Below are positions 1 to 64,000 of a stretch of 64,000 nucleotides of DNA, one piece after another. A program made the translations under genes and the position numbers. A model generated the notes under the pieces. That model worked only from the letters and a program-made list of their open reading frames with translations, did not search any database and was not told the origin of the DNA. Origin of the DNA: Spiroplasma endosymbiont of Cantharis nigra. Lineage in GTDB: Bacteria > Bacillota_I > Bacilli_A > Mycoplasmatales > Mycoplasmataceae. Location: assembly GCF_964019925.1 (NCBI RefSeq), contig NZ_OZ026470.1, positions 372,001 through 436,000 on the forward strand, given 5' to 3'. The number at the start of each line of letters is the position of its first letter. Position 1 is the first letter of the stretch.

Positions 1-1
1 T

Positions 2-442
2 AAAAAAATAGTTGAAAATTTATATCTTGGAGATATGAACAGTATTCCAAATGATTCACAATTAATTTTAAGTTGTGCTCAAGAAATTTTTCTTGATCAA
101 AATCCAAAAGAAGGAGAAAATAAATTAATCGACCAAAAAAGTAATAGAATCTTTTATAATTTTGAAGATTATCCTTATTTTGAAGATATTGATGAGTCAC
201 TAATTTTAGATGCAATAAAACAAATTGAAGATAATATAGAAAATAAGAAAATTTATATTCACTGTGTTTGAGGAGTTAATAGAAGTGCAAGTATTGTTTT
301 TATGTACTTAGTAAGAAATAATATAATAGAAGCTAATTCTTATTTTGAAGCTCAAAAGAAATATTGAAAAATTTATCCTAATCATTCGCCAAATCCTGGT
401 TGAAAAAAATTTTTGGAACTTAATTTTCCATATAAATTTTAA
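2..442 (+). CDS. Dual-specificity protein phosphatase-like protein (5' partial)
   Basis: The reading frame is already open at the window edge, so the true start lies upstream. The visible part begins with a typical dual-specificity phosphatase opening (IVENLYLGD) and carries the cysteine phosphatase signature HC-x5-R as HCVWGVNRSAS, in which one residue is a TGA-encoded Trp. The Cys is the expected nucleophile and the Arg binds phosphate. About 146 codons are visible, close to the whole domain. The family removes phosphate from Tyr/Ser/Thr or sometimes from non-protein substrates; the substrate here is unknown. A strong hairpin terminator follows, so it ends its transcription unit. Confidence 0.8.
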
Positions 443-464
443 ATTTTGTAAATATTTGAAAATG

Positions 465-496
465 AATCTTTTTACCATAGTAAAAAGATTTTTTAA
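465..496 (+). terminator. Rho-independent terminator
   Basis: A perfect 11-bp stem (465-475 with 480-490) with a 4-nt loop is followed by a run of T. It closes the phosphatase gene. Confidence 0.85.
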
Positions 497-625
497 TTTA
501 TAAAAATAATTAATAACTAAAATTAAATTATTTGTTAAGCATAAAATAATAGTTGAGGACAAAGAAACAATTAAAATTTTACTAATTTATAGTAAAAGTA
601 AAAAAATTTTAGAAAGGTAAAATTT

Positions 626-1804
626 ATGTATTTGTCAACAAATATTGGAGAAACCGTAGTCAAGGTACTTGGCGATTGAGGGTTTTGAGGAGCTATTTTA
701 TCAACTTTAGCAGTAATTTTTTTGGGTTATATATTAACTAAAAAAAATATCCTTAATAAGGAATGAGATAAAGTATTTGTAAAAGTTGTTATGCTAATCG
801 GATTACCTGCGCTTGCTTTGGATGGATTCTTAATAGATATCAAAGTACAAGATCTTATTAATCAACTTGGAGTTTTAATTATTGGTTTTTTATTTTATTC
901 CATTATGCTATTTACTTCAAGATACTTTTTTTTAAAAACCAATAAAGATATTCAAGATACTTTAGCAATGTGTGTTGCTTTAGCTTCAACAACTTTTTTT
1001 GGTTTACCAATAGTGGGAGCAATTTTTGATAAAGCAGGAACTTTATCAGGAAACTTGTTCAATGTACCATATAGAATATTCTTATATAGTTTAGCACTAA
1101 TGATTATGAGTCGAAAAAACCTTGCAGTTACGCTTACAAGAGAAGAAAAAAAAGAACATAAACTAGAACTTGCTAAACTGCCTGCTGAGGAAAAGAGAAA
1201 AAATAAAAAGGAAAGAAACATTCAAATAAAAAAAAGCTTAAAAGCAATTTTTATAAATCCTATTTTAATTGCCACTTTTGTAGGTTTATTTATTTGAGTT
1301 ACACAATTAATTCCTGGAATTGATTTAATAAAAAAGGGTGAAGTAAATTATTCTATTTTCAGAATAGATATTTTATTTCCACCAATTAGTAAAACATTAA
1401 AACTAGTTGCTGGAATTTGTACACCTTTAGCATATTTGGCTATTGGAATGAGTTTAGCTTCAAGTGATATAAAAGCTGCAGCTAAGTCAAAACTAGTATG
1501 GTATTCAACATTTATAAAAGTAATAGTATCGCCATTAATTATTTTATTAATGGCGGTTGGTTATGCAGCAATTGGAAAAGTAATTACAGGTAATAGTGTT
1601 CTTACAGAAGCAAATCTAGGAGCACTTGTTGTAATGACTGCAGCACCACCAGCTTCTGTCGTTATATCATATGCAATTTCATATGATAAAGAAAAAATTC
1701 TTGCTAGTAATTTATCAGTTTTAGCAACAATAATGTCTGTTATAATGATGCCATTTTGAATTATTATAGTTAAAGTTATTGCAGCAACTAATTTGTTTAG
1801 TTAG
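626..1804 (+). CDS. AEC (auxin efflux carrier) family organic acid permease
   Basis: The 392-residue protein has two blocks of hydrophobic helices separated by a charged, Lys/Glu-rich cytoplasmic loop (about residues 170-205). This is the 5+5 layout of the AEC family, whose bacterial members move malate, lactate and related acids. The second half has the family-like small-residue stretch AAPPASVVISYA. AGAAAGG before the ATG is the likely ribosome site. The next gene, a D-2-hydroxyacid dehydrogenase, starts 11 nt downstream, which suggests co-transcription and a 2-hydroxy acid such as lactate or malate as the substrate. The substrate is inferred from context only. Several Trp codons are TGA. 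Confidence 0.8.
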
Positions 1805-1814
1805 GAGAAAAAAT

Positions 1815-2813
1815 ATGTCTAAAAAAGTTGTATGTTATGGTGTTAGAGAGTCTGAAAGAGCAATATTTAAAGAAGTTGCTAATAAGTTCACTTATGAGCT
1901 AATTTTAGAAGAAAATTTATTAACACACGAGAATATTAAAACAGCAAAAGGAGCATATGCAGTTATTTTAAGAGCAAATTGTATTGCTGATAAAATAAAT
2001 TTAGATAAGTTTAAAGAATATGGAATTCAATATGTTCTTACAAGAACAGTTGGATATAATCATATTGATTTAAATTATGCCAAAGAATTAGGTTTTAGAA
2101 TAGCAAGAGTTCCATTTTACTCACCAAATGCTGTAAGCGAACTTGCTGTTTCACTTGCTATTGGAATGATGAGAAATATTTTTTATATGCAAAAGAGAAG
2201 CGAAGAAAAAAATTTTATTGTGGACAACTTTATGTATGCAAAAGAAATTAGAAATTCTACAATTGGGATAATAGGAACTGGAAGAATCGGAATGGAAAGT
2301 GCAAAAGCATTTAAAGGTATGGGAGCAAAAATACTAGGTTATGATGTTTTTCCTAATAAATTAAATGAAGATATTTTAACTTATGTTAATTTTGAAACTA
2401 TTGCAAAAGAAAGTGATACAATAATAGTCCATTGTCCTTTAATTGAAGGAGAAAATAATGAATTTATTAATAAGAATTTCTTTAATAAAATGAAAAACGG
2501 TTCTTTCTTTTTGAACATGTCAAGAGGAGAATTAATTAATAATGAGGATTTATTGGAAGCAGTTAAAACAAATAAACTTAAGGGTGTAGCATTAGATACA
2601 CTTTCAAATGAATCTCAGATATTTTTTAAGGATTTTAAAAATTCTAAACTTCCCTTTGAAGTATATGAACAATTAATAAATTTTTCACCAAGAGTTATAA
2701 TAACCCCTCATATAGGTAGTTATACAGATGAGGCTATAAAAAACATGATAGAGATCTCATTAGAAAATTTAGAAGAGTTTCAATTAAGCAATAATTGCAA
2801 AAACTCAATTTAA
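1815..2813 (+). CDS. D-2-hydroxyacid dehydrogenase (D-lactate dehydrogenase-like)
   Basis: This 332-residue NAD-dependent dehydrogenase belongs to the D-isomer-specific 2-hydroxyacid family. The Rossmann glycine motif GTGRIG is near residue 155. The catalytic Arg lies in LTRTVGYNHIDL or the later MSRGELI segment, and the catalytic His is in ITPHIGSYTDEA. Length and order fit D-lactate dehydrogenase, which reduces pyruvate to D-lactate and regenerates NAD in fermenting cells. I chose the ATG at 1815 because AGGAG sits 7 nt upstream. It follows the AEC permease closely, consistent with formation and export (or uptake and oxidation) of the hydroxy acid. Exact substrate is not decided by sequence. 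Confidence 0.87.
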   Translation: MSKKVVCYGVRESERAIFKEVANKFTYELILEENLLTHENIKTAKGAYAVILRANCIADKINLDKFKEYGIQYVLTRTVGYNHIDLNYAKELGFRIARVPFYSPNAVSELAVSLAIGMMRNIFYMQKRSEEKNFIVDNFMYAKEIRNSTIGIIGTGRIGMESAKAFKGMGAKILGYDVFPNKLNEDILTYVNFETIAKESDTIIVHCPLIEGENNEFINKNFFNKMKNGSFFLNMSRGELINNEDLLEAVKTNKLKGVALDTLSNESQIFFKDFKNSKLPFEVYEQLINFSPRVIITPHIGSYTDEAIKNMIEISLENLEEFQLSNNCKNSI

Positions 2814-2855
2814 AGGAATAATAATAAAAAAAACCTTTTAAGCCATTATTGAGAC

Positions 2856-2885
2856 TGAACCCTAAATAGTAAGTACAATAAAAAA
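2856..2885 (+). repeat. Left terminal inverted repeat of the IS3-family element
   Basis: Thirty bases beginning TGAACCCTAAATAGTAAG match the reverse complement of 4128-4157 at 29 positions. Confidence 0.9.
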
Positions 2886-2920
2886 TATACTTAAATAATT
2901 TTATATTAGGCTAGCATGAG

Positions 2921-3864
2921 CTAGCTTTTCTTTTTACTTAATAATATTATAGTTGAATAAATTTGCTTAATTGCCTCTAATTTTAATAAGTTGCCTTTAT
3001 CTTTAATATATCATTCATTTCATTTAACTATATCTAAAATATACTCCTCAAAACTTTTATAGATATTATTATGAATTGTTCCCTTTTTAAGAAGTGAGTG
3101 AAAACTTTCAATTACTTGATTATCTGCGCAAGTTTTTTTGGCTCCCATTGATATAATTATATTGTCTTTACTACATCTTTTGAATCAAACTAGTGATGTG
3201 TATTGACTTCCATGATCTGAGTGAATTATAATTCCACTCAGTTCTTTTTTATTTTCTTGATTTTATTTAATGCATCTTCTAAATTATTTAAAACCAATTT
3301 TACTGTCATTCTTTTACCAATCTTGTAATCGATGATCTGACGTGTAGCTCGATCAATAATGGTATACTGATAATAAGTTTGACCTCTGAAGGTTAAGTAA
3401 GTGATATCTGTATATAAAACTTTTAAGGGGATTTTTGCATCAAAATATTTACGTTTGATTAAATCAGAATAGTTATGAGTTGATTGTTTAATTTTTACTT
3501 TATTTGCTATTCTTTTTCTTACTTTTTTTTGATAAATTGACATAATAAAGTTTTCTTTCATTAATCTTAGAACTTTTTTGTGATTGATTTTAAATATGCC
3601 CAATTTATCATAGAGCTTATTTAAATATTCTGTCAATTTACGATATCCAAATTGTGATCTATGCAACTTAAATATAATTTTAATATTATTTAAATGCATT
3701 TGATTTACCATTGAATCTTCTATTTTATTCTTATATTTATCTCAATAAGAACGCTTAATATCAAAAACTTCTAACATTAAATAAAGCTTATATTCATTTA
3801 ACATTCTTTTAATAAAAATTACTTTTATTTTCTTTGTTGCATGTAGAAGTCAAGGAACTTTTTT
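2921..3864 (-). pseudogene. IS3-family transposase orfB (DDE integrase), internally frameshifted
   Basis: This is the catalytic half of the transposase. It has an HTH_21-like start (HRSQFGYRKLTEYL), the first catalytic Asp in VLYTDITYL, the second in IHSDHGSQYT, and the Glu in NQVIESFHSLLKKG, so all three DDE residues survive. The frame breaks between the first and second Asp: the first part reads to about 3238 and the second resumes in the -1 frame at about 3244-3250. The break lies exactly on an in-frame A AAA AAG heptamer. It is either a 1-nt mutation or a second programmed -1 shift; I favour mutation. No own ribosome site is evident, so expression presumably depends on frameshifting out of orfA at the other A6G site (3858-3864). 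Confidence 0.8.
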
Positions 3865-4088
3865 AGTATCTGATTTTTCTCCTTATAATTTTCACTCTTT
3901 GTTCTTCCACGTTTTAATTGCTCTAAAGAGCCTTTATGATTTCTTTTATATCTTCAAGTTTTTATTGTCCCTATAGGGATATTAAATTGTTCAGTTGTGA
4001 TAAATATTGAATATTTATCACTATATTCAACAACTATTTTTCTAAATTCGTTTGAGTATTTAATAAACTCTTGTTCTTTTTTTGCCAT
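3825..4088 (-). CDS. IS3-family transposase orfA (helix-turn-helix protein)
   Basis: This 87-residue basic protein starts MAKKEQEFIKYSNEFRK and has the HTH layout of IS3 orfA (TEQFNIPIGTIKTWRYKR). GAGGAGG lies just upstream of the ATG at 4088. Near the end, the codons CTA AAA AAG form an in-frame A AAA AAG heptamer (3858-3864). From there the -1 frame is open into orfB, matching the programmed -1 frameshift known in this IS family that makes the OrfAB transposase. OrfA alone normally binds the IS ends and represses. Confidence 0.85.
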
Positions 4089-4127
4089 AAAAAATGAACC
4101 TCCTCTTAGTATAAATTGTACAATCGT

Positions 4128-4157
4128 TTTTTTATTGTACTTACTATTTGGGGTTCA
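4128..4157 (-). repeat. Right terminal inverted repeat of the IS3-family element
   Basis: This is the partner of 2856-2885, with a single C/T difference. The outermost bases are CA/TG. Confidence 0.9.
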
Positions 4158-4370
4158 TTTTCGTTTGATGGCTTTTTTTTCACTTTTTTCACTTTTTTAT
4201 TGCAAAATAAAATAAAAGGAATAAAATAATTATGTCAAAAGAAATACTATCAATGGAGATAAAAAAATATTTTGACTTATATCGAATATACTAAAATGTT
4301 GTTTTCGATTGATATTTTATAATATTGTTTAATTATGAAAGTACTTTAACAGGTGATAACTAAATTAAAA

Positions 4371-4400
4371 AAAACTCTATTTTTGAAATAGAGCTTTAAG
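4371..4400 (+). terminator. Hairpin terminator
   Basis: The stem CTCTATTT/AAATAGAG (4375-4382 with 4386-4393) has a 3-nt loop and is followed by CTTTAAG, a weak T tail. Upstream lies only a 20-codon open frame (4232-4294, MSKEILSMEI...) that may be the remains of a gene cut off at the IS side. Confidence 0.5.
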
Positions 4401-4839
4401 TGAAATTTTTTAAATTATTTAAAATTTTCATAAAAAAAAGGGAATATATTTATATTATCTTATTTGTCATATTTTAATTGATGTATATATACATTCAAAT
4501 AAATGACTTAATTAAAAATGATAATAATCATATTTCCCTGCAGTTATTATAAACTTGGGAGGGCTTACAACAACTATAATGTTTTGCTGTTAATAAAATT
4601 AGCAAATTAACAGCTAATATAAATATATCAAAAAAAATAATATTTACAAACTTTTTTTAAACATAAAAATATTAAAATAACATAAAAAGTCTTTTATGTT
4701 ATCTATTTATTATTGATTATTTATTTAAATAATCAATAATAAAGATTGTAAAGTATTTTAAGTACTTACAAATATTAAAATATAATTTAACAAAGTAATT
4801 ATTTAAAAAAGTACTGATTTTATTAAATAATAGAATCTC
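4401..4839. other. Non-coding stretch with palindromes
   Basis: I find no convincing gene here in code 4 on either strand. It holds an 11-bp hairpin around 4678-4702 and a perfect 18-bp-arm palindrome with a 2-nt loop at 4706-4743. Neither has a T run, so they are not simple terminators. The stretch could be intergenic debris from IS activity. Confidence 0.5.
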
Positions 4840-5038
4840 CAAGCTTTCTTGTTTGTTTTAATTCAAAATTGAAACAAAAGGGTGTAAGGGTGGGATCAGG
4901 AAGCTACAAGTTAATGCTACTTGTAAAAAATGCTTTGAAAAAAGCAAATAAGTACCTAGAACAATTCAAGTTGTTAAATTTAAAATTATTTTACCCTTAA
5001 ATAGTTTTAGTCCAGATTTAGGTCTGGACTTTTTTTTG
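4840..5038 (+). ncRNA. Possible structured small RNA, identity unknown
   Basis: About 200 nt lack a reading frame, are richer in G than the surroundings (4880-4905), and contain several small hairpins (ACAAGT/ACTTGT near 4907-4925, TGCTT/AAGCA near 4930-4946, AACAA/TTGTT near 4960-4975). A strong terminator closes it. I checked by eye for the conserved cores of SRP RNA, RNase P RNA, tmRNA, T-box and common riboswitches and did not recognise any. It could be a stable RNA or a leader that terminates before the next gene. Confidence 0.35.
5009..5038 (+). terminator. Rho-independent terminator
   Basis: The stem AGTCCAGA/TCTGGACT (5009-5016 with 5023-5030) is followed by eight T. It is unusually GC-rich for this genome and ends the possible RNA gene. 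Confidence 0.85.
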
Positions 5039-5132
5039 TCTTTTTTCATAATAAGATAAAAGTAATTAAAATTAGATATTATTAGCTTTATTTTGAACTA
5101 TTTAAAAGTGAAAAATTCAAAACTATAATTGT

Positions 5133-5138
5133 TATAAT
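5133..5138 (+). promoter_or_regulatory. -10 promoter element (TATAAT)
   Basis: A consensus TATAAT preceded by TTGT (extended -10 like) lies 25 nt before the next start codon. I see no clear -35 box. Confidence 0.5.
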
Positions 5139-5162
5139 ATAAATAAAAAAGGGGTTAAAACT

Positions 5163-5699
5163 ATGACAAGTAAAAATATAGCAGTTATTTTTATAGTTTT
5201 AATTTGATTATTAATGGTATTTATAACAGGAATCTTGGCATTAATTTTTAAAGATAAATATAAAAACTTTAAAAGTAAAAATTTTAAACAAAAGCAAGAA
5301 TTAGATGAATTAAGACAAAAATTTGAACTTAAAGAAGTAGCAATTAAATTTAAGTTACCAAAGAATGAAAAATGTTATTTTTTTGTGAATAATTTACAGT
5401 TTCATAAAATTAAGTTAAAAAATAAAAGGGCAAAAGAGAACTATAGTAAAGAGTTAAAAGAATCAAATATTAGCTCATCAATTTATATAACAAATGAGAG
5501 AATAATGATTCAATTAAAAAAGCAGTATTTTGAATATAATTTAGTAGATGTGATATTTTGTAATTATTTACTCATCTATGTCAAAAAAAATTGAAATAGA
5601 TTTATTGAATTAGAAGTGGATAATGATAAATATATTTTCTTATTAGAAGATTTTAATTTATTGCTTACAATTAATGAATTAAAAAAAGGAGATAAATAA
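5163..5699 (+). CDS. Hypothetical protein with one N-terminal membrane helix
   Basis: This 178-residue protein is not recognised. Residues 7-28 form a strong hydrophobic helix (IAVIFIVLIWLLMVFITGIL). A Lys/Glu-rich, probably coiled segment follows, then a basic soluble domain of about 120 residues with a beta-rich pattern. I chose the ATG at 5163, preceded by AAGGGG. The next membrane protein gene starts 2 nt after the stop, so the pair is probably one operon. Topology suggests a membrane-anchored cytoplasmic domain, but function is unknown. Confidence 0.7.
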
Positions 5700-5701
5700 T
5701 T

Positions 5702-6250
5702 ATGATTTACTCAAATGTTTGAAGTGGCAGTGTTATAAGTGGCTATATTTTTTCCATACTTACTTCAATTACCTTAGTAGTTTTTTTTACTTTCTATTTT
5801 AATAGAATTAGAAAAATGAGCTCTCTATGATCAGAAAGTAGATATTTTAATAAGAAGTTATCAATTTTTTTTATATATTATTTTTTTATAGGATTTATAT
5901 CAATGTTTATTTTATTAACAGGTTTCTTTATTATAAATTTAATCTTTAAAGATATGAAATATCTAGGTTTTGCTTTTACAATTTGTTACTTAATTTATAC
6001 TCTTCAAATATTTATTTATATACTAATATTAAATATTAAGCAAAATTCTATAGTAGCATTTGAACATGACAATCAGTTATTCTTATTTAATGAAATTATT
6101 AGGTTAGAAAGTATTATTGAAATAAAATATAATCTTAAAAGAACGCTAATATTCATTACTTATAAGGATGAAAATGAGTTTGAAGATATTATTAAATTAA
6201 ATTATAGTTTAGAACTATATGATTTTTTAATAAAAATAAACTATAAATAA
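5702..6250 (+). CDS. Hypothetical membrane protein
   Basis: This 182-residue protein has three predicted membrane helices (about residues 13-33, 53-80 and 88-112) and then a soluble C-terminal part of about 65 residues. Both this protein and its upstream partner end in small beta-rich domains, and they may act together. GGAG lies 10 nt before the ATG. A terminator overlaps the stop codon. The family is not recognised. Confidence 0.7.
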
Positions 6251-6280
6251 AACATTTTTAGTCAATAAAATGTTTTATAA
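6249..6280 (+). terminator. Hairpin terminator overlapping the stop codon
   Basis: AAAACATTTT (6249-6258) pairs with AAAATGTTTT (6267-6276). Confidence 0.7.
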
Positions 6281-6312
6281 TAATTACATATAATTAAGAT
6301 CGGGGTAAAAGT

Positions 6313-6669
6313 ATGCTAAAAAAAATATTAAGCAATGAAGAAAAGAAAATATTTTCAGAAAAATCAAAAAAAGCAATGAAAAGCAAAAATTATCAAAAAT
6401 ATATGGAATTTGAAATTGCCTATTTAGAGTCATTAAAAGAAAATAAAGGTAAAAGTAAATTACGTAATAAATATCTAAATGAGCATAATAAGTTTTTAGA
6501 AGAAACAATTGAAACGCAAGAAGATTTAGTAGGAAAACTAAGATTATTATACGAATCAGAGATTTCAAATAAAAGTGATGCTAATTTACAAGCACGAGAT
6601 GAAATGTTTGAAGAAACAGAAGACTTCGAAAAAATGTTAAAAGAAATTGATAAAATTTTATCTTTATAA
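6313..6669 (+). CDS. Hypothetical small coiled-coil protein
   Basis: This 118-residue, highly charged protein is rich in Lys, Glu and Asn, with no membrane segment. Residues 20-110 have a heptad-like pattern and are likely helical. CGGGG sits about 10 nt before the ATG. It is 24 nt upstream of engB and may share its transcript. No family is recognised. Confidence 0.65.
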   Translation: MLKKILSNEEKKIFSEKSKKAMKSKNYQKYMEFEIAYLESLKENKGKSKLRNKYLNEHNKFLEETIETQEDLVGKLRLLYESEISNKSDANLQARDEMFEETEDFEKMLKEIDKILSL

Positions 6670-6693
6670 TTGAAAAGTGGAGAACAAAACATT

Positions 6694-7287
6694 ATGATAA
6701 AGCAAGCAAAATTTATTACATCAGCTGCAAATAAGAGTGGCTGATTACAAGATAATATCAAGGAAGTGTGCTTTATTGGTAGAAGTAATGTTGGTAAATC
6801 AACTTTTATAAATGCACTTACAAATCAAAACAAACTAGCTAAAACTTCATCAACACCTGGTAAAACAAGATTGTTAAATTTCTTTGATATCAATAATGGA
6901 GAATTTAGAATTGTTGATGCTCCGGGTTATGGTTATGCCAGAGTAAATCGTGATCAAAAATTAGCTTTTGGTAAAATGATGGATGAATATTTAACTAATA
7001 GAGAAGAGTTAAAATTTATTTGTCAATTAGTTGATTTGCGTCATAAACCAACTATTGATGATATTGAAATGTATAATTTTTTTAAACATCATGAGATAAG
7101 GGTATTTATAGTTGCTACTAAAAGAGATAAATGTAAAAAAAATGATATTGTAAAAAACGAAAAAATAGTGAAACAAACTTTAAACTTAGCTCCAGAAGAT
7201 AAATTTCTAGCAATATCTTCAACCGAAAAAAATAACCTAGATAAGGTTTATGAAATTTTTATGGAAATGTTTGAAAATAATAACTAA
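6694..7287 (+). CDS. engB: Ribosome biogenesis GTP-binding protein EngB (YsxC/YihA)
   Basis: This 197-residue TrmE-Era-EngA-like GTPase is needed for assembly of the large ribosomal subunit. Walker A/G1 is GRSNVGKST (about residues 28-36), the switch I region carries SSTPGKTRLLNFF, G3 is DAPGYGYA, and G4 is TKRDK (about residue 145). Length is normal for EngB. The start at 6694 has GTGGAG 9 nt upstream and restores the usual N-terminus before G1, which includes a TGA Trp codon. Confidence 0.95.
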
Positions 7288-7426
7288 AAAAAGTTTTTTT
7301 TTTTTTTTTTGATTTTCATGAATTTTATAATTAATTTATTTTAAAACAGTATTATAATTAAAATTATTATAGTCTTATTGTAAAATAATCAAATTTAATA
7401 TTTAATAATAGGTTTTAGGAGAGAGT

Positions 7427-8428
7427 ATGAAAAATAAAATAGAAGGTGTAATTTATGGTATGGCTATTGGTGATGCCATGGGAATGCCTGCTGAGTTATG
7501 AGGAAGAAATAAAGTTAGAAATTTCTTTAAAGATTATATTACTGAATTTTTAGATGGACCTCAAGAAAATGATATTGCAAAAAATTATAAAAAAGGTCAA
7601 TTTACTGATGATACTGCACAGGCATTAGTCATTTTAGATTCTTTATTTGAAAATAATTTTATTCCAGATAAAAAAATAATTGCAAAGAACTTATTGATTT
7701 GAGCTGAAAAAAATAAAGCTTTTGAACAAAACATTTTAGGTCCAACTTCAAAAGAAGCCTTAAAAATGATTAAAAATAATTTAGAGCCAATTGAAATAAC
7801 AAAAAAGGCATTAAGTAATGGATCAGCAATGAGGATAGCACCAATTGGTTTATTATTTAAAAAAAATCAACATCAACAATTAGTAGATTACGTTTTTAAA
7901 GTTTCACAAGTTACTCATACAAGTGATATTACTATTTCAGGAGCTTCAATAATTGCTATGTGTGTTAATTCAGCACTTTACAAAACTAACTTTGAAGAGA
8001 TATTAGAGGATTTATATCTTGTTGATAAATTAGCTTTGCAAGTAGGAAGTGAAACATATAGTCCTTCAATGACTAAAAGAATTAAATTAGCAATTGAAAT
8101 TGCAGATCGTTTTAAAGATAAAGATATTGAATTTATTGATGAGCTATATGATGTTATTGGAGCAGGGGTAAATATTAGTGAATCAGTTCCTACAGCAATT
8201 GCAATTGCATATTATGCTAAAAATGTAAACAAAGCTGCTTTTCTTGCAGCAAATTTAGCAGGAGATACAGATACTATTGGAGCAATGGCTTGCGCAATTT
8301 GTGGAGCATATACTGGTATTGAAGAAATTAATAAAAATTTTGTTAAAATAATTAAAGAAAGTAATAAAATAAATTTTGATTTTTATATTAAAAAAATTGA
8401 AACTTATTTAAAAGAAAAAGGTATTTAA
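7427..8428 (+). CDS. ADP-ribosylglycohydrolase (DraG/ARH) family protein
   Basis: This 333-residue protein has the ARH fold signatures: GVIYGMAIGDAMGMP at the N-terminus, the metal-site motif FTDDTAQ near residue 66, and the C-terminal NLAGDTDTIGAMACAI that holds further metal-binding Asp residues. The family cleaves ADP-ribose from proteins or small molecules with two divalent ions. RBS AGGAGAG precedes the ATG. A PfkB kinase starts 2 nt after the stop and pnuC follows, so the unit probably handles a ribosylated or NAD-derived metabolite rather than nitrogenase control. A poly-T tract and a TATAAT (7353-7358) lie upstream. Confidence 0.88.
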
Positions 8429-8430
8429 AC

Positions 8431-9345
8431 ATGAAAACTTTAATTATCGGTTCTGCAATTGTTGATATAATAATGAAAGTTGAAAATTTACCACAAAGAT
8501 CAGGTGATGTTGTTTCTAAACAAAGAACAATAAGCGTTGGTGGTTGTGCTTATAATGTAGCAAATACTTTTAAATTATTAAATCAAGATTGTTCTTTATT
8601 TGTTCCAATTGGGCAGGGAGTTTTTGGATCAATTATTGAAGAGCAACTTATTAAAGAAAATTATGAAATACTTTTAAAAAAAGATTACAAAGACAATGGT
8701 TATTGCATCGCCTTAATAGAACCAGATGGTGAAAGAACTTTTATAACTTATTCAGGTTTGGAAGATGATTTTGAAAAAGAGTGATTTGATAATATTAATT
8801 TAAATGAATATGAAAATATTTATTTTGAGGGTTACAAAGCATATAGTAGTGGTGGAGAAAAAATAGTTAATCAATTAGCTAAGTTAAGTAAAAAAAATAT
8901 TTATTTCTGCCCAGGACCAATGATAACGTCAATAAATAAAAAGCTAATGAAAAAAATTATGAGTTTAAATCCGATTTTACATTTAAATGAAAAAGAAATT
9001 ATTGACTATACAAATATAAAAAATTTAGATGAAGCTATAAAAAGTTTGTATTTACAAAATAGAAATGTAATTTATGTTACTTTAGGTTCGAGTGGAGTAA
9101 TTTGTTATGATGGAAAAACTTTAGTTCGAGTAGATGGAATTAAAGTAAAAAAAGTCAAAGATACACTTGGCGCTGGTGATGCTCATATTGCAACCATTAT
9201 GCTAAGCTTATCAAATGGTAAAACAATGGAAAATTCTTTGAAGTTAGCAAACTTAGTTGCAAGTAAAATAGTGGAAGTACAAGGAGCTAAAATTGAAGAT
9301 GTCAAAGTAATCAAGTACTTAAGGGAGCAATATGAAAAATACTAG
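8431..9345 (+). CDS. PfkB-family sugar/nucleoside kinase
   Basis: This 304-residue kinase has the N-terminal PfkB glycine pattern (SVGGCAYNVANTF) and the C-terminal signature DTLGAGDAH with the catalytic Asp. The ribokinase/adenosine-kinase fold phosphorylates a sugar or nucleoside hydroxyl with ATP. It lies between an ARH-type hydrolase and PnuC, which favours ribose, ADP-ribose-derived or nucleoside substrates (for example nicotinamide riboside) over hexoses. A TGA Trp codon lies at 8782. The gene overlaps the start of pnuC by 14 nt. Confidence 0.87.
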
Positions 9346-10201
9346 AGATGAAACAAATATTAATATTGAAGAACAAATTTCAAAAAAACAAAATGGCTTT
9401 ATGAAATTTTTAAAATCTGAATTAACAGGTTGAAACCCATTTGAGATTTTACTTTTATTTATTTCTACAGCTTTAATATTAACTCTAGGAATAGTTGCAA
9501 AAGATAAGGCGATTGCAATAATTGCAGGTATAACTGGTACAATTGGTGTTATTCTTGGAGCAAAGGGAAAAATAAGTGCTTTTATTGTAGCAACTATTAA
9601 TTCTGTTTTATATATTATAATTCTTATTCAAGGATCCTTGTTTAGTTCAATAATATTACATGCAGCATTCTATATACCAATGAATATAATTGGTTTTGGT
9701 CTTTGATTTAGAAAAAGAGATAATAAGGGAGATGTTATGTCAAGATTTTTATCATGACCTGCAATGATATTGGTTTATTTAACTTTAATTATAGTTTGAG
9801 TTACTTATTCCTTATTAATGATTAAGTTTAGTGACGCAAATAGTATATGATTTGATTCATTTATTTTAATGGGAACTATAATGGCAATTATCTTAATGAT
9901 TTTTCGATATGTTGATCAATGAACATTATGATTATTAACAAATTTAGTAAGTTTAATTATGTGAACTTTTATTTTGATTAATATTGAAGATAGTTTATTT
10001 GAAAAATCTACAGTAATTATTTTTATAATTCAATATGCTTCAAGTTTAATTAACTCTATTTACGGATTTTGAAATTGAATCAGATTAAATAAAAATAGTA
10101 AAAGGTATCAAGTAAAAATACTTAATAAAGATGACTATGAAAAATTAACTAAGAGTCAAAAAATAAGTTATAGGTTTGATAAGTTTTTTACAAAAAAATA
10201 A
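9332..10201 (+). CDS. pnuC: PnuC-family vitamin/nucleoside transporter
   Basis: This 289-residue membrane protein has about seven helices. The family-typical aromatic motif near the substrate site reads YVDQWTLWLLTNLVSLIMW, and TGWNPFE sits before helix 1. PnuC proteins pass nicotinamide riboside by facilitated diffusion; relatives take thiamine, riboflavin or deoxynucleosides. GGGAG is 6 nt before the ATG, which lies inside the end of the kinase gene, so translation is probably coupled. Transport plus trapping by the upstream kinase would be a sensible salvage path. Substrate is inferred from family and neighbours. Confidence 0.9.
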
Positions 10202-10235
10202 AATATACTTTTTAATTTTAAAAATTTATTTATAA

Positions 10236-10264
10236 ATTAAAAAACCAACACTTAAATGTTGGTT
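10236..10264 (-). terminator. Terminator of the minus-strand nitroreductase pseudogene
   Basis: The stem AACCAACA/TGTTGGTT (10243-10250 with 10257-10264) is followed on the minus strand by TTTTTT. On the plus strand it lacks a T tail but may still end the pnuC transcript. Confidence 0.75.
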
Positions 10265-10287
10265 GAATAGATATTAAATTATTTTTT

Positions 10288-10934
10288 TTATTTAACTATT
10301 TTATAAGCTTTTTCAGCAGGTCTTCTTGTTTTTGAAAATGAATGATGAAATTCTTGAGAGGTGTCTACTTTTCCAATAAACATTCCAACTAAAACTTTTT
10401 CATTTTCTAAATTTATTAAATTATGTTTTGCAAGAATTTGTCCCACCATATTTGAATCTAATCCTTCACTTGGACAAACATCAATTTCCATTTCTTGTGC
10501 AGTATTAAGCACAGTTCCTAAAGAAATATATGCTTGTCTTGCAGCTCATTCATTAATAGACATATCTAATGAAGTAAGTACTGCATTAACTCCACCAATC
10601 ATTGTTTCTCTAATACTTTCAAAACCATCTGGAATATTTCTTTCAGTTTGTTCTTTAAAATGAATATTTTTTAATATTCTTCCTTGTAAGCAACTCAAAT
10701 AATTATTGCAGAAGCTTGTGTAACTCCAACTTGGTTTCATCAACCAGCTAATATTTCTTCTCTTATTTCTTTATTTTCAATTAAAAGAACTTTAAAAGGT
10801 TCCATACCAAAGAACTTGGTGCTCATCTAATAGATTCTAATAATTCAGTTTTTTGTTCATCAGATAATTTGAATTCCTTTTGGTATCTTTTAGCTGAAAT
10901 ACGATTATTTAATAATTGTAAACTTTTTTGTCAT
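10288..10934 (-). pseudogene. Nitroreductase family protein, several frameshifts
   Basis: Fragments in different frames add up to an FMN-dependent NAD(P)H nitroreductase: LLNNRISAKRYQKEF, then SIRWAPSS, then GMEPFKVLLIEN, then a clean C-terminal part (INEWAARQAYISLGTVL...KTRRPAEKAYKIVK). The ATG at 10934 has AGAGAGG upstream. The frame breaks at least three times: in an A6 run near 10925, near 10815 (CTTTGG missing one base before GMEPF), and near 10690-10700. The break in the A6 run needs +1, not the usual -1 slip. It is either a decaying gene or several base errors in the assembly; the nearby HAD and manA genes are also broken. Confidence 0.85.
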
Positions 10935-11169
10935 TTTTCTTTTTCCTCTCTTTTAAGAAACACTAAAAAATTTAAGTACTCACAAGTAGGTATATTAAAT
11001 TTTTATTTTAGTAATTAAACCATTTATTTCTTAAATATTTTGTTATAAATAAAGTAATATGAATATTTTTGTATTATATTACTTTATTAGTATAAACCTA
11101 ATATAAGTTTATAAATATATATTTTTTAGAAAAAATCAAGTTAAAATAATCTTGTAATGGAGGAATGCA

Positions 11170-12032
11170 ATGAGAAAGATAAAAAAAATAGCAGCCACTG
11201 ATATGATGGGACAATCATTTTTGAATTAGATACTATCAGTGAAGCAAATAAGAAACACTTATTAAATTTTCAAAAAAATTCAAATAATAGTTTAACTATT
11301 GTTACAGGAAGAAACTATTTTTTAACAGATTTTGCTGTAAAAGAATTAAATATTAATTTGCCAGTAATTTGTTCTAATGGAGCTTCAGTAATTGATCCTC
11401 AAACATTAAAATATGTTGCAAAAAGACATTTTAAAAAAGCAGAAATTAAAGAGTTATTAGAAAAATTTTTAAATACAACTATTGATATTTGTGTTCCAAA
11501 TGATTTTAGAACACATTTTATTCAAGATGAAGAGTGAATTGAGTCATTAATTGAAAATAAGATGAACTTAAATTTTTCACATTTTCCTGATGGAAAAGTT
11601 TTATATAATTATGAAAGTTTAGAGCAATTAATTGAAAAGGGTTTAGATTTAGATGAAAGTTTTCCAGTTTTAGTAGCAAATGTTAAAAATGATAAACAAT
11701 TAGAGTATGTTAGAAATATTGTAAAAAATAATAACGTATTAGCTTTGGAATTTCCAAGAGGTGATAAATGTAGAGTTGAGATTTTTAAAAAGGGTGTAAC
11801 AAAAAGTTGAGGGTTGAATAAATTATTGGAAAAATATGATTTATCAAAAGAAGATATTCATTTATTTGGTGATGAACATAATGATTTTCCAATGTTTGAA
11901 GATTTTCCTAATTGCTATGCTGTGGGGAATGCAATTGAAGGTATTAAGGAATTATCTAAAGAAGTCATTGATACTGTTCAAAATGCAGGCGTAGGAAAAA
12001 AATTAAATAAAATTATTGAAGAATTTAAATAA
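11170..12032 (+). pseudogene. HAD-superfamily (Cof type) phosphatase, frameshifted in the active-site motif
   Basis: The start MRKIKKIAATDM reads in one frame and the rest, from about 11206, in another: TIIFELDTISEANKKH, IVTGRNYF, ICSNGASVID and the C-terminal IHLFGDEHNDFPMF with its metal-binding Asp. One base is missing inside the motif that should read DMDGT. The whole otherwise matches a Cof/YidA-like sugar-phosphate phosphatase of about 287 residues. GGAGG lies before the ATG. All other parts are undisturbed, so either the lesion is recent or it is a sequence error. Confidence 0.85.
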
Positions 12033-12068
12033 TAACTATTTTTATAATAATTGAAGAGGTAATGAAAA

Positions 12069-12978
12069 ATGAAAAATAAAATTATAAAAATTAAACCTTT
12101 CTTTTCCAAAAGAATTGGGGTGGAGAGAAATTAAGGAATATGGTTTTCAAATACCAAGCAATGATATTGGTGAAGCTTGATTGATCTCTGCTCATGAAAA
12201 TGGAATGTCTTTATTAGAAGATAAAACTACTTTTAAGTCTTTTTTTGAAAACAATAGAGATAAATTTGGAGTAAGTAAAGATGAACAATTCCCATTATTA
12301 GTAAAAATAATAACAGCTAATGATTATCTTTCAGTTCAAGTTCATCCAAACGATGAATATGCAAAAATTCATCATAACTCTTTGGGAAAACCAGAATGTT
12401 GATATATAATGGATTGTCCAAAGGACGCTAAATTAATTTATGGTCATAAAGCAACTAATCTGAGTTCATTTGAAAATTTAATGAATAATGGAGAATGAAA
12501 AAAATTATTAAAGGAAGTAGAAGTTCAAAGGGGAGATTTTCTTTATGTTGAACCAGGAAAAATTCACGCTATTACTCCTGGAGTTGTAGTTTATGAGTTA
12601 CAAAGATCTAGTGATATAACTTATAGATTATATGATTATGATAGAGTTGATGATAAAGGAATAGCAAGAGAATTACACATAAAAGAGAGTCTTGATAATC
12701 TTACAATTCCTGATTCAAAAGATATTATTATTAAAAAACAAAATAATCTTAAGTTTAGTTGTGATTTTTTCTCATTTGAAAAAATTAAAGTTGATGGAGA
12801 TAAAAAATTTATTTGGACAAAACAAGATAATGTAAAGTGATTTCAATTTACTATTTTAAATGGAAATTGTAAAATTAACTCTATAAATTTTACAATGGGG
12901 GAATCAGCTATTTGTATTGATAATTTAGAGCATTTAGAAATAATTGGAAAATGTGAAATCATTATTACTTGAACATAG
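12069..12978 (+). pseudogene. manA: Mannose-6-phosphate isomerase (ManA, type I), frameshifted near the start
   Basis: The N-terminus (MKNKIIKIKPFFSKRI) and the body are in different frames, joined at about 12112-12120 where the usual WG-x-RE motif is expected. The body is complete, about 285 residues: GEAWLISAHENG, the zinc-site VQVHPNDEYAK, KPECWYIMDC, and VEPGKIHAITPGVVVYELQ with the second metal/active-site group. The enzyme interconverts mannose-6-P and fructose-6-P. It lies upstream of a fructose-family PTS, which would fit mannose import. A single indel removes the function as sequenced. Confidence 0.85.
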
Positions 12979-12980
12979 AT

Positions 12981-13028
12981 AACCCTAAAAAATTCATATT
13001 TTTATAAAACCTTTTTAGGTTTTTTTTC
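12981..13028 (+). terminator. Hairpin terminator after manA
   Basis: AACC-C-TAAAAA (12981-12991) pairs with TTTTTA-GGTT (13012-13021) with one bulge, followed by a T run. Confidence 0.7.
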
Positions 13029-13091
13029 TTTTATAAATAAATGATTGACTTTTTAGATTAATTGGAAAATAATCTCTATGAAAGGAAAAAA

Positions 13092-15587
13092 ATGGAGAAT
13101 ATGGAAAATATATACAAGGAAAAAAATATTTTTTTAAATATCGACCTCAATTCAAAAGATGAAGTTTTTAAATATATTTGTAATAAAGCAAATGAGTTAG
13201 GTATCTTTCAAGATACAGAAAAACTTTTAAAAGCTTTTTATGAACGAGAGTCACAAGGCACAACAGGTTTTGAAGATGGTTTTGCAATACCTCATGCTAA
13301 AGTTAAAGGTATTACATCAGCTTCAATAATTTGTGTTAGAACATTAAATGGAGTTGAATGGCAGTCTTTAGATGGTGAACCATCTAAAGTTATAATTGCA
13401 CTTATTATTCCAGAAAATGCTTCAAAGGAGCACTTAGATATTTTAAGTCAAACTGCGAAAAAACTAATGGATGACAAATTAAGACAAAAATTAAAAGATG
13501 CAAAGGATGCAAAAGAGTTTACAAAATTAATTCAAGTCAAATATGCCATTTCAAAAAATAACTTAGAGGATAGCAAAAAAACAGGTAAAAATATTGTAGC
13601 TATTACAGCTTGTGTTGTTGGTGTTGCTCATACTTATATGGCAGAAGATAAATTGCTTTTGGAATTAACAAAAGCAGGACACAATATTAGAGTTGAGACA
13701 CAAGGAAGTAAAGGAGTGGGAACACCCCTAACTGCAAAAGAAATTGAAAATGCCGATGTTGTAATTATTGCAGCAGATACAAAAGTTGATTTAGATCGCT
13801 TTAATGGTAAACTTGTTTATCAAACTCATGTAGCAAGAGCAATTAAAGAACCTTTAAAATTAGTTGATGAAGCTTTACTAAAAGCTACAATTCAAGTTAA
13901 TAGTGAATTTAAAAATGAAGGTGGTATTAGTAAAACAAAACAAGGTGTATTACAACATATTTTAGCAGGAATATCATATATGATTCCTGTAATTATAATG
14001 GGGGGAATTTGTTTAGCATTTTCAATCGGAATTGCTAAAGCAATATGAGGACCTGCAGCAGGAACTGGGGGACCAATTGGTGAAAATGGTGAACCCCTTT
14101 ATCCTTGAAATCCATTAGCTGTAATGGATAAAATTGGTGGAGCAGCTTTTGCTTTAATGATTCCAATTTTAGCAGGGTTTATTGCTAACTCAATTGCAGG
14201 AAGAGCTGCTTTGGCACCTGCAATGTTAGGAGCATTTATAGGAAATGATGCTTCTAAATTTATGCCATTACCAGGAATGACAGAAGTTTCAACACCAACA
14301 GGATTTATTGGAGCTATCATTGCTGGATTACTAGTAGGGTATTATGTAAAATGAGTTAATACATGAAAAGTTCATAAATCACTTAAAGCTGTTATGCCTA
14401 TATTCTTTATTCCTTTAACAGCTGGGATAGGGATATCAATTTTATTTATTTATATTTTAGGTGGACCAATTGGTTGATTAATGAACCAACTTTCTTCTGC
14501 TATTGAAGCAGGATATAAAAGTGAAAACTTTGGTATTGGATTAGGTATTGGATTAGGTATTTTATTAGGGGCAATGGCATCATTTGATATGGGAGGACCA
14601 ATCAATAAAATTGCCTTTGTAACTTGTTCTGCACTAGTAACTTTAGAAAAACCTATTGCAGAGCCTATGGGAGCAATGGCAGCAGCCATTCCAGTCGCAC
14701 CATTGGCAATGGGATTAAGTACTATTTTATTTAAAAGATTTTTTACAAATGAAGAAAGAGGAATGGGTATCTCAGCTATGATAATGGGTACAATTGGAAT
14801 TTCAGAAGGAGCAATTCCATTTGCCATTAGAGACCCAAAAAGAGCTATTGTTGCAAACGTTCTAGGTGGAATGGTTGCAGGAGCAATAGCAGGAGGATTT
14901 CAAGTTACAGACCTTGCAGCACATGGGGGACCAATCGTGGCAATATTAGGAGCTGTTCCATATGGATGATTTACAATAATATTCTTTATTGCAATTTTAT
15001 CAGGAGTTGCAGTAACAACTTTAGTTTACGGAACATTATTAATTGTAAATAAAGGAACTATAGGTTCTTTAAAAGAACATCATGTTCTAAAATTAGAACA
15101 AATTATTGAATCTAAAAAAGAAAAACAAGATGAGATTAAAAATAAAATGTTGACTTTAAAATTATTATTAAAATCAGCAAAAACTCAAGAAGAATCAAAT
15201 AATATGCAAAAACAAATTGAGGAATTAAAAAAAGAAAAAGCACAGATTAATCTTGATGCAAAAGAGCAAATTCAAGATGCTAAAAATGCTTTTGATCAAA
15301 TCAAAGATGGTGAAAAATTATTTATTAAAGAAAATTTAAGTTCAACTAAAGAGTTTATTCAAAATTCAAAAGAAGCTAGAAAAAAATCTTTACAAGAAAT
15401 AGCTAATAAAAAAAGTAATGAGATAGCTAACTTAGAAAAATTTGATAAAAGAAATTATATTGTAAATTACTCAAATCAAGTTGAAAATATTAAAGATGAT
15501 TATCAAAAACAAATTATTAATTATCAAATTAAATTAAAAGAGAAGTTTATAATTGATTATAATAAAATTTTAAATAGTAAATTATAG
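13092..15587 (+). CDS. PTS fructose/mannose-family permease EIIABC with C-terminal coiled-coil tail
   Basis: This 831-residue fusion imports and phosphorylates a sugar. EIIA (about 1-150) has the phospho-His in GFAIPHAKV (H68). EIIB (about 165-265) has the phospho-Cys in [15 protein letters not shown] (C174); here VV replaces the usual PT after the Cys. EIIC (about 275-660) has many helices with GGPINK, TFDMG-like and [11 protein letters not shown] motifs of the fructose class. The last 165 or so residues are a charged coiled coil not usual in this family. I chose the ATG at 13092 (AAAGGA 6 nt upstream) over an in-frame TTG at 13062. The adjacent manA suggests mannose. Confidence 0.9.
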
Positions 15588-15635
15588 TAACAAAAGAGTG
15601 TTTAAATATTTTTATTCAAAATTATTTAGATATTC

Positions 15636-15658
15636 TTTTTTTTTTTTTTTTCTATAAT
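15636..15658 (+). promoter_or_regulatory. Poly-T tract next to a TATAAT -10 box
   Basis: Sixteen T (15636-15651) are followed one base later by TATAAT (15653-15658), upstream of the RpiR gene. The T run may also be the tail of the preceding terminator. Its length could alter promoter spacing. Confidence 0.5.
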
Positions 15659-15720
15659 ATTAAAAATATAAATAAAAATTCATTAATAAGATTTTATTAA
15701 TTAGTAAGGATAAAAGTTAC

Positions 15721-16506
15721 ATGAGAATTAGAGAAAAACTTAAAAATGTTATAAAAACTAATGATAAAACTCTTGATTATCAAATTGCTAACTTTATATT
15801 AAAAAGTGCTTATAATAATGTTTTTTATAAATCAAAGGAAGTTTCTTCTAAACTAAATATCTCAAAATCTACTTTAACACTTTTTTCAAAAAAACTCGGT
15901 TATGAAGGATATGGAGAACTTTTACATAAATTAATTGCTGAGATGGAGTTTTATGGATTAACAGAACAAAGTAATAATCAAGAAAATGAATTAAGTTTAG
16001 TTGATTGAATTGATATAACTGACTTTATTGATAGTTTAGAAATCCAAAAAAAATTAGATTTTTTTGTAGAAGAAATTAATATTTCAAATAGATTAGCAAT
16101 AATAAATAGTCAAGAAAGTGACTTTAAATTACTTACTCTTTTTTCACAAATAATTAATTATAATAAACAAACTTTTTATTTTAATAATAGAAAATTTGAA
16201 AGAAGTTTATTAATGAAATTAACTTCAAAAGATACAATTATTTTTTTTGTTACAGGACTAGACATTGATGAAATTATTAATTATATTAGTATTGCAAAAG
16301 ATAATAATATAAATTTTTTAATTATTACAAGTGAATCACATGTTTCAAAAGTAACAAAATATCAAGATGATTCAAACAAAATTATTATTATAAAGTCACT
16401 AACAGGGTTTACTAGAGAAACAAGAATATTAATTAGATTAAGCCAAATTAATATAATACTGACTAACTTAATATTTAAGTTAACTAAACAAGTTCATAAT
16501 AAATAA
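15721..16506 (+). CDS. RpiR-family transcriptional regulator
   Basis: This 261-residue protein has an N-terminal HTH of the RpiR type (about residues 15-75, with KEVSSKLNISKSTLTLFSKKLGYEGYGEL) and a C-terminal SIS-like sugar-phosphate domain (about 110-260). RpiR proteins sense phosphosugars. The next gene is a beta-glucoside-type PTS with an inverted repeat in front of it, so this regulator probably controls the PTS/GH1 pair. The SIS domain is diverged. Ribosome site AAGGAT is 10 nt upstream. Confidence 0.85.
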
Positions 16507-16558
16507 ACGAGTTTAATAAACACAATATTTTTCATTTTTTTCTTAAAATTATTATTAG

Positions 16559-16574
16559 TTAGAAAAAATTCTAA
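16559..16574 (+). promoter_or_regulatory. Inverted repeat, candidate operator
   Basis: TTAGAA-N4-TTCTAA lies 15 nt before the PTS start codon, within a larger imperfect TTATTAG...CTAATAA dyad (16552-16577). It is a candidate site for the upstream RpiR protein. Confidence 0.4.
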
Positions 16575-16589
16575 TAAGAAAGGAAACAT

Positions 16590-19088
16590 ATGGAAAAGAT
16601 AAAGATTTATGCTCCAGTTGATGGGATTGTAAAGGCGATTGAGAATATTTCAGATCCTGTTTTTGCAAGTAAATCATTAGGTGATGGAGTTTATATTGAA
16701 CCAAGTTCAGATATTTTTTACTCGCCAGTAAAAGATGGAAAAATAGAATTGATTACAGATACCAAACATGCAATATATTTTTCAACAAATAATTATAATG
16801 TTTTAATGCATATTGGTTTAGAAACAGTTGGACTTTCAGGTAAGCCATTCTCATTATCAAAAAAACAAGGTGAAAAAGTTTCTCTTGGTGATGAAATTGT
16901 TAAAGTTGATTGAAAAACAATTGAAAAAGCTAATCTAGAAAAAGTTACTCCTGTAGTAGTGGATTTAAATTCTGTTTCAAAATATAAATTAACAATTAAA
17001 AATGAAGGAAAAAAAGTTAAAAAGGGAGAGTTAATTTATGAGATAGAAATTGAAGATGCCAAAATAGTTAAAGATAAAAAAATTCAAATTGAAAAAAGAG
17101 AAGGTAAATATAAAACTCTTGCCTTGCAATATTTAACTGCCATTGGTGGTAAAAATAATCAAAGTCTTGTGCATAACTGTATGACAAGATTACGTTTTAA
17201 AATTATTAATAAAGATCTTGTTAATGAAAAGGCTTTAAAAGAAATAGAATTAACAAAAGGAATTAATTGAAATGGTGAAGAACTTCAAATAATTATTGGT
17301 GGAGAAGTTTATAAAGTTAAAGATGAATGTCAAAAAATAATTGAAAATAAATCAACAAATGATGAAAAAACAAAAGTAACTAAAGTTCCAAGAAAACAAA
17401 AAATTATGGGAGCAATTACAGCTATTGTTTTTCCAACAATTCCAATCTTAATTGGAACAGGAGTAATTAGTGGATTGCAAGCCATTCTTGCAATCTCAGG
17501 TGTAATTTCAAATCCAGCACCTGGGCAATCAATAATTGAGTTAGATTTATTTAGTGCCTTGATGTTTATTATGTCAAAAGTTGGAATTGAATTGGTTGGA
17601 ATTGTATTTTTATGTAGTACTGTGAAATATTTTAATGGAGATCCATGACTTGCGATATGGTTAGGCGCTGCATTAACAAGTAGATATTTATTTGGAAGTG
17701 GTTGAACTTTATTTACAGTATTTGGAAATCCCATTGTTATTAAAACTTATGAAGGTACAGTGTTACCAATGATATGTGCTGGTTTATTATTAGTATTTCT
17801 AAATAATTGAATTAAAAAATGAATGCCAACTTCAGTTGATATTGTATTTAGACCAGCACTAGTATTTTTATCAACATTCTTAATAATGTTATTTACAGTA
17901 GGACCATTTTTTAGAATTATTGAACAATTTATTGCCAAGTTTGTAATTCTATTAGGAAAAATTCCATTAGGTATTGGTATGGCAATATTTGCAATGATAT
18001 GACAACCACTTGTATTAACAGGAACTCACGTTGCTGTAGTTACTGTTATTACATTACCAATGAATGATGGAGATCCATCAGCAATGTATGCTTGTTTACA
18101 AATAGCTATTATGGGACAAATTGGAGCTGTTTTAGCTTTAAGTTTTATTACTAAAAATCAAAAAACAAAACAAGCAATCTTTGCTTCATTACCTGGGGCT
18201 ATGTTTGGAGTGACTGAACCAATTATTTATGGTATTAATTTGCCAAAAATAAAACCATTTATTTTTGGCTGTGTTGGTTCACTAGTTGGTGGTTTTGTTG
18301 CAGGTATATTAGGAGTTGCTCAATATAGAAGAACTGGAACTGGTATTATGTCTTGAATGGGATTAGATATTGGATGAGGAATGGTATTTGGTATCTTAGC
18401 TGGATTTGTTTCATTATTCACAGCTTTAATTTTAACATTGATGTTATATCAAGATCGTAAATCTGAGTATATTGCTTTCAGAGAAAACAATAAGCTTTTA
18501 TTAAAAACAATTAAATTAAATTTTGATTTTGATGATGCAAAATTAAAATCTCTAAAAGAGCAACTAGCAAAAGAAACTTTAGTTATTAAAGCGTTTAATA
18601 AAAATTATAAAAATTATGAAAACAACTTAATTGATTTACAAAAGAAACAAATCAAAAAACAAAATATAATTAACAAGTTTGAAATGAAAAAGGAAAAACT
18701 TTATAACAAAGTCTTGAAGTTGGAAGATAGAGACTTAGAAAAATATAATTATTTTGCAGAGAAATATAATAATTTAAAATTATCTGAAACTTTTAATGAG
18801 CTATTTAAAGAGATTAAAGAACTTGAATTGAAATTAGTTAATTGTGAAAAAGAAGTTAAAGAATTTAATATGAAAAAATATAAAGACATTTCAGATTTTA
18901 TTGATAATTTAAATATTAATAAAAATCAAATATTAGACGATTATAAAAAAAATTATTTAAATGCTTTTAACTCTATTGATATTGCATATGAATTAACAGA
19001 AGTTAATAATATGGAATGAACAAAAAAAGAAATTCTTAATTTAAAAACAAGAGAGGAAATAAAATATGTCAAACAAAATACCAAGTAG
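16590..19088 (+). CDS. PTS glucoside-family permease, EIIA-EIIB-EIIC order, with C-terminal coiled coil
   Basis: The protein has 832 residues. EIIA of the glucose type is at the N-terminus (APVDGIV; TKHAIYF with H60; phospho-His H74 in VLMHIGLETV). EIIB carries the phospho-Cys near residue 197 (HNCMTRLRF). EIIC follows with about ten helices (GTHVAVVTV-like segment, FGVTEPIIYGINLPK). A Lys/Glu-rich coiled-coil tail of about 190 residues ends the protein. A-B-C order differs from BglF (B-C-A). The 6-phospho-beta-glucosidase gene starts inside its 3' end, so the substrate is probably an aryl- or beta-glucoside. AAGG precedes the ATG. Confidence 0.92.
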
Positions 19089-20466
19089 TTTTTTATGAGG
19101 TGGGTCAACTAGTGCCTATCAATTTGAAGGAGGTTATGATCAAGAAGGTAAAGGAAAATCTATCCAAGATACACGAACAAATATTCCTCAAGGAACAACT
19201 GATTTTAAAATAGCCTCTGATCATTATAATCATTGAAAAGAAGATGTGGCATTAATGGCAGAAATGGGATTTAAGTCATATAGATTTTCAATTGCTTGAA
19301 CAAGAATTTTGCCCCAAGGTGATGGCCAAGTAAATAGGGCAGGAATTGAATTTTATAATAATTTAATTAATGAGTTAATAAAAAATAAAATAACTCCAAT
19401 AATAACTATGTTTCATTTTGATTTACCCCATAGTTTAAATATTGATGGAGGTTGATTGAATAAAAGAACAATTAATGCTTTTGAACAATATGCAAAAGTA
19501 TTATTTGAATCATATGGTGATAGAGTAAAACATTGATTAACAATAAATGAACAAAATGTTATGATTTTATTTGGTGAAATTGTTGGAATAAATTTACCAA
19601 AAGAAGGTAATAAACTCAAAAATATATATCAAGTAAATCATCATATGATGTTAGCACAAGCAAAAGCAATTAATTTATGTCATGAAATTGTTAAAAATGG
19701 TAAGATTGGTCCCGCTCCAAATATCTCTAGTGTTTATGCAAACTCAAATAAACCCATTGACCAATTTGCAGCACTTAATATGAGAGTTATGAGAAACTGA
19801 TTTTATTTAGATACTTGTGTTTTTGGCAGATATAATTCTTTGGTTATAAATTATTTAAAGGCAAATAACTCAATGTTTGAATTTAGTGAAGAAGAAATGA
19901 AAATAATTGAAAAAGCAAAACCAGATTTTATAGCTTTTAATTATTATGCTTCTTCTACTGCTAAAATGCCTAAAAGTGATGAAATATTTGATGAATTACC
20001 CGATCAACAAAAAGTAAAAAGTGTTAAAGGTATGTATCAACAAGTCAAAAATGATAATTTATTAAAAACTCAATTTGGATGAGAAATAGATCCATTAGGT
20101 TTTAGAAATACAATCAGAGAACTTTGAGATCGATATCAATTACCCTTAATAGTTACTGAAAATGGTATTGGAGGATATGATTCTTTAACAAAAGATGGTA
20201 AAGTACATGATGATTATCGAATAGAGTATTATAAAGTTCACTTAAAAGAACTTAAAGCAGCAATACTAGAAGATAAAATTGATATTTTTGGTTATAATCC
20301 CTGAAGTGCAATTGATTTAGTATCAACTCATGAGGGAGTTAAAAAAAGATATGGTTTTGTTTATGTTAATAGAGATGAATTTGATTTAAAAGATTTAAAG
20401 AGATATAAAAAAGATAGTTTTTATTGATATCAGAATTTAATTAAAACTAATGGTGAAGAACTTTAG
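19066..20466 (+). CDS. 6-phospho-beta-glucosidase, GH1
   Basis: This 466-residue GH1 enzyme hydrolyses phosphorylated beta-glucosides in the cytoplasm. It starts with SSFLWGGSTSAYQFEGG, has the acid/base Glu in TINEQN and the nucleophile Glu in VTENGIG, and near the end THEGVKKRYGFVYVNRD, whose Lys and Tyr belong to the 6-phosphate-binding S-x-K-x-Y region. GAGAGG lies before the ATG, which overlaps the PTS gene by 23 nt. Its closest relative in the window is the gene at 51650. A bidirectional terminator follows. Confidence 0.92.
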
Positions 20467-20491
20467 AAGAAATTTACTTTATTTATAGATT

Positions 20492-20524
20492 AAAAAATTT
20501 GCTTTTAGTGCAAATTTTTTAATT
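20492..20524. terminator. Bidirectional terminator
   Basis: AAAAAATTTGC (20492-20502) pairs perfectly with GCAAATTTTTT (20510-20520) between convergent genes. A and T runs flank both sides. Confidence 0.85.
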
Positions 20525-20540
20525 TACTTTAAGATTTATT

Positions 20541-21359
20541 TCATTTAATTGTTAGTTTGTTTCCCATTTCAATATTATTTTTAAAGTCCTTAGTTTTTTG
20601 TATTAGTCTATTAAATATTATATTAATTATAAATATTTGGGAATAGAAGGAGCTTATCATTGGAAAGGAATATTTTTCTTTTGAATTTATTGAGTATAAA
20701 GCTGTGCATTTAGAATATTTAATAAATGTATTTTCATTTGTATTTTCATTAGATGTAATTAATAAATAAGGTATTTCCTTTTCCTTTAAAAAGTTCAAGA
20801 CAAATATTATTTCTTTTGTTTTTAAAGTATTTGAAATTATTATAGATATATTTTTATTTTTTAAAAAACCTGATTGAATTAAAAAACCGTGAACTGAATC
20901 ATGTAAACTAGAAAGTATACCAATTCTTTGTAACTGATTATTTAAAAATGAAGCTGAGTTTCTGGAATTTCCAATTCCAAAAATTGAAATATTCTTACTT
21001 TCTAAAATTATATTTACAAATTTTTCGATTGCTTTTTTATCTAAAGTTTCTTCAGTTTTAAAAATTGAATAAAGACTTAATGCAGTTATGCTTGAAATTG
21101 TATCGTCTATACTGGAACTTGTTTCAATTAAAAAATTCTCCTTAAATTTATTTAACATATTATTAATTTTTAATTTACTTCCAAACTCAATTTGCATTTC
21201 TTTTAGTGATTTATAATTCAATTTTTTAACTAATCTTAAAATTGATGCATCAGAAGCGTAATAAATTTTGCTTAACTCTGATATTGATTTACTTGTAAAA
21301 ATTTCGATATCATTTTCAATTTTTAATAAAATTAATTTTTCAGTACTTGTTAATTCCAT
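20541..21359 (-). CDS. RpiR-family transcriptional regulator (divergent to the putative allose PTS)
   Basis: This 272-residue protein has an N-terminal HTH (SISELSKIYYASDASILRLVKKLNYKS...) and a C-terminal SIS domain (SIFGIGNSRNSASFLNNQL, a phosphosugar-binding loop). I chose the ATG at 21359 because AAGGA lies 7 nt upstream; a longer frame exists. It is transcribed away from a glucose-family PTS operon with epimerase and RpiB. E. coli AlsR (RpiR) controls both rpiB and allose genes, and the arrangement here is similar, so this is probably the local repressor. Confidence 0.87.
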   Translation of the reverse strand: MELTSTEKLILLKIENDIEIFTSKSISELSKIYYASDASILRLVKKLNYKSLKEMQIEFGSKLKINNMLNKFKENFLIETSSSIDDTISSITALSLYSIFKTEETLDKKAIEKFVNIILESKNISIFGIGNSRNSASFLNNQLQRIGILSSLHDSVHGFLIQSGFLKNKNISIIISNTLKTKEIIFVLNFLKEKEIPYLLITSNENTNENTFIKYSKCTALYSINSKEKYSFPMISSFYSQIFIINIIFNRLIQKTKDFKNNIEMGNKLTIK

Positions 21360-21402
21360 ACAATCAGTCCTTTTCTTACAAATCAATTATATCTTTTAAA
21401 AA

Positions 21403-21419
21403 ATGTTGTTTAGCAACAT
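21403..21419. promoter_or_regulatory. Palindrome in the divergent promoter region, candidate operator
   Basis: ATGTTG-TTTAG-CAACAT is a perfect inverted repeat 44 nt before the RpiR start and 85 nt before the PTS start. It is a candidate site for the RpiR protein. Confidence 0.45.
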
Positions 21420-21438
21420 AAAATAAATAAAAAAAAGT

Positions 21439-21500
21439 AATACCTTTTATGATAATAAAATAATGCTGAAGGATAGGAGTATCCTCAATAGAAAGGTATT
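21439..21500 (+). promoter_or_regulatory. Leader RNA structure that would cover the PTS ribosome site
   Basis: AATACCTTT (21439-21447) is complementary to AAAGGTATT (21492-21500), which contains the Shine-Dalgarno AAAGG of the PTS gene. Inside is a second hairpin, AGGATA-GGAG-TATCCT (21470-21485). The fold would mask the ribosome site. Confidence 0.4.
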
Positions 21501-21503
21501 TAT

Positions 21504-23402
21504 ATGAAATTTTTTAAAAAAGAGTCTTGAAAAGTTTTTGGAACAAAAACGACAAACAAAATTTCTAAATTATCACAAGCAATAGTTTTTCCTATTGCAA
21601 TATTACCAATAGCAGGTATATTACTTGGAATTGGTGGTGGATTTTTAGCAGCTGCTCAAACTCATAATTGGGGAATTGGCTGAGAGAATTTTTTTCAGGT
21701 TATAAAAACTATAGGAAATATTGTTTTTTCCTGTTTAGGAATATTATTTGCATCATCGATTGCTTTTGGTTTTTCAAAAAACTCAAAAGGGGTTGCTGCT
21801 GTATCAGCAATGATTGCATTTATGACAATGACAGTTACAGTTTCCGCTCTATTTCTACCTCATTTAAATCAGAATAAAGAGTTAATTGTTGGTTTTGATC
21901 CTTGAAAAATAACAGGAGATTCAAAATTGGTTGAGGTTGGTAAAAATAAAGGTATGTTATCAAATGTTATGGGTATAAATCCAACAATGGATCTTTCTGT
22001 TCTAGGAGGAATAATTGTAGGGTCCTTAACAGCTATCATACATAATAGAACTTATAATATAAAGGTTCCTAGAATGTTATCTTTTTTTGGAGGAGAAAAG
22101 TTTGTACCAATTGCAACTTTTTTTATGGGAATAGGATTAGGTATTATTATTTTCTTTGTTTGACCAATTATAATGTTAGGTTTATTTCAAGTTGGTTCAG
22201 GTTTAGGGAATTGAATGAATGTTGGAAGTAAAGAGGAATATGCAAGAACATCAGGTTCGATTGCAGCATACTTTTTTGGAGTTTTTGAACAATTATTAAT
22301 ACCGACAGGATTACATCATGTTTTTTATACTCCATTTTGATTTACATCAGTTGGTGGCACATGATATGCTCCAGAAATATCTGATGGAGTTATAACAGGG
22401 TGGAATTTATCTCAAGGAGCTTATACAATATTCTTTGAACAAATGAACTGAGTTGGAAGAAGCTTTGAACTATCTGAAAGTGCTTATCAAAGTATTATAG
22501 ATAATAATATGACAAGTTACTTAGATATTATTTATAAAAGTGATAATGCTTGATATATATCATTTAATCACTTTACTACAGAAGTAGGAACAGGATTTAT
22601 GAGTGGAAGATTTGCTGTATATAACTATGGTCTTCCAGCTGCTGGTTTAGCTATGATTTTTCTAGCTAAACCAGAAAATAAAAAAGAAGTTACAGGAATT
22701 TTAGGTTCTGCAATAATCACGTCTATGGCAACTGGCATTATTGAACCTCTGATATTTTCATTTATATTAGTTGCTCCCATACTATTTGGAGTTCATGCAT
22801 TAATTGGAGGTTTTAGTTATTTATTTGCATATCTCTTAAACGTTCAAGCAGGTAATGGTTTTACAGCAGGAATGATTGATTATGTATTCTTTGGTTTAAT
22901 TCCTGGTTATTCAAGTGGAGTAAACATTATTGGTGAAAGTGAGGGAAGTATTTTTGGGATGTTTGCAGGAAGAAACGGTGCCTTATGAATAATAATTTAT
23001 GGTGTATTAATAATTGGTCCAGCATATTTTATTTCATTTTGAGCACTAATTAAATTTAAAAATCTTAAAACACCAGGAAGAAATTTTGAAGAAGAAGATG
23101 TGGCTCTAGAAAAAACTAAAGAGTCCTTAAATAAAAATAAAACAAATAAGGAAAAATTAAATGGTAAAGAACAAGTTAAAAAAATAATTGAAGGATTGGG
23201 AGGAAAAGAAAATATAATAGAAATTAATAATTGTGCTTCAAGATTAAGAATTAATGTTAAAGATCCAAAATTAATAAATGATAATTTATTAAAGGAAACC
23301 AAAAATATGGGAGTCATAAAAAAAGGTCAAAGTATTCAAATAATTTACGGACCTCACGTTTCAAATATTTCAATAAATGTAAAGGAAGAATTAGGTAAAT
23401 AA
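21504..23402 (+). CDS. PTS glucose-family permease EIICB
   Basis: This 632-residue membrane transporter begins with EIIC (KLSQAIVFPIAILPIAGIL..., helices to about residue 520). Its conserved glucose-class motifs include IPTGLHHVFYTPFW and ATGIIEPLIFSFI. After a charged linker, EIIB (about 550-632) carries the phospho-Cys near residue 577 in INNCASRLRINV. There is no EIIA, so a partner EIIA must act in trans. The downstream 3-epimerase and RpiB start immediately after, forming a three-gene operon. The set of enzymes points to allose or allulose rather than glucose or GlcNAc, since no nag genes are here. Confidence 0.9.
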
Positions 23403-23403
23403 T

Positions 23404-24078
23404 ATGAAAAGAAAAGTTGCAGTCTCAATATATGTATTTAATTTTTTAGAAATAGGTAAAAAAATTGATGAGTTAGTTATTGCCGGTGTTGATTGAATTC
23501 ATGTTGATATAATGGATGGTAATTTTGTAAATAACTATGCTTTATGTCAAAAAATTTGTAGAGATATTAAGGATAAGTATAAAAACTTAATTATTGATGC
23601 TCATTTAATGTGTTTAGAACCACAAAGATATATTAAATCCTTTGCAGAAAATGGAGTAGATCATTTTAATTTTCATTTTGAATCAATTACAGATAAAAGT
23701 GAGAAAAATATTATTCATATTATTAATGAGATAAAAAAAAGTGGTATGAAAGTAGTTTTGGCAATAAATCCCGAAACTAATCCAATAATTTTGAAACCTT
23801 ACCTTGATTTACTTGATGGTGTAATGTGTATGTCTATTAAACCAGGTTTTAATGGTCAAAAGCTTAATGAAATAGTTTATGAAAATTTAAGGTATCTTTC
23901 AGATTATAAATTAAAAAATGAATTAAATTATTTTATACAAGTTGATGGAGGAGTAAGGGAAAATACATACCAAAAATTGAAGTTAAAAGGTGCAGAAATT
24001 TTAGTTGTTGGAGCATTTATAAATAATAAGGAAATTAATTTAAAAGATCAATTAGAAAAAATTGAAAGGGAAGGATAA
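23404..24078 (+). CDS. Ribulose-phosphate 3-epimerase family protein, probably allulose-6-phosphate 3-epimerase
   Basis: This 224-residue TIM barrel has the family's metal-binding and catalytic groups: WIHVDIMDGNF, DAHLM, CMSIKPGFNGQ and FIQVDGGV. Classical Rpe has TVNPGFGGQ and E. coli AlsE has TVDPGFAGQ in the third motif; SIKPGFNGQ matches neither exactly. The gene starts 2 nt after the PTS stop and is followed 2 nt later by rpiB. In the allose route, AlsE converts allulose-6-P to fructose-6-P. It could instead be an ordinary Rpe for the pentose pathway, though linkage to a hexose PTS makes that less likely. Confidence 0.82.
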
Positions 24079-24079
24079 A

Positions 24080-24502
24080 ATGAAAATTGCAGTTGGTAGT
24101 GATCATGTAGGTTTAATTTTGAAAGAACCAATTAGAGAATGATTCTATGAACTTGGTTATGAATTAATAGATGTTGGAACCAATGAATTTGAAAGAACTG
24201 ACTATCCTATATATGGTAGGAAAGTTGCTCAACTAGTTGCTGATAAAAAAGTGGATTTTGGAATTATTTTTTGTGGAACAGGAGTTGGAATTTCATTAGC
24301 AGCAAATAAAATAAAAGGCGTAAGAGCAGTTGTTTGCAGTGAGCCATATAGTGCAAAACTTTCAAAGGAACATAATAATACAAATATTTTATCACTAGGT
24401 TCAAGAGTTGTAGGTTTAGAACTTGCTAAAATGATAATTAGTGAATGGATTAATGCTACTTTTGAAGGTGGCAGACATCAAAAAAGAATAGATATGTATT
24501 AA
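24080..24502 (+). CDS. rpiB: RpiB-type sugar-phosphate isomerase (ribose-5-P / allose-6-P)
   Basis: This 140-residue protein of the RpiB/LacA/LacB family has GSDHVG at the N-terminus, the active-site CGTGVGISLAANK, the phosphate-binding HNNTNILSLGSRVVG and FEGGRHQKR. The Cys in CGTG is the expected base. E. coli RpiB isomerises both ribose-5-P and allose-6-P, and the operon with a hexose PTS and a 3-epimerase favours the allose reaction. A strong hairpin terminator ends the operon. Confidence 0.92.
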
Positions 24503-24530
24503 TAAAACTTAAATAATTAAAAATTTTAAT

Positions 24531-24560
24531 AAAAAAAGTACTTTTTTAAGTACTTTTTTT
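24531..24560 (+). terminator. Rho-independent terminator
   Basis: AAAAAAGTACTT (24532-24543) pairs with AAGTACTTTTTT (24548-24559), with a 4-nt loop. Confidence 0.85.
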
Positions 24561-24653
24561 ATTAATAAGCCTTGAAATCTAAGTTTTTAAGCTTTACTTT
24601 ATTTTTTTTAATATAAAAGTGTGTTATAGTAAGTATTTATAAGGAGAATTTAA

Positions 24654-25355
24654 ATGAAAACATTAATAGAGATAAATAATATTTCAAAAGCCTTTGGTAA
24701 AAAAGTAATTTTTAAAGATTTTAATTTAGAAATAAAGGAAGGTCAAAAAGTTGCTTTAATGGGTGCCAATGGATGTGGGAAGACAACTTTAGTTGAAATG
24801 ATTGCTCAATTCTCAAAACCAGATTCGGGAGAAATTAAAATTCACTTAGAAGATAATATTAAACAAGAAATTGGGATTCAATTACAAGAAGGTAATTGAC
24901 CTACAGGAATTACAGCACATAATATGTTAGATTTTTATAAAGCAGTATATCCAAAATTAACAAAAGAGTGAGAAGAAAAAATAAAAAATGTCTTTGAAAT
25001 TGATGAGTTTATTGACAGACCTCTTAAAAAATTAAGTGGAGGGCAAAGACAAAGATTTAATGCAATGATTTCAATTATGAATAATCCAAAAATTATAATA
25101 TTAGATGAATTAACAACTGGATTGGATATGGAATTACAATTTAAAATAATTGATTTTTTTTCAAAAAACACGAAAGAATTTAATCAAACTTTATTATTAG
25201 TTTCACATCACCCTGAAGAAGTTGAAGAAATGTGTGATCGTTTAATTATTATAAAAGATAGTAAAGTTTTTTATGATGACTCAATAGTTGATACAATTAA
25301 AAAGCACAAATCAGTTAGAGCATTAATGGATAAGTTCTTTAAAGGAGAAATTTAA
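24654..25355 (+). CDS. ABC transporter ATP-binding protein
   Basis: This 233-residue nucleotide-binding subunit has Walker A GANGCGKTT (about residue 38), the Q-loop region GIQLQEGNW, the signature KLSGGQRQRF, Walker B IIILDELTTGLD and the H-loop SHH. The Walker B Asp is followed by Glu, so it should be active. The type is that of drug, bacteriocin or lipid exporters (ABC-2). AAGGAG precedes the ATG, and the permease gene starts 1 nt after the stop. Confidence 0.92.
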
Positions 25356-25356
25356 A

Positions 25357-26241
25357 ATGAATAAATTAAAAAAACAAAAGGATTTAAATATTAAAAGACA
25401 AATTAGTATTTTTAATAATCTGTCTCTTTTACTTTCTAAATCTTTTATTAAAGAACCAAAGTCAATAATTTTTATGATTGTTGTTCCAATCTTCTTCAAT
25501 ATTATGTTCTTCTTTATAATGGGAGAAAAGTCTGGCCAAGGTCACTCAATTCTATTTGCCTATACATTACTACCATGTCTTACAATTTTAACTCTACTAG
25601 CACCAGCTGTAGTAGAATGGAAAAACTCTGTTTTCTTAAAAAGAATTGATATAACTGGAATAAGAAAAGGGATGTTCATAGGAGCACTTTGATTTGTATA
25701 TTTAATAGCTGGCATAATAGCATTTATATTAATGATGATCTTTAATTTAATATTTTCTGAAATTTATAGTTTAGCTTTAAATGACAACCAACCAACTTTT
25801 GCAAAACTATTAGGAGATGTTCATTGAGGTTATTTAATATTGTCTATGATTTTAATTACTCTAACTTCAATTGCTTTAGCTACATTATTTGGTGGATTAT
25901 TTAGTTCTGTGGGTTCAATGCAAGGAATGATTATGATGATTTACTTTTTTAGTATATTTTTGTCAGGAATAATGTTACCACCAGAAACATTTGAATCTAG
26001 TAAAGGAATGATTATATTTACATATTTTATTCCTCATAAATATGCAGTCTTTATATTCTTATATGCCACAAGAGGATGAAGTGGGGATGGATGAGATAGT
26101 GAATTTAATTGACATGAAAAACTTGGAGATGGTTCAAGAGACTTCACTGCAACTTGACAGCCAGTGCTTGGAGCAATATTAATACTGATAACAATTTTTG
26201 TAATCACTACTTTAACTTTTAAATGAACAGCAAAAAAATAA
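25357..26241 (+). CDS. ABC-2 type transporter permease
   Basis: This 294-residue membrane protein has six predicted helices in the ABC-2 pattern: a cytoplasmic start, helix near 40-60, and a paired set around 155-215 containing the conserved FFSIFLSGIMLPPETF. It is the partner of the ATPase directly upstream. Substrate is unknown; family members export drugs, peptides or polysaccharides. Several TGA Trp codons lie in the last third. Confidence 0.88.
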
Positions 26242-26265
26242 AAATGAACATATTAAATAATTTTT

Positions 26266-26292
26266 GATAACTAATTTTAGTTATCTTTTTTT
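26266..26292 (+). terminator. Terminator, bidirectional
   Basis: GATAACTAA/TTAGTTATC is followed by seven T. Outer bases TGAACATA...TATGTTCA extend the dyad between convergent genes. Confidence 0.8.
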
Positions 26293-26317
26293 ATTTATAT
26301 GTTCATTTTAAAAAGCC

Positions 26318-27154
26318 TTATTTTACATGTAAATTTGTAGCTTCTTTTTTTAATTTTTTCATATCTTTTTTTAAATTTGAAATTTTATCTTCTGCTTTTT
26401 TATAAGCATCTCGACCTGTAAAAATATGAAGAGGTGGTTTTGAATCTTTATTAGTTAAATTAATAATAAATTCACAATATTTTTCTGGATCACCATCTTG
26501 TTGTTTATTAAATTTGGCAATTCCATCAAAATAAGCATCTCTTGCTATTTTATAGTCTTCAATTTTACTTTCTCCAGTTACCATTGAAGTTGCTTCTAAA
26601 AAGTTTGTTCTAAAACCTCCAGGTTTTATACAACTTACACTGATATTTAAATTTTCAAGTTCATGACTTAAAGCTTCTGTTCAACCATCAGTTGCAAATT
26701 TAACAGCTGCATATGTAGAAATATATGGATCTCCTACATAACCTCAAACTGAAGATGTTGTAAAGATATGCCCAGATTTTTGTTTTCTCATATATGGTAA
26801 TGCTGCTCTAGTTGCATTCAAAGTTCCAAAAAAATTAATTTCAAAACACTTTCTAATTTCTTCATCAGTTGTTTCTTCAAAAGTCCATAGTTGACCATAT
26901 CCCGCGTTATTTAGTAAAATATCAATTGAACCAAACTTATCAAAACATTGTTTCATTGCTTTATCTAGTTCCTTTTGTTTTGATAAATCAACTTTTACAG
27001 CTAATAAATTATCATTTTTACCAATTTCTTTAACTATTTTTTCTGGACTTCTACTTGTTGCTAAAACACAATGTCCTTTTTCTAACAATTTCTTAACAAA
27101 TATTAGGCCAAATCCTTGACTTGCACCTGTTATAAATCACACTTTGTTTTTCAT
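26318..27154 (-). CDS. Short-chain dehydrogenase/reductase (SDR)
   Basis: This 278-residue NAD(P)-dependent oxidoreductase has the cofactor motif TGASQGFG at the N-terminus, NNAGYG near residue 85, the catalytic Ser in TTSSVWGY and the Tyr-Lys pair in STYAAVKFA. The classical SDR catalytic set is therefore complete. GGGAG precedes the ATG at 27154. Substrate is unknown; relatives are annotated as general oxidoreductases. It stands alone, convergent with the ABC operon. Confidence 0.9.
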
Positions 27155-27171
27155 AAATTAATTTCTCCCTT

Positions 27172-27785
27172 AATTATTTTATTATTATACAACTTAAATA
27201 GGGATAATTAACTTAAAACTAAATATATACTTTTATTAATGTGTGTTAATTATAATAGGAAATAATTAACACCCTCTAATAATAAAAAAAAAAAAAAAAG
27301 CAAAGCAAAATATTAATTTTAAAAACATTTTACTAATTGTAAAACTTTTCCTAAAACATTTTTAAGTGGAGTATTTATTTTTAACTTATAAAAGTGTATA
27401 GATTTTTTCTTCTTTTTTTGAAACAATCTTATTGAAGGAGATTTAATCTTCTTCACAAATGTTTTTCTCATATTACTAATACTCTTAAATAAATAAACAA
27501 CAAATAGGAAATTTCTTTGTTCTTAATTCCTGTTTTATAATTATTTATAAATTTACTATTTACTTATATAACTACTCATAGTTTTCCAAATAAATTTTTA
27601 AAAGTATTAGTCTTAAAAAATATTTCCAATAACCAATGTTATGTCCTTAATATTGGTTATTTTTTTTGTTTTTTTACATTTTATATAATAATTCTTTTAA
27701 ATAATAAAAACTTATGATTATAGGTATATAACTTTTTAGCAAAAAACTAAATAATGAAAGTGTAAAGGATTTGAAGGTGTTAAAT
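27172..27785. other. Long intergenic stretch with homopolymer and terminator
   Basis: It holds a 16-A tract (27284-27299), a basic 50-codon open frame on the minus strand (27319-27471, MRKTFVKKIK...) without a clear ribosome site, and a terminator at 27628-27668. No convincing gene is seen on the plus strand. The plus-strand terminator without an obvious upstream gene leaves room for a small untranslated RNA. Confidence 0.45.
27628..27668 (+). terminator. Rho-independent terminator
   Basis: AATAACCAAT (27628-27637) pairs with ATTGGTTATT (27652-27661), followed by a T run. Confidence 0.75.
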
Positions 27786-29468
27786 ATGTCTAAAAATATA
27801 TTTTATGACAATGCAGTTTTAATGGTGGATTTACTTGGTGGTAAAGAAAATATTAAAGAAATCCAGCATTGCGCAACAAGATTAAGATTTGTATTAAAAA
27901 ATGATGATAAATTTGACTTAGAAAAAGTTAAAAAACATCCTTTATTTAAAGGTTATAAAAAACAAGAAAATCAACATCAAATTATTATTGGTACAGGGGT
28001 TGTTGATAAACTTTATAAACAAATAGAAATTGTAATTGACACTAAAAATACTGATGGAGATTTAAAAATTGAAAATAAACAGCCATTATGAAGAAAAGAT
28101 GTTTCTGTAAAATCTAACTTGTTTATGATTTCAAAAAATGGAATGAATTCATTTGCATCAATTTTTGTACCATTAGTTCCTGTTTTTATTGCTGGGGGAA
28201 TGTCTTTAGCACTTAAATCCTTAATTGGTTCATTTGCTCCATCTTCAGGTTTTACAAAATTACTTGATGTAATTGGAGGAGCAATTTTAGGATCAATTCC
28301 CGCATTTGTTGGTTATACTGCTGCAAAAAAATGAGGAGGTAATCCTTATTTAGGAATGGCTATGGGGCTTGTATTGATATCTCCAGGTTTATTAAATAGT
28401 TATTCAACAAGTACTCCAGTTTTATTAGGATTTGATTTAAACACTTCTGCAAGTGCAATTGAAAATGCTAGACAGCTTGCTTTTAGTGAATATTTATTGA
28501 ATAATAATTTACCTATTATTGGTCCAGAAGATCAGGGTTATTTAGAAGCACTAAATAAAACAGTAGGTGTTTATTACTATATTTTTGGTGGTGGTGCAGG
28601 TGGATTTTTCAAAATTAAATTAATAGGTTATCAAGCTCAAATAGTGCCTGTTTTATTAGTTTTAGCTCTTTCTGTAAATTTAGAACGACTTTTAAAAAAA
28701 ATTACTCCTAATGTAATTGCTATATTAATAATTCCATTAGGAACAGTATTAATTTCATCATGATTAGCTTTTTGAGTAATCGGACCATTAGGACAAATTA
28801 TTGGAAAAGGGATATCAATTGGTTTAGCAGGAATTTTTAAATATACAAATTGAAGTTTTATTGGATTTGGGGGAATGATATTTGCTTTCTTTTATCCTTT
28901 CCTTGTTATCACAGGTTTACATCAAGGTTTTTTACCAATTGAAACTCAACTATTAGTTGATAGTCAATTAAAGTATGGTCACTCATTTTCATTTATAACT
29001 CCAGTTGCTTGTGTATCAAATATTGCACAAGGAACTGCAGCATTAATGTTAATTTTCTTTGTAAAAAAAGATAAGGAACAGATTACAAAAGCAAGTTCAA
29101 GTGCAATTGGTGGTTATACAGGTATAACTGAACCAGCTATGTTTGGAATTAATTTACAAATAAAACCTTTATTTATTGCAGCTGCAATTGGAAGTGGTAT
29201 TGCTGGTTGATGATTAGGAATGACACATACAGTTGCAAATTCCTTGGGAAGTGCAAGTTGAATTGGTCTTGTTCAATTTGATTGAACAACAAGTCATACA
29301 ATTAATTACTTTAATCAGGAAGGAATTAATTCGGTATTACAATCAGTTCCTATGGGTGCACATATTTCTATTGCTATGTTAATTTCGGGTTTATCAACGG
29401 CTGGAATTAGTACTGGTCTATTGAAAACCAAATGGGGGAAAAAGTCTCTTGAAAACTACTTAAAGTAG
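27786..29468 (+). CDS. PTS sucrose/trehalose-type permease EIIBC
   Basis: This 560-residue transporter starts with EIIB (about 1-90, phospho-Cys in IQHCATRLRF) followed by EIIC with about ten helices. The EIIC motif VITGLHQGFLPIETQLL and YTGITEPAMFGINLQ resemble sucrose- and trehalose-specific permeases. No EIIA is present. The ATG at 27786 has GAAGGTG 7 nt upstream; an in-frame TTG at 27771 is less likely. It precedes a GntR regulator, a second EIIBC and a GH32 hydrolase, so a disaccharide such as sucrose is likely. Confidence 0.88.
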
Positions 29469-29497
29469 TATAATAAGTGTAATAAAGGGACACTATT

Positions 29498-30196
29498 ATG
29501 GATAAAAAATGAGAAGTTATCTTTGACTACTTAATGTATTTAATTAGAGAAAATAAGGTTGTTAGAGGTGAAGTTTTACCTAGTCAAAATATGTTGAAAA
29601 CCAAATTTGGCTATTCAGAACAACCAATAAGAATAGCTTTTAATAAATTAATAGAATTAAAAATTGTTAAATCAATTAATGGAAAAGGTTTTGTTGTTCA
29701 AGATAAAATTTCTAATAATTTATTATTTAGTTTTAGGGAATTATTTCCGGGTTCAAACAACAAATATTATGATTTAGTTGAAATTGTTTGTAGTAAAGAA
29801 TTAGCCAAAGTTAGTGGATTTCAAGAAAATAGAAAATTATGACACTTTAAATGCTTAAGAAAAACAAATACAAATGAAGTAATTTTGTACCAAGAAAGTT
29901 ATATTTTAAAAGATAAATTTAGAAATGTAACAATTGAAAAATTAAATGAAAGTGGATTAATGTTTTTAATTGAAAAACACTCAAATTCAATTATAAGTCA
30001 TTCTTCAAAGTCAATTTCCTTTGTTAAAGAAAGTGAAAATGAAGAATTATTAAAAAATTTTAAAGATAGAGACTCATTTAACTTTATTCTTGATTTAGGT
30101 AAAGTTTATGATATTTTTGGTGAGATATTGGAATTTAGAAAAAGCTGATATGATCCAAAACATTTTAAATGAAACTTTATTGAGTGAAGAAAATAA
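29498..30196 (+). CDS. GntR-family regulator with UTRA-type effector domain
   Basis: This 232-residue protein has an N-terminal winged HTH (VLPSQNMLKTKFGYSEQPIRIAFNKL...) and a C-terminal region of about 150 residues of the HutC/TreR (UTRA) sort that binds a sugar phosphate. It lies between two EIIBC permease genes and probably controls them together with the hydrolase and kinase. A TATAAT (29469-29474) overlaps the upstream stop codon, and an AGTGT...ACACT repeat (29476-29494) lies next to the ribosome site. Confidence 0.83.
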
Positions 30197-30231
30197 ATTA
30201 ATAATAAAATAAGTGGAAGGAATATATATCA

Positions 30232-32088
30232 ATGAAAAAAGTTAATTATTCACTAGAAGCACAAAATTTTATAAATGCTGTAGGTGGTAAAACAAATATT
30301 GAATCTTATTTACATTGTGTAACAAGATTACGTTTTAATGTAATTGATAAAGAAAAGGTGGATGTTGAACAAATTAAATCATCACCAATTGCAAAAGGAA
30401 TAAATTGAACACAAAATCAATTACAAATTATTTTAGGAACAGGAGTTGTGGAAGCAACTTATAGTGAAGTTCAAAAAATATTGGAAACTAATATTTCTCA
30501 AGCAGGTGATGAAGGTTCTTCATCAGATATTTCATATGAAGAATTTAAAATTAAAGTAAAAGCAAATAAGGAAGCATTAAGAAATAGTGGGGGAAAATTT
30601 GCATGATTGCAAATGAGCATGAAAACATTGGGAGATATATTCTTGCCAATTATTCCAGCTATTGTAGCTGCTGGTTTAGCAATGGGTTTTGCTGCTTTAA
30701 TAAAAAATTTAATTCCATATAATTCATCATCAGATTCATTGCTTTGAATAATTGTTGATATTGTAACTAAAACTGCTTTTAGTTCATTAGCAGTATTAGT
30801 TTGTTGATCAACTGTTAAAAGATTTGGTGGAAATCCTGTATTAGGTATTATTATTGGCTTAATGTTAATTAGTCCATTATTACCTGATAAGGGATTAATT
30901 GCAGCTTATAATGCTCAAAGTAATTTCTTAGATGGTGGAGGAACAGAACAAGAATGAATTAATGCAGGTTTAAAATGATTAGATGAACCAGTTCTTCCAA
31001 TAATGGTTTGAATAATTCCAATTACAGGATATCAAGGATCAGTTTTACCTGCTTTAGTAGTAGGTATTGGTGTTGCTTATCTAGAAAAGTTTATTAAAAC
31101 TTGAATGCCTAAGTCTGTCAATATTATTTTTACACCATTCTTAACAATTTTAATTGCATTATTAGCAGCATTATTTATATTAGGACCAATTTTATTATTA
31201 GTAGAAAATGGGGTATTAATTGGAACAAAAGCAATTTTGGGAGTACCATTTGGTTTTGGTACAGCAATAGTTGCAGGGTTATTACAAGTAATTGTTATAA
31301 CAGGATGTCATCAAGTTTTACAAGGATTAGAAATGCAATTAGTAATTGATGGAAGTATTCCACAGGGGGCTAATGCTGAAATAATGGGTTCAATCTTCAA
31401 CGCTATTTGAACTGCTTCAATTATTTCACAAGGTGGAGCTGCAATGGCAGTTGCTCTTAAAACTAAATCTAAACAAGAAAAAAACTTAGGAATGTCTTCA
31501 GCAGTTTCAACAATGTTTGGAATAACAGAACCTGCTATATTTGGAGTTAATTTACCGAAAATAAAACCATTTATTTATGCATCAATAGGTGGTTTTGTTG
31601 GAGGATTCTTTGCAGGGTTATTAAATGTAACGTGTCCTGGAATGGGTGTTACTGTAATTCCAGGTCTATTATTATACTCAGGAGATTGAGTAAAATTAAT
31701 TTTAATAATTTTAGTAAATATTATTTCATTTGGTTCTGCATTTCTTCTAACAATATTCTTTTATTGAGAATCAGGAAGAAAAATTTCTGAAAAACAAATT
31801 AGTAAGCAAGCTGAAAAAATAGTAAGTGCACAAATAGATATTAAAAATATTCAAAAAAATAAAGAAGTAGAAAACTATAATAATTTATTTACTAATGCAG
31901 AAAAAAAATTAATTAAATTACAAAATAAAGAAAAAAAATTAATAGAAGATAAATTAAAATATGAAAAATATGTTGAGGAAGTAAAAGTAATAAAAGAAAA
32001 AGAAAAAGAAGAAAATGAAAAAAATAAAAGTGATAAAATTAAACTTAAAGAAGAAAAAAAGAAATTAAAAAATAAAAATGGGGATTAA
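30232..32088 (+). CDS. PTS EIIBC permease (sucrose-type) with Lys/Glu-rich C-terminal tail
   Basis: This 618-residue permease has EIIB (phospho-Cys in SYLHCVTRLRFNV, about residue 29) and an EIIC with ten or so helices including ITGCHQVLQGLEMQL and FGITEPAIFGVNLPK. The final 100 or so residues are a highly charged coiled coil (EKEKEEN, KKKLKNKN). A GH32 hydrolase gene starts 2 nt after the stop and a fructokinase follows, which makes sucrose or a fructoside the best substrate. No EIIA domain is present. GGAAGG is 8 nt before the ATG. Confidence 0.9.
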
Positions 32089-32090
32089 AA

Positions 32091-33542
32091 ATGAAATGAG
32101 AAAAATATAGTTTAATTAATGAAAGTCATTTAAATTTATTTAAAAAATATCATAATAAAAAACAAAAAAATTGATACAACAATCAATTTCATTTAGCAGG
32201 TTATTGTGGATCAACAAATGATCCAAATGGATTAGTATATTATAAGGGACAATATTTTATTTTTATGCAAAATTGTCCTTTTAGTATTCAACATTATAAT
32301 AAGTCATGAGCATTATATACAACAAAAGATTTTATTAATTATGTTTATGAGGGTTTAACTTTAATTCCTTCAACTGATTATGATAAAAATGGAGTTTTTT
32401 CAGGTAGTGCAAGAGTCAATAAAAATGGAGAAATAGAAATCTATTACACAGGTAATGTTAAGTTTAATGATTTAGAAAGAACAAGTTATACTTTAAAAGC
32501 TTTAATTGATTTAAAAGAAAAAATTATAACTAAGGAATTACTATTTGAATGTGACTTAAAAAAATACACTGGTCATTTTAGAGACCCAGTTGTTTTTGAA
32601 AACAATAACAAATTATTTATGTTGAATGGTGCTCAAACTTTAGATAAAAAGGGAGTACTAAATGTATATGAATTTATTAATGAATCTTGACAATGAACTA
32701 AGGACATAATAGTTGATGAAAAGGATGAACAAAATTCTTATATGGTTGAATGTCCAAATTTTTTTAAAATAGAAAATAAAGAGTATATTATGGCTTGTTT
32801 AGAGCAAGATGCCTCTTTAAAAGATGGAAGTCACTTTGTTAAATATAGAGAAGTTAAATTTGATAGCAAAGCAAATTTTAAATTTAAATCAAGTTTTAAT
32901 AAAATAGATTTAGGTTTTGATTTTTATGCTCCTCAAATATTTTCAAATACTGATGATAGAATTATTATGTTGGGTTGACTAGGAAATTCAAAATCTAATC
33001 CATTTCCAAAAGAACTAAAAACTTGAAGTAATCATTTAACTATACCAAGACAGTTAACTTTAAAAAATAATATAATTACTCAATTACCAATTAAAGAATT
33101 AGAAAAATTAAGATTAAATAAAATTTCTTTAAAAAATAATAGTTTTTATTATGAAAATGGTTTAGTAGAACTTAAGGCCAATAAAATTTTAAATAATGAT
33201 TTTGAAATTTTAATTAAAAATAAAAATAAAAATGTAGTTCTTAAAAATAAAAATAATATTTTTTCAATAGATAGAAGTCTAATGGATTATAATGATGAAT
33301 TAAATTTACCTTCAAAATTAAATTTTGATAACTTAAAAATTAATACTCTGAGAATTTTAATTGATAGAAGCTGTTTAGAAATATTTATTAATGAAGGGGA
33401 ACAAGTTATCTCTTTAAGATTTTTTATTAAAAACCATAATCAAATAGTAACAAACTTAAAAGAAGTAGATGTAATACAACTTGATTCAAATAAATATATT
33501 TGAAATAATATAATTTTTAAAAATGAATTAAAGGAAAAATAA
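32091..33542 (+). CDS. GH32 glycoside hydrolase (sucrose-6-phosphate hydrolase-like)
   Basis: This 483-residue enzyme of the invertase family has the nucleophile Asp in STNDPNG (D44), the transition-state Asp in FRDP and the acid/base Glu in MVECPNFF. A C-terminal beta-sandwich is present (about 350-483, DRSCLEIFINEGE). It should cleave sucrose-6-P from the PTS to glucose-6-P and fructose, which the next gene can phosphorylate. The usual WMNDPNG is STNDPNG here. Adjacent gene spacing of 2 nt on both sides indicates one operon. Confidence 0.92.
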
Positions 33543-33544
33543 AT

Positions 33545-34462
33545 ATGAAAAAAATAATTTCAATAGGTGAAGTTTTAATGGATGTCTATTCTCATGGCAA
33601 AAATATTCAAAGTGAAGTAGGTGGAGCAAGTTTTAATGTTGCATGTTCAATTGCAGCTTTAAAAAATAACGAAAGTTACTTTATGGGAAGCTTAGGAAAT
33701 GATGAGTATAAACAAGAAATAGAGCTGTTAATAAAAAAATTTGATATTAAAAGAGATTTTATTCAAAATTCAAAGCTGCCAACAACAATTGCAAAAGTTA
33801 CACTAGATGAAAATAGAGAAAGGTTTTTTGAATTTATTAGAAATAGCGATGCTGATTTCTCACTATCTAAATTTGATGAAAAGAAATTAATGGAAATTGA
33901 TTTTATTCATTTCGGTAGTGCTACTGCCTTTTTATCAGGAAATTTAAATAAATCTTATTGAGATTTATTTAAATTTGCCAATGAAAATAAAATCAGTTTT
34001 TGTTTTGATCCAAATTTTAGAGATAAACTTTGAACTACTAAAAAAGAAATTGCTACATTTAAAAGTTTGTGTAGTAAATTTTTGGAGAAAGCAAATTTAA
34101 TTAAATTAAGTGATGAGGAATTATTTTTATTAACTCAAATTAATAATGAAACTGAAGCATTAAAAAATTTAATGAATAATAATCCCAAAAGTTTAATTTG
34201 TATAACAAGAGGTAGCAAAGATACAATGTGTGGTTGAAAAAATGAAATTATTTTTGTAAGTACTATAAAATCTGATATTGTAGAAGATACAACAGGAGCG
34301 GGTGATGCTTTTATATCTTTTTTAATAAATGATTACGTTACAGAAAAAATATGTAGTGATTCATCAAAAGAAAAAATTATTGAGATAGTTTCTAAAGCTA
34401 ATGGTTTTGCAAATAAGGCAGTTAGATACATTGGAGCACTAGCATTTCTAGAAAAGCTATAA
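33545..34462 (+). CDS. PfkB-family fructokinase
   Basis: This 305-residue sugar kinase has the N-terminal motif GGASFNVACSIAAL and the C-terminal PfkB signature DTTGAGDAF with catalytic Asp (about residue 255). Its position right after GH32 fits phosphorylation of the fructose set free from sucrose-6-P, giving fructose-6-P. AAGGA precedes the ATG, 2 nt after the GH32 stop. Specificity is inferred from context. Confidence 0.9.
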
Positions 34463-34504
34463 GAATAATTTTTACTAAAGATAGTATTAAAAGGAAAATT
34501 TAAA

Positions 34505-34990
34505 ATGATAAATATAATTTTTAGTTCAAGATTAATTTTAAGAAAAGTTAATTTAGAAGATGCTTCTGATATGTTTGAATATGCTTCAAATTCAGAAAAT
34601 ATAAAATATGTAGAGTTTGAAAAACATAAGTCAGTTGAAGATACAAAGCTGAATATAAAAAATTATTTTCTAAGAAACTCTGAAAATAAATTTGCAATAG
34701 TTTTGAAAGAAAATAATAAAATGATTGGCACAATAGAGTTCAGAATTAATGGTAATGAAGCAAATTTTGGATGAATTATTAATAAAGATTATTGATCAAA
34801 TGGTTTTTGTACTGAAGCTGCTAAAGAGTTAATAAAAATTTATAATGAAAAATATAACATTAGTTTATTTTCAACTTTAGTTATGCCAGAGAATTTAGCT
34901 TCAAAAAGGGTTCTTGACAAACTTGGATTTAAATACGAAAAAAATCTAATTAAAAAATTTACTTATGAAAAGTATATTTTAAAGTTCTAA
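34505..34990 (+). CDS. GNAT-family N-acetyltransferase (RimJ/RimL-like)
   Basis: This 161-residue protein has the RimJ/RimL pattern: SSRLILRKVNLEDASDMFEY at the start, WIINKDYWSNGFCTEAAKELI (the acetyl-CoA loop region), and NLASKRVLDKLGFKYE at the end. The family acetylates N-terminal or small amines. AAAGGAAAA is upstream. It ends just before the convergent formylglycine-generating enzyme gene. Substrate unknown. Confidence 0.87.
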
Positions 34991-35014
34991 AAAAATTATA
35001 ATTGAATTATTTTA

Positions 35015-35869
35015 TTAGATATCTTTTACACATCTAAAACCCATATTACCAGCAGTTGATCTTGGTGCAGTTCCATTTCTAGAATATACTTTATATCTTT
35101 TACAAAAACCATCATGACATAAGTATGAACCACCCCTTATGGCATAATCTTTATTTTCATTAATTTCTAAATTAGATATTTCATTAGTTTTCTTTTTTTG
35201 AAAATATTCTAAGGAAACATTTTTTGCATTTATACATCATTCTCAAATATTTCCTAACATTTGATAAACTCCATAACCATTTGGTTCAAAACTTTTTGCT
35301 GGAGCTAAATCTAAGAAACCATCTTCTAATGTATTCCCAAACGGAAAGTCTCCATTTCAAATATTTAAATTATGCTTATTATTTTGTTTTAATTCATTTC
35401 CTCAACTAAATTTATTTTGTATTAAACCACCTCGAGCTGCATATTCTCATTCCGCTTCGGTTGGCAATCTTTTTCCAGATCATTTGCAATATTCAATAGC
35501 GTCATATAATGAAACATGAACAACGGGGTAGTTCATTTTATTTATAATATTTGATTTAGGACCTTGAGGGTGTTTTCAATTTGCACCAGGAACATCAAAT
35601 CAAATACCCATTAAATCTGCTTTTTGATATTTAAGTCTTTCTTCTTTATTTAACAAAGCTGCAAATACAAATGAATTACCAAATTTTTCTGCTTCAGTTA
35701 TATAGTTAGTTTCATTAATAAATTTTTGAAATTCTTCATTTGTGACAGAAGTTTCATCGATATAAAAGCCATTAATCTCTATAAGAGTAGGAGGGCCTTC
35801 TTTATCATAAATAAAACCATCTTCAGATTCACTTCCCATTAAAAACTTACCACTTTTTATTAAAATCAT
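35015..35869 (-). CDS. Formylglycine-generating enzyme (sulfatase-modifying factor)
   Basis: This 284-residue protein belongs to the FGE/SUMF1 family, which oxidises a Cys of sulfatases to formylglycine. Visible motifs are GKFLMGSESEDG, ETSVTNEEFQKFI, YPVVHVSLYDAIEYCKWSGK, RLPTEAEWEYAARGG and, near the C-terminus, GGSYLCHDGFCKRY with the active-site cysteines C251 and C256, then MGFRCV. GGAGG precedes the ATG. No signal peptide is seen, so it acts in the cytoplasm. It is divergent from a TauE-type permease and a sulfatase that has the matching target motif. Functional pairing is strongly suggested. Confidence 0.92.
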
Positions 35870-35948
35870 AATTCCTCCATTAATATAATTATAGAATTTT
35901 TTCCAAAAAATGCAATTATTATTGTAAAATTTATTTGGAGATATAAAA

Positions 35949-36779
35949 ATGGGAATTACATTACTATGATTATCTATTATTGTTTTATTGATCTCAATAT
36001 TGGGATCAATTTCAGGAGTTGGAGGAGGGGTACTTTATGTTCCCTTATTTCTAGTATTCTTAAATGATGAATTGAATGAGATAAAATATATATCTACATT
36101 TTTAGTATTTTTAGGTTCCTTTATGAACGTTGCAATTGAAATAGTAAAAAAAAGACTTAACTATAAAATTTTATTAGTAGGAGTCGTCTTTTCAACAATT
36201 TCTATTTTAATTGGAAATGTAATATCTAAAAGTATTAATTCAGATGCTGTAATTAAAATTATTGTAGCAGTAACATTAATTATTGTAACTTTTATGTTAA
36301 TTTATTCAGAATATTTCTTAAAAGTAAAAGATAATAGTCAAAAGCAATATAAGCTTAATAAAAACTTTTACATAATAAATAATGAGGGTGATAAAATTAA
36401 TATTATTTTATTATCTTTAATTTCATTTATTGGTGGAATTATAACATCTTTAACTGGAATGGGTGGTGGTCCTATAATAATGCCTCTACTTATAATTATT
36501 TTTTCTTTAAAAATTAGTTCTGCAGCACCAATTTCACATTCTTTAATCATGGTTTCATCATTTATCTCTTTAATCTTAAATCCAATATCTATGGGTTATA
36601 ATCCATGAGTTGTTAAAGAGATTTGAGTCAAGAATTTAGTTTTTGCTATACCAGTTATACTTGGTTTTATTGCAGCTATATATTTAAAAAAAGTTATTAA
36701 AAAAGAAATTTATATTAAGTGACTATTAATAATTGTCATTTGAATTTCTATCATAAAAATAATTTTAGATTTAATTTAA
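35949..36779 (+). CDS. TauE/SafE-family permease (probable sulfite/sulfate-anion exporter)
   Basis: This 276-residue membrane protein has eight predicted helices and the family's duplicated glycine motif: ISGVGGGVLYVPL near residue 22 and LTGMGGGPIIMPLL near residue 172. TauE/SafE members move sulfite, sulfoacetate or other organic sulfur anions. It sits between the FGE gene and the sulfatase, which suggests it removes the sulfate released in the cytoplasm. TTGGAG is 9 nt before the ATG. Substrate inferred from context. Confidence 0.85.
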
Positions 36780-36861
36780 ATAAAATTTATTACATTGAAT
36801 TCATTTTCATAGTAATAATTCCAAAAATGTATATTAATTTTGGAATATTTACTATATTATA

Positions 36862-36887
36862 TTTGTAGGCTACTATTAGTCTACAAA
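36862..36887 (+). promoter_or_regulatory. Inverted repeat before the sulfatase, candidate operator
   Basis: TTTGTAG-N12-CTACAAA lies between a TATATT-like -10 (about 36854) and the ribosome site AAAGGAG. It could be an operator or a hairpin next to the Shine-Dalgarno. Confidence 0.4.
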
Positions 36888-36896
36888 GGAGAAAAA

Positions 36897-38435
36897 ATGA
36901 GAGCAGTTATATTAATGTTTGATACTTTAACAAGAAAGTATTTACCTAATTATGGTAATGATTGAGTTCATGCACCAAATTTTAAAAGACTAGGCGAAAG
37001 AACAATGACATTTGATAATTTTTATGCAGGAAGCATGCCATGTATGCCTGCAAGAAGAGAAATACATACGGGAAGATATAATTTTTTACATAGAGATTGA
37101 GGTCAATTAGAACCTTTTGATAACTCAGTATTTGAGCATTTAAAAAATAGTGATATTTATACACACTTAACAACAGATCATTGACATTACTGAGAAGATG
37201 GTGGAGGAACTTATCATACAAGATATAATACTTGAGAAGGATTTAGAGGTCAAGAATATGATCAATGAATTCCTGCAGCATATGGTAAAAATCACGAACA
37301 ACCTCATAAAAATAATATAAATACTTTTTTTGACCCAAAAACTAGACCAGAGAAATATAATTTTTTGAAATATGGAAAATCTAATTTAGCACATTTAACG
37401 CAAGATGATACAAGTTATCCTAGTGTACAAACAATGTTATCAGGAATTGAGTTTTTAAAAGGTCATAAGGATTTAGATGATTGGTTACTACAAATTGAGT
37501 GTTTTGACCCTCATGAACCGTTTGTAACTCCTCAAAAATATCGAGATATTTATGATGCCAAATATACAGACAATATTCCTAATTGACCTAAATATAGTCA
37601 CTATGATGAAGAAAAAGATGCAGAAACAGTTAAGAAACTTCAAATAGAATATGCTGCATTAATTTCAATGATAGATGTTTATTTAGGAAAAATTTTAGAT
37701 TACTTTGATGAAAATGATTTATGAAAAGACACAATGTTAATTGTAAATACAGATCATGGGTTCTTAACTGGTGAACATAACTTTGTTGGTAAAACAGCAG
37801 CACCTTGATATGATGAATTAATTCATACGCCATTCTTTTTACACATTCCAGAATTTTCAAATATGGATGGAAAAAGATTTGACAAGTTATGTCAAACAAT
37901 TGATATAGCTCCAACTTTATTGGATTATTTCAAGTTGGAAAATAATTTTGATCAAGATGGAAATTCAATTTATGAAGCTCTAAAAAAAGATCAGAACAAT
38001 CACAAAGAAATTTTATTTGGAAATAATGGTGGTCATGTAAATATATATGATGGAAAATATGTTTTTATGAAAGCATCTAAAAGTGAAGCAAATTTCCCAA
38101 ATACTCAGTATACTTTAAATTTTAATTTTATGAAGGGGTTCTTACCAAGTTTCTTTTTAAATAATATGGAGTATGTAAAGGGAACACGATATTCAAATGG
38201 AATGCCAATGATGAAATATAATTTACAAGAATTTCCTATGACACCAAATTCATTTAAATATGGGGATTTATTATTTGACTTAGAAAAAGATCCAAAGCAA
38301 TTAAATCCATTAAAAGATAAAAAAATTGAATTAATGATGATTAAAAAATTAATTAAAAAAATGAAATCTGTTGATACACCTCCAGAGGTTTATGAAAGAA
38401 TTGGTTTAACAGAAGAGGCATTAAAAATAGATTAA
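36897..38435 (+). CDS. Cys-type (formylglycine-dependent) sulfatase, cytoplasmic
   Basis: This 512-residue alkaline-phosphatase-fold sulfatase has metal Asp in MFDTLTR (D9) and the FGly motif C-x-P-x-R as GSMPCMPARREIHTGR, with C49 as the residue to be oxidised. Second metal residues are in VNTDHGFLTGEHNF near residue 286. HWHYWEDGGGTYHTRY resembles a subgroup of Firmicute sulfatases. No signal peptide is present, so the substrate must be inside the cell. An FGE lies divergently and a PTS permease follows 38 nt later, so a sulfated sugar taken up by the PTS is the likely substrate. Exact substrate cannot be told. Confidence 0.92.
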
Positions 38436-38473
38436 TATTCCTATAATAAATAAAACTTTGAAAGGAATTATTT

Positions 38474-41122
38474 ATGCACAAAAAAGTTTTAAATGTATAT
38501 GCTATTTGCGATGGTGTTATAGACATAATAGAAAATATTGATGATAATGTTTTTAAAAATAATTTATTAGGAACAGGTTATTTCATATCTGCTACATCTA
38601 ATGAAATTCATAATCCAATTGAAAATGCTAATATTGATTTGGTTTTTGAAACAAAACATGGTTTATTTTTAAAGCAGGAAAATTTGGATTCTTCTATTAT
38701 GATAAATATGTGTCTTGACTTTAAAAAAGAAGATAGTAAATATTTTAATATTGCAAAAGAGCAAAATGAAAAAATAAAAAACTTTGAGAAATTAGCAGAA
38801 GTAAATGTAGATTATTTAAAAGTAGTCCATAAAAATACTAATATTGCTGTTTTAATTAATGATGAATCTAATAAAATGAATTGAATTTTTCAACCTTATT
38901 TTGCAGGAGCAACAAAGGTTAAAAAAAATGACCTAATAGGTACTTTTGAATCAATTTTAGAAAGTGAAAAAGATATTAAAGCTGATGAATACTTTAAAAC
39001 TAGTTCAAATTGAGAACTGATTGCAAGACAAATAATTGAACTTGTTGGAAGAAAAGCAAATTATAGTAATTCTTACAATTGTTCAACTCGTCTTAGATTT
39101 AAAATAAAGGATAAAACTCTTGTAGATATTGATTCACTTCAAAAAATCAAACAAGTAAAGGGAGTTGTTTGAAAAAATAATGAACTGCAATTAATTTTAG
39201 GCAAAAGTGTTTATAAATTATATACAGGTTTAAAAAAACTGGAAGATTCTGGAGAATTCGATTTGTTGGCAAATAGAAAAATGTCTCTTGGAAAGAGAAT
39301 GTTAGTTGCTCTTTCTTCAATCATGATTCCATTAATTCCAATATTAATTGGAGCTGGAATTATAATGGCATTTGTTGGTATATTACAAATAACAAAGTTA
39401 ATGCCAGATATAGTTTTAAAAATACCAGAAACAGGATTGAAACCAGGTCAAGAATATATTAGAGATACAAATGTAATGTGAGCAATGTTATATGTAATAG
39501 CTAATACGCCTTTGAGATTTATAGGTATATTAGCAGGAATAAGTGCTGCAAAATATTTTAAATTAAATATATTCTTAGGATTGTCGATTGGTTTAATTTT
39601 AGGTAGTCCTTTAATATTTGGAGATGGGGGACCAATAGGATTTGGTTATAGTTGAGATTTATTTAAAACTGGAATAAGTCCTGATGATTCTATTTGATAT
39701 GGTCTTTCTTCAATAAAAGTAATGCCTCAAGGAGCAAGGGTAATTGTTGTAATATTAGCAGTTTTAACTACAAAGAAAATTGAAAACTGAATTATAACAT
39801 GAGTGCCAAAATCTTTAGAATTAATTCTAAAGTCAGCTTTAACATTATTAATTGCAGCTCTAATAACATTCTTTATTATTGGACCGATTTGATATATTTT
39901 TGAGCAATTAATTGGTGTTGGTTTGAGGTTTGTTACTAAAACTCCACTTGGAATTGGTACTGGTATTTATGCTTTAATTTGACAGCCCTTAGTTATAGTA
40001 GGTATGCACTCAGCAGTTGCTCAAATTTCACAAATGCAGGTATTAACAGATGGGGTTAGTTACTTAACACCTGGTGCAGAATTTTCTGTATGAGGACAAG
40101 TAGGAGCTGTTATTGCAGTTATCCTTATTTCTAAAAATAGTGCAACTAAAAGAGAAGCTCGTTCAACTGTAATTACTGGTTTCTTTGGTGTGCCTGCTCC
40201 AATTGTTTATGGAATTAACTTACCTAAAGTAAGACCTTTCATTGCAGGAACTCTAGGAGCATTCTTTGCGGGTTGTTTCAGTAATATATTAAGTGTTTCA
40301 CAAAGAGTTAATACGGGTTTAGGAGTATTTTCCTTCTTTGGATTTTTCTCAAACCCAATAAATCCAGAAATTGTAACTGTTGAGTTAGTACCCAATACTT
40401 TGAATGGTCTATATAATATATTATGCTGTGTGATGGCAACTGGATTAGCATTAATGTTTACAATATTTATGTATAAAGAAAGAGTTCTTGAAAATAATAT
40501 TCTTAAAAAAAATAATGCAAAAGTTATTAAAATAATTAACTTATCAAATTTTAATTTAACTTCTGAAGACAAACTAAAAGTAACAAATATTTTAAGAGCA
40601 GAAGAAAACTTTTTTACAAAAGAAGAAATTATTAAAATTAAAAAACTTGAAAAATTATTAATTGAAAGTTTAAAATATAAAATTGAATTAGAGATTATTT
40701 TTGATAAAGAAAATAAAATTAAGGATAGATTATTTCAACAAGGATGTAATTTGATTAATAAAAATAAACCTTTAAAAGCTAAAACAATTATGGAAAAACA
40801 TAAAGATATTTATTTTTTAAAGAAAAAAGAAACACTACAAAATAAAATCCAGCAGTTAGATATCAAAATGACTGATAAATTAAAATGATTAGATGAACTT
40901 ATTAAGACTAAAGAAAATGTAGTACTAAGTAATTTTAAATTATTAGAAGATTACTTATCAGAAGATAATCTTTATTCAATAAAATTACTATATAAAAATG
41001 CTTTAAATGATTTAAAAATAACTTATAAATTACAAAAACCAGTTGATACTAAAATTACTTTAAATAGTATTATAAAAAAAATCTCACAGGAAAATAATTT
41101 AAATAAAAAATTAACAAAATAA
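38474..41122 (+). CDS. PTS glucoside-family permease with EIIA-like, EIIB, EIIC and C-terminal tail; EIIA His lost
   Basis: The protein has 882 residues. The N-terminal EIIA-like domain keeps the first His (TKHGLFL, H62), but the phospho-acceptor position reads SIMINMCLDF, with N78 where active domains have His. EIIB keeps its Cys in YNCSTRLRFKI. EIIC has about ten helices (GFFGVPAPIVYGINLPKVRP), and a coiled-coil tail of about 230 residues follows. It must receive phosphate from another EIIA. It directly follows the sulfatase and is followed by a ROK protein, so it probably imports the sulfated or desulfated glycoside of this locus. GAAAGGA precedes the ATG. Confidence 0.9.
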
Positions 41123-41158
41123 TTAAATAGTATTTGAGAAAGATAGGACAATTAGTTT

Positions 41159-42130
41159 ATGAAAAATATAAATTACTTATATGATATTGGAGGATTAAGT
41201 ACCAAAAAAATTGTTATGGATCATAACAATAAAATAATATCAGAGGATATAATTTCTTATGATGATACTAAAAAACCAAATGCATGACAATTAGATGCAA
41301 ACTATGTTTTTAGTTTAATAAAAAATGATTTACCAAAAGATATTAAAATAAATTTAGGAATTAGTATTCCTGGAATTATTGATTCAATTAATTATAAAAT
41401 ATTATCTGAATCTGCATTAACAAATATTAAAGAAATTAATTTAAAAGATTTTTTTAGTGACTTAAAAAATATAGAAGTATTTGAAATAGAAAATGATGCC
41501 AAGGCTGCAGCTTATGGAGAATATTATTTTGGTCAAAAGCAAAAATACAAAAATATGCTTCATGTAACTGTTGGAACAGGTCTTGGTGGAGGAATTATTA
41601 TTGATGGTAAAATTTACAAAGGTTTTAAAGGAGGAGCTGGTGAATTATCAAAGCTATTTGCAAATTTTGATTCTGAGAACATTAATTTAGTTGTTCAAAG
41701 TACTTCAACAGGTGCAAATTTAAAAAGATATGCGGACTCAATTGAATTAGGAGAACTTTCAGAAATTGAAGATGTTGTAACAGCTAAAGCAAAAAATAAT
41801 TTTAGAATGAAAAAAATAACTGATGGTAAATCATTTATGAAACTAGTTGAAGAAAATGAACCAATAGCTGTTAAAGTTTTTGATATATGAACAACAAGCT
41901 TAACTAAGTATTTAGTTTCTTTAAATTTTTTGATGGATTTTGAAGCAATAACTATTGGAGGGGGAATAAGTTCTAATAGTAAATTTTTGGATACGATAAT
42001 TAAAAAAGCTGATAATTATATTATTTTATTTAAAAATTTTTCTCCAATTGAAAATATAAATATAATAAAAAGTAATTTAGAAAATAAGGCTGGATGTTAT
42101 GGTATTTTAGCCAAATTAATAAAAGAGTAA
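41159..42130 (+). CDS. ROK-family protein (sugar kinase)
   Basis: This 323-residue protein has an ATP-binding start YDIGGLSTKKIV, where the usual DIGGT carries Leu. It also has LGISIPGIID, the catalytic-region ENDAKAAAYGE, the VGTGLGGGIIIDGKIYKG loop and ITIGGGISSN near the end. The ROK zinc motif CxCGxxGC is absent, as in beta-glucoside-kinase-like mollicute members. It may phosphorylate the free sugar left after glycoside cleavage. It follows the sulfatase-linked PTS by 36 nt. A terminator follows. Confidence 0.87.
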
Positions 42131-42161
42131 TTTATCAAAATTTAAATATATTATTGATTAG

Positions 42162-42188
42162 AAACCTTATTTAATATGAGGTTTTTTT
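42162..42188 (+). terminator. Hairpin terminator
   Basis: AAACCT(T) pairs with (G)AGGTTT, followed by TTTT. It closes the sulfatase/PTS/ROK unit. Confidence 0.7.
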
Positions 42189-42325
42189 CATTTAATAGTT
42201 TATACTATAAAATTTATTATTTTTTTATATAAATTGAAAGTATAAAAGTGTTTATATTATTTATTTTATTTTCAACTTTTTTCTATAAGTTGATTTTTTA
42301 TTTTTATTTGAGAGTATTAACTCAC

Positions 42326-42350
42326 AACTAAACAAAAAAGTTTAGTTTTT
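42326..42350 (+). promoter_or_regulatory. Hairpin in the nrdD leader
   Basis: AACTAAAC (42326-42333) pairs with GTTTAGTT (42340-42347) and is followed by TTT. It lies 41 nt before nrdD and could be an attenuator-like terminator or regulator site. Confidence 0.4.
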
Positions 42351-42390
42351 AAATTTTAAAAATGATATATATTTAAAAGGGGTATATTAT

Positions 42391-44514
42391 ATGAAAGAAA
42401 ATAAAAGTTCTTGTAAAAATATTACTATAGAATTTAATCAAGTAATTTCAACAATAAATAATGATATTAAAAATGAAAATGCAAATATGAATGGTGATAC
42501 ACCAAGTGGTAAAATGATGAAATTTGCTTCAATATCAGCAAAAAATTTTGCATTGGAAAATTTAGTTAAGTTAAAGCATGCAGAGTTACATAAAAGTTCA
42601 TTAATTCATATTCATGATTTGGATTATTATGCTACAAAATCAGCAACTTGTGTTCAATATAATATTGAGGAAATATTTAATAATGGTTTTAAAACAAAAA
42701 ATGGTTTGATTAAAGAACCTCAATCAATTGGCGTATATGCTGAGTTAGCATCAATTATTTTTCAAACGGCGCAAAATGAAATGCATGGAGGACAATCAAT
42801 TCCAGCTTTTGATTATTTTATGGCTCCAGGAGTAAATAAAACTTTTAGAAAAATTCTTTTAGAAAAATTAAAGAACTTCTTATTTTTTTTAAACATAGAT
42901 TTTGATAAAAATAAAATAAATGATATAAAGAAAGATGAAAGTATAAAGTTTAAAAATTTAAAAAGAGAAATGCTTAATTTATATTTACCAAAAATTAATA
43001 TCTCCCAAAAAGATTTTGATAAAATAAATCAATTAACAATTAAAGAGACAATTAGAGAAACTAATCAAGCAATGGAAGGTTTTATTTATAATCTAAATAC
43101 TCAACATTCAAGAGGGGGCAATCAAGTTGTTTTTTCTTCAATAAATTTAGGAACTGATACTTCAAATGAGGGAAGACAAGTTACAAAATCATTATTTAAA
43201 GCTTTAGAAAAAGGATTAGGAAATGGTGAAACCTCAATTTTTCCAATAGTTATTTTTAAAGTTAAGGATTTAGTAAACTTTCAAGAAGAAGATTACAAAA
43301 AAGCAATGAATCAAAGTCAGGAAGAATGATTCAATGAAAGTAATATTTGAAATGTCAAAAACTTTGATTTATTTTTAGAAGCAATTAAAACAACGGGTAA
43401 AAGATTATTTCCAAATTTTATGTTTTTAGATCAAAAATATAATCAACATCAGTTATGAAATGAAAATGATAGTAAATCTTGATATTATGAACCAGCAACA
43501 ATGGGATGTCGTACAAGAGTTTTTGAAAATATTAATGGTGAGAAAACATCAGTTGGGCGAGGGAATTTAAGTTTTACTTCATTAAATTTACCTTATATAG
43601 CATTAGAACTTTTAGAAAAAGAAGGTTTTTTTAAAAATGAAATAATTAATTACTCTAAAATTAATTCTTCAAAAATAAAAACATTATTTTTAGAAAGGGT
43701 TAAATATTATAGTCAAGAAATTTGCAATCAATTAAAAATTCGATATGATTATCAAATAACAGCTATTGCAAAAGAATTTCCATTTCTAATGAGCAATAAT
43801 ATTTTATCTGGGGGAATTAATTTAAAATCACAAGATTTTGTAGAAGATGTTTTTAAGCAAGGAACGTTAACAATTGGATTTGTTGGTTTGGCAGAAGCAT
43901 TAAAAGCACTGTTAAACTTCCACCATGGTGAAAATGACGAAGCACAAAAATTTGGATTAGAAATTATAGAAGTTATTAACAATGTTTCACTTATATGAAA
44001 AGAAAAAACTCACTTAAATTTCGGAGTTATAGCAACACCAGCAGAGTCAGTTGCAGGTAGAATGGCAAAGCAAACTAGAAAAGTTTTTGGCTTAGTATCT
44101 GGAGTTACTGACAGGGAATACTTTACAAATTCAAATCATATTCCAGTTTATTATAATATTAGTGCTATTGAAAAAATTAAAAGAGAAGCAGAATATCACC
44201 TATTAACTTTGGCTGGTAACATAAGTTATGTTGAATTAGATGGTGAAGCTAAAAAAAACTTACATGCTGTTCTTTCTATAATTAATGCAATGCGAATTCA
44301 TGGAACAAATTATGGAAGTTTAAATCATCCTGTAGATAGATGCAAAAAATGTAATTATACTTCTTTAATTCCCTTATATTGTCAAATGTGTAATAGTAAA
44401 GAAATTTCAAGAACTAGAAGAATTACAGGATATTTAGTTGGAGACTTAGAGTGTTGAAATAAAGGAAAGCAGGCTGAAGAATCAGAAAGAGTAAAGCATA
44501 AAATTAAAAATTAA
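42391..44514 (+). CDS. nrdD: Anaerobic (class III) ribonucleoside-triphosphate reductase
   Basis: This 707-residue glycyl radical enzyme makes deoxyribonucleotides without oxygen. It shows [11 protein letters not shown] and [10 protein letters not shown], the active-site cysteines, the C-terminal zinc site CKKCNYT...CQMCNS and the glycyl radical loop [10 protein letters not shown] with the radical Gly at about residue 680. It lacks a clear N-terminal ATP cone; the protein starts close to the catalytic domain, so dATP control may be absent. AAAGGGG precedes the ATG. The activase nrdG overlaps its stop codon. Class III enzymes are uncommon in mollicutes, which mostly use NrdEF. Confidence 0.93.
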
Positions 44515-45014
44515 TGAAAATACTTAAAATTTTTAAAGAAACAATAAGTGATGGTCCTGGAATTAGATACTCTATTTATATTGCTGGATGCTTGCATGCT
44601 TGTTATGGTTGCCATAATCTTTTGAGTTGAAATTTCAGAATAGGAAAAGACTTTGACAAAGAATATGAAAAAGAAATTATCTCAGAAATTAAATCAAATT
44701 CATTATTAAATGGAATTACTTTTAGTGGTGGAGATCCAATGTTTAGTGCAATTGAATTGTTACCTTTTGTAAAAAAACTAAAAAAAGAAACTGGTTTAAA
44801 TATATGACTATATACAGGTTTTACTATAGAAGAAATAATAGCAAAAAAAGATAATTCTAATGAGAAAGAATATTCTATGTACAAATTATTACTTGAAATA
44901 GATACATTAGTAGATGGTAGATTTGTAAAAGAGTTATATGACCCTAATATTCTATATAGGGGAAGTTCAAATCAACGATTAATTGATGTAAAAAAATATT
45001 TTAATTTACTTTAA
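44514..45014 (+). CDS. nrdG: Anaerobic ribonucleoside-triphosphate reductase activating protein
   Basis: This 166-residue radical SAM protein has the CxxxCxxC cluster motif in [11 protein letters not shown] and the SAM-binding [11 protein letters not shown]. It installs the glycyl radical on NrdD. Its ATG shares one base with the nrdD stop codon (TAATG), so translation is coupled. Length fits the family (about 155-170). Confidence 0.93.
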
Positions 45015-45018
45015 ACTT

Positions 45019-45069
45019 AAAAAACATTTTTTATTTAAATTTAAATGTTTTTTTTTTTTTTTTTATAAT
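45019..45069 (+). promoter_or_regulatory. Terminator hairpin running into a 17-T tract and TATAAT
   Basis: AAAACATTT (about 45020-45030) can pair with AAATGTTTT, ending nrdDG. The T run 45048-45064 (17 T) then passes directly into TATAAT (45064-45069), the likely -10 box of the next RpiR gene. The T tract would fill the promoter spacer. Confidence 0.55.
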
Positions 45070-45116
45070 TATCATTAAATATATAAGAAAGAATGAAAAT
45101 TTAAAAGGTAATGATA

Positions 45117-45842
45117 ATGAAGTATGTATTTGAGAAATTGGAAATTATTAGTAAAGAATTTGATGATACCACTTTTAAAATAATAGCTAAAAAAATATTG
45201 GATAATGCTGAAAGAGGTATATTCTGTTCCCAAGAGGAATTAGCAGCACAAACTTTTGTATCAATTTCAACTATTACCAAGTTTTCTAAAAAAATGGGTT
45301 TTTCAGGTTTTAGAGAATTAAACTTTAAAATGAAAACAGAATGAAAAAAACTTGATTATGAACAGATTGAAAGGTCAGATACATTTGAAATTTTTCAATT
45401 AATTGAAAAATGAATTTCTTATAATGAAGATTTTATAAATAGTATTTGTAAAAAAATTAAGGAGAGTAGTTTTATCAATATTTATTCTTCTTATCAAGCA
45501 TTTGAGTCTTCAAAGTACTTTGCAAATATCTTAATTGAATATGGAAAAAATGTTACAGTTTTAAATAATGAGTTTAGATTTAAAGCAAAAGTTAATAATG
45601 AAAAAGGTTTTAATTTATTAATATTAACTGGTAGGGATAATGATACACTTATTGACAATTTTTATAAAGCTTATGACGCAGATTATACTAACTTTATTAT
45701 TGCTTCAGAAAAACAAATTGATAAGATAAATTTAAAATTTACAAAAAAAATGATAATAGATTATTCATTAGATAATTCACAATTGTCATCAAGACAAATA
45801 GTACTACATATGCTATTTTTTTATATTTTTAAAAAGTTATAA
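45117..45842 (+). CDS. RpiR-family transcriptional regulator
   Basis: This 241-residue protein has an N-terminal HTH (SQEELAAQTFVSISTITKFSKKMGFSGFREL) and a weakly conserved SIS-like C-terminus. I chose the second ATG (45117), which is 8 nt after AAAAGG; an ATG two codons earlier is possible. It precedes a GH1 gene and is similar in size and style to the regulator at 47546, so the two probably arose by duplication. Likely target: the GH1/PTS genes downstream. Confidence 0.85.
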
Positions 45843-46007
45843 AGATTTTTAAAAATATAAATTACAATGATATAGAATAATTTATTAATAATTAAAATAT
45901 TTATAATAGAAAATTACTTTACATTTTATAAAGTACTATAAAAAATATAACTTACTATTTATTTTTAACTAAAATTGATACAAAATACTTACATAGGAGA
46001 AAAAATA

Positions 46008-47459
<1,452 letters not shown>

Positions 47460-47476
47460 TAAAAAAATATTTATAT

Positions 47477-47503
47477 AAGTAAATATTATATTTACTTTTT
47501 TTT
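47477..47503 (+). terminator. Hairpin terminator
   Basis: AAGTAAATA/TATTTACTT (47477-47485 with 47489-47497) is followed by a T run. Confidence 0.8.
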
Positions 47504-47545
47504 ATTGAAATATATAATTTTAATTAGTAGAAAAAGGGTAAAACT

Positions 47546-48283
47546 ATGTCAGTAATTAACAAATTAATAAAATTAAGTGAATCAGTTGATGATACTAATT
47601 TTAAAAGTATTGCAAACCAAATTATAGATAACTTCACAAATGGTGATTTTAAAAATCAAGAAGAACTTGGAAAGCAATGTTATGTCTCACTGTCAACTAT
47701 AACAAAATTTTCTCAAAAAATTGGTTGTACTGGTTATCGAGAATTAATTTTTACTTTAAAAAATGAATATAATCATTATGGTTGAGCTGAGAATGTAAAT
47801 AAGGTTAGCTCTTTAGAAAGATTTGATTCTATTCAAAAATGAATTATAGAAAATAATTCTTTTATTGAAAATATTGCACAAGCAATTAAGGGGGCAAAAA
47901 TAATAAATTTATATGCCTCAAATCAAATTAAACATGCAAGTTCTTATATATTAGATTTATTTGATAATATGAATAAAATTGTTAGAGTATGTTCTTCAGA
48001 ATATAAAAATAATTTAATAAAAAATGGTGAAAAGGAAGTTGAAATTTTAATTATTTGTTCAAGTAATAATGGTTCTCTAATGAGAAAGTATGAAAAAGAA
48101 GCAAATGAAAAAAACAATAAATTTCTTATTACAACAAATAGTCAGGAAATAAAATTAGATATAATTTTTACAGATAAAATGTTGATCAATTATCAATTTG
48201 ATAAATCAAAATCTATCTATAGAAATATAGCTTTAGAAATGTTGTTTCTATATATATATGAATACATCCAAAATACTTTCTAA
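47546..48283 (+). CDS. RpiR-family transcriptional regulator
   Basis: This 245-residue protein has an HTH in the first 80 residues (NQEELGKQCYVSLSTITKFSQKIGCTGYREL) and a C-terminal SIS-like domain. It is very similar to the 45117 regulator in the HTH, so both may bind related sites. It lies directly before the first of three paralogous EIIABC permease genes, each preceded by a common AAATATTAC motif. Its stop codon sits within a perfect terminator hairpin. Confidence 0.87.
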
Positions 48284-48303
48284 AATAGAAAGTATTTTCT
48301 TTT
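48270..48303 (+). terminator. Terminator overlapping the stop codon of the RpiR gene
   Basis: AAAATACTTTCTA (48270-48282) pairs perfectly with TAGAAAGTATTTT (48286-48298), with a 3-nt loop, followed by CTTTTT. A near copy of its core recurs at 57371-57401. Confidence 0.8.
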
Positions 48304-48308
48304 TATGG

Positions 48309-48349
48309 AGAAAATATTTTCTTTAAATCATTTTAGTGGAAAATATTAC
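48309..48349 (+). promoter_or_regulatory. Candidate operator pair before the first EIIABC paralogue
   Basis: A 14-bp palindrome AGAAAATATTTTCT (48309-48322) and a GGAAAATATTAC site (48338-48349) precede the start codon at 48366. Similar sites lie before the other two paralogues. Confidence 0.5.
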
Positions 48350-48365
48350 TGTAAGGGGGAAATAT

Positions 48366-51020
48366 ATGAATTTAAATTTATATGCACCAGTTGATGGTGA
48401 AATAAAGGGCATCCAAGATTGTTCAGATTCAATGTTTGCAGATCGTATGTTAGGTGATGGATTTGTTATTATTCCAGAATCAAATGACTTTAAAGCTTTT
48501 TTTGATAAAGCAACAGTCACAATGATATTTGACACATATCATGCATACGGTTTTGATGTTGATGGATTAAAGTTTTTAATTCATTGTGGAATGGATACAG
48601 TAGCATTAAATGGAGAGGGATTCACTACTAATTTAAAAGTTGGAGATAAAATATCTAGAAAAAGTGATATTTTTAGTGTTGATTTAAATTTATTGAAAAA
48701 AAAGAAATTATTAAGTGAAACCCCAATAGTATTTGAAATGAGTGATTTAGCTGATTATCAAATAAATAATTTAAAATTAGGAAAAGTAAAACAAGGTGAG
48801 TTAATTTGTACAATTAATTATGAGTTTAAATCAGAAATTAAAGAAACAAATGTAAATAGTAAGACAGATGCTGTTGAATTCTTTAGTGTATCAAACAAGT
48901 ATGAAAAAAATGCTAAGTTAATTAATAAGTTTATCGGTAATCAATCAAATTATAATGAAGTATACAATTGCATGACAAGACTTAGGTTTAGCATTAAAAA
49001 TAAGGAACAAGTAAATATTGATGAAATAAAGAGATTAGAGCTTGTTAAAGGTACTGTTTGAAATGGTAATGAATTGCAAATTGTTATTGGCCAAGATGTT
49101 TATAAATTAAAGGAGGAGGTTATAAAACTTAACAATCAATCCTTGGCAATAAAAGCTTCAATAGGACTTAATAGTTCAAAAGTTTCTTTAGGAAGAAAGT
49201 TTTTATCAATGTTTTCAGGAATTATGGTCAAAATAATTCCTGTAATGGTCGGAGTTGGTTTAATTCAAGCTGTTATGGCTATTTTAATGCAAGCAGAAAT
49301 AATGCCCAATATTGTCTTTAAATTAAGTGAAAATTCAGGAATAAATGATGTTTTATTTAAAGATGCTGCAATAGGGTGAATAGTCTTATTTGCAATGGCA
49401 AAAACAACAACCTATTTTATGGGAATAATGATTGCAGTTTCTGCAGCTAATTATTTTAAATTAGATAGTTTAATGGGTATAGCGCTTGGACTTATTCTTT
49501 GTTGTCCTTTAATGTTTGGAGATGGTGGCAGTCTTGGTATAGGAAATGATTTTCTTTTATTAGATTTAGGAAATATTAATACTGGAAATCCTATGTTAGA
49601 TCAAATAACTAAAATAAAGATTAATGCCATGAGTACAAAGGTCTTTGTTATTGTAGGTGCAATATATACAGCTAAAAAATTAGATATTTGATTAAAAAAA
49701 GTAATTCCAGTTGCATTGGAACTAATGTTTAGACCGTTTATTATCATTATTTTGATTGTTCCGTTATCATTTTTTGGTTATGGAATTGCTTGAAACTTTA
49801 TTGAAACTTTATTTGGAGCATTAATGTTCTATATCGGAAAAATTCCTTTAGGAATTGGAGTTGGTATATTTGTATCAATGTGGCAAGTAGCAGTTATTTT
49901 TGGTTTACATTTAATGTTGGGATTAATTTCCTTTCTTGACCGTTTGTCTCCAGCAACAGGTGGTCAAACAGTATATGGTATTGCTGGTTCAATTTCAGTA
50001 TGATCTCAAGTTGGAGCATTGATTGGAGTAATATTAATTACTCAAAATGCTAAATTAAAGAAACAAGGAATAGGTATGCTTCCAGCTGGATTACTTGGTA
50101 TTACAGAACCAATTCTTTATGGAATTAATTTACCTAAAAAAAGACCATTAATTTCAGGGGTATGTGCAGCTTTTATTGCTGGAGCCTTTGCAAATATTAT
50201 TGGAGTTACACAAAGAGCACAAAGTGGAATTGGAGTATTTGAAGCAATTGGTTTCTTCTCAGATCCAATTTATGGAGGTACTGGAAAACTTAATCCTGCT
50301 ATCAATGGTTCATTTTATTTATTAGCTAGTTTATTAGCAGTATCAAGTGCAATACTTTTCAGTATGTTATCTTATAAAGAAAGAGAAACAGAAAAAACCT
50401 TATTAAATAAAACAATTAGTAAATTAAAGTTATTAACAATATTAGAATTAAATTTAAATAAAGAAGACACAACAAAATTAAAAAAAGAGTTAGATGAAGT
50501 TAATAATCTTTTAGATAAAGAAGCTATTAATTTTATTAAAACTATTGAAAAAAATATTCAAACTTGATTAAGATATAAAATTAAATTGAGTACTATAATT
50601 GAAAAAGAAGAAATTGAAAAAGAAAAAATAATAATTAAAGGTAAGAATTTAATTAGTAAAAAGAAATTTGATTTAGCAAATATTTATATGCAGAAATATA
50701 ACTCAATTGATAATTCTGAGAAAATAAATTTATTAAAAATAAAAATTGATAATCAATATAAAGTAATTGAGTTAGAAAAATTAAATAAAAATATTTCAAA
50801 ATTAAAAAAATTAATTTTAGAAAAATTAGAAAAATCAAATTTTATAAAAAAAGAAAATATAAATGAATTAGAGCCAATAATATTTAATAATTTAAATAGT
50901 GTTCAAATTTATTATGGGTTATTAGAAAATAAGATACCAAAAATTAATTTAAATGAAAAAATTTATTATATAAAAAATAGTAACTCTCTAAATAAGGAGA
51001 AGGTGAATCTAAATGTTTAA
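48366..51020 (+). CDS. PTS glucoside-family permease EIIABC (paralogue 1, intact)
   Basis: The protein has 884 residues. EIIA has H59 and the phospho-His H73 (FLIHCGMDTVAL); EIIB has phospho-Cys near 202 (YNCMTRLRF). EIIC has about ten helices with FGDGGSLGIGNDF, IFGLHLMLG and LLGITEPILYGINLPKKRP. The coiled-coil tail of about 220 residues ends in NNLNSVQIYYGLLENKIP, a stretch also seen in paralogue 3. AAGGGGG precedes the ATG. A ROK remnant overlaps its end and GH1 genes follow, indicating beta-glycoside uptake. Confidence 0.92.
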
Positions 51021-51648
51021 TTATTGTTTTGATATTGGTGGAACATCAACAAAGTGTATTATTTTTAAAAAAATATTTTATTTAAAAACTTTTCTTCTGT
51101 GTATAAAAAATCAGAAATTAATAGCTTAGAAGATTTTCAAACACCATTTATAAATATATTAGATCAGATATCAGATTTCTTAAATAAGGAAACAAAGGAA
51201 TTTAATTTATCTATTGTATTACCGGGGACTATTGATTCTAAAAATAAAAAATTATTAACTCAGTCTGCAATAAAAGATATTGACTTAATTAAATATTTTA
51301 TTAAAACTAGAAAAAAAATAACGGGTAAAAATTTTTTTGAACTATTTAATCAAAATGATAAAACATTAGTTGAAATGATGGAGGACTTTACTTCTCATTT
51401 AACAAAACTAATAATAAATTTGATTTTCCATTAGATTTTGATTTAATCACTCCTGGTGGAGGGATTAGTTTTAATAAACAGTTTATTAGTTTAATTAAAG
51501 AAAAATTATTAAACATAAAGATTTTTATTGGCAAGAAAAATTATTTTACTCTTGCGAAAATCTTGAAAATAAATTTGATGTATCAATCTTAAAAAACCAA
51601 GCGGCATGCTATGGTGGATTATATTTATTAAACAAGGAGGAAAAATAA
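51013..51648 (+). pseudogene. ROK-family sugar kinase remnant
   Basis: It starts well (MFNYCFDIGGTSTKCIIF), then shifts frame near 51070. It continues as SEINSLEDFQTPF...LSIVLPGTIDSKNKK, jumps over most of the centre (the DAK and GTGLGGG region is missing) to ITGKNFFELF, and ends in further frames with LITPGGGISFNKQ and NQAACYGGLYLLN. The total is far shorter than the 300 or so residues of the family. At least three frame changes plus an internal deletion make it a clear pseudogene. The intact ROK at 41159 may be its relative. Confidence 0.87.
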
Positions 51649-51649
51649 A

Positions 51650-54507
<2,858 letters not shown>

Positions 54508-54548
54508 AAAAAGAATGTTATTTTAGTTTAAAGAATAACATTCTTTTT
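54508..54548 (+). terminator. Rho-independent terminator
   Basis: AAAAAGAATGTTATT (54508-54522) pairs with AATAACATTCTTTTT (54534-54548). Confidence 0.85.
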
Positions 54549-54549
54549 C

Positions 54550-54616
54550 TTTTTATATTTTTATTTCAATGTTTTTTTGAAACTTTTTATATTTTTGTTT
54601 CAATTTTTTTTGAAAC
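54550..54616 (+). repeat. Two tandem 33-34-bp repeats with TTTCAA/TTGAAA dyads
   Basis: Unit 1 (54550-54583) and unit 2 (54584-54616) differ at two or three positions. Each holds TTTCAA...TTGAAAC, a small inverted repeat. They lie upstream of the second EIIABC paralogue and may be protein-binding sites. Confidence 0.65.
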
Positions 54617-54677
54617 TTTCCAGATTTAAAAGTATTTTCCTCTTAGCAAAAAGTCATTAACTTTTATATCAAATTAT

Positions 54678-54688
54678 GAAAATATTAC
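54678..54688 (+). promoter_or_regulatory. Candidate operator (GAAAATATTAC) before paralogue 2
   Basis: It matches the sites at 48338 and 57438 and lies at a similar distance (17-18 nt) before the start codon. Confidence 0.45.
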
Positions 54689-54704
54689 AATGAGGAGGAA
54701 AAGA

Positions 54705-57332
54705 ATGGAAATTAATTTATATTCACCAGTTGATGGTGAAATTAAAGAATTAAAAGAATGTAGCAATGAAATGTTTGCTAAAAAAATGCTAGGTGATGGT
54801 TTTATTATAATGCCAGCATTGGATAATTTTAATGGTTTTAGTGATAAAGCAACAGTGACTATGGTTTTTAAAGCATACCATGCTTATGGTTTTAATATTG
54901 AAGACTTAGATTTTTTGGTTAATGTTGGAATGGATACAATTGCCTTAAAGGGAATTGCATTTTCTACAAAATTAAAAATCGGGGATATAGTTAATAAAAG
55001 CGATAGTCTTTTTAAAGTAGATTTAAACTATTTAGAAAAAAATAATTTATCAAAGGAAACAGCTATTGTTTTTGATATTAATGATTTAAGTGAATATAAA
55101 ATAAATAATTTAAAAATTGGTAATGTTAAACAAGGAGATTTAGTTTGTACAATAACATATAATTTTTTTCCTAGAAATCAAAAAAAAAAAAAAAATTAGA
55201 ATCCTCTATAGATCCAAAAGAGTTTTTTAATTTTTCTAATAAATATGAAAATGCTGCAAAATTGATTAATCAATTAGTAGGTGGCAATTCTAATTATGAA
55301 GAGATATATAATTGTATGACAAGATTAAGATTTAAAATAAAAAATAAAAACTTAGTCGATATTGAAAAACTTAAGCAAGTTAATCTAGTTAAGGGAATTG
55401 TTTGAAATGGCTCTGAATTGCAAATTGTAATTGGGCAAGATGTCTATAAAGTAAAAGACGAAGTAATAAAACTAAACGATTATTCAATAGCAATTAAAAA
55501 TAAATTAGTTTATAAAAATGAAAATGTATCTTTTATAAGAAAATTGTTAGCAATGCTATCGGGAATTATGGTTAAAATAATTCCAATAATGGTGGGGACA
55601 GGTTTGATTCAAGCAATTATTGCTATTTTAATTCAAACCAATGTAATGCCCAATATTATTTTTAATGAAATACAACAAGAGGGAATATTAATAACAAAAG
55701 CAGGCATTGGTTGAGTTATTTTATTCATTATAGGTGTTTCTAGTAACTATTTTATGGGAATAATGATTGCAGTTTCTGCAGCTAATTATTTTAAATTGGA
55801 AGGACTTATGGGAGTTTCTCTTGGTGTTATTCTCTGTTCACCATTACTTTTTGGTGATGGAGGTCGTTTAGGGATGGGAAATGATTTTTTAATCTTTGAC
55901 TTTGGAAACATTAATACTGGAAATCCTATCCTAGATGAAATAACAAAAATAAGAGTTAATACAATGAATACTAAAATATTTGTTATTATAGCTGCCATAT
56001 ATACAGCAAAAAAATTGGATACTTGATTAAAAACAGTAATTCCAGTAGCTTTAGAATTAATGTTTAGACCATTTATTGTAATTATATTAATTTGTCCTTT
56101 AACATTTTTTGGCTATGGAATTATTTGAAATTTTTTTGAAACTTTATTTGGTTCATTAATATTTTATATGGGAAAAATTCCTTTAGGAGTTGGAGTTGGT
56201 ATATTTGTTGCTATGTGACAAGTAGCAGTAATATTTGGATTACATATGGTACTTGGCATCATATCAATGATTGACCATTTAGCAAATGGGGGACAAAGTG
56301 TTTATGGTATTGCTGGTTCAATTTCAGTATGATCTCAAGTTGGTGCTTTAATTGGAGTTATCTTAATTACTCAAAATGCAAAATTAAAAAAGGAGGCAAT
56401 TGGAATGCTTCCTGCTGGATTTCTTGGTATTACAGAACCAATTCTATATGGAATAAATTTACCAAAAAAAAGACCATTAATTTCCAGGAGTAGCAGCTTC
56501 ATTTATAGCAGGAGCATTTGCCAGTCTTTTAAATGTAACTAAAAGAGCAAATACTGGGATTGGGGTATTCGAGTTAATTGGTTTTTTTGCAGAGCCTCAA
56601 TTAGGTGGAAAAGGAGCAATTAGTCCAATTGAAAATGGTTCATTTTATTTATTAGCATGTATAATATCAATTTCATTGGCTATTGCTTTTAGTATGATGT
56701 CTTATAAAGAAAGAACAAGTGAAAAAACATTGTTAAATAAGACAATTAAAAATCTGATTATTTCAACTAAATTGGAACTAGGTTTAAATAAACAAGATGT
56801 TATTTCTTTAAAAGAAAAGTTAAATAAAGTTTCAACAATTTTAGATAAAGAGACTTTAAAATTAATAAAAGCTAGTGAGAAAAATATTCAAACATGATTA
56901 AAACTAAAAGAAAAAACAAATAGTCTAATTGAAAAAAGCGAATTAAAGAAAGAAAAAATAATATTAAAAGGTAAGAATTTAATAAGTAAATCAAAATTTG
57001 ATTTAGCAAAAATCTATATAAAAAAATATAATAATATTGATAATTCTCAAAAAATAAATACGTTAGATCAAGAAAGTAAAGAATTATTTAAAAAAATAGA
57101 TTTTGAGAAATTAAACTCTCGAATTTCAAAAATTGAAAAAAAAGTTGTAGAAGAAATTTTAAAATCAACTTCTCTTAATAAGAATATTCATAATGAACTG
57201 AATGCAATCATTTTTAATAATTTAAATAGTCTTCAAATTCACTATGATTTATTAAAAAATAAGGAGCAAAAAATTAATTTAGATTTATTTATAATAAATC
57301 TAAAAGATAGGAATTTAAAACATCAATTATAG
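54705..57332 (+). pseudogene. PTS EIIABC permease paralogue 2, twice frameshifted and EIIA His lost
   Basis: The original protein would be about 875 residues, like its neighbours. The EIIA domain has N73 in FLVNVGMDTIAL where paralogues 1 and 3 have His. The frame then breaks in a 16-A tract (55180-55195) just before EIIB (YNCMTRLRFKI), and again near 56485 in the EIIC motif RPLIS-G, where one extra C is present. The last part (tail coiled coil) resumes to 57332. I chose the ATG at 54705, 7 nt after GAGGAGG. The loss of the EIIA His suggests decay began before the indels, unless the domain was already dispensable. Confidence 0.87.
55180..55195 (+). repeat. 16-A homopolymer at the frameshift in the PTS gene
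   Basis: The run lies inside the coding region between EIIA and EIIB. Loss of one or gain of two A would rejoin the frame up to the second break. Confidence 0.85.
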
Positions 57333-57370
57333 AGTTATTTTTTAAAAAAAGGAAAATTTAGATATGTCTT

Positions 57371-57405
57371 GAAAATACTTTCACTTATTGAAAGTATTTT
57401 CATTT
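57371..57405 (+). terminator. Hairpin, terminator or operator
   Basis: GAAAATACTTTCA (57371-57383) pairs perfectly with TGAAAGTATTTTC (57389-57401), with T residues after. The core resembles 48270-48298. Confidence 0.65.
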
Positions 57406-57406
57406 T

Positions 57407-57448
57407 GGAAAAAATATTACATTTTATATTTATTTATGGAAATATTAC
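57407..57448 (+). promoter_or_regulatory. Candidate operator sites before paralogue 3
   Basis: GGAAAAAATATTAC (57407-57420) and GGAAATATTAC (57438-57448) repeat the motif seen before the two other EIIABC genes. Confidence 0.5.
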
Positions 57449-57466
57449 TAATAGGAGGGAAAGTAA

Positions 57467-60094
57467 ATGGAAATTAATTTATATTCACCAGTTGATGGTG
57501 AAGTAAAAAAAATTCAAGAGTGTAATGATTCAATGTTTGCTGATCGCATGTTAGGCGATGGAATAGTTGTTATTCCAGAATCAAATAATTTTAAAGCTTT
57601 TTTTGATAAAGCAAGAGTTACTATGATATTTGATACGTATCATGCATATGGTTTTGATGTTGAAGGTTTACAATTTTTAATTCACTGTGGAATGGATACA
57701 GTATCGCTTAATGGTAAAGGTTTTTCTACAAAATTAAAAGTTGGAACTAAAGTTCTTAAAAATGATGATATTTTTACAGTCGACTTAAATTTATTAAAAG
57801 AGAAAAATATTTCAAAAGAAACACCAATTGTATTTGAAATTAATTCTTTAATTGAGTATACAATTAAAGAATTAAAAGTAGGTAAAGTTAAACAAGGAGA
57901 TTTACTTTGTAAAATATCTTATACCTTAAAAGAAAAACAAGAAGATCAAGATTTGAAAACAATAACAGACCCAGTTGAATTTTTTAATGTTTCAAACAAA
58001 TATGAAAAAGGAGCAAAATTAATTAATCAATTTGTTGGAACTAAGAGAAATTATAATGAAGTATATAATTGTATGACAAGATTGAGATTTAATATTAAAA
58101 ATAAAGAAAAAGTTGATATTGAAGCAATCAAAAAAGCTCCACTTGTTAAGGGAGTAGTTTGAAATGGGCCCGAGTTACAAGTTGTAATTGGTCAAGATGT
58201 TTATAAACTAAAAGATGAAATAGTAAAGTTAAATACTGAAGAGCACACTTTAAATGTTTCAATGGGTCTTAATAGTGAAAAAGAGACTTTTTTTAGAAAA
58301 ATGTTAGCAATGCTTTCGGGCATTATGACAAAAATAATTCCTATAATGGTTGGAGCGGGTTTGGTTCAAGCAATTATAGCAATTTTAATGCAAGCAGGAA
58401 TTATGCCCAATATTGTCTTTAAAAGTCCAGGACCTAATGATGTTTTAATAACAGAAGCAGGAATTGGATGAATAATTCTTTTCATTGTTGGTAGGTCAAC
58501 TACTTATTTTATGGGAATAATTATTGCAGTTTCTGCAGCTAATTATTTTAAATTAGAGGGACTTATGGGAGTTGCTCTTGGTGTTATTCTCTGTTCACCC
58601 TTACTATTTGGTGATGGAGGACGTTTAGGAATGGGAAATGATTTTTTAATCTTTGATTTTGGAAACATTGACACTGGAAATCCTATGCTAGATGAAATAA
58701 CAAAAATAAGGATTAATACAATGAATACAAAAATATTTGTAATTGTTGGTGCAATATATACTGCAAAAAAATTAGATACTTGATTAAAAAGAGTAATTCC
58801 AGTAGCTTTAGAATTAATGTTTAGACCATTTATTGTTATTCTTGTAGTTAGTCCTTTATCATTTTTTGGTTATGGAATAGCTTGAAATTTCTTTGAAACA
58901 TTATTTGGTGCATTAACATTTTACTTAGGTCAAATACCAATTGGTATTGGAGTTGGTATATTTACAGCTATGTGACAAATAACTGTTATTTTTGGTTTAC
59001 ATATTATGTTAGGAATGATCTCAATGTTAGAGCATATTTCAAATGGGGGTCAAAGTATATATGGAATAGGTCCATCAATATCAATTTGAGCACAAGTTGG
59101 AGCATTAATTGGAGTTATCATAATTACTCAAAATGCAAAACTAAAAAAAGAGGCAATTGGTATGCTTCCAGCGGGATGTCTTGGTATTACAGAACCAATT
59201 CTTTATGGAATTAACTTACCTAAAAAGAGACCTCTAGTTTCAGGGGTATGTGCAGCATTTATAGCTGGGGCATTTGCAAATATTATGGGTGTAACACAAA
59301 GATCACAAAGTGGTTTAGGAGTTTTTTCAGCTATTGGTTTCTTCTCTGATCCAATATATAATGGTGAAGGAAAACTTTCGCCAGTATCAAATGGTCTAAT
59401 TTATCTAGTAGCATGTGCAATGTCAATTTCTCTAGCAATACTTTTCAGTATGTTAAGTTATAAAGAAAGAGAAACTGAAAAAACCTTATTAACTAAAACC
59501 TTTAGAAAGATAACTACTATATCATTATTAGAACTAAATTTAAATAAAAATGATCTTCAAAAAATGAAAACAGAGCTGAAAGAAAATTTAAATCTTTTGG
59601 ATAAAAACACTTTAAGCTTAATAAAATCTGTAGAAAAAAATATTCAAAAATGACTAAAATCAAAAGAAAAACTAAATTCTTTAATTTCAAGTGAAGAGAT
59701 GAAAAAGGAGAAAATAATTAATAAAGGAAAAAAATTGGTTGCTAATAAAAAATATGAAAAGGCGCAATTTTATATAAAGAAATATAATGAAATAGATAAT
59801 CTTGATAAAATTAATTTATTAAAGATTGTAATTGAAAATCAATATAAACTTATTGATTTTGAGAAATTAAATCAAACTATAGATAAAATTAATAAAGGTA
59901 TTAATAAAAATATTTCAAACTCTAAATTCATTAATAAAGCCATAAAAAAAGATATTCAAGCAATTATTTTTAATAATATAAATAGTGTCCAAATTCACTA
60001 TGGTTTATTAGATAATAAAATACCAGATATCAATTTAAATGAGATAATCAATGAGAAAATAGCAGAAAAAAAATTATTAAAAAGTAATCTATAA
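57467..60094 (+). CDS. PTS glucoside-family permease EIIABC (paralogue 3, intact)
   Basis: This 875-residue protein is closely similar to paralogue 1 over its whole length. H59 and phospho-His H73 (FLIHCGMDTVSL), EIIB Cys (YNCMTRLRFNI) and the EIIC motifs (FGDGGRLGMGNDF, CLGITEPILYGINLPKKRP) are all present. The coiled-coil tail of about 220 residues ends with NNINSVQIHYGLLDNKIP. AGGAGGG is 7 nt before the ATG. Long DNA stretches are almost identical to paralogue 2 (for example around 55760-56020 and 58515-58780), so recombination between copies is possible. Confidence 0.92.
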
Positions 60095-60203
60095 TTATTA
60101 AAATTAAAATTATTATATAAAGTTATTTTTCTTTAAAATAATGAACATTAAAAACAATAAATCTAGTATTATTTTTATATATAAAAGTTTAAGGAGAATA
60201 ACT

Positions 60204-61433
60204 ATGAAAATGAATCCAATAATTGAAGAATCATTAAAAAATGAATTAAAGCGTCAACAAAGTCATATTGAATTAATTGCATCAGAAAACTATGTTTCGG
60301 AAGCAATTTTAAAATTAAATGGTTCTGTTTTAACAAATAAATATGCTGAGGGTTATCCTGGTAAAAGATATTATGGTGGGTGTCGCTATATTGATGAAAT
60401 AGAATCTTATGGAATAGAATTAGCAAAAAAAATATTTAAAGCTGATCATGCAAATATTCAACCACATTCTGGAAGTCAAGCTAATGAAGCAGCTTATAGA
60501 ACTTTGATAAAACCTGGTGATACTGTACTTTCAATGAGTTTGGATGCTGGTGGTCATTTAACACATGGTTATCCTATAAACTTTTCTGGACAATTATATA
60601 ACTTTGTTTTTTATAAAGTTAATAAGAAAACAGAAGAAATTGATTTTAAAGAAATTAGCGATTTAGCAAAAAAACATAAACCAAAATTAATTCTTGCAGG
60701 AGCAAGTAGTTATACAAAAATTATTGATTTTAAAAAATTTAAAGAAATTGCAGATAGTATTGGAGCTTATTTTATGGTTGATATGGCTCACATTGCAGGA
60801 CTTGTAGCAGGTGGAGTTCATCCAAATCCTTGTGAATATGCAGATGTTGTAACAACAACAACTCACAAAACTTTAAGAGGAGCTAGAGGGGGGTTAATTC
60901 TTTGTAAGGCTAAATTTGCAAAGAAACTTGACTCAACAGTTTTTCCTGGAGTGCAAGGAGGACCTTTAGAAAATCAAATAGCAGGTAAAACCCAAGCCTT
61001 ATTTGAAGCTGATAGTCAAGAATTTAAAGAATATGCAAATCAAGTTGTAATTAATGCAAAAAAATTAGCAAAAACTTTAAGTAAAAATGGGCTAAGATTA
61101 GTAGCTAATGGGACAGAAAATCATACAGTAATTGTTGAAGTTAAAGATTCAATTGGAATTACTGGAAAAGAAGCTGAAAGTATTTTAGAAGCAATTGGTA
61201 TAGTTTCAAATAAAAATATGATTCCATTTGATCAAGAAAAACCAGTGCATGCTTCTGGAATAAGATTAGGAACTCCAGCAATGACTACAAGGGGTTTTAA
61301 AGAAGAAGAATTTGAACAAGTTGGCAATATTATTGCAAGTATTTTAAAAGACCATAGTGAAGAAAATTTAAAAGAGTTAAGTAAACAAGTTAAAGATTTA
61401 TGTGATAAATTTCCAATATATGAAAATTTATAA
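60204..61433 (+). CDS. glyA: Serine hydroxymethyltransferase
   Basis: This 409-residue PLP enzyme interconverts serine and glycine and loads tetrahydrofolate. It shows [25 protein letters not shown], the PLP-binding [17 protein letters not shown] and the Schiff-base Lys in [14 protein letters not shown] (K222), plus [12 protein letters not shown]. Length is normal. The ATG at 60204 has AAGGAG 8 nt upstream; an in-frame ATG at 60141 lacks one. It is a single gene ended by a terminator. Confidence 0.96.
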
Positions 61434-61483
61434 TATTAATGTCTTTTTACTTGAAACTTTGCTAAAAAAGCAACAAATTTATT

Positions 61484-61513
61484 AAAAAGAAGCAATTTAA
61501 TTGCTTTTTTTTA
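61484..61513 (+). terminator. Rho-independent terminator
   Basis: AAGCAA-TTTAA-TTGCTT with a long T tail ends glyA. Confidence 0.75.
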
Positions 61514-61553
61514 ATAAAGATAAGTATAATATTAATAGTAAGGAATGAAAAAA

Positions 61554-62837
61554 ATGAAAACATTAATTAAATCATTAAAATTTAGTGGTTATAAAGCATT
61601 TGAAAAAGAAGTATTAATTAATTTTGAAACAAATAAAAACAAATATAATTTTAAAGAATCAGTAAGAGACTTTAAAACTCAAGATGGTGTTTTTCATTAT
61701 AATAATCATTTAGGTTTTATTGGACCTAATGCTTCTGGTAAAACATCAATATTAACAATTTTAAAACTATATAGAGTTTTTTTAGAACAAGGTGTCAATG
61801 GTCTTAAAAGTGGATTATTTAATCCATTTACTGGAAATTTAGATCCAATTACTGTTGCATTAAATAAACATGATTTTAATAAAAATAGTGATTATTTAAA
61901 AATTGAATTAGAGTTAGTTAATGAAGAATTTATTATTAAGCATCAAATTAAAATTAAAAATAACTTTAAATTTAGTGAAGAAGTTGATATTAAAAAAACT
62001 AAAAATAAAAATATGATTTGAGAAAATATTTTTAAAAAAGAATTTGATGATGATATTGATTTTATTAGTTATTCAAATTTCATTAACTCAAGTTCAAATA
62101 ATAATATAGCGAAATTAGAAAAAAAAGAAGAAACAAAAAAAATTGCAGATTCGCTTAAAAATTTAATGAATGGAATAATCTTTTTTACATCACAGATATC
62201 ATCGATATTTTGAATTAATGAGTTTACAGATTTCTTATTTAGTAATGAAGCAAATGATGAAATTATAAATAAAATGAAAAATTTTATTGAAGTAGTAGCT
62301 AAAAATATTGATTCCAAAATTAAAGGTGTAGAAATAAAGAGAGTAATTCAAAATCAAACTAAAACTTTTGCTTTTGATTTTATTTTAAATGATAATCAAT
62401 TAATACCTTATTATGCAATATCAGAAGGTACTTGAAAAATTATTGGAATGTTTGTTAGGTTATATTTATTAAAATTAAATAAGAGAAACTATTGATACTT
62501 TTTATTTGATGAAATAGATAATTCTTGACATCCAAATTTAACAAGAATTTTCTTAAGACTAATAAAGTCTAATTTATTTGAAAATACAGTATTTTTATTA
62601 ACATTTCATAATCCATATATTGCAGAAGAAATTAGGCAAGATAGTTTATATTTAATTCTTCAAAATCAGGAAGTATCAAATTGAATTGATCAAATAAAAA
62701 TTTTTAATGAGGGTAAAAATAATAAAACACTTAGATTATCAACTAATTTTGCAAATAAATATTTGGATGAAGTTATTTGTTCTGGTCCTGAAAACTTTAA
62801 AGCTGATACAATTTTTGAATTATTTGATAAGGAATAA
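61554..62837 (+). CDS. AAA-family ATPase, RloA/OLD-like
   Basis: This 427-residue ABC/SMC-type ATPase has an N-terminal FSGYKAFEKEVLINF (typical of RecF/OLD-like heads), Walker A GFIGPNASGKTS (57-64), and a C-terminal YYAISEGTWKII (signature-like) followed by Walker B YWYFLFDEIDNSWHP and the H-region LLTFHNPY. No nuclease domain is fused. A TOPRIM-like gene follows within 10 nt. This pairing is known from RloA/RloB and other two-gene defence systems. I chose the ATG at 61554, 9 nt after AAGGA; an in-frame ATG at 61545 sits directly on that site. Confidence 0.85.
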
Positions 62838-62845
62838 AATTGATT

Positions 62846-63409
62846 ATGCTTTTAATTATATGCTTTGAATCATATGAACCAGTTACAGAAAAAAATGTTT
62901 TTAATAAATTAAGACAAAAAGATGAAATTTTAGAAAAACTTGATTGAAAAGATGTTATTTTTCATTCATTTCAATTAAAAGATTATCAAAATGAAAAGGT
63001 TATTGATAGACTAAAAACTAGTCTTTTCTCAATACCACATTATGCAAAACCTAAAAAATTTAATCGTGTTTTATTATTACTAGACAATGATGTTAAAGAA
63101 ATAATAAATAAATTTTTATTATTGAAGTCAAAAATAATTAAGAGTTTAGAAGAATTATTTATTAAAGCAAAGGGAAATATTCATCATATAAATATACCTG
63201 AAAATCAAAGTTTTGAGTATTTTTTATCACTTTTTTGTCAAGATAAAAAAATAGATTTTTCTAAGAAGGTTTGAGAAACTCATAAATCTAGTTCCTCTAA
63301 TATTCCAGACAAAATATGAACTATGGAAAGATTAGATATTTTTGAAAAGAATTTAAAAAAATATAGTAAGGATACAAATTGAAGATTAATATTTAAAAAT
63401 GAGAAATAA
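62846..63409 (+). CDS. RloB-like TOPRIM-type protein (putative effector nuclease)
   Basis: This 187-residue protein is small and soluble. The N-terminus has an acidic TOPRIM-like motif (CFESYEPVTEKNVF), then RVLLLLDNDVK with the D-x-D pair (D80, D82), and further PENQSFEYFLSLF, resembling the NPSFEYWLLLHF-like segment of RloB. A TTG at 62840 with AAGGA 6 nt before it is a possible alternative start. It is probably co-expressed with the ATPase upstream. Assignment rests on motif likeness, so it could be another TOPRIM family. Confidence 0.65.
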
Positions 63410-63410
63410 T

Positions 63411-63443
63411 TTTATCAAATATAATATTTGATAAAATTTTTTT
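63411..63443 (+). terminator. Rho-independent terminator
   Basis: TTTATCAAATAT/ATATTTGATAAA is a long perfect dyad, followed by TTTTTTT. It ends the ATPase/TOPRIM pair. Confidence 0.85.
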
Positions 63444-63463
63444 ATATTTTTGTTATAATTTTA

Positions 63464-63469
63464 TATATA
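63464..63469 (+). promoter_or_regulatory. Extended -10 promoter element
   Basis: TGTTATAAT (TG-N-TATAAT) lies 27 nt before the start codon of the cation ATPase. Confidence 0.6.
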
Positions 63470-63495
63470 AATATAAAAAAGAAGTGGAAACAAAT

Positions 63496-64000
63496 ATGGA
63501 TGAAAATCTCTTAAGTTCTGATAAGGAACTTGAAAAAAAATTAGAAACAAATATCAAAAAGGGTTTAACTACTGAAGAAGTTTTAGAAAAACAACAAAAG
63601 TTTGGGAAAAATGAACTTCCAAAAGGTAAAATTACACCTTGATATTTAATATTTTTAAAAACTCTAGTAGAGCCAATTTTATTAGTATTAATGGGTGCTG
63701 CAGTTATTTCAATTATTGCACCAATAATATCTAATAAGGGTCACATTGAAGCATCTGAATTTATTGATGCAATTGTTATTTTTTCAATTGTTTTAATTGA
63801 TGCTATTTTAGAAACGGTACAAACAATTAAAGCACGAAAGTCAATGGATGCTTTGAAATCACTTTCTAAACCAAAAACCGTTGTTATTAGAAATGATATG
63901 CAACAAGAAATTGATGCATCAGAATTAGTACCAGGTGATATTGTTGTTTTAGAAGCTGGTAAATATGTGCCAGCAGAGTTAAGAATTATTGAAGCAAATG
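63496..64000 (+). CDS. P-type cation-transporting ATPase (3' partial)
   Basis: The first 168 residues of a P2-type ATPase are present and the gene runs off the window. It shows the N-terminal cation-ATPase domain (KGLTTEEVLEKQQKFGKNELP), two membrane helices (LVEPILLVLMGAAVISII and FIDAIVIFSIVLIDAI), then KSLSKPKTVVIR and ELVPGDIVVLEAGKYVPAELR, the conserved actuator-domain start. This type pumps calcium or other cations. GAAGTGG precedes the ATG. Confidence 0.93.

Follow-up and report, generated by a model that had tools for sequence, protein, structure and literature searches.

The window, a 64,000-nucleotide stretch of the chromosome of a Spiroplasma endosymbiont of Cantharis nigra, contains two adjoining genes for a class III (anaerobic) ribonucleotide reductase (RNR): nrdD, encoding the catalytic subunit, and nrdG, encoding its predicted radical S-adenosylmethionine (SAM) activase (Table 1). 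We translated both genes with genetic code 4, under which nrdD is a single frame with six in-frame TGA codons read as tryptophan; under code 11 there is no intact frame, only fragments. The ATG of nrdG begins on the last base of the nrdD stop codon, a 1-base overlap, and a likely ribosome-binding site sits 8 bases 5' of the nrdD ATG. NrdD matched the NRDD family (PF13597) over residues 29 to 703 (E = 1.5e-171) and the NCBIfam NrdD models above their cutoffs, with E values down to 9.5e-252. NrdG matched TIGR02491, also above the cutoff (E = 2.8e-49). With both genes intact and matching their families, the class III RNR that a preliminary description had recognized in this mollicute is confirmed. 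An inverted repeat in the nrdD leader was considered as a conserved operator and rejected; relatives do not have it at that position, and it is probably not a shared operator. A search of the window for Rfam matches and tRNAs found none.

TABLE 1 Features of the nrdDG locus in window coordinates, with genes given from the ATG to the end of the stop codon
Feature	Position	Strand	Evidence
nrdD, class III RNR catalytic subunit, 707 aa, without ATP cone	42391..44514	+	family profiles, residues, model
nrdG, radical-SAM activase of NrdD, 166 aa, CLHACYGC	44514..45014	+	family profiles, residues
Likely ribosome-binding site of nrdD, AAAAGGGG	42375..42382	+	direct sequence reading, inference
Possible intrinsic terminator 3' of nrdG: AT-rich inverted repeat, then long T run	45021..45065	+	direct reading
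Short perfect inverted repeat AACTAAAC-N6-GTTTAGTT in the 260-base nrdD leader	42325..42350 (approximate)	.	sequence

The residues of both proteins bear out the motifs noted earlier. The radical loop of NrdD reads RITGYL, with the radical glycine at Gly680, and is invariant in two alignments (A2 and A3); four cysteines (Cys651, Cys654, Cys664, and Cys667) make up the zinc site. The finger loop, Met371-Gly-Cys373-Arg (MGCR), holds the thiyl residue Cys373 as its single cysteine. Cys87 lies on the first barrel strand, and on the sixth strand Asn392 takes the place of a third cysteine. In NrdG, residues 26 to 33 form the CX3CX2C radical-SAM motif. We built an AlphaFold model of NrdD from an alignment of the window sequence and its relatives (27 rows; mean pLDDT, 83). 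Its best fold matches were to Prevotella copri NrdD (PDB 8p23 and 8p2s; TM-score 0.84, approximately 40% identity), which has the same fold, order of residues, and formate-type active site (PMC11226230). The catalytic, zinc, and radical residues of the window NrdD align with the named residues of the P. copri enzyme, including Cys171, Asn435, and Gly711 (PMC11226230; the PDB chain numbering is that of the paper plus 4). An MGCR loop together with Asn at the position of Asn392 is the arrangement of formate-using NrdD enzymes (PMC9669993, PMC11226230). By its finger loop and Asn392, the window NrdD is likely to be formate dependent (NrdD1-like).

A search for nrdEF elsewhere in the genome, which is assembled as one contig of 1.24 Mb, revealed a class Ib RNR: nrdF, nrdI, and nrdE adjoin at approximately 953 to 957 kb of the chromosome. 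NrdE is encoded in all 20 genomes of the genus (g1) and NrdD in 14 of them. Having both an aerobic and an anaerobic RNR is common in this Spiroplasma-like genus, and the operon is not the exception that the preliminary description took it to be. Three genomes of the sister genus g3 also encode NrdD. In the NrdD tree (SH-aLRT supports from a quick tree search), all three fall with the g1 proteins in one clade with support of 100, and the two genera are sisters in the rpoB tree. Genus g5 has an intact NrdD in one genome and a broken one, a pseudogene, in G198. The NrdD of G109 is placed separately in the NrdD tree, away from the g1 and g3 clade. The nearest outsiders to the g1 and g3 clade (support, 83) are NrdDs of Fusobacteriota and of Bacilli from other orders, approximately 46 to 52% identical.

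NrdDG appears to have been inherited mostly vertically in the g1 and g3 clade, with several losses. The rpoB tree repeats the NrdD subclades {G118, G183, G177}, {G085, G097, G168}, and {G000, G020}, the last pairing the window's genome (G000) with its sister species. The six genomes of the genus without NrdD are scattered over the rpoB tree, a placement that reads as losses, and one loss can be seen directly. By rpoB, G088 is the genome closest to the pair G000/G020, and it has no intact nrdDG. At the corresponding locus (G088:C1:662000-673000, L205), the flanks are kept at approximately 81%, a 33-codon relic of nrdD remains, and nrdG is interrupted by stops and frameshifts; since relics of both genes are retained at the same place, G088 lost nrdDG.

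The same scatter of NrdD-less genomes could be produced if NrdD had instead spread within the genus by repeated horizontal exchange. The chromosomal position of nrdD differs between species, and the trees conflict over G165, which groups with G085, G097, and G168 in the NrdD tree (support, 96) and with G121 in the rpoB tree (support, 83); some exchange within the clade is therefore possible. As the general explanation, repeated exchange is nevertheless unlikely, given that the two trees agree on most subclades and that the deletion in G088 is fresh. A second alternative is that this species acquired nrdDG recently and privately, by transfer, while adapting to an anoxic insect gut. The patchy presence of nrdDG in the family and its absence from so close a relative as G088 might seem to favor such a gain, but within the genus clade the window NrdD sits beside that of the sister species G020 (95% identical), and the relics in G088 mark a loss; we regard this alternative as very improbable. 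Of the gain by transfer suggested in the preliminary description, what stands is that transfer is plausible for the origin of the g1 and g3 clade, as it is for the separate NrdD of G109. A recent gain by this species does not fit, and the largely vertical descent of an operon common in the clade is what that description had said would speak against its proposal. A close phage source was also considered and rejected. Scanning viral contigs (viral_contigs) with a single NrdD protein gave no match, and an alignment-based viral scan recovered 80 distant phage NrdDs, the best approximately 45% identical. The phage records are all below 60% identity, too distant to support such a source.

Additional RNR genes were observed in a few genomes of the genus. 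G118 has a second, shorter NrdD-like gene besides its usual NrdD (G118:C1:1036887-1038554, L049). A second, divergent large chain of the class I/II type is found at G073:C1:1236614-1238311, G141:C1:1027523-1029220, and G076:C2:112029-113724, the last of these in pieces.

Pyruvate formate-lyase was found in 9 of the 14 NrdD-bearing species of the genus and in 1 of the 6 NrdD-less species. It was not found in the remaining five NrdD bearers, the window's genome among them, or in g3, and formate must have another source in some species, perhaps peptide deformylase or uptake. The lack of this enzyme in the window's genome, together with the repeated losses in the genus and the NrdD pseudogene in G198 of another genus, might be taken as signs that the operon is decaying or inactive. 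However, both frames are full length with all catalytic residues present, and the NrdD frame is kept at 95% identity in the closest sister, G020, making decay highly unlikely.

The absence of an N-terminal ATP cone, also proposed in the preliminary description, held up in each analysis that addressed it. The window NrdD aligns from residue 15 with residue 103 of the P. copri chain, so that only 14 residues precede the aligned region; P. copri NrdD carries an N-terminal ATP cone and is inhibited by dATP, unlike the cone-less window protein. A Pfam ATP-cone scan gave no match in the window NrdD; of its family, four NrdDs were scanned, the separately placed protein of G109 included, and none was matched. 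The same scan matched NrdDs from Fusobacteriota (L002 and L108), from family f3 of the same order (L016 and L057), and from family f20 of another order (L195). PF03477 went unmatched in all 20 genomes of the genus, although 12 of 14 control genomes gave a match; by this test, NrdE of the genus has no cone and NrdR is absent. In the AlphaFold model, the N terminus is one helix (residues 3 to 19) followed by the catalytic core. That a cone exists and was overlooked, because the start was misplaced, the gene is divided, or the cone is on another chain, is scarcely credible: an NrdD gene elsewhere in the class is indeed split, at its other end, but the frame upstream of nrdD is closed 15 codons before the ATG, PF03477 matches nothing in the genome, and the model shows no cone.

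NrdD without a cone is an already known form. It accounts for 24% of the 2,426 class III proteins in one survey count (PMC4390871, Table 2) and includes the enzymes of phage T4 (1h78 and 1hk8) and Thermotoga maritima (4u3e and 4coi) (PMC11226230). These are only distant kin of the window NrdD, with approximately 25% and 14% identity, respectively, in the fold matches. Among the nearest outsiders in the NrdD tree, in contrast, those tested (approximately 47 to 52% identical to the window NrdD) bear a cone, as judged by Pfam for a Fusobacteriota metagenome-assembled genome (MAG) (L002) and an Ilyobacter plasmid (L108) and by N-terminal length and sequence for the Bacilli (L068-L071).

Considered together, these results make it very probable that nrdDG is a working class III RNR operon of the formate type that was present without a cone in the ancestor of g1 and g3, has been inherited mainly vertically with several losses, and has the class Ib enzyme as its aerobic partner. 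Because the genome also keeps nrdFIE, NrdDG most likely supplies deoxynucleoside triphosphates (dNTPs) without oxygen. Under anoxia, NrdG would cleave SAM and set a radical on Gly680 of NrdD, which would act through Cys373 to reduce nucleoside triphosphates. Formate is the likely electron donor because of the single-cysteine MGCR loop and Asn392. As the N-terminal ATP/dATP on-off domain is missing, dATP would have no cone through which to halt overall NrdD activity; the core presumably retains its specificity control. When oxygen is present, the class Ib enzyme encoded elsewhere on the chromosome would serve. The common ancestor of the genus and its sister genus would already have had the cone-less NrdD, passed on mainly vertically thereafter and lost several times. 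It is reasonable to view the operon as a putative adaptation to anoxic surroundings. The failure to find an ATP cone in the genus, whether on an RNR or on an NrdR, has a bearing on the control of dNTP pools in these reduced genomes.

A search of genomes of the same order revealed that NrdD matches in family f3 end before the radical loop (L038-L043, L057, L303-L312, and further genomes). The main chain in f3 runs from an ATP cone through the barrel to the first zinc pair (YCxxC) and stops shortly beyond it. Another open reading frame (ORF), located behind nrdG or elsewhere, holds the second zinc pair and the radical loop (e.g., ...CPVCGSHDIQSVSRITGYLSLDERFG...), so that the zinc site is divided between two chains. 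With a profile built from six such ORFs, we found a free-standing small radical-loop protein of approximately 60 to 90 amino acids in all 41 f3 genomes with a truncated NrdD; the matches in G146, G246, and G258 were weaker (3e-8 to 3e-7) and were confirmed by reading. All of the 30 truncated NrdD loci read, which include repeats of the same genome, have a C..C pair near the chain end, and the small ORFs read carry CPxC and R(I/V)TGYL. For each type of split, a single small protein was scanned, and its significant matches were to the C-terminal end of NrdD models.

Several one-piece explanations of the f3 and f20 arrangements (intein, intron, frameshift, and stop read-through) were set aside. 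Each predicts a constant order of the pieces, but 17 of the 41 f3 assemblies have the small gene on another contig than nrdD, and some others have it behind nrdG or further genes. In both families its frame relative to NrdD varies, and most starts have their own purine-rich AGGAG-like site. Contamination of the f3 MAGs was likewise rejected, as their NrdD genes read TGA as sense and group in a single clade. No match to PF02867, the large chain of class I and II RNRs, was found in 40 of 42 of these f3 genomes, which are drafts 51 to 94% complete. A few f3 genomes hold a further, one-piece NrdD copy. Because of the draft assemblies and these extra copies, the split NrdD is only a candidate for the sole RNR of any single genome.

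A second form of division occurs in f20, a family of the same class (L194-L209 and L298-L300). At 18 loci read, an NrdD that retains the zinc ribbon ends in a stop codon, followed after 1 to 49 bases by a small ORF of approximately 50 to 67 amino acids and then by nrdG. Five other f20 genomes have a one-piece NrdD. In phage contigs L258, L265, L275, L278, and L279, NrdD lacks the loop and a free loop ORF lies approximately 1.2 to 1.9 kb downstream; joining of the two by splicing in trans is a possible alternative for these contigs. Phages L256 and L261 have a break inside RITG that is intron-like, and we left them out of the count. At a locus in f23 (L210, G320:C1:2175000-2179000), NrdD stops immediately short of the radical loop and no small gene adjoins it, which may be due to a sequencing error, decay, or another split.

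In a joint NrdD tree, f3 forms one clade apart from f20, and the split label needs six changes, two of them forced by starred branches. The deep joins of this tree are unsure because of long branches. The break points differ, being inside the zinc ribbon in f3 and after it in f20, and they offer a better argument than the tree for what appear to be separate origins. From the gene sequences, we consider it likely that these are split class III RNRs in which a small protein supplies the radical glycine, that this form arose at least twice among relatives of the window's organism and of its class and also occurs in phages, and that in many of these draft genomes it is the only RNR found. The window's own NrdD is in one piece.

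Searches of open-access literature found no report of a split class III RNR and none on NrdD in Spiroplasma, in each case weak evidence of novelty. A split class I RNR is known from a phage. Two divided RNRs resemble the split NrdD but are not class III: the class II NrdJab of P. aeruginosa, encoded by two genes (PMC4520616), and the phage RNR, whose gene is in pieces (reference 46 in PMC3322345). YfiD/GrcA is a free glycyl-radical domain, as in the split NrdD, but it serves as a repair part for another enzyme, pyruvate formate-lyase, while the split NrdD has its radical domain on the separate chain and nowhere else; spare parts for other glycyl radical enzymes have been thought possible (PMC8683613). 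We speculate that a small subunit cleaved by oxygen might be exchanged, much as YfiD repairs its enzyme but in an obligate role. The split NrdD in relatives is a wider result than the window enzyme and of more weight. It bears on the question, raised in PMC8683613, of whether spare-part glycyl radical proteins exist beyond pyruvate formate-lyase, and it offers natural two-piece class III enzymes in which one could study how the radical site is assembled, how NrdG activates it, and how it is replaced once damaged by oxygen.

Two other features of the window were observed. At 35015-38435, a gene for an FGE-type sulfatase-maturing enzyme (PF03781) adjoins one for a sulfatase in which the CxPxR motif reads PCMPARR. 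Enzymes of the FGE family need oxygen for sulfatase maturation, which suggests that the organism also meets oxygen. At 54690-57332, a PTS permease gene is broken into three frames, interrupted first where 16 A residues follow one another (55180-55195), and full-length paralogues are found on both sides (48366-51020 and 57467-60094). The broken gene could be a pseudogene or could contain a run of variable length.
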